Origin: a virus
DNA: 49,850 nucleotides
Virus record (IMG/VR): IMGVR_UViG_3300009788_000132
Span: 1-49,850 of that record
Reading direction: 5' to 3' (one strand)
Under the pieces are notes generated by a model. That model ran no database searches and had not been told where the DNA came from. It saw only the letters and a list, made by a program, of their open reading frames with translations. The position numbers were made by a program, and so were the translations under genes. Positions 1-49,850 of this stretch are shown piece after piece (the first letter of the stretch is position 1; each line of letters begins with the position of its first letter).

Positions 1-1712
1 CCCTCCCTCAGCGTTTCCTGAATCTGCCTTGCCGTTGATCCATTGATTTCCGAAAAGTTAATGACTCGTTCACCCACAGTTGAAATAACAAATGGATCAA
101 TAGCATTGAATTCTAAACCCAAAGATGAAAGAATAGATGCCGCTCCATCGCTTACAGCCGCCGTAGTAGGTGGTAAAAGAGCTTCCACGATCAACATATT
201 CTCATTGGGAGTATCAAAGGCAATAGACGAAAACTCATGGTCTTTAGTAAGTGCTATTTGTTTTTTAGATTTAAATAAATCCGTTGCCCCGCGCCAACGT
301 TCTAAAACCCTTATTTCTTGTTCATTGAAAAATTTGGTTATTGCTGAATTAAAGACCGGTTCATATTTATTAAATAATCGGGCATTCTTCATCCAGGCTT
401 TTGAGCGGTCACGAAAATCTTTATCAATAAATCCCCGTTGCTGTTCCTGTTGCGTGACACCTTCACCAATTGGAACCAGATTAATCGGCGCAGTAAATTC
501 TTCCATTTCCTCTAATCCCGTTGGATCAAGATCAAATATTACTGGCCTTGCCTCATCCCGATTTATGATTCCAAGCGATACCCCCTTAAAATATCTTTCA
601 TCCCGTTTCTGTACATCTTCTCTTAGTGCCAACACCTTTGAAAAATCATGTTGAACTTCGACATTTTCGAGAGTTGTTAATTGCGGCAATAAGTTTTTAT
701 TGATTTCTGATAATATTTGCCTGGATAGGGGGAGCATTGTATTAGTCCAAAATACCGATTCAGCCGCCTTTATGGCTTCACGAGACAGCGAAGATGATCC
801 GCGTGGATCATTCAGTAACTCCATCGGCACCCCGTAAAGAGTTGCAATCTTTTGATCATCAAAATCCAGCAATGGAATTATTTGGTTTTCAGCCAAAGAT
901 GCTTTATTTAAAACCTTCATCTTTAAACCACCTTCGAGTAAAGCCACTTTGTGCATGTTCTCCACGCTGCCGTATATGGATTGCATTTGCTCACGTAGTC
1001 GGGCAAATTCCGGTTCCGTGAGCTTACCGTCGGTTTCAGCTACAGCGCCTGGAAACATACCTTGAGCAAAAAACTTTTTTAGGAAGGTTTGAGAGTTTAA
1101 CGATGTGATAATATTGGCTCTTGCCGATCTCATCTTTGAGAATCCGCGAAGAATGGAAAAGTAGTTGAATGACTTTATAAAAAAAACATCTTCCGGGGAG
1201 TGTCGGGTTACTTTCCCGTTCGATGTTCTTTCGTAGTGATCAATCAATTCAACCGGGTGACCTACTACTTTCATTTCAAAGCTGCGCCAATCTGAAAACA
1301 GTTGATTGATTTTCCCACTATCATCGCGGTCGAAATTCCAATACAATTCCCCCTGGATGTCAAGCAATGATACCGATTCATAATAAAATGAATAAGCAGA
1401 ATCAAAAGCATTTGGAGAATTTAAGACAAATAATTGATCTTTATCCGAAACATCTATTTCCTCATCCCCGCGTTTCTGAATTATCTTTAATGGCAATGAT
1501 GCGAAAGATGATGCTCGTATATCAATTGCCCGGTAAATAATTACCAAGTTCTCGTAAGCGGTTGCCAATGCCTCCGAATCACCGGGATAAAATTCATCGG
1601 ATGTTGAGAATGAAAACACATCCCCCATTGTGGCAACGGTTCCAACTTGTTTTTGTGGAACATCAACTATGCCGAGCGCCTTTAACTCGTCTTGTATTGC
1701 TTCTTGAAACAT
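1..1712 (-). CDS. Phage portal protein fused to a Mu F-like head-morphogenesis region (partial)
   Basis: This gene reads leftward from an ATG at 1712 and is still open at base 1, so about 570 residues are visible. The first ~405 residues look like an HK97-type portal, the ring at the capsid vertex through which DNA enters, with segments such as RAIDIRASSFASLPLKI and a long acidic C-terminal part. After about residue 407 (TAPINLVPIGEG) the chain continues with a helical region (WMKNARLFNKYE) and, at the window edge, TARQIQETLREG, which resembles the start of SPP1 gp7/Mu F minor head proteins. I infer a portal-minor head fusion; the diagnostic part lies outside. AGGTG sits very close to the ATG, directly after a terminator-like hairpin. 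Terminase genes lie upstream, as expected. Confidence 0.85.
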   Translation of the reverse strand, partial: MFQEAIQDELKALGIVDVPQKQVGTVATMGDVFSFSTSDEFYPGDSEALATAYENLVIIYRAIDIRASSFASLPLKIIQKRGDEEIDVSDKDQLFVLNSPNAFDSAYSFYYESVSLLDIQGELYWNFDRDDSGKINQLFSDWRSFEMKVVGHPVELIDHYERTSNGKVTRHSPEDVFFIKSFNYFSILRGFSKMRSARANIITSLNSQTFLKKFFAQGMFPGAVAETDGKLTEPEFARLREQMQSIYGSVENMHKVALLEGGLKMKVLNKASLAENQIIPLLDFDDQKIATLYGVPMELLNDPRGSSSLSREAIKAAESVFWTNTMLPLSRQILSEINKNLLPQLTTLENVEVQHDFSKVLALREDVQKRDERYFKGVSLGIINRDEARPVIFDLDPTGLEEMEEFTAPINLVPIGEGVTQQEQQRGFIDKDFRDRSKAWMKNARLFNKYEPVFNSAITKFFNEQEIRVLERWRGATDLFKSKKQIALTKDHEFSSIAFDTPNENMLIVEALLPPTTAAVSDGAASILSSLGLEFNAIDPFVISTVGERVINFSEINGSTARQIQETLRE

Positions 1713-1720
1713 ATTCACCT

Positions 1721-1773
1721 AAAATAAAAACAGCCGCCCACTTGTGAGGAGAAAGAACACAAGTGAACGGCTG
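1721..1773 (-). terminator. Terminator-like hairpin in the portal leader
   Basis: In the leftward RNA, CAGCCGUUCACUUGUG (1773-1758) pairs over all 16 positions with CACAAGUGGGCGGCUG (1746-1731), using two G-U wobbles. The loop is 11 nt and the stem is followed by UUUUUAUUUU. The opposite-strand RNA would have C-A mismatches at the same two positions, so the structure belongs to leftward transcription. The portal ribosome binding site starts right after the U tract. A terminator 9-10 nt upstream of a gene needs read-through, antitermination or processing, so it may be an attenuator. Confidence 0.75.
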
Positions 1774-2108
1774 CTGATCTAAATTTAATTCTTCAGTTAC
1801 ACTTTACGGGGAGCGCTGCGGCAAGATTATATTTCTATTCCGCCTTTTTGTTTTGCCATGCACAACGCCACAAAAATAATCACGCGCTCCATAAAATGTA
1901 ATCAATATATTAAACGACAGTCTCAAACCGCTAAAAATAAAATTTAGTATATCGTGTCTTTAAATACACCGTATTCCCAAAAGGGAGTGGGTCACATGAA
2001 ATTCGACACTGCGTCATCACGACTTGATTAAATCAAGGATGCTGAGCTTTACATCATAACCCTGTAGTGTAAATCGCTGATATACTGATATTATTTATTC
2101 AACTGAAT
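1774..2108. other. 335-bp non-coding leader between small genes and portal
   Basis: No convincing gene lies here. A 21-codon frame (1827-1892, minus) lacks a ribosome binding site. The stretch holds several short inverted repeats, including a 15-nt near-palindrome at about 2023-2037 and the possible branched RNA at 1810-1890. It may be an untranslated leader for the portal transcript. Confidence 0.5.
1810..1890 (-). ncRNA. Possible branched structured RNA
   Basis: In the leftward RNA, GGAGCGC (1890-1884) can pair with GCGCUCC (1816-1810), closing a region in which UUUUUGU pairs with ACAAAAA and GCGG pairs with CCGC. That would be a three-way junction with a 7-bp closing helix. It is not a tRNA: there is no T-loop or recognisable anticodon arm. 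The element lies about 40 nt upstream of the portal-leader hairpin. No family was recognised and the fold was judged by eye. Confidence 0.3.
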
Positions 2109-2288
2109 TCATTTTGAAATACTTTCCATCCATTCTTTTGTATAATGTCGATTGACAATTTTTATATTATTCAATTTTGAATGTTTAATTTCAATTTCAA
2201 TTCGATGATGCAATCCATCCCGCAACGCTTCTTCTATTCTGGGATCAATAGATTTTAGTATTTTTTGCTTTTCTTGTTCTATGCTCAT
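2109..2288 (-). CDS. Hypothetical 59-residue phage protein
   Basis: The start at 2288 (MSIEQEKQKILK) overlaps the stop of the upstream membrane-protein gene in an ATGA arrangement, which suggests translational coupling. A longer reading of the same frame would run through that gene and is less likely. The product is charged and probably helical. No family was recognised. It is the last of four coupled small genes between terminase and portal. Confidence 0.6.
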   Translation of the reverse strand: MSIEQEKQKILKSIDPRIEEALRDGLHHRIEIEIKHSKLNNIKIVNRHYTKEWMESISK

Positions 2289-2539
2289 AAGTTTATCAAA
2301 TTTACAATCAATAAAACAATTAACATAAATGGAAATAGAAACAACCCGAATATAAAAGTAAAATATCCATGAATCCACTTTATTTTGGGAAACAACTGCT
2401 TTAACTGTTTTATGTGGTTCCATTTGTCACTTGATGAATTCCAGAACATAAAGAATAAAATGGAAATCCAGGTATAAATAAACATCTGACAAATAAAAAC
2501 GACAAATAAAAACGGTGCAAGCTGTGAGTTTAATTCCAT
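2285..2539 (-). CDS. Small membrane protein, two transmembrane segments
   Basis: This 84-residue protein has a hydrophobic segment at about residues 7-32 (APFLFVVFICQMFIYTWI) and another at about 60-83 (FIFGLFLFPFMLIVLLI), separated by a polar loop with Trp and Lys. The start overlaps the upstream stop (TAATG). Small two-helix membrane proteins in phages can be holins or superinfection-exclusion factors, but no family was recognised and the function is open. Confidence 0.65.
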   Translation of the reverse strand: MELNSQLAPFLFVVFICQMFIYTWISILFFMFWNSSSDKWNHIKQLKQLFPKIKWIHGYFTFIFGLFLFPFMLIVLLIVNLINL

Positions 2540-2673
2540 TATTTCTTATTCCCGCGATCACTAAGTTTTATATATAATCCTTCTTTATCTTCTCTAATCC
2601 ATCTATCCGGTAAGTTTTGTTTCTTGAGATATTTTTTAAGTTCTTTTCGTGTGCCTCGGATTATTTTTCTCAT
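2539..2673 (-). CDS. Hypothetical basic 44-residue protein
   Basis: It begins MRKIIRGTRKELKKYLKK and ends LSDRGNKK. The start at 2673 overlaps the stop of the upstream gene (ATGA) and its own stop overlaps the next start (TAATG), so it belongs to a coupled string. It is very basic, with a short segment PDRWIREDKEGLYIKL that looks folded. The function is unknown. Confidence 0.55.
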   Translation of the reverse strand: MRKIIRGTRKELKKYLKKQNLPDRWIREDKEGLYIKLSDRGNKK

Positions 2674-2810
2674 TTCAATCCATAATAATTAGCAAACCAT
2701 AACCTCAAGTATGGCAACCCAATATAAATCTTTCTTTTACAGATAGAACAATACTCATAACACAAACCAGGAGATAATAAATGATATTTTTCATAATCAT
2801 CAACATCCAT
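2670..2810 (-). CDS. Small Cys-motif phage protein (46 residues; TTG start at 2837 possible)
   Basis: The frame reads MDVDDYEKYHLL from the ATG at 2810. Starting at an in-frame TTG at 2837 adds CKIGIHRF, a sequence common at the start of small phage zinc-ribbon-like proteins, so the longer form may be real. It has a Cys cluster (CYEYCSICKRK) that could bind zinc. It resembles in layout the 55-residue protein at 13670-13837. It lies just downstream of the large terminase and is coupled to the next gene. Confidence 0.55.
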   Translation of the reverse strand: MDVDDYEKYHLLSPGLCYEYCSICKRKIYIGLPYLRLWFANYYGLK

Positions 2811-2872
2811 AAAACGGTGAATTCCGATCTTACACAAAATTTTATTGAAAGTTTTGATATATACCCCTATTT

Positions 2873-4047
2873 TTAAAGTGTTCTTATATTTGGTTTAGGC
2901 TTCCTTGCATGAGTATAAATCGCATAGCGTTTAGTGTCCATTAAGTGATCATCGAATTTTTCAGGCTCGTCTAAAATATCACCATTTTTATTTTCTGTCC
3001 ACCTGTAAGATTGACGTTCTTTATTCAAATCTTCATTTTCTGGTCTGGTATAAAATACGCAATTTTTACAAAAATCAATACCATCTTTTACATTTTTCTC
3101 TGCCGGCTGAATATTATACCCGGCTCGAAGAATCTCCTCAATTCTGGCAGGCTCTGCCGAATCAGCATAAATGATAGCGTTCTTATCTATTTTCTGACTT
3201 TCCAACTCTTTTATTAAGTCATTATTTGTCATTTTACATTTGTAAAGCCTTTGAGTTAAATAGTATTCCTGGTCTTTTATACCAATTTCAAGTAATGCGT
3301 TTGGGTTATTAAATCCGAAATCAAGGCCATAAATGGTTTCGTGAACTTCTGGGTAATTGTCCAGCATAACGTAGGGAGCATATATAATATTTTGCAAAAT
3401 TCCCCATTCACCTTCAAGATAGACTTTACGTAAGGCCGGATCACGGATTGATTGCAATACCTGGATATATTTATCTTCGATATAAACATTATCTTTATAG
3501 GTAGATTTAAATACATAGGCATCTTCTTTCGGATTGAGAAAAAAAAATCATTAAGCCAATGATGTTCGTTTATGGGATTGAACGATAATAACATTTGATA
3601 ATTTGTATTTGACTTACCTCTCATAAGCAGATCAATATCAAGGAAATCCTTATAGTTCAAGTCGGTTGTTTCCTCCGACCACTCTTTTGTTATACCTTCA
3701 GTTGATTTTGTTTTTTCGGGATCATCTAAACCAAGCGCAAAGGCTTCCGATCCAGTCGCCGGGCAATTTATCTTCATTTCGGTATTATTAAACTTGAAGT
3801 AGGGAGAAAGCTCATATTCAAAGATCAAATCTTTAAGTAATTGGAATTGCGATTTTCTTACAGTTCTTAATACTTTTCTGCAAAGCAAAATCCTTTCTCG
3901 TGCTTTCTGATTCAACATCCACAAGATTACTTGTTGCGCATTGTAATACGATTTCCCGGAGCCACGACCGCCGACCAAAACGATATAACGTTTCTTAATA
4001 TTTAGCAAATGCTGAAAATTTGGATTAATCGGTATCTTGATTTCCAT
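2873..4047 (-). CDS. terL: Large terminase subunit, PBSX-type, split by a frameshift at a 9-base homopolymer
   Basis: The large terminase is the packaging motor and headful nuclease. The N-terminal frame (from 4047) holds the ATPase, with Walker A GGRGSGKS at residues 26-33 and a Walker B-like ITKEWSEE at about 119-126. The nuclease half continues in another frame, read from about 3540 down to 2873, with the RNase H-like GLDFGFNNP, YADSAEPARIEEI and DHLMDTKRY motifs. The frames meet at nine A on the plus strand (3539-3547); one more base, or three fewer less one, restores a protein of about 390 residues. Cause: sequencing error, real mutation, or slippage on T9. It overlaps the small terminase gene by 23 bp. 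Confidence 0.9.
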
Positions 4048-4483
4048 TGTTTCCCATTAATTCTTCTTTTTCAAAATCATATTCTTCTTCCCTTGACGGT
4101 GTTACGATTTGTATTTTAATAATTCCATCAAGTGAATTATCTTGTTTAACGGGAGCATCTAAACCTAAATACCGCGCTCGGCGTTCCATGATTTTTAATC
4201 CCCTGTCGATTGCGGAAAGATGCCCTTGCGAGATTGCTTTCCATATTGAAAGCAATATTGCATCTAATCTTTCCAATTCGAGTTTTAAAACTTCTTTGGC
4301 CGGTTCCTCAATTATTTGCATCATAGCACTCATAACTGCTTGAGCCGCACCAGAAGGATTTTTATAATTTAAAGTATCTGCAATCTTTTGATATGTCGCG
4401 CCGGCCTTTCTTAATTCTAAAGCCTGTCTTTGCCTCTCTTTGGCGGATATCCTTCTCGGTGATGTTTTACTTTCAGTCGGCAT
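4025..4483 (-). CDS. terS: Small terminase subunit
   Basis: This 152-residue protein has an N-terminal helix-turn-helix-like region (ERQRQALELRKAGATYQKIA, residues ~16-35) followed by a helical region and an acidic tail. That layout fits small terminases, which recognise packaging sites and recruit the large subunit. Its place directly upstream of, and overlapping, the large terminase supports the call; sequence alone would only say HTH protein. Its start overlaps the end of the glycosyltransferase gene. Confidence 0.75.
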   Translation of the reverse strand: MPTESKTSPRRISAKERQRQALELRKAGATYQKIADTLNYKNPSGAAQAVMSAMMQIIEEPAKEVLKLELERLDAILLSIWKAISQGHLSAIDRGLKIMERRARYLGLDAPVKQDNSLDGIIKIQIVTPSREEEYDFEKEELMGNNGNQDTD

Positions 4484-5396
4484 CTTTTACATCCGTTTTA
4501 TTTACATTGTGCCACTGTTTATAAACTGTTGTTAATTCTTCACTTTTGATTTCATCGATTTGTTTTAAATCAATATCAAATTCATTTATTTTGGGCAATA
4601 TATTAAAATCGATTTCTTTTTTACGTTTCAATGGTGTATCAAATCGCCTCCAAGTATACTTTACTATGTGTTGAGGTCTACCGTATCTACGGCCAACAGA
4701 AATCACGCCCGGCCACATTCTTTCAAGTGATCGAGCCATCTTAAGGCGACCATCCCCTTTATATAAAACATCCGTATTCCCACCCTTCATTTTCATCGAA
4801 GCCACTTTATCGATTGAAAAAATATTCATCAATATAGTACATAAACCACCGGAAAGAACTTGTAAACAAAGATCGGTATCTTCATTATATCTACCACGCC
4901 AGCGATAAGGAATATCATTTTTTACTAATAGACAAGAATAAACGTGATTATTTAATCTAAACGGCGGCAACTTCTTCCCAGAAACGATATTCATATCGTA
5001 ATTCAATCCCGCAATCGCAATATTTTCATATCTATCAATAAACGTTTCTGTTATTTTTAAGGCATAACCAGAATCACACCTAATACGCTTCTCGTGCCAT
5101 CTACGATAAATTTCTCTTATATTATCATCGAATATCCAATGTCGTGAATGACCTTGTTTTATAGAATGCTGCCATACCCAATTTCGCGCCGGTATTGAAC
5201 CCAAGCCTAAATTACTGAATGGTAGAGTATAAATATATTCTTTCCCTAAACGGTTTTTATATTCTTCATATTCCTGTTGCTCAACAACCAGATGGAAAGG
5301 CACTTCATCTTTTATTAAAAACTTGGCAGTTAAACAATTTTCAAACCGCCCTTTGGATATTACATAAATCGGATATTTAGGTATATATTTTTTCAT
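4473..5396 (-). CDS. TET-associated-type glycosyltransferase (DNA base modification)
   Basis: The 307-residue sequence matches my knowledge of the TET-associated glycosyltransferase (TAGT) family: IYVISKGRF near the N-terminus, VVEQQEYEEY, the HWIFDDNI motif at 86-93, the conserved RGRYNEDTDL at 167-176 and KGGNTD around 204. Known members are predicted to add sugars to modified phage DNA bases, often hydroxymethylated pyrimidines, with nucleotide sugars as donors. Predicted metal and donor binding would involve DDN and EDTD. No TET/JBP dioxygenase or pyrimidine hydroxymethylase is visible in the window, so the acceptor base is unknown. It is ATGA-coupled to the ParB-domain gene upstream and overlaps the small terminase gene downstream. 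Confidence 0.8.
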   Translation of the reverse strand: MKKYIPKYPIYVISKGRFENCLTAKFLIKDEVPFHLVVEQQEYEEYKNRLGKEYIYTLPFSNLGLGSIPARNWVWQHSIKQGHSRHWIFDDNIREIYRRWHEKRIRCDSGYALKITETFIDRYENIAIAGLNYDMNIVSGKKLPPFRLNNHVYSCLLVKNDIPYRWRGRYNEDTDLCLQVLSGGLCTILMNIFSIDKVASMKMKGGNTDVLYKGDGRLKMARSLERMWPGVISVGRRYGRPQHIVKYTWRRFDTPLKRKKEIDFNILPKINEFDIDLKQIDEIKSEELTTVYKQWHNVNKTDVKDAD

Positions 5397-6043
5397 GGTT
5401 GAAATCTCATCGAGGATGGATTTTCTTTATCTTTTTTCGGCCACCAAGTAGATGTAATCGTTCCTTCGCCATCAAGCCCTATTTCTTTTTGGAAATTTAA
5501 ATGATCTTTTATATTCCGAAAATTGATTGTAATTTTATTCCTATACTCCCCTTCCTGATATTCAGGCATACCCATCCATTCCATTGCGGCATCAAAATCA
5601 TTAATTTCCGAATTATCACGAGTAATATATACCAAGTTTGCTAACATCATTTCATCGTAGCCCGTTCCCAGTAATCCATTTAAATCGTTTTTTACTCCCT
5701 TCAATAAATCACTCAATAACCTATCATCTTTCATTGACAAATTAGACATTTCATTATCACCTATAAGCAATTTCATTGCTTTCGGATCATCAAAATTATA
5801 TTTAATTTTATAAATAGGTATTTTATTTAAATCTAAATCTTTGGCCGCTTTAACAACCCCGTGACCGGCCAGAATAAAATTGTCATTAGAAATAACTACG
5901 TTTTTATAAAAACCAAAATCCGTCAAAGATTTTTTAATATGTTTTAATTGATCTTCCTGATGTTCCTGATAGTTTTGTGGATGTTCTTTTAATTTATTTA
6001 TATCAATCCATTGCAAATCGAATTTCCAATTATTTTCTACCAT
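5393..6043 (-). CDS. ParB/Spo0J-type N-terminal domain protein
   Basis: In this 216-residue protein, residues ~11-90 look like a ParB/Srx fold domain: INKLKEHPQNYQEHQEDQLK, then GFYKNVVISNDNFILAGHG and VVKAAKDLDL. The AGHG variant is common in phage ParB-like proteins near modification genes. The rest ends with TSTWWPKKDKENPSSMRFQP and has no recognised DNA-binding domain. ParB domains bind CTP, or in some relatives act as nucleases. The gene precedes the glycosyltransferase with an ATGA overlap, a neighbourhood known for phage DNA-modification loci. A link to the parS-like sites elsewhere in the window is possible but unproven. Confidence 0.8.
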   Translation of the reverse strand: MVENNWKFDLQWIDINKLKEHPQNYQEHQEDQLKHIKKSLTDFGFYKNVVISNDNFILAGHGVVKAAKDLDLNKIPIYKIKYNFDDPKAMKLLIGDNEMSNLSMKDDRLLSDLLKGVKNDLNGLLGTGYDEMMLANLVYITRDNSEINDFDAAMEWMGMPEYQEGEYRNKITINFRNIKDHLNFQKEIGLDGEGTITSTWWPKKDKENPSSMRFQP

Positions 6044-6275
6044 ACATTGCTCTCAAAGCCTTTCTCCAATCCTCTATTGTTTTTACAAACTCCCGCTTCC
6101 TCTCATGCTCTTTTTGGATATTTATATCCTCCGATATATCTAATAATTCCCATTTCTTTATTATGTATTTCAACTTCAACCAAGTAAATGGATTATACCA
6201 ACGGAAATTACGTATTTTTTTTATTTCTATTGGTTTAAATGCAACGCTGTAAAAATCTGTTTTGACGTTATCCAT
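6030..6275 (-). CDS. Hypothetical 81-residue protein with a WRKALRAMY C-terminal motif
   Basis: It is a basic, Trp-rich protein (RNFRWYNPFTWLKLKYIIKK in the middle). It ends EDWRKALRAMYGRK, closely matching the end of the exported protein two genes upstream (DWKKALRIMYNREEK). AAGGA precedes the ATG. It overlaps the ParB-domain gene by 14 bp. No family was recognised. Confidence 0.6.
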   Translation of the reverse strand: MDNVKTDFYSVAFKPIEIKKIRNFRWYNPFTWLKLKYIIKKWELLDISEDINIQKEHERKREFVKTIEDWRKALRAMYGRK

Positions 6276-6286
6276 TTCCTTCTCTT

Positions 6287-6361
6287 CTATGCATAGTTTT
6301 TATGATTTAGCCACTTCTTTAAAGGTACGAGTATAAAAAATATTATTGTCACTATTTCCAT
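6287..6361 (-). CDS. 24-residue single-pass membrane peptide
   Basis: The frame encodes a hydrophobic helix (MEIVTIIFFILVPL) followed by a basic tail (KKWLNHKNYA). Its ATG overlaps the stop of the exported protein gene (TAATG), which favours real translation by coupling. The function is unknown; a lysis or small regulatory role is conceivable. Confidence 0.45.
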   Translation of the reverse strand: MEIVTIIFFILVPLKKWLNHKNYA

Positions 6362-6747
6362 TACTTTTCCTCTCTATTATACATAATCCTCAGTGCTTTT
6401 TTCCAATCTCTCCACCCATCCGGCGTTAAACGCTCAAATTCCTGTAAACGTTCAGCCACAAAGAATCTATTTATAAACATCCTCGGCGTATTTTGATCAA
6501 CCGTGACCGGGATTATACGTTGGTCGTAAAACGAATAAAAGAAAGTTTCCCACAATGCCGGGCGATCATCGATAAACTTTTGGCATGAGCCCGCCCATGA
6601 TGCGAGAATGTTGTTTGTGACTAATGACAGCCGCTTTACGTCTGCGAAATAATCAAAACCGCCACCTTGCCCCCATAGAGGCAAGGTAGTGGTTAAGACA
6701 AATATAAAGATTAACAGGTAGGTAGATATTAGAGGCAATTTTAACAT
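6361..6747 (-). CDS. Exported hypothetical protein, 128 residues
   Basis: An N-terminal Sec signal peptide is evident: a hydrophobic core (LLIFIFVLTTTLPLWG) followed by a likely cut before QGGG or GGG, with no lipobox Cys. The mature part contains ASWAGSCQKFIDDRPALWET and ends DWKKALRIMYNREEK, a motif shared with the 81-residue gene product. There is no good ribosome binding site ahead of the ATG at 6747. It is not a recognisable endolysin or spanin. Confidence 0.6.
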   Translation of the reverse strand: MLKLPLISTYLLIFIFVLTTTLPLWGQGGGFDYFADVKRLSLVTNNILASWAGSCQKFIDDRPALWETFFYSFYDQRIIPVTVDQNTPRMFINRFFVAERLQEFERLTPDGWRDWKKALRIMYNREEK

Positions 6748-6792
6748 AACGATTTAAAATATATTGATAAATCAAGAAATTCAAGTATTCAT

Positions 6793-7161
6793 TCAAACAA
6801 TATCTTTCAATTTTTCGCTTATTTCCTTAAAAGATTTTCTTTCTCGATCATTCAGGGAAATAATTAAATCAATATGTTCTTGAGTTAATCCGGCCCATTC
6901 GCAAATCATATAATCGAGCATTGAAATTTTCGATACTGTTTCATTTAAATATCGTATTCTTTTAACACCATCTTGGGAAAGAGACTTACCCATCATTGAA
7001 CCATCATCGGGATCGATCCACTGTCCATCCTTCTCTTTAATATACTGATCCGCAATAACACCCAGAAAATCAAATTTGCCGTTACGGTTTAAATATGTGA
7101 TGCCTTGTTGATAATCTCCGCTATTGGCCGCATCAATACATTTGCTTAAATTATCATTCAT
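6793..7161 (-). CDS. Phage protein of the small LGVIADQ / EWAGLT family (122 residues)
   Basis: The order of motifs matches a widespread, unnamed phage family: SGDYQQGITYL, then a short GKFDFLGVIADQY (usually CCLGVLCD), a variable Trp/Pro part, CEWAGLTQEHIDLIISLND, and a final KSFKEISEKL helix. The family has no established function as far as I know. The gene stands behind an elaborate leader with two interleaved inverted repeats, U8 and AGGAG, so its expression is probably controlled. Confidence 0.65.
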   Translation of the reverse strand: MNDNLSKCIDAANSGDYQQGITYLNRNGKFDFLGVIADQYIKEKDGQWIDPDDGSMMGKSLSQDGVKRIRYLNETVSKISMLDYMICEWAGLTQEHIDLIISLNDRERKSFKEISEKLKDIV

Positions 7162-7172
7162 ATTTTTCTCCT

Positions 7173-7254
7173 AAAAAAAATTAACCCCTGAATTCTTGAG
7201 CCGGTTTTTACACCGAAGAAAACAGGGGTTAAACTATTTGTGTTTCCGGCTCAA
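7173..7254 (-). promoter_or_regulatory. Interleaved-repeat RNA leader (pseudoknot or attenuator) with U8 tract
   Basis: In leftward RNA the order is A = UUGAGCCGG (7254-7246), B = UUAACCCCUG (7232-7223), A' = CCGGCUCAA (7204-7196), B' = CAGGGGUUAA (7190-7181), then eight U and AGGAG ahead of the ATG at 7161. Both pairs are perfect (9 and 10 bp). Because they cross, they can form an H-type pseudoknot, or A-A' may exclude the B-B' terminator hairpin. The same architecture recurs at 13849-13927 and, on the other strand, at 23979-24060. Confidence 0.7.
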
Positions 7255-7292
7255 AGGAACATAACAAAATATGTAATCTATTAATTATTTAA

Positions 7293-7331
7293 GCATCGCC
7301 GGGAGAACGGAGGGAAAACCCCCGACGATGC
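7293..7331 (-). terminator. Hairpin downstream of the barrel-like protein gene
   Basis: In leftward RNA, GCAUCGUCGGG pairs with CCCGGCGAUGC over 11 bp with one G-U wobble; the opposite strand would have a mismatch. It begins 18 nt after the stop of the 7349-7852 gene. It is followed by UUAAAUAAUU rather than a pure U run, so it may be a weak terminator or an RNA-stabilising hairpin. Confidence 0.5.
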
Positions 7332-7348
7332 GAGGGAATTCTGGGAAT

Positions 7349-7852
7349 TCAATTAACTCGAAAAGCTAATCCAGCTATAAAGATTGGTTTTTTGCCATCG
7401 ACAGTAATAGCTGCCACTTTTAAATAAACTAAATCGGGATTAATCCAAATTCTAAAACCTCCCAGGAAATTAATAAAAGAGTTAAAACCATTCATTTCAA
7501 GTATCGCATATTGGGGATTGAGAACTAAATGAATCCGAGGATTAAACATCCAAAGGAATTGAACACCCAACGATGTATAACCCAAACTATCAGCGCCCGC
7601 AGCCGGATTAAAACCGACTTCCCATGTCGCGCCGGTAAGAATATTTTCGGAAAACCAATAATCAAGATTAAGCTGAACTGAATTATAATCCGGCGAAAGA
7701 TTAGCAGTTGAATCTGCTTGTTGGAATGTTTTACCAGTTATAAACCCGGCATTCAATTCTACATTACCCCAGACTTTCCGCTGATCCTGTGCAAACACAA
7801 CGACCGATAGAAATAATAATACTGTAACAATAATTAATATAAATATTCGCAT
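7349..7852 (-). CDS. Exported, probably outer-membrane beta-barrel-like protein (167 residues)
   Basis: A Sec signal peptide (IFILIIVTVLLFLSVVVFAQ) is followed by alternating polar and aromatic segments: WGNVELNAGFITGKTF, NSVQLNLDYWFSENIL, SLGVQFLWMFNPRIHLVLNP, YLKVAAITVDGKKPIFIAGL. That pattern is typical of an amphipathic beta barrel, though short for one. It has its own promoter at 7881-7909. A phage-encoded outer-membrane protein could block receptors or change the host surface; that is inference. Confidence 0.6.
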   Translation of the reverse strand: MRIFILIIVTVLLFLSVVVFAQDQRKVWGNVELNAGFITGKTFQQADSTANLSPDYNSVQLNLDYWFSENILTGATWEVGFNPAAGADSLGYTSLGVQFLWMFNPRIHLVLNPQYAILEMNGFNSFINFLGGFRIWINPDLVYLKVAAITVDGKKPIFIAGLAFRVN

Positions 7853-7869
7853 AAGAAATCCTTTCTGTT

Positions 7870-7885
7870 TGTTTCACGTTAAACT
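7870..7885. promoter_or_regulatory. parS-like palindrome (14 of 16 positions)
   Basis: TGTTTCACGTTAAACT differs from the bacterial parS consensus TGTTTCACGTGAAACA at two positions. It overlaps the -10 region of the leftward promoter for the barrel-like protein gene, a position suited to an operator. Confidence 0.4.
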
Positions 7886-7909
7886 ATTGAAATATTAAAA
7901 TGATGTCAA
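7881..7909 (-). promoter_or_regulatory. sigma70-like promoter for the 7349-7852 gene
   Basis: Leftward TTGACA (7909-7904), a 17-bp spacer, and TAGTTT (7886-7881). The same -10 sequence with the same spacing is seen in the rightward promoter at 17681-17709. The gene start at 7852 is about 30 nt further on, with AAAGGA between. Confidence 0.55.
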
Positions 7910-7930
7910 GTATTTTCCATCTATCACATA

Positions 7931-7937
7931 GTTAGGC
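7931..7937 (-). other. attC remnant (R''-type box only)
   Basis: GCCTAAC in leftward reading includes the TAA stop of the last cassette gene. No matching stem or R' box follows, so the array seems to be cut here. With only seven bases the call depends on context. Confidence 0.35.
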
Positions 7938-8225
7938 TTTTTTGTTTTTGATAATATCGTTAACAAGCCCTATTAATTTTAATTTTGCTTTTACAGCCAC
8001 CCTATCGCTTCGTTGATACATCCCTTCAACGTTGCAAATTAGGGAATCGCTATTAGCACCAGACGGAGCCATACACAATCTTTGCCCATCACAACCACAG
8101 TAAGGAAAAGAACAGTTACGAAAATCAGCTTCTGTATTACCGTATTCGTCAACCTCTAATTTGCAGTGCCGACATATTTCGTTGGGTTCATGGTCAAACG
8201 CATATTCACAATGATTATCAGTCAT
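7932..8225 (-). CDS. Cys-rich cassette protein (97 residues)
   Basis: This protein has paired Cys/His motifs: CRHCKLE at ~18-24, then CSFPYCGCDGQRLCMAPSGA and an ICNVEGMYQRSD segment. The CGCDGxRLCMAPSGA block is one I associate with small phage-type proteins that probably bind zinc. AAAGGAG precedes the ATG. The stop lies in an R''-type attC box and no full attC follows, so it is the distal end of the array. Confidence 0.6.
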   Translation of the reverse strand: MTDNHCEYAFDHEPNEICRHCKLEVDEYGNTEADFRNCSFPYCGCDGQRLCMAPSGANSDSLICNVEGMYQRSDRVAVKAKLKLIGLVNDIIKNKKA

Positions 8226-8256
8226 AATATTAATTTCTCCTTTAAATCAAGTTCGC

Positions 8257-8319
8257 GCCTAACTCTACATGCACCTGAAACCGCAAAAAACGCGGTTCAG
8301 GTGATGCAAGTTGTTAGGC
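8257..8319 (-). repeat. attC-like site, 63 bp
   Basis: In leftward reading GCCTAAC (R'') and GTTAGGC (R') bracket CACCTGAACCGC / GCGGTTTCAGGTG, a 12-bp stem with one extra base, around a short T-rich loop. Spacers are AACTTGCAT and CATGTAGA. GCCTAACAA is a classic attC opening. It sits 2 bp after the stop of the 8322-8573 gene. Confidence 0.8.
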
Positions 8320-8321
8320 GG

Positions 8322-8573
8322 TTAATGGCATTTGCACAATCCGCCGTTATAGGCATACGGCCCTTCATTTCCTCCTGGATCATTTTCATTGTAATGTTCC
8401 CCTGGAATGCCATACCAATATTCACTATCTCCACAGCAATCACAAACAGAAACATCGTGATCTTCGTTGTCAATAATCCATTGTAGAATCTCGTCATGGT
8501 CTTTATCCTCAGCCCAATCACCGATTTGGTCTATGTTTAAAAATCCAGTACTTTCGCATCTGGTGCATGTCAT
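8322..8573 (-). CDS. Zinc-finger-like cassette protein with CDCCGD motif (83 residues)
   Basis: Starts at 8573 (MTCTRCESTGFLN), chosen because AAAGGAG lies 5 nt upstream; an earlier start would run back through the attC. CTRCESTGF resembles half of a DnaJ-type zinc finger. Then come an acidic helix, CDCCGDSEYWYG, a PGEHYNE segment and a final CKCH. The CDCCGD...GEH pattern recurs in phage and cassette hypotheticals. It probably binds zinc; the role is unknown. Confidence 0.65.
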   Translation of the reverse strand: MTCTRCESTGFLNIDQIGDWAEDKDHDEILQWIIDNEDHDVSVCDCCGDSEYWYGIPGEHYNENDPGGNEGPYAYNGGLCKCH

Positions 8574-8600
8574 TTCTTCTTCTCCTTTAATCAAGTTCCC

Positions 8601-8659
8601 GCCTAACAATCGCCTCAAGCCGAACCAAAAAACGGTCGGCTTATGCTAATCCATTATAT
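8601..8659 (-). repeat. attC-like site, 59 bp
   Basis: Leftward: R'' box ATATAAT (degenerate), ATAAGCCGACC pairing with GGTTCGGCTTGA around a T-rich loop, and R' box GTTAGGC. The stop of the 8654-8860 gene lies within R''. The L boxes (AAGCCG and CGGCTT) are nearly those of classical aadA-type attC sites. Confidence 0.75.
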
Positions 8660-8860
8660 GGCTTGTGCCCTTTCTAAAGCATAGCAGCCGCGAATATCTT
8701 TAAACCATCCGACGGCTGTATGGCCTCCAAGCAATGTTGCGCCGTTCGTCGTTTCGGTTTCAATGAAAGTTCCATCATCCATTTCTACTTTCACCTTTTG
8801 ACCTATTCCGTACTTTTCATTCCAGGCAGACGCCAGCTTTCTTTGGTTCATTTTCTTCAC
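8654..8860 (-). CDS. Cassette protein of a small GGHTAV-type phage family (68 residues)
   Basis: GTG start at 8860 with AAGGAG 8 nt upstream; the next ATG is spaced too far. The sequence KVKVEMDDGTFIETETTNGA then LLGGHTAVGWF and CYALERAQAI looks like a short all-beta domain common among small phage proteins. No function is established to my knowledge. The stop is in the R'' box of the following attC. Confidence 0.6.
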   Translation of the reverse strand: MKKMNQRKLASAWNEKYGIGQKVKVEMDDGTFIETETTNGATLLGGHTAVGWFKDIRGCYALERAQAI

Positions 8861-8886
8861 AATTTTGTCTCCTTATAAAGTTCGCA

Positions 8887-9023
8887 ATCTAACTACAAAT
8901 TAAGCTGACAAAAGGGGCGGGATACTTATCAAAGACGGCTTCTCCCGTAGGCTATCCCAACCGCTACCCAAAACATTACTGCATGGCGCGACCCCTTTTG
9001 CAGCTTATCAATGTCCATTAGAT
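8887..9023 (-). repeat. attC-like site, 137 bp, long central arm
   Basis: Leftward: R'' ATCTAAT, then TAAGCTGCAAAAGGGG pairing with CCCCTTTTGTCAGCTTA (16 bp with one extrahelical base), then spacer and R' GTTAGAT. An unpaired base in the L arm is typical of attC sites, where it sets strand polarity. The central part holds further short inverted repeats. Confidence 0.8.
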
Positions 9024-9269
9024 GGCTTTGTCTGCAAATTTAATCATGTTTGGCGGAAAGCAATCACATTTCCCATCTTCAAATTCGACAACACCATTGA
9101 CACATGAGCCATCTTCGTCCGCGAATGTTCCCCAACAGTGGAAATGTCCTTTACGTTCTTTTACAAAGCAAGGCCGCAACCCAACTACCGCTGCACCCGA
9201 TTTTAGGGCAGCAAGCTTTCTATCTAACTTTTCAGGTAATTCGTCAATTTGTTTTTGTAAATCATTCAC
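9018..9269 (-). CDS. Cassette hypothetical protein (83 residues)
   Basis: GTG start at 9269 with AAAGGAG 5 nt upstream. An N-terminal charged helix (DLQKQIDELPEKLDRKLAAL) leads into KSGAAVV, then a Cys/His/Trp-containing beta-rich part (GHFHCWGTFADEDGSC, GKCDCFPP). The 21-bp DNA encoding KSGAAVV also occurs in the 9324-9566 gene. The stop is in the R'' box. The function is unknown. Confidence 0.55.
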   Translation of the reverse strand: MNDLQKQIDELPEKLDRKLAALKSGAAVVGLRPCFVKERKGHFHCWGTFADEDGSCVNGVVEFEDGKCDCFPPNMIKFADKAI

Positions 9270-9282
9270 ATTTTCTCCTTTA

Positions 9283-9313
9283 CCCTAAAACGGGTGATCT
9301 TTGTCTGTTATAC
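9283..9313 (-). other. Degenerate attC remnant
   Basis: Leftward GTATAACAGACAAAG matches the R'' half of the site at 10427-10486 (GTATAACGGACAAAG), but only a 4-bp ACCC/GGGT hairpin follows and there is no clear R' box. A deletion between R'' and R' would explain it. Confidence 0.4.
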
Positions 9314-9323
9314 CGCACCTGCT

Positions 9324-9566
9324 TTAAAACGCTGGTGCGGTATCATTAATATCTTCAATATCTTCGTCATCTTCATTCCCTACTAAATTCCACCACTTTT
9401 TGCACTTAGAACACTTACAGTCATAATCGTGGTTACTTGCTTCATCAAAGTCTTTTAATTCTTGGCCACTAAGCGGTATAACTACCGCTGCACCCGATTT
9501 GTGGGCATTGTCAGGGTAAACTTTCATTTTTTTATCCCAAAAAATTTCCGCTACTTCGTCAAACAT
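9324..9566 (-). CDS. Cassette hypothetical protein with CxCxxC motif (80 residues)
   Basis: Start at 9566 (MFDEVAEIFWDKK) has AGGAGG 5 nt upstream; an upstream TTG would fall inside the attC. It contains HKSGAAVVIPLSGQEL, then CKCSKCKKWWNL, a possible metal-binding knuckle, and an acidic C-terminal tail. The stop lies 10 bp before the R'' remnant, and the last codons form a 10-bp inverted repeat with the following DNA. Confidence 0.55.
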   Translation of the reverse strand: MFDEVAEIFWDKKMKVYPDNAHKSGAAVVIPLSGQELKDFDEASNHDYDCKCSKCKKWWNLVGNEDDEDIEDINDTAPAF

Positions 9567-9575
9567 TTTTCCTCC

Positions 9576-9695
9576 TTTTAACCTGAGCAAAGGGCGATTG
9601 GGGAACTTGGTAGAGTCCCCGGGCGGATCCCATCTGTCGCAAACCCCTTACTTTCGTAAGCAATGCCCTTTCCAGGTTATCAACGTCCATTAGGT
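9576..9695 (-). repeat. attC-like site with weak R' box, 120 bp
   Basis: Leftward: R'' ACCTAAT, then TAACCTGGAAAGGGC pairing with GCCCTTTGCTCAGGTTA with extrahelical bases. The usual spacer and GTTRRRY box are missing: GTTAAAA directly joins the L' box and runs into the next ribosome binding site. It is probably an inactivated site. Confidence 0.6.
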
Positions 9696-9884
9696 GCTTT
9701 CTGATTTATTCGTTTTGTCAACAAAAATACTTACGGATAAACAACTCTTTTTTGTAACTCCCTCGTTATCGCCAAATGCTAAAGAAAATCCTTGTTTTCG
9801 ATTGTTAGCGATAACATTCATCTTCGCGTCCGGATTATATCGTTTAAGTTTTTTAATAAACTGCTTGACGGTGATTTCTTCCAT
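9690..9884 (-). CDS. Small cassette protein, VKQFIKKLKRYNPDA type (64 residues)
   Basis: The N-terminus MEEITVKQFIKKLKRYNPDAK, followed by a hydrophobic strand, is a frequent pattern in small phage hypotheticals that begin with a helix ending in P-D-A. AAAGGAG precedes the ATG. The TAA stop is part of the R'' box of the next site. The function is unknown. Confidence 0.6.
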   Translation of the reverse strand: MEEITVKQFIKKLKRYNPDAKMNVIANNRKQGFSLAFGDNEGVTKKSCLSVSIFVDKTNKSEST

Positions 9885-9894
9885 TGCTTCTCCT

Positions 9895-9930
9895 TTAACT
9901 CAAGTTTACACCTAACTCTACATCTCGCCG
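9895..9930 (-). other. Truncated attC (R' half only) absorbed into a gene
   Basis: Leftward GATGTAGAGTTAGGTG at 9923-9908 is nearly identical to the R' end of the site at 8257-8319 (CATGTAGAGTTAGGCG), including the spacer, and the AACTTGA...TTAAAGGAG that follows matches too. The R'' half is absent and the gene at 9895-10092 reads through it. Confidence 0.5.
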
Positions 9931-10092
9931 TTGAGTTGTATCTAATGCATCCCACAATATTTTGTTTTCGGATGTCAATTTTTTAATTTTTTCTTTTAAT
10001 TCTTCGATTTCGCTGTCTCTAAGTTCTTTTTGATATAATCCACCATCAATCAAATCACTAATTGCGTCTTCGTCATTTCCTGTGCAACTCAT
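9895..10092 (-). CDS. Coiled-coil cassette protein running through an attC remnant (65 residues)
   Basis: Acidic N-terminus (SCTGNDEDAISDLIDGG), then a coiled coil (SEIEELKEKIKKLTSENKIL). The last residues (RDVELGVNLS) are encoded by the R' half of an attC-like site, so the original C-terminus was probably replaced when the site was deleted. The ribosome binding site is weak (TAGGG). The function is unknown. Confidence 0.5.
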   Translation of the reverse strand: MSCTGNDEDAISDLIDGGLYQKELRDSEIEELKEKIKKLTSENKILWDALDTTQRRDVELGVNLS

Positions 10093-10108
10093 TTTATACC
10101 CTAATCCA

Positions 10109-10196
10109 GCCTAACAAGGCATCAAGCCGATGCCGGAAGATTAGGCATGTTAATATTTAGTTTTGTAGGGCACGTCTTATGCCCATTCCGTTAGAT
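10109..10196 (-). repeat. attC-like site, 88 bp
   Basis: Leftward: R'' ATCTAAC, GGCATAAGACGTGCC pairing imperfectly with GGCATCGGCTTGATGCC, and R' GTTAGGC. The L' box CGGCTTGA and its spacing to R' are classical. The central part is AT-rich. Confidence 0.7.
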
Positions 10197-10394
10197 TTCT
10201 CCGCTTAGTTTTATTACCTTCACTTTGCCTATTGTATCTCCTATTTCGTTTGAATGCAAGAACAACAGCCCTTTTTCGCCGCTAAGTATTTCATTAAAAA
10301 ACCACTCCTTAGCCTCCGCATCTTCATCGCCACCATGCACCGTTTTTGCATCATAGCATAATTCTATTTCAAGTTTTAAAGTTTTTTCTCTCAT
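10191..10394 (-). CDS. Cassette hypothetical protein (67 residues)
   Basis: ATG at 10394 (MREKTLKLEIELCYDA) is preferred over an in-frame TTG two codons earlier, because AAAGGG lies 7 nt upstream. The pattern HGGDEDAEAKEWFFNEIL followed by FLHSNEIGDTIGKVKVIKL looks like a compact alpha/beta protein and resembles hypotheticals common in phages and cassettes. The stop is in the R'' box. Confidence 0.6.
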   Translation of the reverse strand: MREKTLKLEIELCYDAKTVHGGDEDAEAKEWFFNEILSGEKGLLFLHSNEIGDTIGKVKVIKLSGEI

Positions 10395-10426
10395 ATTCAA
10401 ACCCTTTCATGTTGTGTCGCTCCAAA

Positions 10427-10486
10427 ATCTAACAACTCGTCAAGCCGACCCGAAACGACCGGGCGGCTTACCTTTGTCCGTTATAC
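10427..10486 (-). repeat. attC-like site, 60 bp, classical
   Basis: Leftward: R'' GTATAAC, GTAAGCCGCCCG pairing with CGGGTCGGCTTGAC apart from extrahelical bases, a short loop, and R' GTTAGAT. On the opposite strand it reads TCTAACAACTCG...CAAGCCGACCCG, close to aadA-type sites. This is the clearest site of the array. Confidence 0.85.
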
Positions 10487-10885
10487 CGCTCCACACAAAG
10501 GGCAATCTCCGAGAATATGTACATTGTCACATTCGTTAAGAGCTTCAAACCAGCCAACCCCGGCGTGTGACATTGCTAAGGAAATTCTTTCAAGGTAGGT
10601 CTGCGGTTCAAGCTCATAACCTTCAACACAGCTTGGCGGTATAACCAGGGCATCAACCTGAGCCTTGTTTTCGATGTTGTCGCCATTCTCGGTTTGTTTG
10701 TCATCTGTCATTGGCAGCTTCTCTATAAACCAGGTTGTGTTTTTATCTCGTTGTTTATTTGATACAAAATTGGCACTATCAATTTCTTTTCCCTTCGCTT
10801 CATATCCGCTTGAGTCAACTGTACCTAACACTTCACGCCCGGTTTCGCTACCCGCCTTAATGATGTAACCATATTCATAACTCAT
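10481..10885 (-). CDS. Cassette hypothetical protein ending in CPLCG (134 residues)
   Basis: The start at 10885 (MSYEYGYIIKAGSETG) has AAGGAG 7 nt upstream. A longer frame exists but would begin inside the attC and lacks a ribosome binding site. The middle is rich in Asp, Asn and Glu. The C-terminal part (YLERISLAMSHAGVGWFEAL, then CPLCGAV) looks folded and may hold one zinc knuckle half. The TAA stop is in the R'' box. Confidence 0.6.
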   Translation of the reverse strand: MSYEYGYIIKAGSETGREVLGTVDSSGYEAKGKEIDSANFVSNKQRDKNTTWFIEKLPMTDDKQTENGDNIENKAQVDALVIPPSCVEGYELEPQTYLERISLAMSHAGVGWFEALNECDNVHILGDCPLCGAV

Positions 10886-10985
10886 AATATAACTCCTTCT
10901 TGAAATTTTTCTATCCGACAAATTGGGATTTCGTTTTATCAAGTCTACAATATTTAAGGGATACGGTTTCATGTGTCGCTGCAAA

Positions 10986-11120
10986 ATATAACCATGAATT
11001 AACCTAAGCAAAGGGAAGCCGGATTTGCCATCCAACTCATTTAAGAAATTGAAAGCGCTTTCAAGGTCTTAAAACATCTTGCCAGATGCCCTTTACCAGG
11101 GTTATTAATGTCCATTATTT
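10986..11120 (-). repeat. attC-like site, 135 bp
   Basis: Leftward: R'' AAATAAT, TAACCCTGGTAAAGGG pairing with CCCTTTGCTTAGGTTA at both ends of the arms, and R' GTTATAT after a 7-nt spacer. The R' bases match the R'' box of the downstream cassette (GTATAAC), as expected for a circular cassette that inserted here. The centre holds the palindrome GAAAGCGCTTTC. Confidence 0.7.
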
Positions 11121-11291
11121 GGAGCTTTTGGCGATTAATTCTTTTCGTTCCATATCGCACATCTTTACATACTCCTCATCAATATAGGGCTTTACCCCCT
11201 CAAGGACAAACGCTGCTGTCAGGAGATCAAGTTTTTCAATCTCCTTTCGGAAAGAACTAATTATTAGATTAATTGGTTGATCCTCAAACAT
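11115..11291 (-). CDS. First gene of the cassette array, hypothetical (58 residues)
   Basis: The ATG at 11291 (MFEDQPINLIISSFRKEIEK) is preceded by AAAGGA. The chain continues LDLLTAAFVLEGVKPYIDEE and looks helical. The TAA stop falls in the R'' box of the first attC-like site. It is the gene nearest the promoter. No family was recognised. Confidence 0.6.
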   Translation of the reverse strand: MFEDQPINLIISSFRKEIEKLDLLTAAFVLEGVKPYIDEEYVKMCDMERKELIAKSSK

Positions 11292-11315
11292 AACAAATTC
11301 CTTTCTTTTAGATAA

Positions 11316-11344
11316 AATAAAAACAACTCAAGTATAAATGTCAA
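11316..11344 (-). promoter_or_regulatory. Promoter for the cassette array (Pc-like position)
   Basis: Leftward TTGACA (11344-11339), 17-bp spacer, TTTATT (11321-11316). It overlaps the end of the intergenic gap after the 11355-11768 gene and would serve the first cassette 25 nt downstream. The -10 matches TATAAT at four of six positions. Confidence 0.5.
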
Positions 11345-11354
11345 GTCATTTAAT

Positions 11355-11768
11355 TTAACATTCACAGTTTTTTATTATAGTTCCAAATTGCTGCTTTGCA
11401 AAATACCAAATGGAACCGAATAGATATTCATCATAACAAGCGATTTTCTGAAACTCAATTTTTCTCAAATCATCAGTGTCTATATTAAAAACACCATCTT
11501 TATAAAATTCCGAGTAAAGACTTTTTTTCTTCTCTCTAAATGCTTCAATAACATCATTGTCAAAGGGTGTATCGGGCAAGATAAACTCCTGAACATTAAC
11601 CGATGCAGGGCATTTTGAGCAACGCTTTTCTCTCCACGGTCGAATAAATGAATATTGACATCCTTCACCGATCAATAGTTTATCACCGTTCATAGTCAAT
11701 TGCCAATGTGACGGGAATCGATCTAATATACTCTGGTTTATATAAGACGGGTAGAAATCATCAGGCAT
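11355..11768 (-). CDS. Hypothetical protein with a Cys pair (137 residues)
   Basis: No family recognised. The protein starts MPDDFYPSYINQSILDRF and has RPWREKRCSKCPAS in the middle and GTIIKNCEC at the end, so four Cys could bind metal. It overlaps the end of the DnaC-like gene by 8 bp and closes the replication operon before the cassette array. Confidence 0.6.
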   Translation of the reverse strand: MPDDFYPSYINQSILDRFPSHWQLTMNGDKLLIGEGCQYSFIRPWREKRCSKCPASVNVQEFILPDTPFDNDVIEAFREKKKSLYSEFYKDGVFNIDTDDLRKIEFQKIACYDEYLFGSIWYFAKQQFGTIIKNCEC

Positions 11769-12525
11769 TTTTAATCCTTTTTTTTAATCTATAACTTTTC
11801 CCACTGAATTTAATGGGTTTACATACCTCCAAAATCCTATCTAAAATCGCCGGGTCGCATTGAAAATGTTGATACATTACCTCAACCGTTTGATTTGTAG
11901 TGCAAACGATTGGTAACCTATTGCGATATCTAATATCGATGATATTAAAAAAAGTTTGCTTAACCCATTCAGTCAATTTTTCCCTCCCAACATCATCAAG
12001 TATCAATAAGTGACAATTTACAAGGTTGTCATAATTAAAATCATTTTTTATAATCAACTCGAATAATTCGGATGTCGATTGCATTATCACTGATTTCTTA
12101 TGATTGTCTAAAATATATTTCCCTATAGTAGCACAAAGCATCGTTTTTCCCAGACCGGAACTACCGGCAAGTATTAAACCGCTTCCGGTTTTCAAGTGTT
12201 GATCGAAGTTTTTTGCGTATTCCAGGCATTGAGCATACTGTTTCTCTAATCCTTCCTTGTGAATATCTTCAAAGGAAACGTTTTTAAATCGTTTATGAAA
12301 AAGGGAATTGTTTTTAGCGGTCATGTATTCCTTGCCGCATATACAGCGATCTTCGATTAAATCAATATCACTGTTTTTTAATTGGTATATTTTAATTCCA
12401 TGACAATTTTTACAAGAGTTTTCGATCACCGAAACGAATACGCCTTTACTAATTTCCCTTTCACTAAATACATTTTTGAGATTAGAAGTATCCTTTATAC
12501 TCGTGATCATCCATGGATGAATCAT
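11761..12525 (-). CDS. dnaC: DnaC-like helicase loader ATPase
   Basis: AAA+ ATPase of 254 residues that would load the replicative helicase onto single-stranded DNA at the origin. An N-terminal zinc-type cluster (CKNCHGIKI, then DRCICGKEYM) precedes Walker A GSSGLGKT at about 121-128, Walker B LLILDDVG at about 172-179, and the sensor segment RLPIVCTTNQ. The order and length fit phage and bacterial DnaC/IstB-like loaders. The gene overlaps the end of the initiator gene, the usual phage pairing. No DnaB-type helicase is visible, so the host helicase is probably recruited. Confidence 0.85.
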   Translation of the reverse strand: MIHPWMITSIKDTSNLKNVFSEREISKGVFVSVIENSCKNCHGIKIYQLKNSDIDLIEDRCICGKEYMTAKNNSLFHKRFKNVSFEDIHKEGLEKQYAQCLEYAKNFDQHLKTGSGLILAGSSGLGKTMLCATIGKYILDNHKKSVIMQSTSELFELIIKNDFNYDNLVNCHLLILDDVGREKLTEWVKQTFFNIIDIRYRNRLPIVCTTNQTVEVMYQHFQCDPAILDRILEVCKPIKFSGKSYRLKKRIKNA

Positions 12526-13345
12526 TCTGTTTTTCCTTTCCGTTTGATTGTTTACCGTTAACCGGGTATATACCTGGCCACTTTTCCGATGCTATTGTTG
12601 CATCAATCATTTTTTTAGCTTGTTTATGGTTCACATTAGATTCTTCAACCAATTTATTCACCATTTTAGTAACACCCATTTGAGATTTAAAGGGTGAGTT
12701 GATTATATCCTTTCGATACTCATAAAATTCCTCCAATGGCTTTTGTAAATTGTTCCACATTTTCAAACGACCAATATCATCAAAAGCCTTTCCGCAAAAA
12801 TCAAGAAATTCTACTAATGATAAAATTTTCTTTTTCGATTTCCGTTTCCCCCTGGGGGGATTAAGGGGGGTACTTTCTTCAATTGATTCTTTTAAATGAT
12901 TCTCTTTATTCATATTATAAGGAAGTGACAGATTCGTACCTTCTTGAAGTGACAGATTCGTACCTTCTTGAAGTGACAGATTGTCACTTTGCTCTATGTC
13001 TAAATTCATCCATTCTGTTTCTAAAAAAAAGTAATCATTCGATCTATTTAATCCATTTCTTTTCCTCTCAATCAAATTTGATTTTCTCAATTCATCAATA
13101 AATCTTATAATTTGTCTTTTATTCGTTCCCAGACTTTCCGCGATTGTTCCAATTTTAGGATTGCATTTTTCATCTTTTCCCGCAAATCTTGCAAGTCTGG
13201 CATAAACCAATTTTGCTCCAGGTGAAATCTCTTTTCTCGCTTCCAACCAATTGGGAACAAAAGAACCAATCCACATCTTATAAGGACTAATTCTTTTCTT
13301 GATTCCCGGCATAGCCAACGATTCGTCTTTTTCGGGATATTCCAT
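12482..13345 (-). CDS. Replication initiator with winged-helix domain
   Basis: The start at 13345 (MEYPEKDESLAMPGI) has GGGAG 7 nt upstream; a longer frame from 13417 overlaps the previous gene and lacks support. Residues ~45-110 form a helix-turn-helix region (KLVYARLARFAGKDEKCNPK, IGTIAESLGTNKRQIIRFID) like those of phage replication organisers. A low-complexity middle repeats NLSLQEGT and is encoded by 24-bp tandem repeats, and a basic PPRGKRKSKKK segment follows. The C-terminal half is helical and could contact the loader. Position just before dnaC supports an initiator role. Confidence 0.75.
   Translation of the reverse strand: MEYPEKDESLAMPGIKKRISPYKMWIGSFVPNWLEARKEISPGAKLVYARLARFAGKDEKCNPKIGTIAESLGTNKRQIIRFIDELRKSNLIERKRNGLNRSNDYFFLETEWMNLDIEQSDNLSLQEGTNLSLQEGTNLSLPYNMNKENHLKESIEESTPLNPPRGKRKSKKKILSLVEFLDFCGKAFDDIGRLKMWNNLQKPLEEFYEYRKDIINSPFKSQMGVTKMVNKLVEESNVNHKQAKKMIDATIASEKWPGIYPVNGKQSNGKEKQNDSSMDDHEYKGYF
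12922..12982. repeat. 24-bp tandem repeats (iteron-like) inside the initiator gene
   Basis: Two exact copies of a 24-bp unit (12922-12945 and 12946-12969), beginning GAAGTGACAGATTCG, are followed by a partial third that ends in GTGACAGATTGTCAC, itself an inverted repeat. Lambda and P22-type phages place their origin iterons inside the initiator gene, so this is a candidate origin. The repeats keep the reading frame. Confidence 0.6.
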
Positions 13346-13361
13346 TTTAAATCTCCCTTCA

Positions 13362-13652
13362 TTAACCGTAAATAGAGAAAAAATCTGTTTGCAGCATTTG
13401 AATATTGAAAATGCCATTATCTAATTCTTTTGAAAAATCTATTAGCATAAATCTTTTAAGTCTATTTAAAGAAAGATTCAATTGCTTTTGAGTTATACCG
13501 AGAAAATTACAAGCAGCAAATCTTAAAAATTCGCCTTTATTTCTACCTATAAAACTATAAACCAATTTATCGATAGGTATCAATATCTTGTTGTTAATGA
13601 CATAAATTGGAATAATAAAAACATTACCTGGAACAAATTCATCAAATTCCAT
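13362..13652 (-). CDS. Hypothetical protein upstream of the initiator (96 residues)
   Basis: The sequence (VFIIPIYVINNKILIPIDKL, then FLRFAACNFLGITQKQLNLS) suggests a small winged-helix domain: helix, turn, recognition helix. It may be a relative of the initiator N-terminal domain or a regulator. AGGAGA precedes the start only loosely. The stop is 17 bp upstream of the initiator start. Confidence 0.55.
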   Translation of the reverse strand: MEFDEFVPGNVFIIPIYVINNKILIPIDKLVYSFIGRNKGEFLRFAACNFLGITQKQLNLSLNRLKRFMLIDFSKELDNGIFNIQMLQTDFFSIYG

Positions 13653-13669
13653 TTCAAATCTCCTAAATT

Positions 13670-13837
13670 TTATTGAAAATGATGTTTTTCAAAGATGCTT
13701 TCAATATAGGGTTGTTGTTTAATTTCAAATATTTTCCAACATCTTAAACATTCCGTAGTATACTTTGTCTCACTTTTAACATGACCAATAAAAAAACAAA
13801 TAATTTTTGAAAAAAATATTTCTAAAGGATATTTCAT
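13670..13837 (-). CDS. Small Cys-motif phage protein (55 residues)
   Basis: The frame MKYPLEIFFSKIICFFIGHV continues with ECLRCWKIFE, pairing a hydrophobic CFFIGH segment with a CxxC. The pattern is like the 2670-2810 protein (CKIGIHRF...CSIC). GAGGT lies 4 nt ahead of the ATG, directly after the U7 tract of a structured leader. The function is unknown. Confidence 0.6.
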   Translation of the reverse strand: MKYPLEIFFSKIICFFIGHVKSETKYTTECLRCWKIFEIKQQPYIESIFEKHHFQ

Positions 13838-13848
13838 AATTACCTCAT

Positions 13849-13927
13849 AAAAAAATCCCGATCAGGCTGTCTTAGAACTGTAGGAGCCTAACCGGGATTA
13901 AGTCGGTTAAAAAATTATTCTAAGACA
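13849..13927 (-). promoter_or_regulatory. Interleaved-repeat RNA leader (pseudoknot or attenuator) with U7 tract
   Basis: In leftward RNA: A = UGUCUUAGAA (13927-13918), B = AAUCCCGGUUAGGCU (13899-13885), A' = UUCUAAGACA (13877-13868), B' = AGCCUGAUCGGGAUU (13868-13854), then U7, GAGGT and the ATG at 13837. A-A' is a perfect 10-bp pair and B-B' pairs at all 15 positions with two G-U wobbles, which the opposite strand could not form. A' and B' abut. The pairs cross, so pseudoknot or alternative folds are expected. Confidence 0.7.
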
Positions 13928-13961
13928 TTTACAATATAACATATTAAACCTTGATTTCAAA

Positions 13962-14174
13962 TCAAATTTTTTCATCTTCTGATGCATGACATCCAAAAGT
14001 CATTCCACAATAAAAGCAGCGTTTTTTCTTACCTTTTATTTTTCCACGCCTCGGCCCACGTATATCAGAATCATTGAATGCATGAAATTGACTGTAAAAC
14101 ATGTGTCTTTTAGGATCGGCATAAATTTCTTGTATACGAAAACTCATTTCTTTGTCGATTGCTTCATAATCCAT
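13962..14174 (-). CDS. Hypothetical protein with CxxC motif (70 residues)
   Basis: GAGGT lies upstream of the ATG at 14174. The protein starts with an acidic helix (MDYEAIDKEMSFRIQEIYA), has a basic linker (RGPRRGKIKGKKKR) and ends CFYCGMTFGCHASEDEKI, with Cys and His residues that could bind zinc. No family was recognised. Confidence 0.6.
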   Translation of the reverse strand: MDYEAIDKEMSFRIQEIYADPKRHMFYSQFHAFNDSDIRGPRRGKIKGKKKRCFYCGMTFGCHASEDEKI

Positions 14175-14227
14175 ATCTTAACTACCTCAATTATTAATGT
14201 TTCTATTTTTCAAATCACTAAAATTCT

Positions 14228-14318
14228 TTAATCGAATGGATGTGGTGTATCTTCGTTCTGGCGAAACATCCTCTTAATAACCTTAAGTTTTTTTATACCA
14301 TTCGCGTATTTTACTCAT
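14228..14318 (-). pseudogene. Small gene broken by a 7-base homopolymer (about 30 codons)
   Basis: From the ATG at 14318 the frame reads MSKIREWYKK and stops shortly after seven A (plus-strand T at 14288-14294). With six A it would continue LKVIKRMFRQNEDTPHPFD to a stop at 14228, a convincing small basic protein. AAAAGGA lies 14-20 nt ahead. This is the second homopolymer-linked frame break in the window. Confidence 0.35.
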
Positions 14319-14356
14319 ATCGACTGATTCTTTATTCCTTTTAATCTCTCATTTGA

Positions 14357-15409
14357 TTATTTAATCCCCTTTACCCCCAAAGCACTCAACCAATTTTGAG
14401 CGCCTTCAAATGTCATTTCATCAACGTTACCGGTATCAAAAACCCATTCTTCTAAATCATTTGGGGATAGTTTCATAGCCCAATCATCTTTACGTTTTTT
14501 TAAATCTTCAATCTGCTGTTTCTGGATTTGGGATATTGGCTTTACTTCTGATTTTATTTCCTCATTTTCATTTGTTTCTGTTTCCTGTGTTTCCAGTTCG
14601 GTTTCTTGATTCCCGTTCATTTCTGTTTTTTGTGCTATTGGCTCCGGGGTGATTATTGGTTTAAGCCCTTCAACTTCGTTGTTGTGAAATTCGACATGCG
14701 AACCTTCCTCGAACGCTTGGACTTGCTCTTGATTAAAGTTAATTGGAATGTGTTTACTTAGTCGCCGTGAAACCGTTTTCCTACCCATTTCGCCGGGTGA
14801 CTTTCTCCATGCCGGTGAATATTCACCGCTTTGATTTTTCTTTGCATAATTGCCTTTGATTTCATCGACCTCCGCCACGCTCATCGGTTCGTATTCCATG
14901 CTACCATCTTTATAGAGACAAATCGCAAAAAACCCGATAAAGTCTCCATCATTAAAAGATTTTGGTTTGAAATTTACATACGGCTTTCCGCGATCAATGC
15001 CGTATTCAAACTCATCGCCTTCTCGAACCGCTCCGGTATAAAAGTTCTCAACCGGCTTTACGGCAAAGCGCTTAACGACTTTTTCTTCACCTTTGTAATC
15101 GGTTTGGAAGTTCATTTCATACATATTGGTTTCTTTATTCCAATATGGGATTACATAACATTCTTTTTGAAAGAAATCCAAATCCAATACCGCCCCTTTA
15201 AAAAGGGCTTGTGCGACAGATGTTGAATCCGTTTTTTCAATATTATCAATAGATTTAATTACTGCCATACAGTTGTGAAGAAACCGTTCCGAATTGAATC
15301 TTTCCGGCAATGCCGATAATTTTTCACTCAATCGTTTTTTCAAATTGTTGTTTATTTGCGCTAAATGATTGGTTTTGATTTGCGCGATTTGTTGTTTGTC
15401 GTTACTCAT
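14357..15409 (-). CDS. recT: RecT-family single-strand annealing protein
   Basis: The 350-residue protein has the RecT hallmarks: an N-terminal part with FLHNCMAVIKSIDNIEKTDS, TSVAQALFKGAVLDLDFFQK, ECYVIPYW, a central tyrosine-rich beta region (NFQTDYKGEEKVVKRFAVKP) and SPAWRKSPGEMGRKTVSRRL. RecT proteins pair complementary single strands and act with a 5'-3' exonuclease, here probably the PD-(D/E)XK protein at 16324-16887. The C-terminal third is acidic and low-complexity and then helical. It overlaps the upstream 85-residue gene by 8 bp. Confidence 0.9.
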   Translation of the reverse strand: MSNDKQQIAQIKTNHLAQINNNLKKRLSEKLSALPERFNSERFLHNCMAVIKSIDNIEKTDSTSVAQALFKGAVLDLDFFQKECYVIPYWNKETNMYEMNFQTDYKGEEKVVKRFAVKPVENFYTGAVREGDEFEYGIDRGKPYVNFKPKSFNDGDFIGFFAICLYKDGSMEYEPMSVAEVDEIKGNYAKKNQSGEYSPAWRKSPGEMGRKTVSRRLSKHIPINFNQEQVQAFEEGSHVEFHNNEVEGLKPIITPEPIAQKTEMNGNQETELETQETETNENEEIKSEVKPISQIQKQQIEDLKKRKDDWAMKLSPNDLEEWVFDTGNVDEMTFEGAQNWLSALGVKGIK

Positions 15410-15659
15410 TTTGAACCTCTTTTTTTAATATTTTGATTCTACGATCTAATTCATTGACTAATTCGATTGCTTGATCGATATTTAATAAAATTTGGCTACT
15501 CCATCCAGTTTCGCCTACTCTAATCTTACCATTGAATTTTGTTATAGTAATGGCTCTATCACCAGAATCGATACTAATAAAATCTTCAACTTCAAATTTA
15601 TCTAACGATATACTCTTACTAATTTCACCACCCCGTAGACGATAAACTTTGCTCTTCAT
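15402..15659 (-). CDS. Hypothetical protein in the recombination operon (85 residues)
   Basis: A beta-rich N-terminal part (VYRLRGGEISKSISLDKFEV, DRAITITKFNGKIRVGETGW) and a C-terminal helix (QAIELVNELDRRIKILKKEV). It overlaps both neighbours, so it is translated with them. A role in single-strand DNA handling is possible from context only. Confidence 0.6.
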   Translation of the reverse strand: MKSKVYRLRGGEISKSISLDKFEVEDFISIDSGDRAITITKFNGKIRVGETGWSSQILLNIDQAIELVNELDRRIKILKKEVQNE

Positions 15660-16308
15660 AAAACTCTATGCCGGGATATTTCAAATTTCCCCCTCTTTTC
15701 CCGGCCATTCTATTCAATTCCCCGTTATCGATACTTACAAATGATAAAAGATTTTCATCCTTTAAGGCCGCTGCCAGGAATGCTTTTTTGTTTACAATTT
15801 TAGCCTTCCAGGTTTTTCTAATCGATTGGCCTTTTACTTTAGGCACAGACGTTTCAACAGCAATCACGTTGGCTACAATTTCATCCGCCTCTATTAATCG
15901 TTGTTCTTTTAATTCCGGCGTTTTTAGTTTCTCGGCTTCTTTCAATAGTTTTTGGCGCTCTTTTTCTACTCTTGCATCTTCAATCGCTTGACGTCTGGCT
16001 TCCTCTTTCCGGCGTATTTGTTCTTGTTCATTCTGATAACATAATTGCAGTTTTTTTGTAATCGCCTCTACCGCTTTTAGAGGATCAAGCATATCTTTTT
16101 CTTTACCACAAATTTCTTTCCAGGTCTTGTGAGCGCTTGTTTTTAATGTTCCCCAATATTCAGTAACATTTTTCTGAACAGTTTTTATTTCTTTCAAGAA
16201 CAAAGCGCCTTCTTGGTATTGTTCTGGATTGCCAATTGCCATTGATTCGGCCTTAGCGACCGCTGTATTAATTTCTTGCTCCAATTTTACTACTTGCAAA
16301 TCTTGCAT
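15625..16308 (-). CDS. Coiled-coil phage recombination-module protein (227 residues)
   Basis: The sequence matches a common, unnamed phage type: an N-terminal helical part (QYQEGALFLKEIKTVQKNVT), a charged coiled coil (QEQIRRKEEARRQAIEDARV) and a C-terminal domain with IRKTWKAKIVNKKAFLAAAL and NGELNRMAGKRGG. Such genes often sit between exonuclease and recT/erf genes. A scaffold or DNA-binding role in recombination is inferred from context. AAGGAG precedes the start. Confidence 0.7.
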   Translation of the reverse strand: MQDLQVVKLEQEINTAVAKAESMAIGNPEQYQEGALFLKEIKTVQKNVTEYWGTLKTSAHKTWKEICGKEKDMLDPLKAVEAITKKLQLCYQNEQEQIRRKEEARRQAIEDARVEKERQKLLKEAEKLKTPELKEQRLIEADEIVANVIAVETSVPKVKGQSIRKTWKAKIVNKKAFLAAALKDENLLSFVSIDNGELNRMAGKRGGNLKYPGIEFYEEQSLSSTGW

Positions 16309-16323
16309 AATCTTTCTCCTTAG

Positions 16324-16887
16324 TTAATAGTTTAAGTTTTTCCAATTAGCAACCGTTAAGGATGCCAAAAAAATACGTTGTGATTTCTTTATATCTTTTA
16401 CCCATTTCAATTTGTAGTTGCCATTTTCTTTTAATTCAATGGCGCAGGCTTTTTTGATTTTGGTTTTATTGTTTTCTTCCCACAACAGAGAATAAGCAGC
16501 CAATTGCAAATCAACCATAGGCTCAATAGATGATTTAATATCCGCCAAAATATCACCTTGCAAAATCAAATCCAGTGTTCCGGCAAAGCGGTATCGATTA
16601 GAACATAATTTAATTTCGGATTTTTCAACCTGAAAATTGTTTTCCTTGATACACTTTTGAAATGCTTCAATTCTCGCCTTAATACGTTCATCAACCGTAT
16701 TCCAATCTAATCGATTTTGAATCATATAATGAATGGATAAATGAACCGCTTTACCCCGGTTGGCATGCCATTCCGACCAGTAAGGCCGGGTGCCGAAATT
16801 GTCTTGTAATACGCTCGTCACGCCTGGAATGATGCGACCTTTAAGCCGGTAAGTATGAGTGGAATCGTCAAAGGTGAAATCTTTCAT
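16324..16887 (-). CDS. PD-(D/E)XK (RecB/Cas4-like) exonuclease
   Basis: The 187-residue protein has the conserved pattern of the superfamily: His in RGKAVH at 49, GTLDLI with Asp 106, ADIKSS with Asp 116 and Lys 118, and QLAAY at 128-132. These are the metal and catalytic residues of RecB-type nucleases. Paired with RecT it would supply 5'-end resection, as lambda exonuclease does for Bet. The start TTGACG...GATTCC region, SVLQDNFG and PYWSEWHANRG, is also typical of this phage group. Confidence 0.85.
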   Translation of the reverse strand: MKDFTFDDSTHTYRLKGRIIPGVTSVLQDNFGTRPYWSEWHANRGKAVHLSIHYMIQNRLDWNTVDERIKARIEAFQKCIKENNFQVEKSEIKLCSNRYRFAGTLDLILQGDILADIKSSIEPMVDLQLAAYSLLWEENNKTKIKKACAIELKENGNYKLKWVKDIKKSQRIFLASLTVANWKNLNY

Positions 16888-17084
16888 TATGATCCCAAAT
16901 ATTCTACGGTGTGGCCATGTTCTCGAATTATTTGAATTGCTTCTGTAATATTTGGCTTATCGTAAGTATCGGAAAAAATATCGTACCACAGTTCAGTATT
17001 TAGACCAAAAGCAAAATTGATTATATCGCTATCGCTTGAATCATTACCATTTAATCGATATTCAAAAATCGGTTTTCGTTTCAT
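16887..17084 (-). CDS. Hypothetical protein (65 residues)
   Basis: The gene is joined to its neighbours by one-base overlaps at both ends. The product is acidic, with NTELWYDIFSDTYDKPNITE and a final IIREHGHTVEYLGS. No family was recognised. The position suggests an early function. Confidence 0.6.
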   Translation of the reverse strand: MKRKPIFEYRLNGNDSSDSDIINFAFGLNTELWYDIFSDTYDKPNITEAIQIIREHGHTVEYLGS

Positions 17085-17317
17085 TACTTCCTCTTGTTGT
17101 ATTCAATTATGGCTTTGGTAAATTGAGAATTTTCTATCATATTCCATTCATCACCGATATGAAAATATGAACCCGAAAAACAATTGCCATCTTTATTCAT
17201 CACCCATACGGCAAATTTATCATCTTTAGATGACAATGCTAAAACTATAAAATGATCGTCGGATTTTTTCTTCAAAATAATACGATAGCCGTTTTTTAGT
17301 TTTTGTAGTGCTTTCAT
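17084..17317 (-). CDS. Hypothetical protein (77 residues)
   Basis: A short beta-rich protein: NGYRIILKKKSDDHFIVLAL, KFAVWVMNKDGNCFSGSYF. Its start overlaps the stop of the ribbon-helix-helix gene (ATGA). No family was recognised. Confidence 0.6.
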   Translation of the reverse strand: MKALQKLKNGYRIILKKKSDDHFIVLALSSKDDKFAVWVMNKDGNCFSGSYFHIGDEWNMIENSQFTKAIIEYNKRK

Positions 17318-17484
17318 TTTTCCACCTCTGACTGATTTATGATAACTGTCTTTATTAACCGGATGCCATGCAATTGTGCATAGAGGATCAAGCTGGACAC
17401 AAAGTCAGTTTTGCTGCTATCGCCTTTTATCTTATTCAAAATATCGTCGGCTTTCTTTGTGATTCTTACATGTTTTGTTTCCAT
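17314..17484 (-). CDS. Ribbon-helix-helix regulator-like protein (56 residues)
   Basis: The frame from 17484 reads METKHVRITKKADDILNKIK, then SKTDFVSSLILYAQLHGIRL: a short strand followed by two helices, as in Arc/MetJ/CopG repressors. It is too short for a metabolic enzyme and lies second in the early leftward operon. It could feed back on the operator palindrome at 17627-17640. GAGGATAGC precedes the ATG. Confidence 0.6.
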   Translation of the reverse strand: METKHVRITKKADDILNKIKGDSSKTDFVSSLILYAQLHGIRLIKTVIINQSEVEK

Positions 17485-17492
17485 GCTATCCT

Positions 17493-17561
17493 CTATTTAT
17501 TTGTTTCCATTAACATTTTATCAAAGCCCAATTCAGTAACCAATTTGATATTAAATTTCAT
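17493..17561 (-). CDS. 22-residue leader peptide of the early operon
   Basis: An ideal AAGGAG lies 6 nt ahead of the ATG at 17561. The peptide MKFNIKLVTELGFDKMLMET ends 8 bp before the next start. It is the first frame after the leftward promoter. It may be a real micropeptide or serve translational coupling. Confidence 0.5.
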   Translation of the reverse strand: MKFNIKLVTELGFDKMLMETNK

Positions 17562-17616
17562 AACATACTCCTTTTTAAAATTCCTGCAATTATTTGTTTA
17601 ATTTTAAATTCAATTC

Positions 17617-17645
17617 AATGTAAACATTTTGTATACAAAAGTCAA
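17617..17645 (-). promoter_or_regulatory. Leftward early promoter with operator palindrome
   Basis: TTGACT (17645-17640), a 17-bp spacer and TACATT (17622-17617) match sigma70 well. The spacer contains TTTTGTATACAAAA (17627-17640), a perfect 14-bp palindrome. A repressor bound there would block the promoter of the replication and recombination operon. The divergent ribbon-helix-helix genes are candidates for that repressor. Confidence 0.7.
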
Positions 17646-17680
17646 CATCTATTTTAAATACTCTTATGTTTATTTTTATG

Positions 17681-17709
17681 TTGACATTTGCAATTTAATT
17701 GTTTAGTTT
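17681..17709 (+). promoter_or_regulatory. Rightward promoter of the accessory operon
   Basis: TTGACA (17681-17686), 17-bp spacer, TAGTTT (17704-17709). Just downstream lies the short palindrome GTTTAAGTAAAC. The first gene starts at 17730 with AAAAGGAT ahead. The -35 boxes of the two divergent promoters are about 35 bp apart. Confidence 0.6.
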
Positions 17710-17729
17710 AAGTAAACGAAAAGGATAGT

Positions 17730-17921
17730 ATGAAAAAGCCGAAGACATCGAAAAGTAGAAAAAGACGACACGTTACAATCACGTTACCGCCGGAAATTTA
17801 TAATTCATTAAAGGATATTTATAATATCACAAACGGAAAGTATGATTATTATTCCCGATTTATTGAAGATATAACAAGAAAAGAGTTAAAAAAATATGAT
17901 AAACATGTGGGAAATAAGTGA
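17730..17921 (+). CDS. Ribbon-helix-helix DNA-binding regulator (63 residues)
   Basis: A basic tail (KKPKTSKSRKRRHV) leads into the strand TITLPPEIYNSL and two helices, the CopG/Arc layout. It is first in the rightward operon and divergent from the replication operon, the usual place for a switch regulator. Target sites are unproven; the palindrome at 17627-17640 is the obvious candidate. Confidence 0.65.
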   Translation: MKKPKTSKSRKRRHVTITLPPEIYNSLKDIYNITNGKYDYYSRFIEDITRKELKKYDKHVGNK

Positions 17922-18270
17922 ATTAACATCTTTCAATAGATATAATTTGAAAAATTTGCCACAAAAATGTGGAATATATTTCGTCAAAATCGATGATAGT
18001 ATTTTATATATTGGTAAATCTATAAATTATAAAAATCGTTTTTATAATTCAAAGAATAAAAAATCAAAAAATGAATGTTTGGGGAAACGCCTTGCGGTAG
18101 ATAAAGATACTCAAATGATTTGGCGTATCATTGCTGCTTTCGATGGTGAAGATATTTCCAAAGTATTATATAATTATGGAATGAAAGTTTTAGAAGCTAA
18201 AAATATCCAATTGACTGATAAACCAAACGACAGGAGAAAAAATGGAAATCACAAAAGTAAAAATAAGTAG
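17896..18270 (+). CDS. GIY-YIG nuclease domain protein
   Basis: The 124-residue protein carries GIY at 26-28 and YIG at 38-40 (CGIYFVKIDDSILYIGKSIN), then NRFYNSKNKK. This is the N-terminal catalytic signature of GIY-YIG endonucleases, found in homing and phage-defence nucleases. The expected later Glu may be in LYNYGMKVLEAKN. No separate DNA-binding domain is seen. It overlaps the regulator upstream and the next gene downstream. Confidence 0.75.
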   Translation: MINMWEISELTSFNRYNLKNLPQKCGIYFVKIDDSILYIGKSINYKNRFYNSKNKKSKNECLGKRLAVDKDTQMIWRIIAAFDGEDISKVLYNYGMKVLEAKNIQLTDKPNDRRKNGNHKSKNK

Positions 18271-18595
18271 ATTATTTACTATTGAAGGATATCAAAATAT
18301 TTCTTTTGGTTATGAGGCTCAACCAACCAACGAAACAGAAGATCCCGAAGATGTAAAAAACAATTTATTCAAGCGGATAGATTATGATTTTTTGAATTTC
18401 TGCATAAACAAAGACATAAAGAATGACCTCATCAAAACGGAATTATTTTTGAAAAAAGACATTGAAAGCCTGAAAAACGAAAAGCAGCGAATGGTAAACG
18501 ACGTCGAGCTTTATAAAAAAAAATACGAGAAAATACGAAAGTATATGGAAGAAAAAATGGGCATTGAAAATGTATTTGGAGATGTGCCGTTTTAA
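18242..18595 (+). CDS. Hypothetical coiled-coil protein (117 residues)
   Basis: A beta-type N-terminal half (MEITKVKISRLFTIEGYQNI, FGYEAQPTNETEDPEDVKNN) is followed by a coiled coil (DIESLKNEKQRMVNDVELYK). The N-terminal pattern is common among small phage proteins near single-strand DNA functions, but no firm family was recognised. The start overlaps the nuclease gene. Confidence 0.6.
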   Translation: MEITKVKISRLFTIEGYQNISFGYEAQPTNETEDPEDVKNNLFKRIDYDFLNFCINKDIKNDLIKTELFLKKDIESLKNEKQRMVNDVELYKKKYEKIRKYMEEKMGIENVFGDVPF

Positions 18596-18620
18596 AAACG
18601 AATAAAAAAATTGATATAAA

Positions 18621-19835
18621 ATGAAAACAGCCGAAAAACACATTAACATAATCAACCAAATTAATTCAACACGCTTTAGCGTCTTGGCTTTTCGTGCATA
18701 TCCCAGGTTTGGATTTTATCGCAAAGGCGAATTATATCCTTCCGATGTTTTCGATATTTCTTTATTTCTTATCGCCTCATCATTCTGGAATTTCTTTGCA
18801 TTTTTCTTTTTCGCTTCAAGAGTTAATGTTGCAACCGGCGCATATTTACCACAAACAGCGGTGATAATTTTGGCCGGAATTATTTCTATTGCCGTGGCAA
18901 AATCACTCCGGGATCAGTCTTTTGAGAATGTTAAAAATCACTTTCTATTTTTACAATTCAAGAAAGTGCCTTCCGCTAAAGAATTGATTTTGAATAGCTT
19001 CAAATATTCTTCAAAATGGATTTATGCCCCCTTGCTGTTGGGATGTTTTGGCGCTACGATATTTGTTTATGATGTTATCAAAAGCGATTCTTTGACAATC
19101 GAAAATATTGATAATAGGCTTGTGGAAATATCCGGTGAAATTCAGCGAAGCTATGGCCGAGAAGAAAATGACGTGAATCTTAGAGTCCAAGATGCAATAG
19201 TCTTGAGACAATTTAATAAAATTTCAATAGGCAAGGGAAAAACTTCAACCGACAAAGCAAATGAAATTGATTCGATAAGGGTTTTCTATTCCGGGGTTAG
19301 AGATATTTTAAATTCGGAGAAAGCTGATTTGAGAATTGCAAGACAAAAAAGCAAACCTGCCGGCATGTTGTCTGATTTGGTAGATTATTTAGGTAGATTA
19401 TTTATTGCGTTTATAGTGGGATGTTTATTGTCGCTTTCAATTGATGTGTCAGGTATGAGAAAGGTCTTTTGTTCATTCAGTGTCGCTTATTCTCGGTTAT
19501 GGTGTTCGGGTATCGAATATTATATTATAAATAATAGTAAAACTGAACAGCAGGACAAGGAGAAAGTGAACATAAATGAACAGTTGGAAGATGAACACTT
19601 TGAACAAATTGAACAGGGATTCGATGAAGAAATTGAACAGTTTGAACAATACGAAGATGATGAACTGAACAATTTAAGTAATAAACAAAAAACATTCTAT
19701 AAGCGATTCATGGAAGAAGATGAAAACGTGTCACAGACAGCCAAAGGATTAAGAATAAGTAGGAACACCGCCTATAAAAGAATTGATGAATTAAAAAAAC
19801 TCGGTTTGTTAAATGGAGAACTTAAAAATCAGTAA
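18621..19835 (+). CDS. Membrane protein with C-terminal helix-turn-helix (404 residues)
   Basis: Four likely transmembrane helices are visible: around 46-66 (SLFLIASSFWNFFAFFFF), 78-95 (AVIILAGIISIAVA), 132-152 (WIYAPLLLGCFGATIFV) and 257-277 (LFIAFIVGCLLSLSI). Residues ~310-360 form an acidic Gln/Glu-rich linker. The end (VSQTAKGLRISRNTAYKRID then ELKKLGLLNG) is a winged-helix/HTH like the one that reads nucleic acid or closes plasmid transfer proteins. A membrane-tethered HTH is unusual in a phage. It lies upstream of the coupling-protein-like ATPase; both could act at the membrane. Confidence 0.65.
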   Translation: MKTAEKHINIINQINSTRFSVLAFRAYPRFGFYRKGELYPSDVFDISLFLIASSFWNFFAFFFFASRVNVATGAYLPQTAVIILAGIISIAVAKSLRDQSFENVKNHFLFLQFKKVPSAKELILNSFKYSSKWIYAPLLLGCFGATIFVYDVIKSDSLTIENIDNRLVEISGEIQRSYGREENDVNLRVQDAIVLRQFNKISIGKGKTSTDKANEIDSIRVFYSGVRDILNSEKADLRIARQKSKPAGMLSDLVDYLGRLFIAFIVGCLLSLSIDVSGMRKVFCSFSVAYSRLWCSGIEYYIINNSKTEQQDKEKVNINEQLEDEHFEQIEQGFDEEIEQFEQYEDDELNNLSNKQKTFYKRFMEEDENVSQTAKGLRISRNTAYKRIDELKKLGLLNGELKNQ

Positions 19836-19862
19836 CAAAAATAAAATGAAAAGGAAATTTCA

Positions 19863-20081
19863 ATGGGTGAAATAGCAGATGATATGTGCGAAGGAAGATG
19901 TTGCTCATGGTGCAATGTTTACTTTCAAAAAGAGCATGGTTATCCTGTAGCTTGTGAGAATTGTTGGGATGAATATGAAAACTCATGGGTTGCCGTACTT
20001 GAGGTTGTTGAATTAATGGAAAATCATCCTCAACTATATAGGCAGGTGGGTGTTAAAAAAGCAATACATAAAGAATTGTAA
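19863..20081 (+). CDS. Small zinc-finger-like phage protein (72 residues)
   Basis: MGEIADDMCEGRCCSWCNVY, then GYPVACENCWDEY gives two Cys pairs spaced like a zinc ribbon. The EIADDM...GRCCSWC...GYPVxC pattern is widespread in phage hypotheticals. AAAAGGAAATTTC precedes the start. The function is unknown. Confidence 0.65.
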   Translation: MGEIADDMCEGRCCSWCNVYFQKEHGYPVACENCWDEYENSWVAVLEVVELMENHPQLYRQVGVKKAIHKEL

Positions 20082-20086
20082 AAATT

Positions 20087-20437
20087 ATGGATTTTTCTGG
20101 CATAGCAAAAGTAATCAGAACCATAATAATATGGACTTTATTGGTTTTATTTTTAGGTTCAATTCTCGATATAAGTTTTGAGAAATGGGTAAAATTTACC
20201 TTGCCCAAACCATCAATAAAAATTGAAGAAAGTGCTTCACGTGAAACACCAGTAAAAACCGTTTATCTAATCGACAAAAAAGAAGTCACTGCGGAAGAAT
20301 ATTTTAAATGGGCTGAAAAGGAATTAAAGAAAACATCTCAAAAGCCTCCGCGAAAAGGCAAAGGATTAAAGTTCACCGGCTCCGGTCGAACTCGGAGCAC
20401 TACAAAAGGAGACATTCATTATGGGAATGGAAGATAA
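20087..20437 (+). CDS. Single-pass membrane protein with basic C-terminus (116 residues)
   Basis: An N-terminal hydrophobic helix (IRTIIIWTLLVLFLGSIL) is followed by a linker and a strongly basic tail (RKGKGLKFTGSGRTRSTTKG). A parS-like 16-mer lies inside the coding sequence at 20233-20248. No family was recognised; with the membrane neighbours it may belong to one envelope complex. Confidence 0.6.
   Translation: MDFSGIAKVIRTIIIWTLLVLFLGSILDISFEKWVKFTLPKPSIKIEESASRETPVKTVYLIDKKEVTAEEYFKWAEKELKKTSQKPPRKGKGLKFTGSGRTRSTTKGDIHYGNGR
20233..20248. promoter_or_regulatory. parS-like site (15 of 16 positions)
   Basis: TGCTTCACGTGAAACA differs from TGTTTCACGTGAAACA only at the third base. It lies inside a coding region, as many chromosomal parS sites do. 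Confidence 0.55.
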
Positions 20438-20492
20438 ACAAATTTGCAAACATTGGAATGATGAAAACGAAGATACAGGGAAGGGAATCTAA
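20421..20492 (+). CDS. Possible 23-residue peptide
   Basis: AAAGGAG lies 9 nt ahead of the ATG. The peptide MGMEDKQICKHWNDENEDTG ends one base before the next start. It overlaps the preceding gene by 17 bp. It may be real or only a coupling frame. Confidence 0.35.
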   Translation: MGMEDKQICKHWNDENEDTGKGI

Positions 20493-20493
20493 T

Positions 20494-20718
20494 ATGAAAA
20501 CTGAAAGTATTATAGTAATGCGAGTTGATGAAAACAACAACCGCGAATATAGACCCTTGGGCCTTTTTCACATTTTTAAATGTTATGATGAAGAAAGAAA
20601 GGATATGATTCAAGAGGCTTATATCTCAATAGAACAAAGAAAACTTACTGAAAATGTAGCGAATTTTTTGGCTGAAAAATATAATGTTGAAGTAATTTGG
20701 ATTGCAGAAAATATATGA
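20494..20718 (+). CDS. Hypothetical protein (74 residues)
   Basis: The start at 20494 (MKTESIIVMRVDENNNREYR) is preferred over an earlier in-frame ATG because GGAAGGGAA lies just upstream. The chain is alpha/beta (SIEQRKLTENVANFLAEKYN). Its stop overlaps the next start (ATGA). No family was recognised. Confidence 0.55.
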   Translation: MKTESIIVMRVDENNNREYRPLGLFHIFKCYDEERKDMIQEAYISIEQRKLTENVANFLAEKYNVEVIWIAENI

Positions 20719-22091
20719 GAAAACTTATTAGAAACGCCTCTACATTAATATATTATTGTATAGCTTTTTCGATTCCGGTATTAGTTCATATATACTATAA
20801 CTTTACGGTTATCCCAAATCCAAGCGATGTTTTAAATCCCGGCGCATTCTTTAAAATCTTTTCCCTCATTTGGATGGTTGCTCTTTTGGCTTATGGCTTT
20901 TATAAAAAGTGGCTTGGTTTTGAATGGTTTAAAAAAAGCAATTTTGAAGAACTATTTGATAACGCATGTATGGAACTAAAGTTTTTTAAATTCAATCCTA
21001 ACAACGAAGACGATATTTTATTCCCCGTGTCGGTAAAGGGAAATACTGCACTAATAACAACCAAAGGGCAAACCGAAGCCTTCTTAAATAGGGTGCAAGA
21101 CTTTAGTGATGCAACTGGTTTAATGCTATACCGTGTCGGCAGAGCATACCATCCCGAAAAAGGAGAATTGCCGGGAATAATTAAAATGAATTTTACGGAT
21201 AAAGGATTAACTACAAACATAAAATTCTCGGATATACCGAAAACAAAATTTGGTGATCTGGTAATAGGTAAGACCGTTGATGGATGGATGACTAAAAACA
21301 TAAACGATTTAAGATATACGCTTGCATTTGGCGAACAAGGCAGCGGTAAAACATCATTCTCCGAATCCATGATGTTACAAGTTTATCAATTTGGATTACC
21401 GCTTATTCTAATGGATTTTAAAAATAACGAAAGATACGGGCAATTAAACAAGATAGGGAATATCATTACCACCGGCGACAAATGGGAGGCATATCATATA
21501 TTAACTGTTCTCGATCAAATATCCGCCTTTAGAAGTAGGCAAATAACCAGGCAGGGGAAACAACATTATTATCAATGTAAACCCGCAAAGGTTGGAGAAA
21601 GAATAATCCGTATAAATTATCCGATCATTTTATTTATTGATGAATTATATCTTGCGTTAGAGGGGAAAAAAGGTGCATCTGCAATGCTTTTAAACGGATT
21701 TACGCGCCTGGCTACACAAAAACGATCTCAAGGTATTTTCGCGCATTTTATTACTCAATATCCCGACAAACAAACATTAGAGGGCGGTTTTAGACCTAAC
21801 ATTTCAGCCTATTTTGGATTCCGTTCTGAGGATGCGGTAATGAATATGATTTTTAATAAATATAAAGATTTAAAAATTTCTCAATATGCTAAGGGACGGA
21901 TGTTTACCGATGCGAATGTTGACCTTGAACAAGTTCAATCTCCTTATTTGAAGGAGGGGCAATTGAAACAAAGAATGAAAGAATTAAACAAAAACGATTC
22001 AAATCTTATCCGATACCTTAAAAGTTATGTCAAAGCGAAACAGGAAGAACATAGCAAAAAACAAAAACCGGTTAAAATGTTAGCCATATGA
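20715..22091 (+). CDS. FtsK/HerA-type membrane ATPase resembling conjugative coupling proteins
   Basis: 458 residues from the ATG that overlaps the upstream stop. Two N-terminal transmembrane helices (STLIYYCIAFSIPVLVHIYY and FSLIWMVALLAYGFY) precede a soluble ATPase with Walker A GEQGSGKT at about 206-213, LILMDFKNNERYG, and Walker B IILFIDELYLAL at about 302-313, followed by QGIFAHFITQYPD, the sensor-like segment. This layout and length fit FtsK-like DNA translocases and coupling proteins such as ConQ of ICEBs1. No relaxase or type IV secretion genes are visible. Phage roles could include DNA transfer, packaging-related pumping or exclusion. Confidence 0.7.
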   Translation: MRKLIRNASTLIYYCIAFSIPVLVHIYYNFTVIPNPSDVLNPGAFFKIFSLIWMVALLAYGFYKKWLGFEWFKKSNFEELFDNACMELKFFKFNPNNEDDILFPVSVKGNTALITTKGQTEAFLNRVQDFSDATGLMLYRVGRAYHPEKGELPGIIKMNFTDKGLTTNIKFSDIPKTKFGDLVIGKTVDGWMTKNINDLRYTLAFGEQGSGKTSFSESMMLQVYQFGLPLILMDFKNNERYGQLNKIGNIITTGDKWEAYHILTVLDQISAFRSRQITRQGKQHYYQCKPAKVGERIIRINYPIILFIDELYLALEGKKGASAMLLNGFTRLATQKRSQGIFAHFITQYPDKQTLEGGFRPNISAYFGFRSEDAVMNMIFNKYKDLKISQYAKGRMFTDANVDLEQVQSPYLKEGQLKQRMKELNKNDSNLIRYLKSYVKAKQEEHSKKQKPVKMLAI

Positions 22092-22564
22092 ACACATTTC
22101 ACGAAGTTAATATAATTGTATTTTTCATTCTAATGATCTTGATATACGACGCCTGTCAAGAAATCGCATTAAATTCTTATTCTAAAATTACAATTAAATT
22201 AACTGAATCCAGAAGAGTAGAAAGCTGGCATTTTCGTTTTGTTAAAGTAGACACCACAATCGAAGATATTGAGAAAGTGGATGAAAGTTTTCAAATCTCT
22301 TTTACCCAGGCAGACACACTTGTAATACCTGATTCAACTCAATTCTTTTTTGTGGCCGGCACCGACACGATTCAAGAAACGATTTTCCCGGATTCATCCT
22401 TTTATGAAAACGATTCTTTGATTGTGATACAATATCATAATTCTGAGATAACAAGGGGAATATGGTATTTAACTATTTCAACCCGATTTAAAGATCATAT
22501 AAATCAATCGTTTTATTCCAAACCGGTTTGGTTTGAGATTGATATAATAACGGGGATTGAATGA
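22088..22564 (+). CDS. Exported or lipid-anchored hypothetical protein (158 residues)
   Basis: An N-terminal hydrophobic stretch (IIVFFILMILIYDAC) ends in a Cys at about residue 23 that might be a poor lipobox. The rest is beta-rich with Thr/Asp (TRGIWYLTISTRFKD) and may be an Ig or fibronectin-like fold exposed outside the inner membrane. It overlaps the ATPase gene by 4 bp, so it is probably co-produced. Confidence 0.55.
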   Translation: MNTFHEVNIIVFFILMILIYDACQEIALNSYSKITIKLTESRRVESWHFRFVKVDTTIEDIEKVDESFQISFTQADTLVIPDSTQFFFVAGTDTIQETIFPDSSFYENDSLIVIQYHNSEITRGIWYLTISTRFKDHINQSFYSKPVWFEIDIITGIE

Positions 22565-22980
22565 GATTCGTTAGGCAAAAACGTAAATACACGATTGATA
22601 AAAAACGTATTCTCAAATCCGAAAAAAACGGTCGGGGCATTGGATATGTTTATCTTTTATCAAATCCGGCATTCTATTTAAGTGATTCAACTCCGATTTA
22701 TAAGATCGGGCATACCTTGAGACAGCCCGAAGATCGCGCATGGGAATTATATGAAGATAATACGGCAGTTCCCTTTAAATTCAAGATTGAATCTACGTTT
22801 AAGGTTCCCCCTAAATTTGCTGAAAAAATAGAAAAACTTGCACATAAAAAACTTAAGGTTTATCGAGTAAATAAATATCGGGAATTTTTCGCTTGTCATA
22901 TTTCCATCTGCATTAAAGCAATCGAGGAATCGACAGCGGAATTGATGATTAAGAAAAAGAAGAGGTTCAAATTAATATGA
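22561..22980 (+). CDS. T5orf172/MUG113-type GIY-YIG nuclease
   Basis: The pattern GYVYLLSNPAF, then PIYKIGHTLRQPEDRAWEL, PFKFKIEST and the later AEKIEKLAHKKL with EFFACH is the T5orf172 variant of the GIY-YIG fold, with KIGHT in place of YIG. These domains occur in phage and mobile-element proteins with little known function. It overlaps its upstream neighbour (ATGA). Confidence 0.75.
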   Translation: MRFVRQKRKYTIDKKRILKSEKNGRGIGYVYLLSNPAFYLSDSTPIYKIGHTLRQPEDRAWELYEDNTAVPFKFKIESTFKVPPKFAEKIEKLAHKKLKVYRVNKYREFFACHISICIKAIEESTAELMIKKKKRFKLI

Positions 22981-23204
22981 ACGGCTTCATTGATATTATT
23001 TTATTTGGTTTTAGAATCGGAAGCACTAATCATAAACAGGATTATATTTATCACCCATTGCCTCAATCTTATATTTTTAATATTTCCGGCAGACGTTTTG
23101 AAGTTACCGAATTAAAGTTTAAATTAAATGAATCCGAAAATGATGTTTTTTACGAATTGGATTTTCAGGATTTGTTGAAACGACTAAAAAACGGGAGTAA
23201 TTAA
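22977..23204 (+). CDS. Hypothetical protein (75 residues)
   Basis: Starts on an ATGA overlap with the upstream gene. The sequence (FIDIILFGFRIGSTNHKQDY, RRFEVTELKFKLNESENDVF) has no recognised motif. It was accepted because of coupling and continuous spacing. Confidence 0.5.
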   Translation: MNGFIDIILFGFRIGSTNHKQDYIYHPLPQSYIFNISGRRFEVTELKFKLNESENDVFYELDFQDLLKRLKNGSN

Positions 23205-23206
23205 AT

Positions 23207-23767
23207 ATGAAATATTTTTTGACTTTTGTTATTTTTATTGCTTGCTCATGCACCGAAATAAGACTTCCTGAGAGCGACGATACACCGCCAAGCGTATCTC
23301 TTAATTCTGTCTACGATATGCGTAATATTTATGGCGGTATCGGTTTTGATAGATGGGAAGTTAGAAATGATCGAGTAACAACCTTTCCATTTATGCACAG
23401 GAATTTTTCAAATGTGTTCTGGAATAAGGTCAAAGACATAGAAAGCGGTGCAAGAACGGCAAGAATAAGAGGCAATATTCATTTTCTTTGTTTCGATAAA
23501 AATGGTTTGGCAATCTCAAGAGAAGTGTTTGCCTTGCCTTCGAGTTTAAATACGGAATCGCCATTTGTCGAAGTCGGTGATTTAGTTCTTGAATCTAAAA
23601 TTGCAATTACTTATTTTAGTATCGATGAATTAGATTGTGTTTGCAGGGAAAGAGATTCAAGTCTTACGGCCGGAGCTATTCGCGCTGAAATATGGATTGA
23701 TGGATTTAATTATTATAATGGTTGGAGTAATAAATTTTATGGAGAATTAAATTTTGAATCTGAATAG
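23207..23767 (+). CDS. Lipoprotein (186 residues)
   Basis: A short signal peptide (MKYFLTFVIFIAC) gives a lipobox with Cys at 13, followed by SCTEIRLPESDD. The mature part is beta-rich. Phage-borne lipoproteins often act in superinfection exclusion or change the host surface; here that is inference. It ends in TAG, showing that TAG is a normal stop in this genome. It is the last certain gene before a strong terminator. Confidence 0.65.
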   Translation: MKYFLTFVIFIACSCTEIRLPESDDTPPSVSLNSVYDMRNIYGGIGFDRWEVRNDRVTTFPFMHRNFSNVFWNKVKDIESGARTARIRGNIHFLCFDKNGLAISREVFALPSSLNTESPFVEVGDLVLESKIAITYFSIDELDCVCRERDSSLTAGAIRAEIWIDGFNYYNGWSNKFYGELNFESE

Positions 23768-23768
23768 A

Positions 23769-23858
23769 ATGGAAGGTGATGCTATTCAAAAAACTGGTGA
23801 GTATAAACACAACATTATCACTATTATTATTAATTTTTGTTTATTAGCAGTGTCATAA
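23769..23858 (+). CDS. Possible small membrane peptide (two overlapping frames)
   Basis: A 29-codon frame (MEGDAIQKTGEYKHN, then a hydrophobic end) overlaps a 22-codon frame from 23778 (MLFKKLVSINTTLSLLLLIF) that has AAGG close to its start. Either may be translated; neither is well supported. Confidence 0.25.
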   Translation: MEGDAIQKTGEYKHNIITIIINFCLLAVS

Positions 23859-23918
23859 CTTAATTAATTTAAATTCTAATTTACAACTATGATTTGGGTT
23901 AGTTAAGATGTTTTGTTG

Positions 23919-23954
23919 AGCGGATTAAAGTTTATTCTTTAATCCGCTTTTTTT
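23919..23954 (+). terminator. Rho-independent terminator
   Basis: AGCGGATTAAAG pairs perfectly with CTTTAATCCGCT across a 6-nt loop, followed by seven T. It ends the rightward accessory operon. Confidence 0.9.
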
Positions 23955-23978
23955 GTGTTGTATATTCTTTTAAATAAT

Positions 23979-24060
23979 TGACGGTTAACTCACAAGTGTC
24001 GCCTTTCTTCTCGCCCTGGTTAACCGTCAGGAATGTGAGGGGGAAGGCGATTTTAATTTA
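23979..24060 (+). promoter_or_regulatory. Interleaved-repeat RNA leader (pseudoknot) of the ParB-methyltransferase gene
   Basis: In rightward RNA: A = UGACGGUUAAC (23979-23989), B = CGCCUUUCUUCUC (24000-24012), A' = GUUAACCGUCA (24019-24029), B' = GAGGGGGAAGGCG (24037-24049), then AUUUUAAUUUA, AAGGAG and the ATG at 24072. A-A' is perfect (11 bp). B-B' pairs at all 13 positions with three G-U wobbles that exist only in this sense. Loops of 10, 6 and 7 nt are suitable for an H-type pseudoknot. Architecture matches the two leftward leaders. Confidence 0.75.
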
Positions 24061-24071
24061 AGGAGTTATAA

Positions 24072-25235
24072 ATGCAAAATTATAAATTCCATCCAATCGC
24101 CGATTGTTGGCCTTTGCTTGAAGGTATCGAATATGAACGATTAAAGGAAAGTATTACCGAAATAGGATTGTTACACGAAATAACTATTTTAGGAGAATAT
24201 ATACTTGATGGTCGCAATAGATACCGGGCTTGCCTTGAAACAGACACGGAGCCGAATTTTATTCTTTATACTGGCAAAGATGATGAAAGCAGTCTTATTG
24301 ATTTCTGTATAGCTTGCAATGATAATAGACGGCATTTAACGACAGGGCAAAGAGCAATGATAGCTGCGGATTTGGCGAATATGAAACGAGGCGGTGATGG
24401 TTCTAATCAATACAAAGAAGCTAATAGCTCAAATGATCTATTAGCTATAGATCAAAAAACCGCCGCAAAAAAGATGAATATTTCTGTGCCGTCTTTAAAA
24501 CGAGCAAAGAACTTAAAAGAGAATGCGCCGCATTTAGCTAATAAGGTTATTAAAGGCGCAAATCTTAACAATGTCTTAAAGCAGCACAAAAAAGATGTGA
24601 AGGCAAAAGAAATTAAAAGGCTTATTTTTAAAGCAAAATCAAGTCGATTAGTTACAAATCTTTTCAATATAGATTTCAGGGATTTCTACAAGGATATTAA
24701 GTTTGATTTTATTATAACCGATCCGCCGTATCAAAAGAAATATTTAGACATTTACGGATATTTAGGTTTATTCGCAAAAGACTATTTGAAAGAGCATGGT
24801 TCCCTTTTGGTTATGTGTGGGCAATCATATTTACCTGAAATATACAAGATGATTTCTCAATCATTAACCTATAATTGGTCTTTGGCTTATTTGACTCCTG
24901 GCGGACAATCTGCACAATTATTTGAAAGGAAAGTTAATACATTTTGGAAACCCGTTTTATGGTTTGTAAATGGGAAATATAAAAAAGATTGGATTGGGGA
25001 TGTTTGCAACTCAAAAATTAATGACAACGACAAATCATTGCATACATGGGGCCAATCGCAAAGCGGAATGTCTGATTTAATGAATCGATTCTTAGAGCCT
25101 GGAATGGTAATTTGTGATCCGTTTATGGGGGCAGGAACAACCGGAATAATCTCAAAAGAATTAAATTGTAATTTCTATGGAATAGAGAAAGATGAAAAAC
25201 ATTTCAATGTGGCAAAGGAAAGATTAAATGCCTGA
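24072..25235 (+). CDS. ParB-domain / N6-adenine DNA methyltransferase fusion
   Basis: In 387 residues, the N-terminal ~90 look like a ParB domain (LLHEITILGEYILDGRNRYRA), then a helical HTH region (TAAKKMNISVPSLKRAKNLK). The C-terminal half is an amino-methyltransferase with TDPPY at about 215-219 (catalytic motif IV) and DPFMGAGTTG at about 349 (SAM-binding motif I), in the beta-class order. Such ParB-methyltransferases are common in phages; ParB parts may recognise DNA. It would methylate adenine, or possibly cytosine N4, in phage or host DNA. The end overlaps the nuclease-like gene by 8 bp. Confidence 0.85.
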   Translation: MQNYKFHPIADCWPLLEGIEYERLKESITEIGLLHEITILGEYILDGRNRYRACLETDTEPNFILYTGKDDESSLIDFCIACNDNRRHLTTGQRAMIAADLANMKRGGDGSNQYKEANSSNDLLAIDQKTAAKKMNISVPSLKRAKNLKENAPHLANKVIKGANLNNVLKQHKKDVKAKEIKRLIFKAKSSRLVTNLFNIDFRDFYKDIKFDFIITDPPYQKKYLDIYGYLGLFAKDYLKEHGSLLVMCGQSYLPEIYKMISQSLTYNWSLAYLTPGGQSAQLFERKVNTFWKPVLWFVNGKYKKDWIGDVCNSKINDNDKSLHTWGQSQSGMSDLMNRFLEPGMVICDPFMGAGTTGIISKELNCNFYGIEKDEKHFNVAKERLNA

Positions 25236-25638
25236 AGTGAGAGAAGAAAGAACCGGCTGGCGAGACTTGGAATTTTCACATAGGCATAGAAAATGGGGAT
25301 GGGATTTGCCTATGGTTGATATTGATTTTCTTGTGGCTGAATATGATAAATCATTGCCAATTGCTATAATAGAATATAAACACGAAAAGGCATCCATTCA
25401 AAAAACAGATTCTTCAAGTTATAAAGCACTTTCATTTTTAGCCGATAATTCCTTAATACCTTTTTTCTTGTGCCGATATAAATCGGATTTTTCTTTATTT
25501 AGATTAACATCAATAAGCAAATTTGCGCAAGATCGTTATAAGGGTTTCAGAGACTTCACAGAAGAAGAATATGTAAGATATTTATATGAATTGCGCGGTA
25601 AACAACTACCACATCTTGATCTTTTTCATAAATTATAA
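25228..25638 (+). CDS. PD-(D/E)XK-like nuclease coupled to the methyltransferase
   Basis: The 136-residue protein has FSHRHRKWGWDLPMVDIDFL then PIAIIEYKHEKA: an Asp followed by an E-x-K pair in the layout of PD-(D/E)XK restriction-type enzymes. The HRHRxWG...DIDF...EYKHE pattern occurs in small hypotheticals of phages and plasmids. Its start lies inside the methyltransferase gene, so the two are coupled. The stop overlaps the convergent tail gene by 6 bp (TTATAA). Confidence 0.65.
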   Translation: MPEVREERTGWRDLEFSHRHRKWGWDLPMVDIDFLVAEYDKSLPIAIIEYKHEKASIQKTDSSSYKALSFLADNSLIPFFLCRYKSDFSLFRLTSISKFAQDRYKGFRDFTEEEYVRYLYELRGKQLPHLDLFHKL

Positions 25639-27765
25639 CTCAATAAAACTGAATTTCATCCTTCCCGCCCAAGCAAAATCATAGTTTATTAAAATCCATT
25701 TTTGAGTATTTACGGTATTATCAAGAATTATATCCGCCAAGTCTAAATGCTGAACATTTTTCACATCTCCCAATTGTAAACTAATGCCATTATAATAAGT
25801 TAGAAAAGTTAAAATCCATTTCTGATTGTTTAGCCAAGCCACAATCCTTGAATTTGTCAATCCCGCTGCCACGGCATTTGAAATGTAGTTGTTTTGGCTA
25901 CTCACTACATCCCCTGTGCCATCAAATTGGGTAAAGAGGTAGTCTGATGTGAATAATCGCCCGTAATTCATTGAGCGACGTTTTACGATTCCTCTGGGGT
26001 CACTTCTGGATTTCTGAAAAGTGCCTCTCATTATCGGATGTTCATCGAAAGAATTACTTGTAATTGAAGCCGAATCTGTGAAAATATCTTGATTACCTGG
26101 CGTATCGGTTCCTGAATCAGAAAACACTTGCGCCGGATCTGAATTAACAACCAAAGCCTCACCGTTTGGAGTGATTGTAATACCGATATTAAATGCTTGC
26201 GATATATCCCTCAAAATATTCTCACCGGATTGTTGCCTGAATATTGAAGTCGCAATAATTTCCAGTTTGGATGTTGTTTCAAACCTATCAAAAGAATCGG
26301 TATTTATGGCCGTAAATCCAAATTTATCTCGAAATAGTGATTCTATAAAAGTCGATGGTGTAGTAATGGCATTACCCAAAGTATATCTACCATCAAATGT
26401 AGATTCAAATTCCCGACCAATACACTGGCAATACAAAGCCTGTTCATCACTGCCCGGATCATAAGGCTGCAAATCCACCGCGAAGATTAAACCGGCTATT
26501 TCAATTCTGCCGGTATTGGTTGTTTGAATTGAAAGATAAAAATCATTTAAATCTTCCAAAAATATACCACCTGGAGCAGTCACCGGGATTTTTACCCAGG
26601 TATTTAAGGCGGTTCCGGCATTAATTACAACTTGTGTTCCATGCACGGAATTATCACTTTTTTTCCTTATTGATGCTGTGCCGTCTGCTGTTCTGGCAGT
26701 CATATAAAAATAACCATCAATCTGGCCGACTTGATCCGAATTTGTGAAACCGGTTATATTGAAATTGTGAACGTTTACCGCAGTTCCAAAGGCGCTGTCA
26801 GCGAAAGCTGATGTTGCGCTTAATCCATCCAGCGCAAAATCGATATTGCCGGTCAAAGCATCAACACCACTTGAATAGCCAGCACCTCCCCATAATATCA
26901 ATGTTGCAGAATTATCTTGAACCGTATCACCATTCAGGCGGTTAATTGCAAATTCAGATCCGCCGGATGTATTTGTCGTTGTTGTATTATCGGCGTTTAA
27001 GTGAATCCATCTTCCCTTTCGGCGGAAAAAATAAAAAGCATGCGGTATGTTAGACACTCCAAAATTATCAGCGGGAACCTGATTCATTAAATGATCCGAT
27101 ATACTAAAAAAGAGTTTGTCACCATCAAGGCCTGGTGAGGTTGATGGATCACTCCGATTATAAGGTACAATACCTAAACCATTGCCCAGGGTATTGAAAT
27201 CACCGAAGAACGTGAAATCGATTGCAGATGAAAAATTACCATATTGTAACGGAATGCCGATATTTTTATTGTTTAAATCCGCCCCAGGTTGAGCGTCAAT
27301 GATTAAAGTTTGTGGCAATGGTGGAAGGTTTTTATAATGACGGGTTTCCAGGTTCATTTTTAGCAAATCTTGAGATTCATTGTAACTTCCCACAAATCCA
27401 TCGAAAAGGATTAAATTGTCTGCCTCGTTATTTAATGCGGTATCGAATTTTAAACCAACTTCCACCGCCGATTCTGTCAAATCAGTTCCGGCACCCAGAT
27501 AAGCATTTCTTAAATTCCCTCTATAATCCGGCTGCGAGAATACAATAGTTGATACACTGGAAATTCGATTTAATAATTGTGGTATCGATTGAGAAATTGA
27601 ACCGATAGAGCCAAAGCGAATGAAATCAAGATAAGCATTGGCCCCCAGTGTATAATCCCTTGAACCTACCCGAATCACTAAATCCGTGAAGTTGATTAAC
27701 AATATAGGTTTGTGGCCTTGTTTATCTTTCTCGGTTGAAAGTTCTGTGGTTAAAGTCAGCGCCAT
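25633..27765 (-). CDS. Large tail protein (710 residues), tail hub or tip candidate
   Basis: The start reads MALTLTTELSTEKDKQGHKP. The N-terminal third (SSVSTIVFSQPDYRGNLRNA, ESAVEVGLKFD) and C-terminal third (SITSNSFDEHPIMRGTFQKS, GIVKRRSMNYGRLF) look like the beta-rich hub or baseplate proteins of siphophages, with a central part like a carbohydrate-binding beta-sandwich. It is the last gene of the leftward tail module, where receptor-contacting proteins lie. No enzymatic motif was seen. A parS-like site lies 13 bp ahead of the start. Confidence 0.6.
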   Translation of the reverse strand: MALTLTTELSTEKDKQGHKPILLINFTDLVIRVGSRDYTLGANAYLDFIRFGSIGSISQSIPQLLNRISSVSTIVFSQPDYRGNLRNAYLGAGTDLTESAVEVGLKFDTALNNEADNLILFDGFVGSYNESQDLLKMNLETRHYKNLPPLPQTLIIDAQPGADLNNKNIGIPLQYGNFSSAIDFTFFGDFNTLGNGLGIVPYNRSDPSTSPGLDGDKLFFSISDHLMNQVPADNFGVSNIPHAFYFFRRKGRWIHLNADNTTTTNTSGGSEFAINRLNGDTVQDNSATLILWGGAGYSSGVDALTGNIDFALDGLSATSAFADSAFGTAVNVHNFNITGFTNSDQVGQIDGYFYMTARTADGTASIRKKSDNSVHGTQVVINAGTALNTWVKIPVTAPGGIFLEDLNDFYLSIQTTNTGRIEIAGLIFAVDLQPYDPGSDEQALYCQCIGREFESTFDGRYTLGNAITTPSTFIESLFRDKFGFTAINTDSFDRFETTSKLEIIATSIFRQQSGENILRDISQAFNIGITITPNGEALVVNSDPAQVFSDSGTDTPGNQDIFTDSASITSNSFDEHPIMRGTFQKSRSDPRGIVKRRSMNYGRLFTSDYLFTQFDGTGDVVSSQNNYISNAVAAGLTNSRIVAWLNNQKWILTFLTYYNGISLQLGDVKNVQHLDLADIILDNTVNTQKWILINYDFAWAGRMKFSFIEL

Positions 27766-27777
27766 TATTACACCTTT

Positions 27778-27793
27778 CGTTTCACGTGAAACA
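27778..27793. promoter_or_regulatory. parS-like site (15 of 16 positions)
   Basis: CGTTTCACGTGAAACA contains the perfect 14-bp palindrome GTTTCACGTGAAAC. It lies between the large tail gene and the divergent accessory operon. Confidence 0.65.
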
Positions 27794-27948
27794 TTTTTTC
27801 CAATTTAAAAAACCTTCAATGTAAAAACTATGACGTTTTTAAAAGGTTAGATGTGTTAGGTAACATATCTCAAATATGCTAAGAGCACCTTTTTAGGCTG
27901 TTTTTGGTAGTCTTATCGTATTTTCTTATAAACTATTTCTTTAATGTC
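27794..27948. other. Divergent intergenic region
   Basis: About 155 bp separate the leftward tail gene from the rightward promoter. The DNA is very AT-rich with short repeats (for example GTAACATATCTCAAATATG). Apart from the flanking parS-like site and promoter I see no clear element. Confidence 0.4.
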
Positions 27949-27977
27949 TTGACATTAATGCTTTAGTTGTTTATTAT
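27949..27977 (+). promoter_or_regulatory. Strong sigma70-like promoter of the inserted small-gene operon
   Basis: TTGACA (27949-27954), exactly 17 bp, TATTAT (27972-27977). This is the best promoter in the window and serves small genes embedded in the tail module. Confidence 0.75.
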
Positions 27978-28010
27978 ATAGTGAGTTTAAAAACAAAACG
28001 GAGAAAGAAA

Positions 28011-28157
28011 ATGAAAAAGTTTCTGAAAATTGACGGCAAAGAAATTGAAACCAAATTGTTTAGAACATTGAAAGCCGCCCAAAACTATATGGCTAAACAC
28101 AAACATTCAGAAATGATTTATTATCGCGCCCACGAATATTATGTATCCGTTAGTTGA
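28011..28157 (+). CDS. Hypothetical protein (48 residues)
   Basis: CGGAGAAAG precedes the ATG. MKKFLKIDGKEIETKLFRTL continues to a short helix and YYRAHEYYVSV. It is the first gene after the promoter. No family was recognised. Confidence 0.6.
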   Translation: MKKFLKIDGKEIETKLFRTLKAAQNYMAKHKHSEMIYYRAHEYYVSVS

Positions 28158-28187
28158 ATCAACAAGTTAATTTAAAAGGAGAAAGTT

Positions 28188-28385
28188 ATGAAAAATTATT
28201 TAGATAATTGCCCATGTGGTTCAGGTGAATGCGCTTTTGCTACTTATGATAATCACAATATTTTTGTTTTCTATTCTTGCGATGCCTGTGATGAGAATCA
28301 GCGTTTAGGTTATGATCCTGTAATATTCAATGATTATGAAGCATACGAAGAAAAAGTTATTCAATCGGGAGAAAGTTTTCAATAA
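28188..28385 (+). CDS. Cys-rich small protein (65 residues)
   Basis: AAAAGGAG precedes the start. NCPCGSGECAFATYDNHNIF followed by SCDACDENQRLGYDP gives four to five Cys in zinc-ribbon spacing, a type common in phage hypotheticals. The function is unknown. Confidence 0.6.
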   Translation: MKNYLDNCPCGSGECAFATYDNHNIFVFYSCDACDENQRLGYDPVIFNDYEAYEEKVIQSGESFQ

Positions 28386-28399
28386 AAACGGAGAAAGAA

Positions 28400-28591
28400 A
28401 TGATCATCGAACGGATCAACCACGCAACTGAGGAAGATTTGGAAATCATTATATCGGAACTATCTCGGAATTTATTTTCCGTCGCATTGCGAGATGCCGA
28501 TGCCAAGCTAAATCTTCCAAGCGTAACGCTATTCAAAACCAAGATCGCCGCCCAAGATTATGCCGAGCAGTTGGCGGGATTAATTAACTAA
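28400..28591 (+). CDS. Hypothetical protein (63 residues)
   Basis: CGGAGAAAG precedes the ATG at 28400. The protein is helical and acidic (NHATEEDLEIIISELSRNLF). No family was recognised. Confidence 0.55.
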   Translation: MIIERINHATEEDLEIIISELSRNLFSVALRDADAKLNLPSVTLFKTKIAAQDYAEQLAGLIN

Positions 28592-28606
28592 CAAAAGAAG
28601 AAAAAA

Positions 28607-28939
28607 ATGCCTGACAAAATTATAAGCTAGGCAAACAAAGAATGGTTAATACCCGCAATTGATAAACAAATGACTCATCATGAAGCACGAAACTTTATGA
28701 AAGAATTAGGTTATGGCTGGCGCTTGCCATTCCTTTTAGAAATAATGCCATTAGTTGTAAATGAAGATGTTCTTAAGGAAACTGTAAAAGTTTTAGGGAA
28801 TGAATGGGTATGGCTCAATGACAAATTCAGCGCCTCCCGCGCGTGGCTTGTCAGTTTCGGCAGCGGTTATTGCAATCACCTCAGTGTTGACATCGGTTAC
28901 ATCTACGTTCGTGCGGTTCGTTGCGGGCAATCATCTTGA
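28607..28939 (+). pseudogene. DUF1566/Lcl-like gene with an in-frame TAG at codon 8
   Basis: From an ATG at 28607 the frame reads MPDKIIS, a TAG at 28628-28630, then ANKEWLIPAIDKQMTHHEAR and the rest. The part after the stop looks like a complete DUF1566-type, C-type-lectin-like domain: ARNFMKELGYGWRLPFLLEI, AWLVSFGSGYCNHL, IYVRAVRCG. Translation could start at an internal ATG at 28670 and lose 21 codons. Possible explanations are a recent mutation, readthrough or an internal start. TAG is used as an ordinary stop elsewhere. Confidence 0.5.
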
Positions 28940-28964
28940 TTATTTAGATTAAAGAGGAGAAAAA

Positions 28965-29183
28965 ATGAGAAAGATTAAAGAGTATTACTTTGATGAAATA
29001 GAAGAAAAGGAAATTAAATATATAATAATTTCATATTTCCGGGAGGATGAAAGAAATCAAATTCTAAAATTTGTAAAAGATTTTGGATATAAAAACACCA
29101 ACTTTGTGATAATAAATAATGTCATAGAGAACGGTCACATTTTGGCAATTGAATATAATATACAACTATATTATGGAAGGTAA
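28965..29183 (+). CDS. Hypothetical protein (72 residues)
   Basis: AGAGGAGAAAAA precedes the ATG. The sequence alternates charged helices and hydrophobic strands (DEIEEKEIKYIIISYFREDE, NTNFVIINNVIENGHILAIE). No family was recognised. Confidence 0.55.
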   Translation: MRKIKEYYFDEIEEKEIKYIIISYFREDERNQILKFVKDFGYKNTNFVIINNVIENGHILAIEYNIQLYYGR

Positions 29184-29187
29184 AAGA

Positions 29188-29430
29188 ATGAAAAAACCCA
29201 AAAAACTTGGCGCACCACACAAAAAAAAATCACTGAAAACCACTCCGGTAACTTTGAGATTGCCAAATTATTTGAATGATTGGCTGAATAAAAATACCAA
29301 AAACAAAAACAAGTTTATCAAAATTGCTTTGCTGAATAGTGATCCGGGATTGAAAATTGCCGGGCTTAAAGCCGGGGAAAAATGTTCAGATGATAGCTTT
29401 GATCAAACATTGGAAGAATTAAAAAAATGA
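29188..29430 (+). CDS. Ribbon-helix-helix-like protein (80 residues)
   Basis: The start at 29188 (MKKPKKLGAPHKKKSLKTTP) has GGAAGG 7 nt upstream. A basic tail is followed by a strand VTLRLPNYLNDWL and two helices, similar to the regulator at 17730-17921. It could control this operon or the parS-like region. The C-terminal helix is acidic. Confidence 0.6.
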   Translation: MKKPKKLGAPHKKKSLKTTPVTLRLPNYLNDWLNKNTKNKNKFIKIALLNSDPGLKIAGLKAGEKCSDDSFDQTLEELKK

Positions 29431-29440
29431 GGGAAAATAA

Positions 29441-29653
29441 ATGGTCATGTATTATTTTGAATATGAAACCGAAAAACTAAGTCAGGAATTTGATAATCTG
29501 AATACCGCTATTTGTTTTGCGATCATGGATAGAGAAAATGAAACTGGTCAATTTATTACAATTCAAGATGATTTAGGCAATATTATTTTAGATAAAGAAA
29601 ATTTTCAAGAAATTTATGAAGAATTTACTGTATATCTTTCAGGCTGGTTGTGA
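29441..29653 (+). CDS. Hypothetical protein (70 residues)
   Basis: Starts MVMYYFEYETEKLSQEFDNL and has a short beta-turn FITIQDDLGNIILDKENFQE. It overlaps the downstream reading region slightly and lies 10 bp after the regulator-like gene. No family was recognised. Confidence 0.5.
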   Translation: MVMYYFEYETEKLSQEFDNLNTAICFAIMDRENETGQFITIQDDLGNIILDKENFQEIYEEFTVYLSGWL

Positions 29654-29673
29654 TAATAAATGAGGAGAAAGAA

Positions 29674-29946
29674 ATGGAATGGAAAGACATTACTTCTTAT
29701 TCGAGAGGAGATACCGAAAAAATCCCGCTATGGTGGAAAGCGGAAATTAAACACATTCGCTTAACAGTGGGTAATTATCATACCTATTATCCCGATAAGA
29801 AAACATGGTTAATGCACTGTAAACCCTGGTATGATACTCACATTTTAAAAGCTAACAATTTGGAAGATGCCAAAAAAGAGGCGTTGGGGTTGGTGACCCA
29901 AATACTAAACGATGTTTTAAATCAAGTAAATAACAAATACAAATGA
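29674..29946 (+). CDS. Hypothetical Trp-rich protein (90 residues)
   Basis: The start at 29674 has GAGGAG 7 nt upstream. The protein begins MEWKDITSYSRGDTEKIPLW and continues with a pattern (HTYYPDKKTWLMHCKPWYDT, HILKANNLEDAKKEALGLV) that looks like a small phage alpha/beta domain. The stop overlaps the next start (ATGA). Confidence 0.55.
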   Translation: MEWKDITSYSRGDTEKIPLWWKAEIKHIRLTVGNYHTYYPDKKTWLMHCKPWYDTHILKANNLEDAKKEALGLVTQILNDVLNQVNNKYK

Positions 29947-30143
29947 CTGACTTAGAACTATTCACAAAAAAGGTTCAATTCGTGAAACAAATTAGAATCA
30001 CTGCAAATAACGAAGGTAAAAGAGGCGGATTTGTAAAGTGTCAATTCTGCGAATATGGTCATGTCGTTTATCAAATTAAAGGATGCAAGCGGCATATCCA
30101 GGCGGTTTGCACAACGGAAAATTGTTTAACTGTAATATTGTGA
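29943..30143 (+). CDS. Zinc-ribbon-like small protein (66 residues)
   Basis: KCQFCEYGHVVYQIKGCKRH then AVCTTENC places Cys pairs as in a zinc ribbon. It is coupled to the upstream gene. The function is unknown. Confidence 0.55.
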   Translation: MTDLELFTKKVQFVKQIRITANNEGKRGGFVKCQFCEYGHVVYQIKGCKRHIQAVCTTENCLTVIL

Positions 30144-30150
30144 GAGAAAA

Positions 30151-30462
30151 ATGGGAAAGAATTTAATTAAATTGCCACAATATTTAAAGGAACATCCTAA
30201 AACCGTAATTTCAGATTTTGATTCCAATCCTCAAATAAATAATCAAGTTGTAAGAGATTTAAAAAAATCAGATCAATACGGAATTTATACTGCGTCGGAT
30301 TTTATCGGCTATGTCTGGTGGGACAAAAATAAAATAAAATGGTTTTGCGAAATCTATAAAAATCATTTGCATATAAATACTGTACAAGAAAAAACGATTG
30401 GGAATATAATATTTCAAGTACGTACAGTTATCGCATGTTTCCAAAATAATAATAAATTTTAA
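30151..30462 (+). CDS. Hypothetical protein (103 residues)
   Basis: GAGAGAAAA precedes the ATG. The middle is rich in Trp and Tyr (YGIYTASDFIGYVWWDKNKI) and the end is hydrophobic. No family was recognised. It is the last full gene of the inserted operon. Confidence 0.55.
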   Translation: MGKNLIKLPQYLKEHPKTVISDFDSNPQINNQVVRDLKKSDQYGIYTASDFIGYVWWDKNKIKWFCEIYKNHLHINTVQEKTIGNIIFQVRTVIACFQNNNKF

Positions 30463-30479
30463 TTTTGTGAGGTAAAGAA

Positions 30480-30506
30480 ATGAGTTTTAATGTTATTAGA
30501 AATTAA
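30480..30506 (+). pseudogene. Truncated gene start (8 codons)
   Basis: GAGGT lies 6 nt ahead of an ATG that opens only MSFNVIRN before a stop that overlaps the convergent tail gene. A good ribosome binding site with almost no gene suggests that a once longer gene was cut where the rightward operon meets the tail module. Confidence 0.35.
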
Positions 30507-30877
30507 CTCTCATCCTTCAAAAGAAAGCTAACGCTAAACCGATTCGGTGAATTTTCCACCATATTGAATCTATCTTGCCAAAGCCTGACCGTGCGGCTTT
30601 GGCTGTTTTCATCCACAAAAGTAAAATCACTCTCACTCCAATTTACATTTACATGCTGAAAAAATGTTTCCAAAGCTGTTTTGTTTGCAGCCGATAAGCC
30701 TGTAAATGGGGCATTTATAAAATCATTCTGAACGTTATAAGAAATTACCTTTGTATTTAATCCTTCCGTGTCATATCTATGTTGATAAACTTCTATCGGT
30801 TCCGATATCGGAAACACCCGCCCCCGGTCAAACGTAACAGTAGTTACTCCGGTCTTTTGGAATTCAGGTAAGGCCAT
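30503..30877 (-). CDS. Tail protein, paralogue of the upstream gene (124 residues)
   Basis: The pattern TVTFDRGRVFPISEPIEVYQ, then NTKVISYNVQND, LSAANKTALETFF and RTVRLWQDRFNMVENSPNRF parallels TVFFDRGRTYVITEPIAAYQ in the 30877-31368 product, so they arose by duplication. Both are probably beta-rich minor tail proteins. One-base overlap joins the two genes. Confidence 0.6.
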   Translation of the reverse strand: MALPEFQKTGVTTVTFDRGRVFPISEPIEVYQHRYDTEGLNTKVISYNVQNDFINAPFTGLSAANKTALETFFQHVNVNWSESDFTFVDENSQSRTVRLWQDRFNMVENSPNRFSVSFLLKDES

Positions 30878-31368
30878 TAGTTCAATTCCCTCATGTTTTT
30901 AAAAGTCATTGATATATTAAATCTGTTCGGTATTGTTACACGTGAAACAATAGAATTCTGCCATAGATAAACTTCAAATATTTTCAAGTCTTCATTGGTA
31001 AAAAAGAATAATTGCTTTGAATAATTCATTAAAGGATTTGCAAAGAAACTAAAAATATTGTCTTTATTTACTTTGCTAATACCTTCCAAGTCAAATTGAA
31101 TCATACCGGTTTGTGCCGCATAAGAAATCACCTTGGATTGTAAACCCTCGCTTTCAAAACGTCTTTGATAGGCGGCTATCGGTTCCGTTATGACATAAGT
31201 TCTGCCGCGATCAAAAAAGACGGTATCAACCCCCGGTAACTGAAAACTCATACGATCAGTGGGCGAAAGGATTATTTGACCGAACCCACGCCTTAATAGG
31301 TGCGGTATATCACCATCAAATACCGTATTACCGAATCCGGCAGTTACTTTTAAGGGGTTAAGTGCCAT
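30877..31368 (-). CDS. Tail protein (163 residues)
   Basis: A longer N-terminal part (GFGNTVFDGDIPHLLRRGFG) precedes the region shared with the 124-residue neighbour. It lies in the tail-tip gene cluster. A parS-like site (30934-30949) is inside the gene. No enzymatic motif is visible. Confidence 0.6.
   Translation of the reverse strand: MALNPLKVTAGFGNTVFDGDIPHLLRRGFGQIILSPTDRMSFQLPGVDTVFFDRGRTYVITEPIAAYQRRFESEGLQSKVISYAAQTGMIQFDLEGISKVNKDNIFSFFANPLMNYSKQLFFFTNEDLKIFEVYLWQNSIVSRVTIPNRFNISMTFKNMRELN
30934..30949. promoter_or_regulatory. parS-like site (15 of 16 positions)
   Basis: TGTTACACGTGAAACA differs from TGTTTCACGTGAAACA only at the fifth base, a position that tolerates variation in Bacillus parS sites. 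It is inside the 30877-31368 gene. Confidence 0.6.
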
Positions 31369-31408
31369 AATCTATTTAAAACTCCCTGAACACTGTTGAA
31401 TTACCAAA

Positions 31409-32761
31409 TTATCGTATTCTATTGTGACTTGTCGGGTTAGTATCATCATCCATCTGGAAAGCCGCTGCCTCCGTTGTTCCATCAAGTCTCCTTGCTCTAA
31501 ATTCGAAATTCACATATTGTGGGTTTTGTACGATTGCTAAAACTAAATTTAATATTTGACTCACACTGGCAATGCTACCAACGGCTCCATAACCTTCTGC
31601 CAATGTTACCTGCTCATTAATTCGTTTCCATTCTACATCAGAAAAATCTTGAACTTTAGAATTAACATTTGTGCCATCAAAAACAAGCTGGTGGGATTTC
31701 GATAAAGAAAATCCTGTTGTATTGGTAGTGGGTAATCCGGGCAATAATTGAGACATATTAATATCAACAGGGTTTGTGATATTATGTACTGTTCCGATTG
31801 TAACACTGGATTGATCGGGATTTAAATCAACAAACTCCGGCGTTACCGCCTTGTTTAAAACAAGTGTTAGGGAATCATCTATCGCTAAAGTGAAAGATGT
31901 TGCGCTTTCAATAGTGTAAACTTTCGTCGTTGCGTTGTAATCTGTGATCTTTCTGATATTGAAATTAGAAGGATCATTCGATTTGAAAATCAAGGCATGT
32001 GAACCAATCACACTATCGTTATTTAAGGGACTGCCTGGAACTGTAAATTCTGTTTGACTTGCCACTGCCGTTATTAGTTTGCGCGGATCGAAAATTATAG
32101 CTTGGAGTTTGTCTCTTATATCTAAAAGCGGAACCGCCGTTTGTTGGTCTACAATCAAGGTAAAAGTATCGGCTGTAGTTAATGTAAAAGTGGGAGCTTG
32201 TGATATTGTATATGTCGTTGTTGATGAATCATAATCGTCTATGCGAATGATGTTCCACTTTGACAAATCTCCGCCCTCATATATTATGACATGACTATTA
32301 TCGACACCGGCATCAATGCCGGGCGATTGAGATGTGGGCTTAAAAGTTGTTTGCGATAAAACCTCAGAAATAGGCTCATTTGGCGCGAATGTCAAGGCGC
32401 GAATATGATCCAGCAATAAATCCGTATCATCTGAAATTGCTTTTAGGCTGTCGGTTGCCTCATTAAATCCAGTGCCTTTTATTTCGTTTAAAACCGGATC
32501 GGTATCGTAGGCAATATCCCTTCCGCCGCTATTGGTTAAGAAAGCATACCATAACCCTAAAATCCTGGTAGCCTTTCTTATAACAATTCTATGCAATCCG
32601 GTTTGGACTCCGGCATGTGCAGCGGAAACATAAGCACCAGGGACTTCTGAATCTGAGGATGCTAAATCCGTAGCGATTGCTACACCGGTATTAAGTGGAT
32701 AAATATCCATGACCACGCTTGTTAATCCGGGGGGTGCTGCTGCCATTATAATACTTGACAT
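31409..32761 (-). CDS. Tail structural protein with an internal duplication (450 residues)
   Basis: Two ~80-residue units are similar: one with ISEVLSQTTFKPTS, HVIIYEGGDLSKWNIIRI and TYTISQAPTFTLTTADTFTL, the other with ITAVASQTEFTVPG, HALIFKSNDPSNFNIRKI and VYTIESATSFTLAIDDSLTL. The end (NFEFRARRLDGTTEAAAFQM) and the gene order suggest a tail-tip or fibre component. No enzyme motif was seen. Confidence 0.6.
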   Translation of the reverse strand: MSSIIMAAAPPGLTSVVMDIYPLNTGVAIATDLASSDSEVPGAYVSAAHAGVQTGLHRIVIRKATRILGLWYAFLTNSGGRDIAYDTDPVLNEIKGTGFNEATDSLKAISDDTDLLLDHIRALTFAPNEPISEVLSQTTFKPTSQSPGIDAGVDNSHVIIYEGGDLSKWNIIRIDDYDSSTTTYTISQAPTFTLTTADTFTLIVDQQTAVPLLDIRDKLQAIIFDPRKLITAVASQTEFTVPGSPLNNDSVIGSHALIFKSNDPSNFNIRKITDYNATTKVYTIESATSFTLAIDDSLTLVLNKAVTPEFVDLNPDQSSVTIGTVHNITNPVDINMSQLLPGLPTTNTTGFSLSKSHQLVFDGTNVNSKVQDFSDVEWKRINEQVTLAEGYGAVGSIASVSQILNLVLAIVQNPQYVNFEFRARRLDGTTEAAAFQMDDDTNPTSHNRIR

Positions 32762-33243
32762 TAATTTAAATCCTTTGCAAATAATCTTATATCGGAAATT
32801 CCAATATTAAGGAATTCACTTGAAAAAATTTTGCTTATTAAAACTTGAAAATTATTATCGATTATTGCTTCAATATGACCCAATAAGTGGTTTGTTTTGT
32901 TATATGTTCCACTTCTGTTCGTAATTGAAAAATCAAAATTCTCTGTAGAAAATATGTTTGCTGCGCTTGATATTTCCAGGTTTATTTCTCCATCATCGCC
33001 CTGCGCCGATTGTGAATCGTAATTCAAAATAAACGACATCTGTATTTTTATTCCCCCTGCTATTTTTTGAATAAATGTTCCATCAAAATGGTTTAATAGT
33101 CTTGGAACCTGCCCGGCTATGACCGGCTCGAATCCAAAATTCAATGCTCTATCGGTAATGGAACCCAATTCCTGCCCCCTCCATAATTCAATTTTACTTT
33201 CTACTACTGCAATATCCGGCCTGAAATGAAAGAATAACGGCAT
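32761..33243 (-). CDS. Tail-tip family protein (160 residues)
   Basis: One of four relatives in the cluster, with IELWRGQELGSITDR, GQVPRLLNHFDGTFIQKIAG, IQMSFILNYDSQSAQGDDGE, a GTYNKTNHLLGHIEA segment and the end IFSSEFLNIGISDIRLFAKD. The repeated pattern suggests a beta-sandwich, perhaps jelly-roll-like. The other members are at 33245-34015 (C-terminal part), 34474-34917 and 38909-39538. Confidence 0.65.
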   Translation of the reverse strand: MPLFFHFRPDIAVVESKIELWRGQELGSITDRALNFGFEPVIAGQVPRLLNHFDGTFIQKIAGGIKIQMSFILNYDSQSAQGDDGEINLEISSAANIFSTENFDFSITNRSGTYNKTNHLLGHIEAIIDNNFQVLISKIFSSEFLNIGISDIRLFAKDLN

Positions 33244-33244
33244 A

Positions 33245-34015
33245 TTAAATACTGACGCTCAATAATGTTCCTGTTATATCTTCATTAATATTTCCCGTTG
33301 CAAATTCTTCTATGGCGTTCACTGAAAAAGTTTGACCCACAACAGCACTTAAAATTCCCTCTGCTTGAGCAGTGTTGCGAAATGTCCCGATTCTCGGAGT
33401 AGAAAAAGAATTATAAAAACGCAAAGCTGATATTTCTGGTTCCACCGAAAACCCTATTGATATTTCCGCATCCACATTGTTTGCCAGTGCGTTGTAAGTT
33501 ATCAATGATGCAACATTTAAAACAAAACTTCCGGTTATTTGTTCTGTAAAAACGCCCGCCGAGTGAGTTAGAAGTTGAGCAGTTTGGCCGGTGAATAATG
33601 GCACGAATGTAAATACAATATTTTGCGTTCCCGTTAATGTGATTATATCGGCACCCGACCACAATTCCACATAAGGGGGTATTTTATTTGCTGTTAAATT
33701 CAACCATAAATTTAAACCGTCATCGTAAATCCATTCGGCATTTGCACCAGTGCCAAACAAAACCGCAATACCCGATACAATTTCTAAATCCAGAGGGGTT
33801 TCAATGTCGGGCACACCGCCATCGACAAACACAAAATTATTATCATCGCTTATTTTTTTAACTGCAAACGGATCGCCATTTTCCGGGTTTACCGGCGCTG
33901 TTATTGTAACATCTCCCAGGGTAGTATCTACTAAGACCAATTCCCCGACCTGTGCGGTATATGCCCCGGTTTTGACTCCCGTTACTAAATATTGTGGTTC
34001 CTGGAATAATGGCAT
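33245..34015 (-). CDS. Two-domain tail-tip protein (256 residues)
   Basis: The N-terminal ~110 residues (VGELVLVDTTLGDVTITAPV, GDPFAVKKISDDNNFVFVDG) match the 67-residue protein at 34271-34474. The C-terminal part (VELWSGADIITLTGTQ, TAQLLTHSAGVFTEQITGSF) matches the 147-residue protein at 34474-34917. Here both domains are fused, while upstream they are separate genes in reversed order. Probable adhesin or tip protein. Confidence 0.65.
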   Translation of the reverse strand: MPLFQEPQYLVTGVKTGAYTAQVGELVLVDTTLGDVTITAPVNPENGDPFAVKKISDDNNFVFVDGGVPDIETPLDLEIVSGIAVLFGTGANAEWIYDDGLNLWLNLTANKIPPYVELWSGADIITLTGTQNIVFTFVPLFTGQTAQLLTHSAGVFTEQITGSFVLNVASLITYNALANNVDAEISIGFSVEPEISALRFYNSFSTPRIGTFRNTAQAEGILSAVVGQTFSVNAIEEFATGNINEDITGTLLSVSI

Positions 34016-34278
34016 TATTCATTTGTTTTCTTTTTAAAATTACTTTCAATCATCTTCTTTAGGGTTGGCATTGACACACCACCGGCGACAAATATCAAGA
34101 CATAAGGCATTAATTGAATCGGTATTTGTGACGCCGTTTCAATGCCTGATCGCATCATTTCAACGTATGAATAAGAAATGTAGGATGTTAATATTATTGA
34201 GAACACCCCAAACAACATTGAGAGTAAGCGGGTAGATGATCCTTTACCTGACGGTTCGCTTAGATAATTTTTAGACAT
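34015..34278 (-). CDS. Holin-like two-helix membrane protein (87 residues)
   Basis: Two hydrophobic helices at about 18-40 (LLSMLFGVFSIILTSYISYS) and 56-70 (LMPYVLIFVAGGVSM) are flanked by charged ends (SKNYLSEPSGKGSSTR, KKMIESNFKKKTNE). Length and layout fit class II holins or holin-like phage proteins, and GKGSSTRL is a frequent start. No endolysin was recognised next to it, so the lysis role rests on topology. Confidence 0.6.
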   Translation of the reverse strand: MSKNYLSEPSGKGSSTRLLSMLFGVFSIILTSYISYSYVEMMRSGIETASQIPIQLMPYVLIFVAGGVSMPTLKKMIESNFKKKTNE

Positions 34279-34474
34279 TTTGCGTATGTCCGTTATCTAC
34301 CATCACGCAAAAACCTCCATCACTTATCTTTTTGATGACAAACACATCTAAGTTTCCTGGATTTGCAGGAACCTCAATAATCATACTGGAAAGCGTTGTG
34401 TCTACAAAATTAAGATCACCCGCTTTTATAATATATGGTTCCGCTTTTATCGATTTAATTGATTTCGTAACCAT
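34271..34474 (-). CDS. Small tail protein, single-domain paralogue (67 residues)
   Basis: IIKAGDLNFVDTTLSSMIIE, then VPANPGNLDVFVIKKISDGG corresponds to the N-terminal domain of the 33245-34015 protein. It is a separate gene, with a one-base overlap to its upstream neighbour. Probably a structural tip component. Confidence 0.6.
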   Translation of the reverse strand: MVTKSIKSIKAEPYIIKAGDLNFVDTTLSSMIIEVPANPGNLDVFVIKKISDGGFCVMVDNGHTQNV

Positions 34475-34917
34475 TACGCCGCCTCCTGATCTGAAATAAA
34501 CAATCTCACCTCTGAAATATCCATTTGTAATAATCCACCGCCGAAAACTTCTGAAATAGTTACTTGAAAGGTTCCCGATGCGGCCGCTTGCAGGAATCCC
34601 AAAACATGAGCGGTTTTGTCATATTCCCCCTGCCTGTTCGCAATAATAAATCCATGCGAGGGGGTAAAAAACATATTTGCCTTTGTGGTAAGTTCCATCT
34701 TAAATTCACCATCTATCCCCTGTGCCGAGTTAGAAGTAAATTTAACGATAAATGATAATTGCAAATCTAATCCCTTTGTGACGCTTTCCGTAAATGTTCC
34801 GGCAGAATGAGTAACCAGCGCCGGGGTTTGACCCCCGGATAGTGCCGTAAACGAAAACACCAGCACATCACTTGAAAAATCATTTACCGGGGTTGCTTCC
34901 CATAATTCCGTTATCAT
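34474..34917 (-). CDS. Tail-tip family protein (147 residues)
   Basis: Family motifs are ITELWEATPVND, GQTPALVTHSAGTFTESVTK, LSFIVKFTSNSAQGIDGEFK, RQGEYDKTAHVLGFLQA and LQMDISEVRLFISD. It overlaps the beta-helix protein gene by 4 bp. It is most similar to the C-terminal part of the 33245-34015 product. Confidence 0.65.
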   Translation of the reverse strand: MITELWEATPVNDFSSDVLVFSFTALSGGQTPALVTHSAGTFTESVTKGLDLQLSFIVKFTSNSAQGIDGEFKMELTTKANMFFTPSHGFIIANRQGEYDKTAHVLGFLQAAASGTFQVTISEVFGGGLLQMDISEVRLFISDQEAA

Positions 34918-36563
34918 TGGCCTACCTGAAAATTAAAATTTATGTTCTGTTGTGTTGCCTGGCCGTCTATAGTTTTCACTCTTAATTCATTATCGTTCGG
35001 TATATCATATAACAACGGAATATCCAGGAAAACAGGCATATAATAACGTAACCCCGTCACCGTAAGAGTAACAGAATTTTGACCCGCCGATATAGTTCCG
35101 CTCCCTTGCGCTTGTAATCCGTATTCCTGAAAATTATCTCCCCATCTTATTATCGAATTAACTTGCTGAGTGTCGCATATAACTCCGCTAAATTTCCAAA
35201 AGTCGGCCCCGTTAGCTTCAATGGCGCGTCTTATAACAGGATTTGTATATCTACCTTGCCGCCCATGAATCACAAGACCAGATATTGATCCATATTGGCT
35301 ATTTAGATTTATATTAACGACATTACGATCAATCGATGAAAATATAGCAAATTTACTTTCACTGTCGGGTTGTGTGCTAAATGCTTGTGATAGAAAAACT
35401 GTATCCTGATTACACGAATCTCTTGCTTGCACGAAAGAAATCCTTTTTGAATCCTGGTTGCTGCCAGGTCCCGTTATTATGTGAAACGCTTTACCGTTAA
35501 TTAATTTATAATCTGCAAGATGAATATTTCCAGGAACAAAAATTAATTCATTTAATGATCCTAAAATATCTCCTTCGACATAAGCCTGATATGGATCGTT
35601 TACAATATTTCCGTTTAAAACAAGATAATCAGAATTATCATTTACATGAATTGCAGAGCCATATATTTTATGAAATTGATTGTTTGATCCCGTAACAAAA
35701 TTAGCGTTTTGAATATGAAGGCCAATATTTGCGCCCCAAATCCAATTTTCATTTAATATTACTCTTGCATCAAGTTTATCGCTATTATCACCGATATAAA
35801 ACGCTGAATGGCCTACAATCTGCTTTCCTGGATTATCAAAATTAAAAATGTAGTTTCGTGATATTATACAATTATCGCTGCCATTCTCAACTTGAATCCC
35901 AATATCACCATAACCGATACCGATATTGTCTGTTATGAAAATTCGATCACCGTAACCATTATCAATTTCGATAAGACCATCATGCGCATTAAATAAATTG
36001 TTGTTTTGAATCCTCACATCAGACGGTTCTGCGCCCGTCGTGATTTGAATTATATTCCTGCCAAAATTATCGAAAGTATTATTGCGTATTATTTGTCTAT
36101 CGCCCGAACCAGCTACACCATGCCCCGTAAAATTGATAAAATGGCAGTTCTCTAAAATCATATCGGTGCCGTTACCCGTAGACATTGCACTAATGAAATT
36201 CCCGTTTATATCGGTTTCATTGCACCCATCCACTACAAAGCCGCTAATGGTAGTGCGTGAATGGTTGCCCATCTTAAAAACATGCCTATCACGATAGTTG
36301 CCACCGATTATCAAAGTAGTAGAATCGCCTTTAATCGTTCTTACGTTGCTATTTGAAATGTCTATCATTCCATAGATATAATAACGTCCCTTGGGCAGTA
36401 TCAAAATACTTTCATTTGCTCTCGCTATAGCCTGGTTAATAGATATTGAATTATCAATAAAATCATCAGAAATCAAGGCGGGCCAGCTAAAGGCCGGTGA
36501 AATTGCTCCCTGGCTAAAGCCGAATGACACAAACAATAAAACTATTAATATTGAATATCTCAT
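34914..36563 (-). CDS. Exported right-handed beta-helix protein (549 residues)
   Basis: The start at 36563 (MRYSILIVLLFVSFGFSQGA) overlaps the upstream stop (ATGA). It gives a signal peptide with cleavage near FSQ. Repeated short strands with Asn and Asp (IRNNTFDNFGRNIIQITTGA, IQNNNLFNAHDGLIEIDNGY, ITDNIGIGYGDIGIQVENGS) mark a pectate-lyase-type beta-helix, as in tailspikes and depolymerases that bind or cut polysaccharides. A Sec signal on a putative virion protein is odd. Confidence 0.75.
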   Translation of the reverse strand: MRYSILIVLLFVSFGFSQGAISPAFSWPALISDDFIDNSISINQAIARANESILILPKGRYYIYGMIDISNSNVRTIKGDSTTLIIGGNYRDRHVFKMGNHSRTTISGFVVDGCNETDINGNFISAMSTGNGTDMILENCHFINFTGHGVAGSGDRQIIRNNTFDNFGRNIIQITTGAEPSDVRIQNNNLFNAHDGLIEIDNGYGDRIFITDNIGIGYGDIGIQVENGSDNCIISRNYIFNFDNPGKQIVGHSAFYIGDNSDKLDARVILNENWIWGANIGLHIQNANFVTGSNNQFHKIYGSAIHVNDNSDYLVLNGNIVNDPYQAYVEGDILGSLNELIFVPGNIHLADYKLINGKAFHIITGPGSNQDSKRISFVQARDSCNQDTVFLSQAFSTQPDSESKFAIFSSIDRNVVNINLNSQYGSISGLVIHGRQGRYTNPVIRRAIEANGADFWKFSGVICDTQQVNSIIRWGDNFQEYGLQAQGSGTISAGQNSVTLTVTGLRYYMPVFLDIPLLYDIPNDNELRVKTIDGQATQQNINFNFQVGQ

Positions 36564-38611
36564 TTGGCTATCCATCCCGTGTTGCCTGTGCCAGATTCTT
36601 TTATATACATTGTTGTTGCTGCTCCACCATCTATCCTGAGGAATATCGATCCAATTCTGGCAACCTCGACACCTTCCGGGCTGCCGCTGCCCGATATTAT
36701 TTTGGGTTGAGCGTTTGTAACGCCAACTAATAGAGTATCTATTTGTACTTGCTTGATTAATCCATACATAGCGCCGGAGCCGAAGTCATAAGGATTTTGG
36801 CCAGCCCCTATTAACGCCGATGTGGCTGCCGGGTAATTGTTGACTAATGATGTGCTTCTTCCAAAATCTCTAATAGCTCTTACGGAATGAAATAAAACTG
36901 AATTATTCATTACAATGTTACTATCACAGGCTCCGCCAATATCGATACCTATTTGAGTTAATCCCGTTCCCCTTTTACAAACTATTAAATTATTCGCTAT
37001 AAAATTATGGTCTGATCCGTCACGAACGATAATGTTTATACTGGTTCCGGTTGCAAAAGCATTATTGACAAAACTGTTTCCTGTTATAATCCCAAAGCTG
37101 CCGTCATAATCAAAAACTCCACCGTTGTTTGTGAAAGTATTATTTGTAATACTTAAGAACTGCCAATCACCCGCCGTTTCAAGTCCCCCTCTTTCGTTAT
37201 TGTTAAACTGGCAACCGGTTATAGATAGGGATGCAAACAAATCCCCAACCGGAGCAGCCGGCGCTAAGGCTCTAAATGCGGTAAAAGACGAACCGCTTGC
37301 AACAAATTTACAACTGTTGAATATAATATCTTTATGATTGCCCGCACCAACTAAAACACCGAAAACACTATTATTTTGAACTGTTACATTTGTAAAAAGA
37401 ATACCTCGGCACTCATCATTCAGGTCAATTCCGCGATCATTATTTGCAAAAGTGCATCCCGAAAAAGTAATTGCTATAGTTGAATCCCCATCGATTTTAC
37501 AACCCGACAAATTCAAATCGCTGGTTAATCCTTCAATTAAGATATCGTGGCCTCTAAATATAAATAGGCCACTTTCATTATTACTGAAAGAGGTTGTCTC
37601 GGTTATGTTTGAAAACTCAACATCCACTAAACCTATGCCATGCAAGCTAAAAGCGCCCGATGTGAAGACATTCTCAATGGTTAAGAATTTAACTTTTTCC
37701 ACATCAATGTTAACGTCTGGCGCATCCTCCAAGATCATACTTGAAAGTTTGATATGATCGCCTCTTTTTATCAAAAAGATGGCAGAAAAGGCGATAGAGG
37801 TTACTCCGGCGTGACGTATTTTCATGCTTGAGACCGTAACGCTGTCAACATCTGTAATATTGAATATATTTATTTCTGGATCATCTGTAAACAGTAAAGT
37901 GCCAAAGCCATCCCCTCTTATAGTCCAATTTGTTCCGGCGTTTACAGTAGCCGAACCAATATCATATTCACCCGCCGGATAATAAAGAGTTGCCCGGCCA
38001 TCTGCGGGCATAGCTGCGGCCGCTCTCAGGATTGCGTCGCCATCGTCGGCAACACCATCCCCTAAAGCCCCCGCCCAGATTACATTTATGATTTCCGCGC
38101 TTCCATCGCGCTTCCATACCGAACCTGATTCCGGATGGCTATAGATTTTAACGTGATCAACAGGATTCGTGCTTTCAGGCTTCTTGGCAAATGTTCCCCC
38201 ACCAAGTTCGTTAGTCCCTGAAAGTTGTAATAATTGTATAGTGGTTCCCGTTGCAACTTTTAACTCGTTTGTGTCTGCTGCTGTTTGTGTTCGTAATCCA
38301 TTTTCACCATCGCCGCCAAATACAATTAACCCATCAGTACCACTGCCGGCCCAAGTTGTATCTTCCGTTAATCCTGCACCCGTATTTGTGAAAAGTTTAT
38401 ATGGCCCGGTAATCTCTACCCTGAATATATGCAAACGTCTGTCGGGATTTAAAACACCCGTAACAGTCAAAGCATCAGAAACCGTTCCCGGTATGCCTTG
38501 CAGTTCGGCTGCCGTAACCGACGAAGATAATCCGATATAAACCGGAGACGTTTCTTGAGCTACACAGTAACTTGACAATAAAAAGACTAAAATTAAAATA
38601 AACTTTTTCAT
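36560..38611 (-). CDS. Exported right-handed beta-helix protein (683 residues)
   Basis: A signal peptide (KKFILILVFLLSSYCVAQ) is followed by an N-terminal part, then a pectate-lyase-like start (VIWAGALGDGVADDGDAILR, AAAAMPADGRATLYYPAGEY) and many beta-helix turns (IFRGHDILIEGLTSDLNLSG, FTNVTVQNNSVFGVLVGAGN). The GALGDGVADDG motif is typical of phage tailspikes and pectin-lyase-fold proteins. Catalytic residues cannot be named by eye. It is probably a host-polysaccharide-degrading or binding spike. Confidence 0.8.
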   Translation of the reverse strand: MKKFILILVFLLSSYCVAQETSPVYIGLSSSVTAAELQGIPGTVSDALTVTGVLNPDRRLHIFRVEITGPYKLFTNTGAGLTEDTTWAGSGTDGLIVFGGDGENGLRTQTAADTNELKVATGTTIQLLQLSGTNELGGGTFAKKPESTNPVDHVKIYSHPESGSVWKRDGSAEIINVIWAGALGDGVADDGDAILRAAAAMPADGRATLYYPAGEYDIGSATVNAGTNWTIRGDGFGTLLFTDDPEINIFNITDVDSVTVSSMKIRHAGVTSIAFSAIFLIKRGDHIKLSSMILEDAPDVNIDVEKVKFLTIENVFTSGAFSLHGIGLVDVEFSNITETTSFSNNESGLFIFRGHDILIEGLTSDLNLSGCKIDGDSTIAITFSGCTFANNDRGIDLNDECRGILFTNVTVQNNSVFGVLVGAGNHKDIIFNSCKFVASGSSFTAFRALAPAAPVGDLFASLSITGCQFNNNERGGLETAGDWQFLSITNNTFTNNGGVFDYDGSFGIITGNSFVNNAFATGTSINIIVRDGSDHNFIANNLIVCKRGTGLTQIGIDIGGACDSNIVMNNSVLFHSVRAIRDFGRSTSLVNNYPAATSALIGAGQNPYDFGSGAMYGLIKQVQIDTLLVGVTNAQPKIISGSGSPEGVEVARIGSIFLRIDGGAATTMYIKESGTGNTGWIAK

Positions 38612-38916
38612 ATATTCCCAATCACGTTAAAAGTGTCTATTTCTGTAAATATTTCATCAGTTCCATCTATGCCGTGAAATTGTAGTTTCCATTGCCCGGA
38701 AATATCTATTTCCTCTTTTAATGCTTTATAAATTACAACCCCATCCGTGCCGTCTGTTTCAAATGAGCCGGTTCTTATCATTGTTGAATGATTTGTTTTC
38801 TCGAATCTAAATTCAAGCGTAGTAAATGAATCAACTGGCCTGAATGTGCCACCATCGGTGACAGTTATTCTAAAAACGGGTGTGGATTTTAATTGTATTT
38901 CAATATTTTCAGCCAT
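38608..38916 (-). CDS. Ig-like or BppU-type tail adaptor (102 residues)
   Basis: The sequence FRITVTDGGTFRPVDSFTTL, then EFRFEKTNHSTMIRTGSFET and DISGQWKLQFHG resembles the N-terminal domain of BppU-like upper baseplate and Ig-like tail proteins that anchor spikes. It sits between a tail-tip gene and the beta-helix gene. The start overlaps the upstream gene. Confidence 0.55.
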   Translation of the reverse strand: MAENIEIQLKSTPVFRITVTDGGTFRPVDSFTTLEFRFEKTNHSTMIRTGSFETDGTDGVVIYKALKEEIDISGQWKLQFHGIDGTDEIFTEIDTFNVIGNI

Positions 38917-39538
38917 TTATAATGTCCAGGTTGAAGTTTACGGCCTCTTTCGCTTCCTGATTCAGGTTAACGTTTAAAGCCTTCAATTGAAAATTAGGAT
39001 TAAATGCCTCTTGTGCAAAATCAGCATTTAAAGCCTCTAACTGAAAGGCCGGATTAAATGCCTCTTGTCTAAAGTCGGCAAATATTTCAAATAAATCAAG
39101 TTCGATTCCTTGTAATGCAAAAAATTTAATATCGGATATATTGAATTTAACAAACGAACTTGAAAATATATTTTGAATGTTTATTGTAAATTCAAAATTC
39201 GTGGAAGCCCTAATATTTGCGAATAAATGATTTGTTACATTATAATTTCCCGATCTTCCCGAAATATAAAAATCAAAACATTCGGTATCAATAACTTCTG
39301 AACCATTCAAAACATCGATTTTATATTGACCGTCGGATTGCTGCCCTGATTGACTTTCGATGGTTATTACAAAAGACAATTGTATTTTTAATTCATCATT
39401 GGTTTTTTTCCTAAAAACTCCTGAATTATTTTCTAATAAAGTATTCATTTGACCCACAGAAACCGGAACAAAAGAAAAATCAATTGTTTGATTATCAAAA
39501 TCAATAATATCTATGCCTTGCCATAATTCAATTGTCAT
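38909..39538 (-). CDS. Tail-tip family protein with C-terminal repeats (209 residues)
   Basis: Residues 1-150 carry the family motifs (IELWQGIDIIDF, GQMNTLLENNSGVFRKKTND, IQLSFVITIESQSGQQSDGQ, ISDIKFFALQ). Residues ~158-208 consist of 18-residue repeats such as FRQEAFNPAFQLEALNAD. It directly follows the tape measure gene (4-bp overlap), where distal tail proteins lie, so it may be the distal tail component. Confidence 0.65.
   Translation of the reverse strand: MTIELWQGIDIIDFDNQTIDFSFVPVSVGQMNTLLENNSGVFRKKTNDELKIQLSFVITIESQSGQQSDGQYKIDVLNGSEVIDTECFDFYISGRSGNYNVTNHLFANIRASTNFEFTINIQNIFSSSFVKFNISDIKFFALQGIELDLFEIFADFRQEAFNPAFQLEALNADFAQEAFNPNFQLKALNVNLNQEAKEAVNFNLDIING
38930..39085. repeat. 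54-bp imperfect tandem repeats in a tail-tip gene
   Basis: About 2.7 copies of a 54-bp unit encode QEAFNPxFQLxALN. The repeats keep frame and vary by single bases. Such repeats often mark flexible or length-variable stalks. Confidence 0.6.
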
Positions 39539-41751
39539 CTAATCACCTCAACTTGCCGACCTTCAACTTCTATTTTCAAATCGCCGTTGTTGATTATATC
39601 GGCGAATGTGTTTTGAAATTCCGGCGACTGCAACACTCTTTGTGCCGACAATTCATCGAATCCGTTAAATGCGATATTTATGTTAGTAGATGATTGCTGG
39701 ACGGGTGAAAATGTGGATTGTAGTGGTTCCGGGGAAGCAATAAGACTGTCTACAATATTACGGTTATTTTGCACCGATGAAGCGGGTATGACCGCCTCTC
39801 CGGGCGTCAACATTGATGGAACCGTATCAGTAGTCTTTATACCGCCTGCCTGGAATCCTTCAATCTGTGGAACTATACCGCCTTTATCGAATGCTAATCG
39901 AATCAATGAAGCGAAGCTACCTACGCCGGGAATTAAAGAAATCAATGATAGAGCGCCAAGTCTGGCCGCTAAAGCTGTAGCCTGTCTTAGTATGCTGGAA
40001 ACCAGATTTCCGAATGCCGTATTTGCTATATTAAAAGCATTAACAAAAGAATCCGCAATAGTATTGGTAATTTCACCAAATGCCTGTAATGCTTCACCCT
40101 TAAAAGCATTTTCAATATTTACTTTAATCAATTGATCATTTATTTTTTTAAACGCATCCTCTATTTCTTTAGTATCGGTTTTGACCTCTTCCAGATCGAT
40201 TTCTGTCAAAGTCAATTCTTCTAATTCTTTGTTCACCCCGGCCATTGCCTCAGCAAAATTGTCCGCCTGTATTCCTAATGTCTGTAAATCAATGAGTAAA
40301 TCCTGTTTATCTATTGCCTCAATTGTTAACAGTTCTGACAACTCATTTATTTCTTTAATTGCATCACGAAAGGGGATAAGCGAATCAAGAATATTCCGTG
40401 GATCGGTTGTCCCTAAAACGTTATCCAATATTCCTTGACCCGGCAATGGTGTAGCTTGTATCCTATCTCTTTCGATTAGAAGGTTTTTATTTGCTTCAAT
40501 TAGTTTAGCTATTTCGTCAACGGCTGGTTGCGCATCAACATCCTTTAAAGTATTAGAGAAATCAACTACATTGTCGATAACTCCTTCGGGAAATAACGAC
40601 GCGACAAAAGCACTAAATTTATTAAATTCAGCACTTATTTTGTCAACTTCTATCTTTGTATTACGTGCTATTCCTTCCGGGATTAAATCAGAAAAAAACT
40701 TTTGTAAGCTGTTAACGGAATCGCTTGATAAAATATCCTGGATTCCGGTTTCTATTGACTGCTTTATTTGCAAAAAGAATATTTTAATATCATTAATGAG
40801 AATTTGCGCTTCCTGTGGGAATACCCTAATATCATTAATGAGGATTTCAATTAGTGGGCGACCACCAAATAAGGTGCCACTTTGTGCTTGTGTTACCAGG
40901 CTATTTACTTGATTAAAAAAGTTGATAAAATCTTTTGTGGCATTCGATAATTGAACACTTAATTGAGAAAAATCAACCGTCTGTATAAATTCATTAAATT
41001 CTACGACTACATCACGAACTAACGGTAATAATGATTCACCCAGCTCTGCGGCTGCATCTTTTATCTGGGCTTCTGCAATCCTTAGCTGGTTGGCTAATTC
41101 GCCGGATGTTCTCTGGAAATCACCTTGCGCTTTTGTTGCATCTCTAAGGATTGCCTCATAAGCCGCGAAAGCCCTTTGTGATGCAGTTAAAGTTTTCCGA
41201 GTGTCTGTTAAGCCTAATTCAAGTGCAATTGTTTGAAGTCTTAGCTCTCTAACATCTGCACCAAAACGTCGTATCGGTTCAGATTCTCCAACCAATGCCG
41301 CGCGAATAGCATTTAATGCTTCCTCAACCGGCACATTGTTAAATGAGGCAAGATCGGATGCCAGTGTAACCATTTCATCACTTAACCCTGCCGCTCTTTC
41401 TTCCGTCAATCCAAAGGCAACCAAAAGGTTGCCTAAAGTAGCAGTAGACTCCAAAAAGGCTTGAGTGGATAACCCGACAGCCGTCGCCGCGTTTTCTGCT
41501 GATTCTTCGATTCCAGAAAATGAATTTACAAATACTTGTTGTGCTTTGTTCGTGGCTTCTACCAGATCACTGGATGCATCGATTATTTCCTTTAACCCTG
41601 CAACAATACCAACAAATGCAACAGTCGCGGCAACATTCAAAGCGGTTATACTTCGTTGCAATCCTTCAAATCTTCTTTCAGCCGTTCTTATGCCTTTTGC
41701 TGTTCGATCATTAGCTGAAATCGTAACAACTACCCTACCGCCACTTGCCAT
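39535..41751 (-). CDS. Tape measure protein (738 residues)
   Basis: The start at 41751 (MASGGRVVVTISANDRTAKG) has AAAAGG 8 nt upstream. The chain is long and mostly helical. RTAERRFEGLQRSITALNVA, then RRFGADVRELRLQTIAL, FAAYEAILRDATKAQGDFQR and SGELANQLRIAEAQIKDAAA are typical of phage tape measure proteins of the tail-length-minor-core type. A Gly-rich, hydrophobic C-terminal part follows (LISLIPGVGSFASLI). With 0.15 nm per residue a tail of ~110 nm is expected. It follows the tail chaperone genes. Confidence 0.9.
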   Translation of the reverse strand: MASGGRVVVTISANDRTAKGIRTAERRFEGLQRSITALNVAATVAFVGIVAGLKEIIDASSDLVEATNKAQQVFVNSFSGIEESAENAATAVGLSTQAFLESTATLGNLLVAFGLTEERAAGLSDEMVTLASDLASFNNVPVEEALNAIRAALVGESEPIRRFGADVRELRLQTIALELGLTDTRKTLTASQRAFAAYEAILRDATKAQGDFQRTSGELANQLRIAEAQIKDAAAELGESLLPLVRDVVVEFNEFIQTVDFSQLSVQLSNATKDFINFFNQVNSLVTQAQSGTLFGGRPLIEILINDIRVFPQEAQILINDIKIFFLQIKQSIETGIQDILSSDSVNSLQKFFSDLIPEGIARNTKIEVDKISAEFNKFSAFVASLFPEGVIDNVVDFSNTLKDVDAQPAVDEIAKLIEANKNLLIERDRIQATPLPGQGILDNVLGTTDPRNILDSLIPFRDAIKEINELSELLTIEAIDKQDLLIDLQTLGIQADNFAEAMAGVNKELEELTLTEIDLEEVKTDTKEIEDAFKKINDQLIKVNIENAFKGEALQAFGEITNTIADSFVNAFNIANTAFGNLVSSILRQATALAARLGALSLISLIPGVGSFASLIRLAFDKGGIVPQIEGFQAGGIKTTDTVPSMLTPGEAVIPASSVQNNRNIVDSLIASPEPLQSTFSPVQQSSTNINIAFNGFDELSAQRVLQSPEFQNTFADIINNGDLKIEVEGRQVEVIR

Positions 41752-41765
41752 AACTTTCACCTTTT

Positions 41766-41819
41766 AAAACGCCTTAACCCAAACTTCGAGAGGAAAGTTT
41801 ATACGAGCTAAGGCGTTTT
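41766..41819 (-). promoter_or_regulatory. Hairpin between tail chaperone and tape measure genes
   Basis: In leftward RNA, AAAACGCCUUA (41819-41809) pairs perfectly with UAAGGCGUUUU (41776-41766); an inner AAACUU/AAGUUU stem is possible. The chaperone stop codon lies in the 5' arm. Four U then AAAAGG follow. It may be a leaky terminator or a translation-control hairpin. Confidence 0.55.
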
Positions 41820-42227
41820 GTTATACAACGCATTAGTATATGCGCTATGAAAAACTATTATATAGATTAAAAAATCTTCTTTAGTTACCGGCGATGTCTC
41901 CCAATCGTTACATTCACACCAAAATTTTAAATTTTCCAAAGTCGGTAGATAAACGATATACTGTTTTTTATCCCGGCCTGTTTTCTGCCTTTCTTGTTTC
42001 CTGGAAATCGCACATATTTCCTCATAAGATTGGCCTATAAAAAAAAGAACCGGATTCGTAAACATCGGTCTTTCATCGCTATTTCCGGCATGGTGCGTGA
42101 GCCAACATCTATTTTCCGATTCACATTCCAATTCCTTGTTTTTTTCTTGATGCTTAGGAATACACTTTGACGCACAAAAATTGTTTACGATGCCGAACGA
42201 AGCTAAGACTTCCGCTCGGCTTTGGAG
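41808..42227 (-). CDS. Tail assembly chaperone, T part made by -1 frameshifting
   Basis: This open frame has no good start of its own but continues in the -1 frame of the upstream chaperone gene. From the slippery site it reads LQSRAEVLASFGIVNNFCAS and on through LTHHAGNSDERPMF, FLIYIIVFHSAY. There is no stop between the slip site and 41808. In lambda-like phages the G-T fusion made this way binds the tape measure protein and aids tail assembly. Confidence 0.75.
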   Translation of the reverse strand, partial: LQSRAEVLASFGIVNNFCASKCIPKHQEKNKELECESENRCWLTHHAGNSDERPMFTNPVLFFIGQSYEEICAISRKQERQKTGRDKKQYIVYLPTLENLKFWCECNDWETSPVTKEDFLIYIIVFHSAYTNALYNKTP

Positions 42228-42586
42228 TTTTTTACCGGGTTAGTTGCTTTCCCGTTTTTAGATACGCTCGGAAATATTAAGGATTGAATCTCATCTTTAA
42301 TATCTTGATCTTCTATGAGTAGAAAATTATCATAATTACATTCCAACTCGGATGTTTCTCCATTTTCATTTTCAATTAGAAATCCCTCCCAACTATGCAA
42401 GAAATTAGTGAAAACATCTTCCATCAATTCAAATTGTTTCTTCGTAACTTGACCTTTTTCGTCAATATATTTTGTAAAGATATTCTGTTGTTTGCGACCT
42501 ATCAATTTTGAATATGTTACAAAACATTCTGGCGCACTTTTAAGCTCAACCGTTAAATTTTCTCTTGGTTTTATTATCACCGGCAT
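42203..42586 (-). CDS. Tail assembly chaperone, G part (127 residues)
   Basis: MPVIIKPRENLTVELKSAPE with YIDEKGQVTKKQFELMEDVF has the small, acidic nature of G-like chaperones. Close to the C-terminus the codons GTA AAA AAC form the slippery heptamer A AAA AAC (plus strand 42227-42233), the classical -1 signal. Position ahead of the tape measure gene agrees. GAGAGG lies ahead of the ATG. Confidence 0.75.
   Translation of the reverse strand: MPVIIKPRENLTVELKSAPECFVTYSKLIGRKQQNIFTKYIDEKGQVTKKQFELMEDVFTNFLHSWEGFLIENENGETSELECNYDNFLLIEDQDIKDEIQSLIFPSVSKNGKATNPVKNSKAERKS
42227..42233 (-). promoter_or_regulatory. Programmed -1 frameshift site (A AAA AAC)
   Basis: The heptamer is in frame with the G gene (GTA AAA AAC). 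Slipping back one base joins the frame to the T part without a stop. No obvious downstream pseudoknot was seen, though a weak stem is possible. Confidence 0.75.
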
Positions 42587-42785
42587 ATTTTTTTTCCTCT
42601 CGTTTTTTATCCTTTTTCTCGGTCAACTTATCGTAAAACGCTTGATTTTTTATATATATAAAATGTTCTTTGTGTTGATAAGTTTTAAGCCACTGTTCCA
42701 ACCCTGCAATAGTAACTTGTTCAGTATATTCTTTTCCATCTATTTTGATAGTTACTATTTGAGATACCCATTTTTCATCAGCCAT
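42546..42785 (-). CDS. Hypothetical tail-region protein (79 residues)
   Basis: MADEKWVSQIVTIKIDGKEY then EQWLKTYQHKEHFIYIKNQA, with a very basic tail (KKDKKREEKKYAGDNKTKRK). It overlaps the G chaperone gene by 41 bp. No family was recognised. Confidence 0.55.
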   Translation of the reverse strand: MADEKWVSQIVTIKIDGKEYTEQVTIAGLEQWLKTYQHKEHFIYIKNQAFYDKLTEKKDKKREEKKYAGDNKTKRKFNG

Positions 42786-42900
42786 TTTTATTACTCCGAA
42801 AACAATTAAAGATTGAATAAGCCAAAAAATGTAATAATAAAATTCCTATAATTCCGTAGAAATAACCGGCAATAAAAATAATTATATTTTCTATTATCAT
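42778..42900 (-). CDS. Single-pass membrane peptide in the tail module (40 residues)
   Basis: The ATG overlaps the stop of the tube-like gene upstream. A hydrophobic stretch (IIIFIAGYFYGIIGILLLHF) fills the N-terminal half, followed by a polar tail. Its stop overlaps the next gene. The function is unknown. Confidence 0.45.
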   Translation of the reverse strand: MIIENIIIFIAGYFYGIIGILLLHFLAYSIFNCFRSNKNG

Positions 42901-44016
42901 TTAATACTCTAATGGATTTGCTGAAACCTGGTTTCTTATTAAAAACTCAACATCGTTGGGAACATCGGTTGTTAATGATGTGGGCGTTCTGTCGGCTATA
43001 AAATTTAGTTGCGTAGGAATAACGCTTGGTCCGGAAACATCCGCGCCGCCGGTTGTCAAGAATGTTTGTTTCATATCAATAGTATATCCATATTTAAAAG
43101 CCGATGATGCTATGGTAGTATCACTTATAAATTCAACTATAATCCTTACCTTTTCGGCATCCAGTAATTTTTGTATTTGCGCGGTTTCCTGAGCATCGCT
43201 AAAAAAAGGAAAATTAAAATCCCCGGTAATAGTTCCCAATCTCCCCCAGGGTTGCGATATTAAAGTATTTGTATCCCTATCATTTTGAATTGAAAGGTGA
43301 GAATCAAAGGTAATTGAAAACGAATTCAAACATACAAGATTGTCTCCATCCTGCGGAAATGGATCGGTAACATCAGCCATCCAGACTTTGATATCTTCAA
43401 AAAAAACTTTGTCTTTATCTCTGTCGGATGGATTATTAAACGCCCAAAATTGGCTTGATGTATTTGGGGCTTGATCCATTCCAATATCTCTTGAAATAAT
43501 CCCAAAATTGAAACCCACTCCGCCATTAGCGTCGGCGTTTAACGTCATAGTATTTACCATCGCCGATGAATATTGCCAGACATTAGCACCTTTATCGATG
43601 GATAATGTTCCCCGCCGTTTCATAGGTTTATCTACGACTGGCGTGGCTCTATCACGTGTGTCTTGTAATCTATCGGCTTTGTCATCATCAAAATAAAAAC
43701 TATGTTGCCATGCACCGCCGAGTAAATCTACCGGAGATGTATCGAGATTTGATAAACCAAGCGCGGCGGCGATTAAATTAATATCATCATAATATGCCTC
43801 AATTGATATATTACCGCCAACACTTTTGAATATTTGATCGGTGATGCTATACCCCCTACCAGTCAAATTGAAATAATCATCATTGTCATTTTGTTGGGTA
43901 GGGCGCAAAGATTCACCGTTGAAATGAATCTGATCACCCGGAGCGATTAAGGTCGCAATTCCATAATCTCCGGTTTCAAAAGTATATGATGCTTTTGTTT
44001 CTACGCCTGAATGCAT
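42901..44016 (-). CDS. Tail tube-like protein B (371 residues)
   Basis: Beta-rich protein with the order of a tail tube protein. RRGTLSIDKGANVWQYSSAM, LVCLNSFSITFDSHLSIQND and TITGDFNFPFFSDAQETAQI align in character with the tube protein at 44764-45816 (VCISDFTLTINNNLSD, FLEILLEVTFPFYDDN). One may form the tube and the other a tail-terminator-proximal or decorated ring. It follows an exported protein gene (TAATG). Confidence 0.65.
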   Translation of the reverse strand: MHSGVETKASYTFETGDYGIATLIAPGDQIHFNGESLRPTQQNDNDDYFNLTGRGYSITDQIFKSVGGNISIEAYYDDINLIAAALGLSNLDTSPVDLLGGAWQHSFYFDDDKADRLQDTRDRATPVVDKPMKRRGTLSIDKGANVWQYSSAMVNTMTLNADANGGVGFNFGIISRDIGMDQAPNTSSQFWAFNNPSDRDKDKVFFEDIKVWMADVTDPFPQDGDNLVCLNSFSITFDSHLSIQNDRDTNTLISQPWGRLGTITGDFNFPFFSDAQETAQIQKLLDAEKVRIIVEFISDTTIASSAFKYGYTIDMKQTFLTTGGADVSGPSVIPTQLNFIADRTPTSLTTDVPNDVEFLIRNQVSANPLEY

Positions 44017-44522
44017 TATTCTTTTTTCACGTTTAAAGTAATATTATAATGATTTCTTTGTGCCGCCAATTCCCGAAAACGAAAATAAATCCTTTGTGGC
44101 AATTTCACTTTTACGCTATCGGTAAACAAAAAATCGAATGTTTCTTCCGATGTAGAAGTTTGAATCAATGCCCATTCAATACCGGTTATGTCGGGAAATC
44201 CCCCGGTACCATAAAAATAACCAATTTCCAATGATGTATTAATGGCATTGGGTGCAACGCCCACAGAATCGGTATATATATTTCCAAAAACTCTAAAATC
44301 ACGATCTTCTTTTTTTATTTGATAATAATTTGACATTAACGTATCTAATGCCACTGTCGATCTAACCTGCTGAGTAGGCTGGCCTGGAAAAGTAGAGGTT
44401 TCCCTGACACTTACGCTATCATCCCAAGTATTCCCATTTGGATATAAGCTATTTGTAGTCTTAACATCAATTTGTGAGAATATGGAAAATGAAAATATCA
44501 ATAGAATAAATATGATTTTCAT
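44016..44522 (-). CDS. Exported hypothetical protein between the two tube genes (168 residues)
   Basis: A signal peptide (MKIIFILLIFSFSIFSQ) is followed by a beta-rich mature region (DSVSVRETSTFPGQPTQQVR, FLFTDSVKVKLPQRIYFRFR). It is strange to find a Sec-exported protein inside the core tail genes. It may be periplasmic or a surface protein. No family was recognised. Confidence 0.6.
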   Translation of the reverse strand: MKIIFILLIFSFSIFSQIDVKTTNSLYPNGNTWDDSVSVRETSTFPGQPTQQVRSTVALDTLMSNYYQIKKEDRDFRVFGNIYTDSVGVAPNAINTSLEIGYFYGTGGFPDITGIEWALIQTSTSEETFDFLFTDSVKVKLPQRIYFRFRELAAQRNHYNITLNVKKE

Positions 44523-44764
44523 TTTTTACCCTTTCTTTGGAATAAATACCAATAACATACTTTTTCAATAATAGTCAGTTTTGACAATTCAAAACTGTTA
44601 AAAAATTCTCCCGCCCTAAACCATTTTTCAACTTTCATCACAGTTACAGAACCTTTATAATGAATGCCGATTGCGCCATGTTCCGTAACGTGTATCGAAG
44701 ATGAATAAAAATCTTCGGGAATTTCTCGCCAAATTTCACGATCTGTGTTTTTAAATTCTTGCAC
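44519..44764 (-). CDS. Hypothetical protein (81 residues)
   Basis: MQEFKNTDREIWREIPEDFY then VTEHGAIGIHYKGSVTVMKV and a basic C-terminus (YLFQRKGKK). It is joined to its neighbours by a one-base overlap upstream and a 4-bp overlap downstream. No family was recognised. Confidence 0.55.
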   Translation of the reverse strand: MQEFKNTDREIWREIPEDFYSSSIHVTEHGAIGIHYKGSVTVMKVEKWFRAGEFFNSFELSKLTIIEKVCYWYLFQRKGKK

Positions 44765-45816
44765 TATGGCGCAACCGTTCTACCATTTTTCGTTTCGATT
44801 CCTACTCCGCCAGTAATCGCGGTTGTGCTGGAAAATACCATGTCAGTATTTTGCCCATTGTTAGCAAGTGCGCGAAATTGAGTTACTTGTGGTATAAGGG
44901 ATGCGCCGGAAACCTGGGCAACGTTAGAAATCACCCTGGTAAATGGGAGATAAATATTAAACTCATCGGTGCCGCGCGTGAATAAAAATTCTACCTGCAC
45001 ATCCGTCTCGGCGGATTGATCCAGAAAAAACTGATTGTCATCATAAAAGGGAAATGTTACTTCTAAAAGAATTTCCAAAAACCCATCCCTTATCGGCTCT
45101 GCCGAAAACTTTGGATCATCGCCGGTTAATGGTGTGCAAAAAACCGGATCACTAAGATTGTTATTTATCGTTAAGGTGAAATCCGATATACAAACCCTAT
45201 TCCCGTCTGTCAAAGCAGCGCCTACGTCACCCATTCTGACTACAGCATCATCCATTGCAACAGGTGAGGGATTAGTGCCGCTCAATCCCGTGACCGCCGC
45301 TGGTGCGTTAATAATGCCTGCCTCTCCGGTAATCAATAGATTTTTAGCCACGATAGAAGCGGTTGCTTGTAATCCGGTATCACCCCCCGATGTTCCCGTA
45401 ACAGCTAATTGAGAAACTTTGGCACCTTGATGCTCCCAAACTGTATCAGCCTTTTTTAGATTTGCGCCCGTAAAGGAAACGTTTAAGGATGTTACCGTTT
45501 GAAATTCATTGAAACCCCCGACGTCAAATGTTGCATCGCCTAACCCAAAAAGCCAAAAGTCATCAATGCCTTTAGGATTAGTTACGGATGTATCGTATAC
45601 CACTTCGATACCTAAATCCCCAGCAACGTTCAAGCCTCCCTGCCTGGTTGTTTTTATTTCGGCAACTCCGTCCAAATAGGTTGAATCAATATTCGTAAAA
45701 GCCCTATCAACCGCCTCTGTGTTATAAGTTACAATCGTATCGACTGCCACACCGGTTCCCCAGACAGTTTCTTTGCCAATTGCAAGAATGGTAGATACGC
45801 CTTGACCATCAGCCAT
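44764..45816 (-). CDS. Major tail tube protein A (350 residues)
   Basis: ILAIGKETVWGTGVAVDTIV at the N-terminus is a classic opening for phage major tail proteins. Later come DFWLFGLGDATFDVGGFNEF, SVTSLNVSF-type strands, and VQVEFLFTRGTDEFNIYLPF. It lies after the tail completion gene and before the chaperones, as expected. It would form the tail tube. The relative at 42901-44016 may have arisen by duplication. Confidence 0.75.
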   Translation of the reverse strand: MADGQGVSTILAIGKETVWGTGVAVDTIVTYNTEAVDRAFTNIDSTYLDGVAEIKTTRQGGLNVAGDLGIEVVYDTSVTNPKGIDDFWLFGLGDATFDVGGFNEFQTVTSLNVSFTGANLKKADTVWEHQGAKVSQLAVTGTSGGDTGLQATASIVAKNLLITGEAGIINAPAAVTGLSGTNPSPVAMDDAVVRMGDVGAALTDGNRVCISDFTLTINNNLSDPVFCTPLTGDDPKFSAEPIRDGFLEILLEVTFPFYDDNQFFLDQSAETDVQVEFLFTRGTDEFNIYLPFTRVISNVAQVSGASLIPQVTQFRALANNGQNTDMVFSSTTAITGGVGIETKNGRTVAP

Positions 45817-45844
45817 AATAATTTCCTTTATATTTCATGTGAAA

Positions 45845-46327
45845 CTAAATGTTATTTTCGTCAAATGTAAATTTTATATCAATCAAGATTTCTTTTTCAA
45901 TGATGTTAGTTTCTCCGGCAATCACCGGGTAATCAATTTCTCCACTCAATCGCAAGGATGAAAATCCTGAAATATTCTGCAAGTCTTTATTTAAAATCAT
46001 TTGTTTTTTTACGTCGCTGCTAAATGTTTCCATTTCAAGTAATGCTATTCCCAATGAATTTACATCTGTTTCGATACGCTTAAATAAATGCAATGATATT
46101 TGCCAATTGTCTGCCGAGTCACCCGTTTTTCCGGTAGTAAATTCACAATTTGTCATCCAGGTGTAAAACGTTCCACGCGGATTAATCCAGATTTCGTTTC
46201 CATTAATTGTGTCGGTTGTCGTGTCTGCAAATGTCACCCGGTCGATGTTGGTATTAAAATCGTTCGCTTTTTGAATATCTTGCAACATATCCTGCAATAC
46301 AATCAAAATCTCCCTTCTAATACTCAA
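45845..46327 (-). CDS. Tail terminator/completion protein (160 residues)
   Basis: MSIRREILIVLQDMLQDIQK then WINPRGTFYTWMTNCEFTTG and a final ILIDIKFTFDE. Small alpha/beta protein in the place of the tail terminator (between HK97 gp10-like and tube genes). The call is mostly from gene order. Confidence 0.6.
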   Translation of the reverse strand: MSIRREILIVLQDMLQDIQKANDFNTNIDRVTFADTTTDTINGNEIWINPRGTFYTWMTNCEFTTGKTGDSADNWQISLHLFKRIETDVNSLGIALLEMETFSSDVKKQMILNKDLQNISGFSSLRLSGEIDYPVIAGETNIIEKEILIDIKFTFDENNI

Positions 46328-46839
46328 CTTTGCACCCTTCTAACGTGGCGTTTTATTTCTTCTGCAAAGATTTTTTCAATATCGCCACGTTTTGTCGCGG
46401 CTTCAGCTGCTGGATTTAAAAACGGTCGTTTCTTTTGACCTAATCCGAATTCGTGAAACTGTGCATAAAAAACCGATGTTCCAAAAATTGCCCGGAAGTC
46501 ATCGCCGTGAATTTGAATCCTTCGTATACTATCTTGTGTTCCACCGGAACCACGCGCAAAGGAAAATTGGCCTATCAATGATCTGGAAAGTCTGCCTGTA
46601 TCTATATGTATTTTATCGCCACTTGGCGAAGATATTGAAACGCCTTTGGCAAATGTTGACCTTTGTATTTTCGTTGGTTTTCTTGGCGTTGAAATCATAA
46701 ACTCGTCGGTTGCAATAAAACCAATCTGCTGCATTGAACGTGTTAATGCCCTAAACTTTGCCCGGTCGTTATCAGTCAATTCCGCAAACATTCTTTTTAC
46801 TCCCGACGAATCAACTCTTGTAAATATTCTTACGGCCAT
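46324..46839 (-). CDS. HK97 gp10-like tail completion protein (171 residues)
   Basis: The C-terminal pattern VFYAQFHEFGLGQKKRPFLN and PAAEAATKRGDIEKIFAEEI is the signature of HK97 gp10/virion morphogenesis proteins (the FHEFG...RPFL block). They sit at the head-tail joint. It overlaps its neighbours at both ends. Confidence 0.8.
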   Translation of the reverse strand: MAVRIFTRVDSSGVKRMFAELTDNDRAKFRALTRSMQQIGFIATDEFMISTPRKPTKIQRSTFAKGVSISSPSGDKIHIDTGRLSRSLIGQFSFARGSGGTQDSIRRIQIHGDDFRAIFGTSVFYAQFHEFGLGQKKRPFLNPAAEAATKRGDIEKIFAEEIKRHVRRVQS

Positions 46840-47774
46840 TATGCAATCACGTGTTTAATTCTGTAATGATCTAAAATTAATCTGACATCTAACGGCAATT
46901 CATCCCTGACATACTCCAATGTGGCTGCACCGCCACCGGAACCGCCGGAAACAATCTTTCTCTTCAAGTGATCCGTTCCTTCGCCTTGCCCGGAATCCTT
47001 CAACCAATGATGCACTAATTTTTGAGCGGCAAGGGTTATATCGTCGGGTAACCCGAAATTCCCATTCGATATATATTCAGTATCACCGGAAAAATCATTA
47101 CCAAGTTTATATCCCAAAAGAGAGCCAAAACTTTTTATTACATTTATGCCATCACCGAATAATAATGAAAATGTTTCACCTGTCGAAATCTTCCACAATC
47201 CTGATTCGTGCGAATAAAAAACGGTATAAGTGCCATTCAAAATTATGCTTGCATTCAACTTTGCCGATATTTCATCTAGGAAATCTTCCGCTGAATAGAA
47301 TCCAGGGGTTAATACAATCGCATCCAAGCCCCCAGTATCGGATATATCAATCGTATCGTTTTGACCGGTTAAAACTATGAACCGTGAAATACCGCTGGTA
47401 TAGGAAATTCTTATATTGTTATTACCCCAGGGAATAGTAAAATCAGTTCTTAAAATTCCCTTACGTGATTCGACAACATAATCAGTAGTTTCGATAATAC
47501 TTTCCGTCAAAAACGCTCTTTCTGGATCAATTGATAATGAAAAGTTGTCATTTGCCGCATTGATATAAATCGGAGAATTTTCCAGAATCAAAATACGTTG
47601 ACCTGTTCCTGAATAATCTTCAGTTAAATCTTTTGTAATAAAATTTCGTTGACAATAATTCTTAACAACCGATGAAACCGAAAATCGAAGCGCTTCAAGA
47701 AATGACATATCCGTATCACTTGATATATTCAACCATTCACGCAAATTATTGATTGTTACCAGATTATAAATCAT
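46839..47774 (-). CDS. Head-tail connector with a large inserted domain (311 residues)
   Basis: The N-terminal part (TINNLREWLNISSDTDMSFL, RNFITKDLTEDYSGTGQRIL) is typical of gp6-like head-tail connectors. Residues ~135-225 form an insertion (LTPGFYSAEDFLDEISAKLN, YTVFYSHESGLWKISTGETF, then LLGYKLGNDFSG). That type of segment I know from other virion proteins but not usually from connectors. The connector C-terminal part resumes with LPDDITLAAQKLVHHWLKDS. Confidence 0.75.
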   Translation of the reverse strand: MIYNLVTINNLREWLNISSDTDMSFLEALRFSVSSVVKNYCQRNFITKDLTEDYSGTGQRILILENSPIYINAANDNFSLSIDPERAFLTESIIETTDYVVESRKGILRTDFTIPWGNNNIRISYTSGISRFIVLTGQNDTIDISDTGGLDAIVLTPGFYSAEDFLDEISAKLNASIILNGTYTVFYSHESGLWKISTGETFSLLFGDGINVIKSFGSLLGYKLGNDFSGDTEYISNGNFGLPDDITLAAQKLVHHWLKDSGQGEGTDHLKRKIVSGGSGGGAATLEYVRDELPLDVRLILDHYRIKHVIA

Positions 47775-48037
47775 TGCTTGCGTTTCTTTTTAGATTGTCT
47801 CGAAAAATCTTTAGTAATTCCGCCGGTGAATTCTTTCGTTTCTGATTCTTTCAATTCCTTTACGGATGCTGGATCATTTTCCGTAAACAAATTACGCCAT
47901 TGTTTTAGAACCAAATCCAAATACATCTTTGGAACTTCTATCGAATCACCCTTTGAAAGAATTACAATTTTAGAGCCCGGGTAAAGGAAGCCTCTATAGC
48001 TCCCTTTACCTGTATAGTACAATGTCTTGGTTTTCAT
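47771..48037 (-). CDS. Small head-region protein (88 residues)
   Basis: TLYYTGKGSYRGFLYPGSKI then KGDSIEVPKMYLDLVLKQWR, with a very basic end (SRQSKKKRKQ). It lies between capsid and connector genes. Possibly a head completion or decoration protein. It overlaps the connector gene by 4 bp. Confidence 0.55.
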   Translation of the reverse strand: MKTKTLYYTGKGSYRGFLYPGSKIVILSKGDSIEVPKMYLDLVLKQWRNLFTENDPASVKELKESETKEFTGGITKDFSRQSKKKRKQ

Positions 48038-48046
48038 GTTTCCCTT

Positions 48047-49576
48047 TTAGCTGGTAGCTAAGTTTATGATAGTTGACAAAAACGGAAACGTTGCGCTTGT
48101 GGTATCCCAATGGCTCTTGAAGTCAATACGGATAGAGCCAACCAGAATATTTTGTTGATGTTCAATATCCCTCGCGGTTTCAAGTAACAACGTTCGGCGA
48201 ATACCAACACTAAAAGCAGGTCGGAACACAAGCGGCAAAGTTGCCAGATTGACCGTTATTCCGTCGTGAACACCGGCGGCATTCAAATCTTCTCGACCGA
48301 ATTGGGTAGGTATAACCGGGGCATCGTGAATAAACAATAATTCACCCGTTCGGATAGTTGCCCGGTCTGCGCCGAAAGTATTTGCTGCCCATACTTGAAG
48401 ATCGGTCGAGAATTTCATATTTGTATAGACTTTAGCGCCGGGGTAGTAGGCCAAATCTCTTTGATTCAGTGCGGAATATTGACCAAGTAGGGAATTCAAT
48501 TCTTCCAATCCGTCAAGTGTGACCTTTGCGCCTGCACCTGCTACCGTTCCACCATCCACGTTCAAGGCCATCATACGAATACCGTCAAAGCCTTTCCTGA
48601 CGTCGTTGGCTGCGGTTGTGTCGGAGTCCATGTGTGTAGCGGTAGTATCGCCGTTCATAATAGCGTTATCAACACCGCGAGCAATACCATCAACCAACAT
48701 CCTTTGAATAGTAGGGATTGATGCCGCCACAGTGTCCTCAGTGGCGTTATATGATACGCGAACCCTGGAACCCATACCAACAGTCGCATAATTGAAATTG
48801 CCGGTTGGTATAGCTGTGGGTGTAACTTTCGCAGAACCATCACCCGCCGGATCATCGGTTGCAACTTCGGTGATAAGAAACGAATCAGCAAACCCGGCCT
48901 GAATCGGTTGAGTAAAAGGATCAGTTGGCATTGCTACTTGATTAAAAGACGGTGCAACCGCTAATGCCATTTGTAACAGTTCCAGGATATTGGAGCTCAT
49001 TTCGGTTGGCACCCATTCAGCACCGGCAGCGGCTCCACCTGTAGAAATCGCCTTACGCAATTCCGAATCATTATTCCACCGGTTTCCCATTGCCTTAAAG
49101 CTCTTTAGTCCTTGCATAATGATACGATAATCGTCTTTCCGTGCAACCGCAAGGGCTTTAGCTGTCAATAGCACCCGATCATTCAACTCTTTCCAGTTCT
49201 TTATTAATTCAGCATCTCTTTTTGGAAAGAACTGATCAATTTCAGAATTAAACATTTTCATCTTCCCGGATAGCGTGTTGATATCGATGGAAGAATCTTC
49301 CGGGATTTTTGTATAATCTGTTAGAACCGTATTGTCACCATCAACTTTAAACTCGGCGTTTTTCTTCTCTTTTATTTGTTCTTCCTTTTCATTCGTGCCT
49401 TGAATAGCCAACATTTCGGCGGCAACCGCCTTCGCCAACTTATCCATTGCAATAGCGTCTAAATCACCCGTAGACTTAGCGCCTTTTTCCTTTTCTTCCT
49501 GTACAATTTCTTGTGACTGCATAAAACTTTTGGCAAGCTCTTCAGCTTGTTTCTTCGTAAGGGTTTTTTCTGACAT
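48047..49576 (-). CDS. Major capsid protein, HK97 fold (509 residues)
   Basis: A charged helical N-terminal ~170 residues (delta/scaffold-like; KKQAEELAKSFMQSQEIVQE) precede the mature HK97-fold part: STGGAAAGAEWVPTEMSSNI, LQMALAVAPSFNQVAMPTDP, RGVDNAIMNGDTTATHMDSD, DLQVWAANTFGADRATIRTG and RRTLLLETARDIEHQQNILV. The boundary near KAISTGGAAAG would be a protease site in many phages. It follows a protease or scaffold gene and precedes the connectors. Confidence 0.9.
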   Translation of the reverse strand: MSEKTLTKKQAEELAKSFMQSQEIVQEEKEKGAKSTGDLDAIAMDKLAKAVAAEMLAIQGTNEKEEQIKEKKNAEFKVDGDNTVLTDYTKIPEDSSIDINTLSGKMKMFNSEIDQFFPKRDAELIKNWKELNDRVLLTAKALAVARKDDYRIIMQGLKSFKAMGNRWNNDSELRKAISTGGAAAGAEWVPTEMSSNILELLQMALAVAPSFNQVAMPTDPFTQPIQAGFADSFLITEVATDDPAGDGSAKVTPTAIPTGNFNYATVGMGSRVRVSYNATEDTVAASIPTIQRMLVDGIARGVDNAIMNGDTTATHMDSDTTAANDVRKGFDGIRMMALNVDGGTVAGAGAKVTLDGLEELNSLLGQYSALNQRDLAYYPGAKVYTNMKFSTDLQVWAANTFGADRATIRTGELLFIHDAPVIPTQFGREDLNAAGVHDGITVNLATLPLVFRPAFSVGIRRTLLLETARDIEHQQNILVGSIRIDFKSHWDTTSATFPFLSTIINLATS

Positions 49577-49577
49577 T

Positions 49578-49850
49578 TTAAACCCCTTTCTTATCTTTAC
49601 TATTTAATTGAGACTCTAACATCTCAAGAAACTGTTGATCGCTAACAGCTTCCTCTTTTGTTTCTTTGTTTTCTGGTTTTGGCATATCAAGCATTTTTAA
49701 AATGCTTTCTATACTTTTTAATGATTGTGTCATCTCTTGCAAGAAACTTTGTTCATCTTTAATTGTTTCTTTTGGAACAGGTGTTCCAGGTGTTCCAGGT
49801 GTTCCAGGTGTTCCAGGTGTTCCATTTTCCGAATTGATTTGCTGTTGAGC
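49578..49850 (-). CDS. C-terminal part of a scaffold or prohead protease (partial)
   Basis: Open to the right window edge; 90 residues visible. It begins with Gln-rich QQQINSENG, five GTP repeats, then a helical acidic end (FLQEMTQSLKSIESILKMLD, FLEMLESQLNSKDKKGV). Its place directly ahead of the capsid gene, with the stop one base before that ATG, fits a scaffold or protease-scaffold fusion. The defining part is outside the window. Confidence 0.6.
   Translation of the reverse strand, partial: AQQQINSENGTPGTPGTPGTPGTPVPKETIKDEQSFLQEMTQSLKSIESILKMLDMPKPENKETKEEAVSDQQFLEMLESQLNSKDKKGV
49780..49824. repeat. Five perfect 9-bp tandem repeats (GTP codons)
   Basis: GGTGTTCCA on the plus strand is repeated five times without change, giving Gly-Thr-Pro repeats in the leftward protein. 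Perfect short repeats like this are length-variable. The reverse reading also gives GVP repeats, an antisense coincidence. Confidence 0.85.

Follow-up and report, generated by a model that had tools for sequence, protein, structure and literature searches.

A probable integrase-less integron cassette array of reversed gene–attC polarity in a tailed-phage genome

Integron cassettes are units for swapping resistance genes among bacteria, and the origin of cassettes, together with how their genes acquire attC sites, is a long-standing open question. The 49,850 nucleotides analysed here (IMG/VR record IMGVR_UViG_3300009788_000132, positions 1 to 49,850; the window) bring this question to a tailed phage, with portal, terminase, major head, tape measure, RecT and DnaC genes, in which positions 7,931 to 11,344 hold a row of small leftward genes separated by paired, attC-like boxes. 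Are these sites truly attC, which way do they point relative to the genes, and are the genes mobile? An original prediction, made from the sequence alone, described ten cassette genes with attC in the same sense, and its paired boxes, inner stems and shared leaders were all found where it had placed them. We conclude that the region is very probably an integrase-less integron cassette array (CALIN), with its polarity reversed.

Strict attC hairpins, defined in a sense-neutral way by an R-box pair, at least 7 bp joining the inner arms and DNA folding, number 5 in the 3.5-kb array versus 0.08±0.31 in dinucleotide shuffles (maximum 2, 100 shuffles), and the remainder of the window gives 1 site in 42 kb. 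A loose hairpin scan was judged too permissive; looser inspection of the array yields 7 complete sites (s1, s2, s3, s6, s7, s8 and s9), 1 composite (s5) and 1 half-site (s4). A DNA profile trained on 54 attC sites from other viral and bacterial loci, with the window left out, matches s2 (26.5 bits, E 1.3e-7), s8 (21.8 bits, E 3.7e-6) and s3 (13.9 bits, E 1.1e-3), while the best reversed-sequence decoy has E 0.43 and an array-free relative of the phage (L008/L009) gives nothing below E 1.5. The predicted presence of an attC-type array inside a real phage genome is therefore borne out, both by the excess over shuffles and by an independent profile. Intergenic palindromes, such as terminators, REP-like elements or RNA processing hairpins, could merely resemble attC, as all of the sites lie between co-directional genes and fold well, but the RYYYAAC and GTTRRRY boxes, AACAA, TCAAGCCGA/CGGCTTA and the extrahelical pattern are those of attC, T-runs are absent, the profile reaches E 1e-7 and a reversed-pattern control made 0 matches in 274 genomes, leaving this reading with very little probability.

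The window attCs are divergent from known ones. An Rfam scan gave nothing at gathering scores, and our own covariance model R1 scored the window sites at no more than 11.7 bits, against 14–16 for the published sites of phage TJE1, and did not recover them; the model, built on Vibrio and Shewanella, was too narrow. The attC arms and leaders have no close relatives in 84,980 genomes; the leader pattern made 0 matches there and 1 chance match (L010) in viral contigs, and the 25 matches to the attC-arm pattern in both collections were all without attC structure.

In its layout the region is a CALIN: attC sites with R''-L''-L'-R' boxes and extrahelical bases (3 by profile, 5 by strict scan) follow one another within a few kb, at least two of them with one small gene between, and no integron integrase is nearby. 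As had been noted, no PF00589 protein (tyrosine recombinase) is among the window proteins; nor is this a complete integron, the window being without intI, and attI and Pc not having been identified in it. Eight cassettes, with nine genes in all, follow a phage gene; they are given here in the direction of the genes:

11115..11291, minus strand: 58-aa gene upstream of the array, probably phage; weak phrog_18766 match; no attC upstream
11115-11117 (stop TAA), minus strand: right-hand insertion boundary at the end of the 58-aa gene, crossover 11114|11115
10481..11114, minus strand: cassette 1, gene 10481-10885 (134 aa), attC s1 (about 10985-11120) at its 5' end; R'' ATATAAC and own end TTATAC complementary 6/7
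10427..10486, plus strand, canonical: attC s2, ATCTAAC-AACTCG-TCAAGCCG(A)CCC...CGGCTTA...GTTATAC, extrahelical bases T-N6-G on the gene strand; also in the strict scan
10191..10480, minus strand: cassette 2, gene 10191-10394 (67 aa) and attC s2; own ends complementary 7/7
10109..10196, plus strand: attC s3, asymmetric inner stem with left arm GCCTAACAAGGCATCAAGCCGATGCC
9690..10190, minus strand: cassette 3, genes 9895-10092 (65 aa) and 9690-9884 (64 aa), s3 at its 5' end
9910-9916: R'' box of half-site s4, between the two genes of cassette 3
9308..9689, minus strand: cassette 4, gene 9324-9566 (80 aa)
9574-9695: composite attC s5, in cassette 4, with a displaced arm carrying GTATAAC at 9476-9482
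9018..9307, minus strand: cassette 5, gene 9018-9269 (83 aa, phrog_11000)
9179-9313: attC s6, with both the start codon and the ribosome-binding site of gene 9018-9269 in its loop
8887..9023, plus strand: attC s7, 137 nt, 16-bp inner stem, one extrahelical base, fold z -4.6; strict scan
8654..9017, minus strand: cassette 6, gene 8654-8860 (68 aa, phrog_9165, E 5e-10) and attC s7
8601..8659, plus strand, canonical: attC s8, GCCTAACAATCGCCTCAAGCCGAACC...CGGCTTA...ATTATAT
8314..8653, minus strand: cassette 7, gene 8322-8573 (83 aa) and attC s8; own ends complementary 7/7
8257..8319, plus strand: attC s9, GCCTAAC...GTTAGGC, fold z -6.4; strict scan
7932..8313, minus strand: cassette 8, gene 7932-8225 (97 aa) and attC s9; own ends complementary 7/7
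7931..7937, plus strand: left array boundary, G|TTAGGC, crossover 7931|7932; attI-like or a secondary phage site
7349..7852, minus strand: phage gene in the flank, with 78% identity to that of the array-free relative

The row of small leftward genes thus stands as predicted, but the first, 11115-11291, is probably phage flank rather than cassette, and nine cassette genes remain of the ten. A promoter had been placed before this first gene, and a promoter-like TTGACA of its own can indeed be seen there by eye, with a ribosome-binding site. Cassette ends are complementary to their own R'' boxes at 5–7 of 7 positions per cassette, compared with 3–7 within sites. Searches with two of the cassette proteins gave no relative in plasmids or phages. 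A repeat, D6, crosses the proposed boundary, and this counts against the explanation preferred here.

The canonical attC lies on the plus strand, opposite to all genes. Known attC sites (class 1, Vibrio, Shewanella and phage TJE1) carry their extra unpaired bases on the stop-codon-side arm in 19 of 23 cases and on the other arm in 1, whereas in the window they are solely on the other arm in 6 of the 8 sites, ambiguous in 2 and never on the usual arm. Three window sites show, on the coding strand, the T-N6-G spacing that IntI1 prefers (PMC3053210), and the profile scores of s2 and s8 are 14–23 bits better on the plus strand (for s2, 26.5 bits vs 3.3; for s8, 21.8 vs 7.8). The first extrahelical base sets the strand choice, and when it is co-inverted with the spacer, crossover occurs at the opposite R box instead (PMC2727003). 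Because the extrahelical bases, which fix the strand chosen by IntI, and the profile strand both point to plus, the assignment of R' and R'' has to be reversed: the box holding the stop codon TAA, originally named R'', is R', and attC is not in sense with its gene as in a canonical cassette. With attC and gene running in opposite directions, the G|TT crossover on the attC strand is at the gene's own stop codon, TAA|C. A gene-sense polarity, suggested by the GTT boxes, was considered and abandoned after the extrahelical-base comparison.

One feature does speak against reversed polarity: four window R' boxes on the plus strand read ATT rather than GTT, and all of the opposite boxes read in gene sense are GTT. 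Taken alone, the ATT boxes favour the polarity first proposed or decay of the sites, two of which are damaged. They would suit an ordinary CALIN, whose cassettes came from a bacterial integron in their normal orientation, with a gene-sense attC behind each gene: read in gene sense, the right-hand boxes are GTT in 8/8 and four left-hand boxes AAT, and stop codons inside R'' are common in normal integron cassettes too. Such an array is nevertheless improbable, as it is contradicted by both the extrahelical bases and the profile strand, would leave the last gene without attC and the first without a boundary, and disagrees with the mobile unit of other phages, in which attC precedes the gene and the stop codon forms the end. 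With reversed polarity, the genes run against attC, and the window cassettes are therefore not a simple sample of the cassettes of a bacterial integron.

The same orientation was found well beyond this phage. A polarity-specific attC pattern search returned 58 viral stretches, and among sites with genes on both sides, called in these other contigs with our own simple gene finder, 34 were antisense and 8 sense in viral DNA, compared with 4 and 17 in bacterial genomes; counted by contig or genome, antisense to sense is 30:14 in viruses vs 2:10 in bacteria (Fisher p 0.0023), canonical arrays being present in 14/44 viral contigs. In tailed-phage DNA, reversed polarity seems to be the norm, opposite to that of bacteria. 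Genes antisense to these sites match 38 phage protein families; opposite-strand ORFs match none. One cassette is common to L061, L095 and L114, and another to L077, L113, L117 and L137, with unrelated flanks; in both, AA|C, in most cases that of a TAA stop codon, marks the start and the end of the homology, which includes the upstream attC. Complementarity of own ends across the antisense gene is 2.77/4 in other phage arrays versus 2.05±0.13 when permuted (p<0.0002), a pattern shared with bacterial arrays.

These precise unit boundaries and the box complementarity support exchange by IntI in the other phages, as judged from sequence comparison, and suggest it for the window phage; of the predicted acquisition by integron-type recombination, this much survives, and ordinary attC-behind-gene cassettes do not. 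Alternatively, solo attC elements (gene-less cassettes) might have inserted singly behind native phage genes that never moved; insertion behind TAA|C would yield the same polarity, and a gene 60% identical to that of cassette 6 stands in an operon of another phage contig without any attC. However, both shared units carry a gene and not attC alone, and the box complementarity spans the gene, so that this is unlikely, slightly more so than an ordinary CALIN. No IntI was found in 33 of the viral records with inverted sites, and an IntI search in nine chance-hit genomes matched Xer-like proteins only; named phages have no such attC except in resistance-integron records.

Comparison with related phages at the box boundaries had been proposed as a check: the array is absent from the nearest relative, and duplicate viral contigs show no cassette gain or loss. 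That relative was the single useful one to come from searches with DnaC and terminase; its structural and flanking genes are 74–85% identical, and the joined flanks of the array (...AAATAA|CTATGTG...) align with ...CTTAA|CTATATA... in L008. Because L008 differs in its replication module too, the lack of the array there is not a clean single insertion. Terminase and capsid matches are distant and mixed, and no host was assigned. An assembly chimera or bacterial contamination, an integron piece joined to a phage contig, might also explain a relative without the array and an array GC (about 0.39–0.43) above that of most neighbouring windows (about 0.30–0.37); it is nonetheless very unlikely, as the junction is in frame, at the stop codon of a gene in a co-directional phage operon, the array's genes match phage families, and about 30 further viral contigs, many of which have genes for terminase or portal, show the same inverted architecture.

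How might such units move? Read with the genes, each unit runs C-attC-GTTRRRY-leader-RBS-gene-TAA. We propose that, on entry of the phage into a cell whose integron is active, host IntI would bind the folded coding strand of the sites and excise or insert units at TAA|C. Each unit starts just past a stop codon and finishes with a stop codon of its own, so insertion would always leave the genes of the packed early operon intact, and an incoming gene would be transcribed with the phage from the promoter that precedes 11115-11291. This polarity may also keep the two pools apart: a phage unit taken up at a host attI would be antisense to the host promoter, and a bacterial cassette taken up in the phage array would be antisense to the phage operon. 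The supply of IntI by the host, present activity of the window sites and this reason for the polarity are our reading of the arrangement. It is somewhat more likely than not that tailed phages keep their own mobile pool of reversed-polarity cassettes, which host IntI moves from phage to phage and which polarity separates from the bacterial pool; phages would then be a distinct reservoir of cassettes and perhaps a place where they arise.

Phage-borne attC arrays are already known: CALINs were published by Qi et al. 2023 for Tetrasphaera phage TJE1, Polaribacter P12002L and Pseudoalteromonas H101, and phage attC was recombined by IntI1 in 5/6 tested cases (PMC9892861). These are likewise integrase-less attC arrays in tailed, including virulent, phages, but the two TJE1 attC sites scored here are in sense with the genes, and that paper has no report of reversed polarity or of exchanged TAA|C-ended units; the reversed-polarity pool appears to be new. 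Sedentary chromosomal and class 1 arrays (Vibrio, Shewanella and P1-borne class 1) share the R and L boxes, extrahelical bases, variable loop and end complementarity, and bacterial attC are about 90% identical to those of many inverted phage arrays, yet they possess intI, attI and Pc, and in them gene and attC share one sense. Treponema ‘reverse’ integrons (PMC3607928) are also an orientation anomaly, in which intI is turned and not attC relative to the cassette genes. Co-inversion of EHB and UCS in VCR mutants (Bouvier et al. 2009, PMC2727003) similarly flips the strand choice and moves the crossover to the other box; those mutants were laboratory-made, whereas the phage arrangement is natural and fixed in whole arrays.

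A phage-specific pool of opposite gene–attC polarity would offer a testable answer on how integrons and phages interact. Reversed polarity predicts which DNA strand IntI uses, and standard annotation, in which a gene precedes its attC, would misread reversed arrays. Phages that encode no recombinase could in this way pass anti-host genes to one another as finished units; the phage cassette genes include those for methyltransferases and a Mom-like protein.

The array is a minus-strand run of small genes (58–134 aa) whose gaps are unusually structured, most of them containing paired RYYYAAC/GTTRRRY boxes and inner stems. That these are attC-like, as the original prediction held, is borne out by a shuffle test, by folding and by an independent profile. 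When R-box pairs were counted only if their inner arms pair over at least seven base pairs, the array contained five, compared to 0.08±0.31 in 100 dinucleotide shuffles and one in the remaining 42 kb of the window, and the DNA-fold z-scores of the sites range from -2.2 to -6.4. An attC profile trained on 54 sites, all from loci other than the window, matched three window sites (E 1.3e-7, 3.7e-6 and 1.1e-3) and matched neither a reversed-sequence decoy nor an array-free relative of the phage. The gene belonging to site s6 (9179-9313) has both its start codon and its ribosome-binding site in the loop of that site, so that an attC arm is translated (KSGAAVV), and a second copy of this arm (9480-9507) is translated in frame within the neighbouring gene. 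Because they are divergent and partly damaged, the window's own sites may now be inactive.

An attC site is near-palindromic, and what gives it a direction is its central spacer together with its extrahelical bases. In the work of Bouvier et al. 2009 (PMC2727003), the first extrahelical base directed strand choice, and the crossover shifted to the other box when bases and spacer were inverted together; the optimum for IntI1 is T-N6-G (Larouche and Roy 2011, PMC3053210). When the two arms were aligned in each of 23 sites already known (from class 1, Vibrio, Shewanella and phage TJE1), the extra bases lay mainly on the arm at the stop-codon side of the gene in 19 and on the opposite arm in one; six window sites (s2, s5, s6, s7, s8 and s9) have them solely on that opposite arm, with s1 and s3 ambiguous. 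The profile likewise favours the + over the - strand by 14-23 bits, and on the + strand s2 reads ATCTAACAACTCGTCAAGCCGACCC...CGGCTTA...GTTATAC, a textbook class-1-like site. The window sites therefore point against their genes, and the gene-sense polarity first proposed does not hold, although four R' boxes read on the + strand are ATT instead of GTT. With polarity reversed the remaining bookkeeping also closes: every cassette gene has an attC on its 5' side; the gene at 11115-11291, with its ribosome-binding site and promoter of phage style, belongs to the flank and not to a cassette; unit boundaries are TAA|C; and the joined flanks, ...TCCAAATAA|CTATGTGATAG...TACTTGACA, align with ...CTTAA|CTATATATTAACATACTTGACA of the array-free relative.

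Two cassettes recur among viral contigs, each time in unrelated flanks. For the first, homology opens at the C that follows the TAA of the upstream gene, spans attC, leader and gene, and closes at GCATAA|C.

Recurring cassette, with coordinates in three viral contigs
86-aa cassette; L061:4551-4811, L095:2900-3160, L114:6113-6373; three unrelated phage contigs, exact ends TAA|C

For the second, in viral contigs L077, L113, L117 and L137, homology extends from AA|CGCTCCGCATAAGCC to the last AA|C, which belongs to the cassette itself. Judged by these end points, the recurring unit is the one predicted by reversed and not by usual polarity. Cassette ends are also complementary across the antisense gene beyond permutation in viral inverted arrays (2.77 of 4 vs 2.05±0.13), with 3.37 vs 2.78 permuted in bacterial arrays; in the window, the cassette ends score 6, 7, 6, 5, 7 and 7 of 7, and within sites 5, 5, 5, 6, 3 and 7.

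A polarity-specific pattern (TAACAAN4-7TCAAGCCGAN6-36CGGCTTR) found 58 stretches in viral contigs, and the reversed pattern none in 274 bacterial genomes. With gene direction taken from a simple, crude gene finder, which called the window genes correctly and left some contigs ambiguous or mixed, both flanking genes were antisense to attC at 34 viral sites and sense at eight, against four and 17 in bacterial genomes; the four include some on contigs also filed as viral records, the bacterial-genome contig L139 being identical to L061. Per contig or genome, duplicates removed, the ratio of inverted to canonical was 30:14 in viruses and 2:10 in bacteria (Fisher p 0.0023). The direction of the genes is genuine and not artefactual, since 53 antisense cassette proteins gave matches to 38 PHROG families, including DNA methyltransferases and a Mom-like modification protein, while opposite-strand ORFs from the same intervals match none. 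The profile found arrays of four to eight inverted sites in five viral contigs (L093, with eight, L068, L066, L082 and L090), and among the genes at inverted loci are those for terminase, portal, head protease, polymerase and helicase. Integrases and genes of Zot-like and filamentous-phage type are enriched at canonical viral loci, which on this gene content are prophages near host integrons; the set, with L070 and L078, includes Zot-like and filamentous-phage replication genes, and these loci may be filamentous prophages lying within host integrons or next to them. In record IMGVR_UViG_2834908352_000001 (L101/L107), canonical attC-like half sites number more than 20 and stand in tight pairs; the record is probably a chromosomal integron of a bacterium, wrongly filed among viruses.

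No IntI scored above the curated cut-off in any of 33 viral records that carry inverted sites, so supply by the host is the simplest inference. Since phage CALINs (cassette arrays without integrase) and their IntI1 activity are already published (PMC9892861), while no report of inverted or antisense phage cassettes was found in the openly licensed literature, it is the inverted polarity that appears new. Two attC sites of phage TJE1, a phage of that study, were scored here and are sense with their genes, unlike the window sites, and the reverse integrons of Treponema (PMC3607928) concern the orientation of intI.

As to why polarity is reversed, we infer an effect of operon packing. A stop TAA followed by C is G|TTA, the IntI core, on the opposite strand, and in tightly packed co-directional phage operons harmless insertion points would lie directly behind stop codons; a unit starting after one stop and ending in its own would regenerate the insertion point every time. 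As a side effect, phage and bacterial cassette pools would be silent in each other's platforms. A rival to operon packing is that the coding strand may become accessible in single-stranded form during transcription.

The array-free relative (a single contig, IMGVR_UViG_3300022690_001761, L008) shares 77-85% identity with the window phage in terminase, 84% in portal, 74% in head protein and 78% in the array-adjoining gene; it lacks the array, which, going by this comparison of gene content, shows the array not to be part of the core phage genome. The entire replication module differs too, so the contrast between the two phages cannot be put down cleanly to one event. The modules are swapped whole (L008:1-5200, with a primase-like gene, vs window 11.7-17.3 kb, with DnaC/RecT), the structural genes being kept at 74-85% identity.

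The window, which is an entire IMG/VR virus record (49,850 bases), encodes portal, split terminase, head-tail adaptor, major head, minor tail and tape-measure proteins, together with RecT-like, exonuclease, replication-initiation and DnaC-like loader genes. No tyrosine recombinase of any type turned up in a search across the record, which thus lacks genes for both a phage integrase and IntI, in agreement with the original prediction. Both ends lie within the head module (portal gene cut on the left, head genes on the right), so a few kilobases are missing. The large terminase gene is split into two overlapping frames (window 2873-4047, - strand; L008:10001-11172) joined at a nine-T run, GATTTTTTTTTCTC, and this arrangement, common to the window phage and its 77% relative, suggests conserved programmed slippage or frameshifting. 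At 4473-6043 a TET-associated glycosyltransferase (PF20691, E 8e-44) adjoins a ParB-like nuclease domain protein, both likely DNA hypermodification genes. A large membrane/HTH protein and an FtsK/SpoIIIE-like ATPase (18621-22091), with integrase absent, possibly reflect a phage-plasmid lifestyle, and at 24072-25235 a ParB-like N-terminal domain is fused to an N6/N4 DNA methyltransferase.
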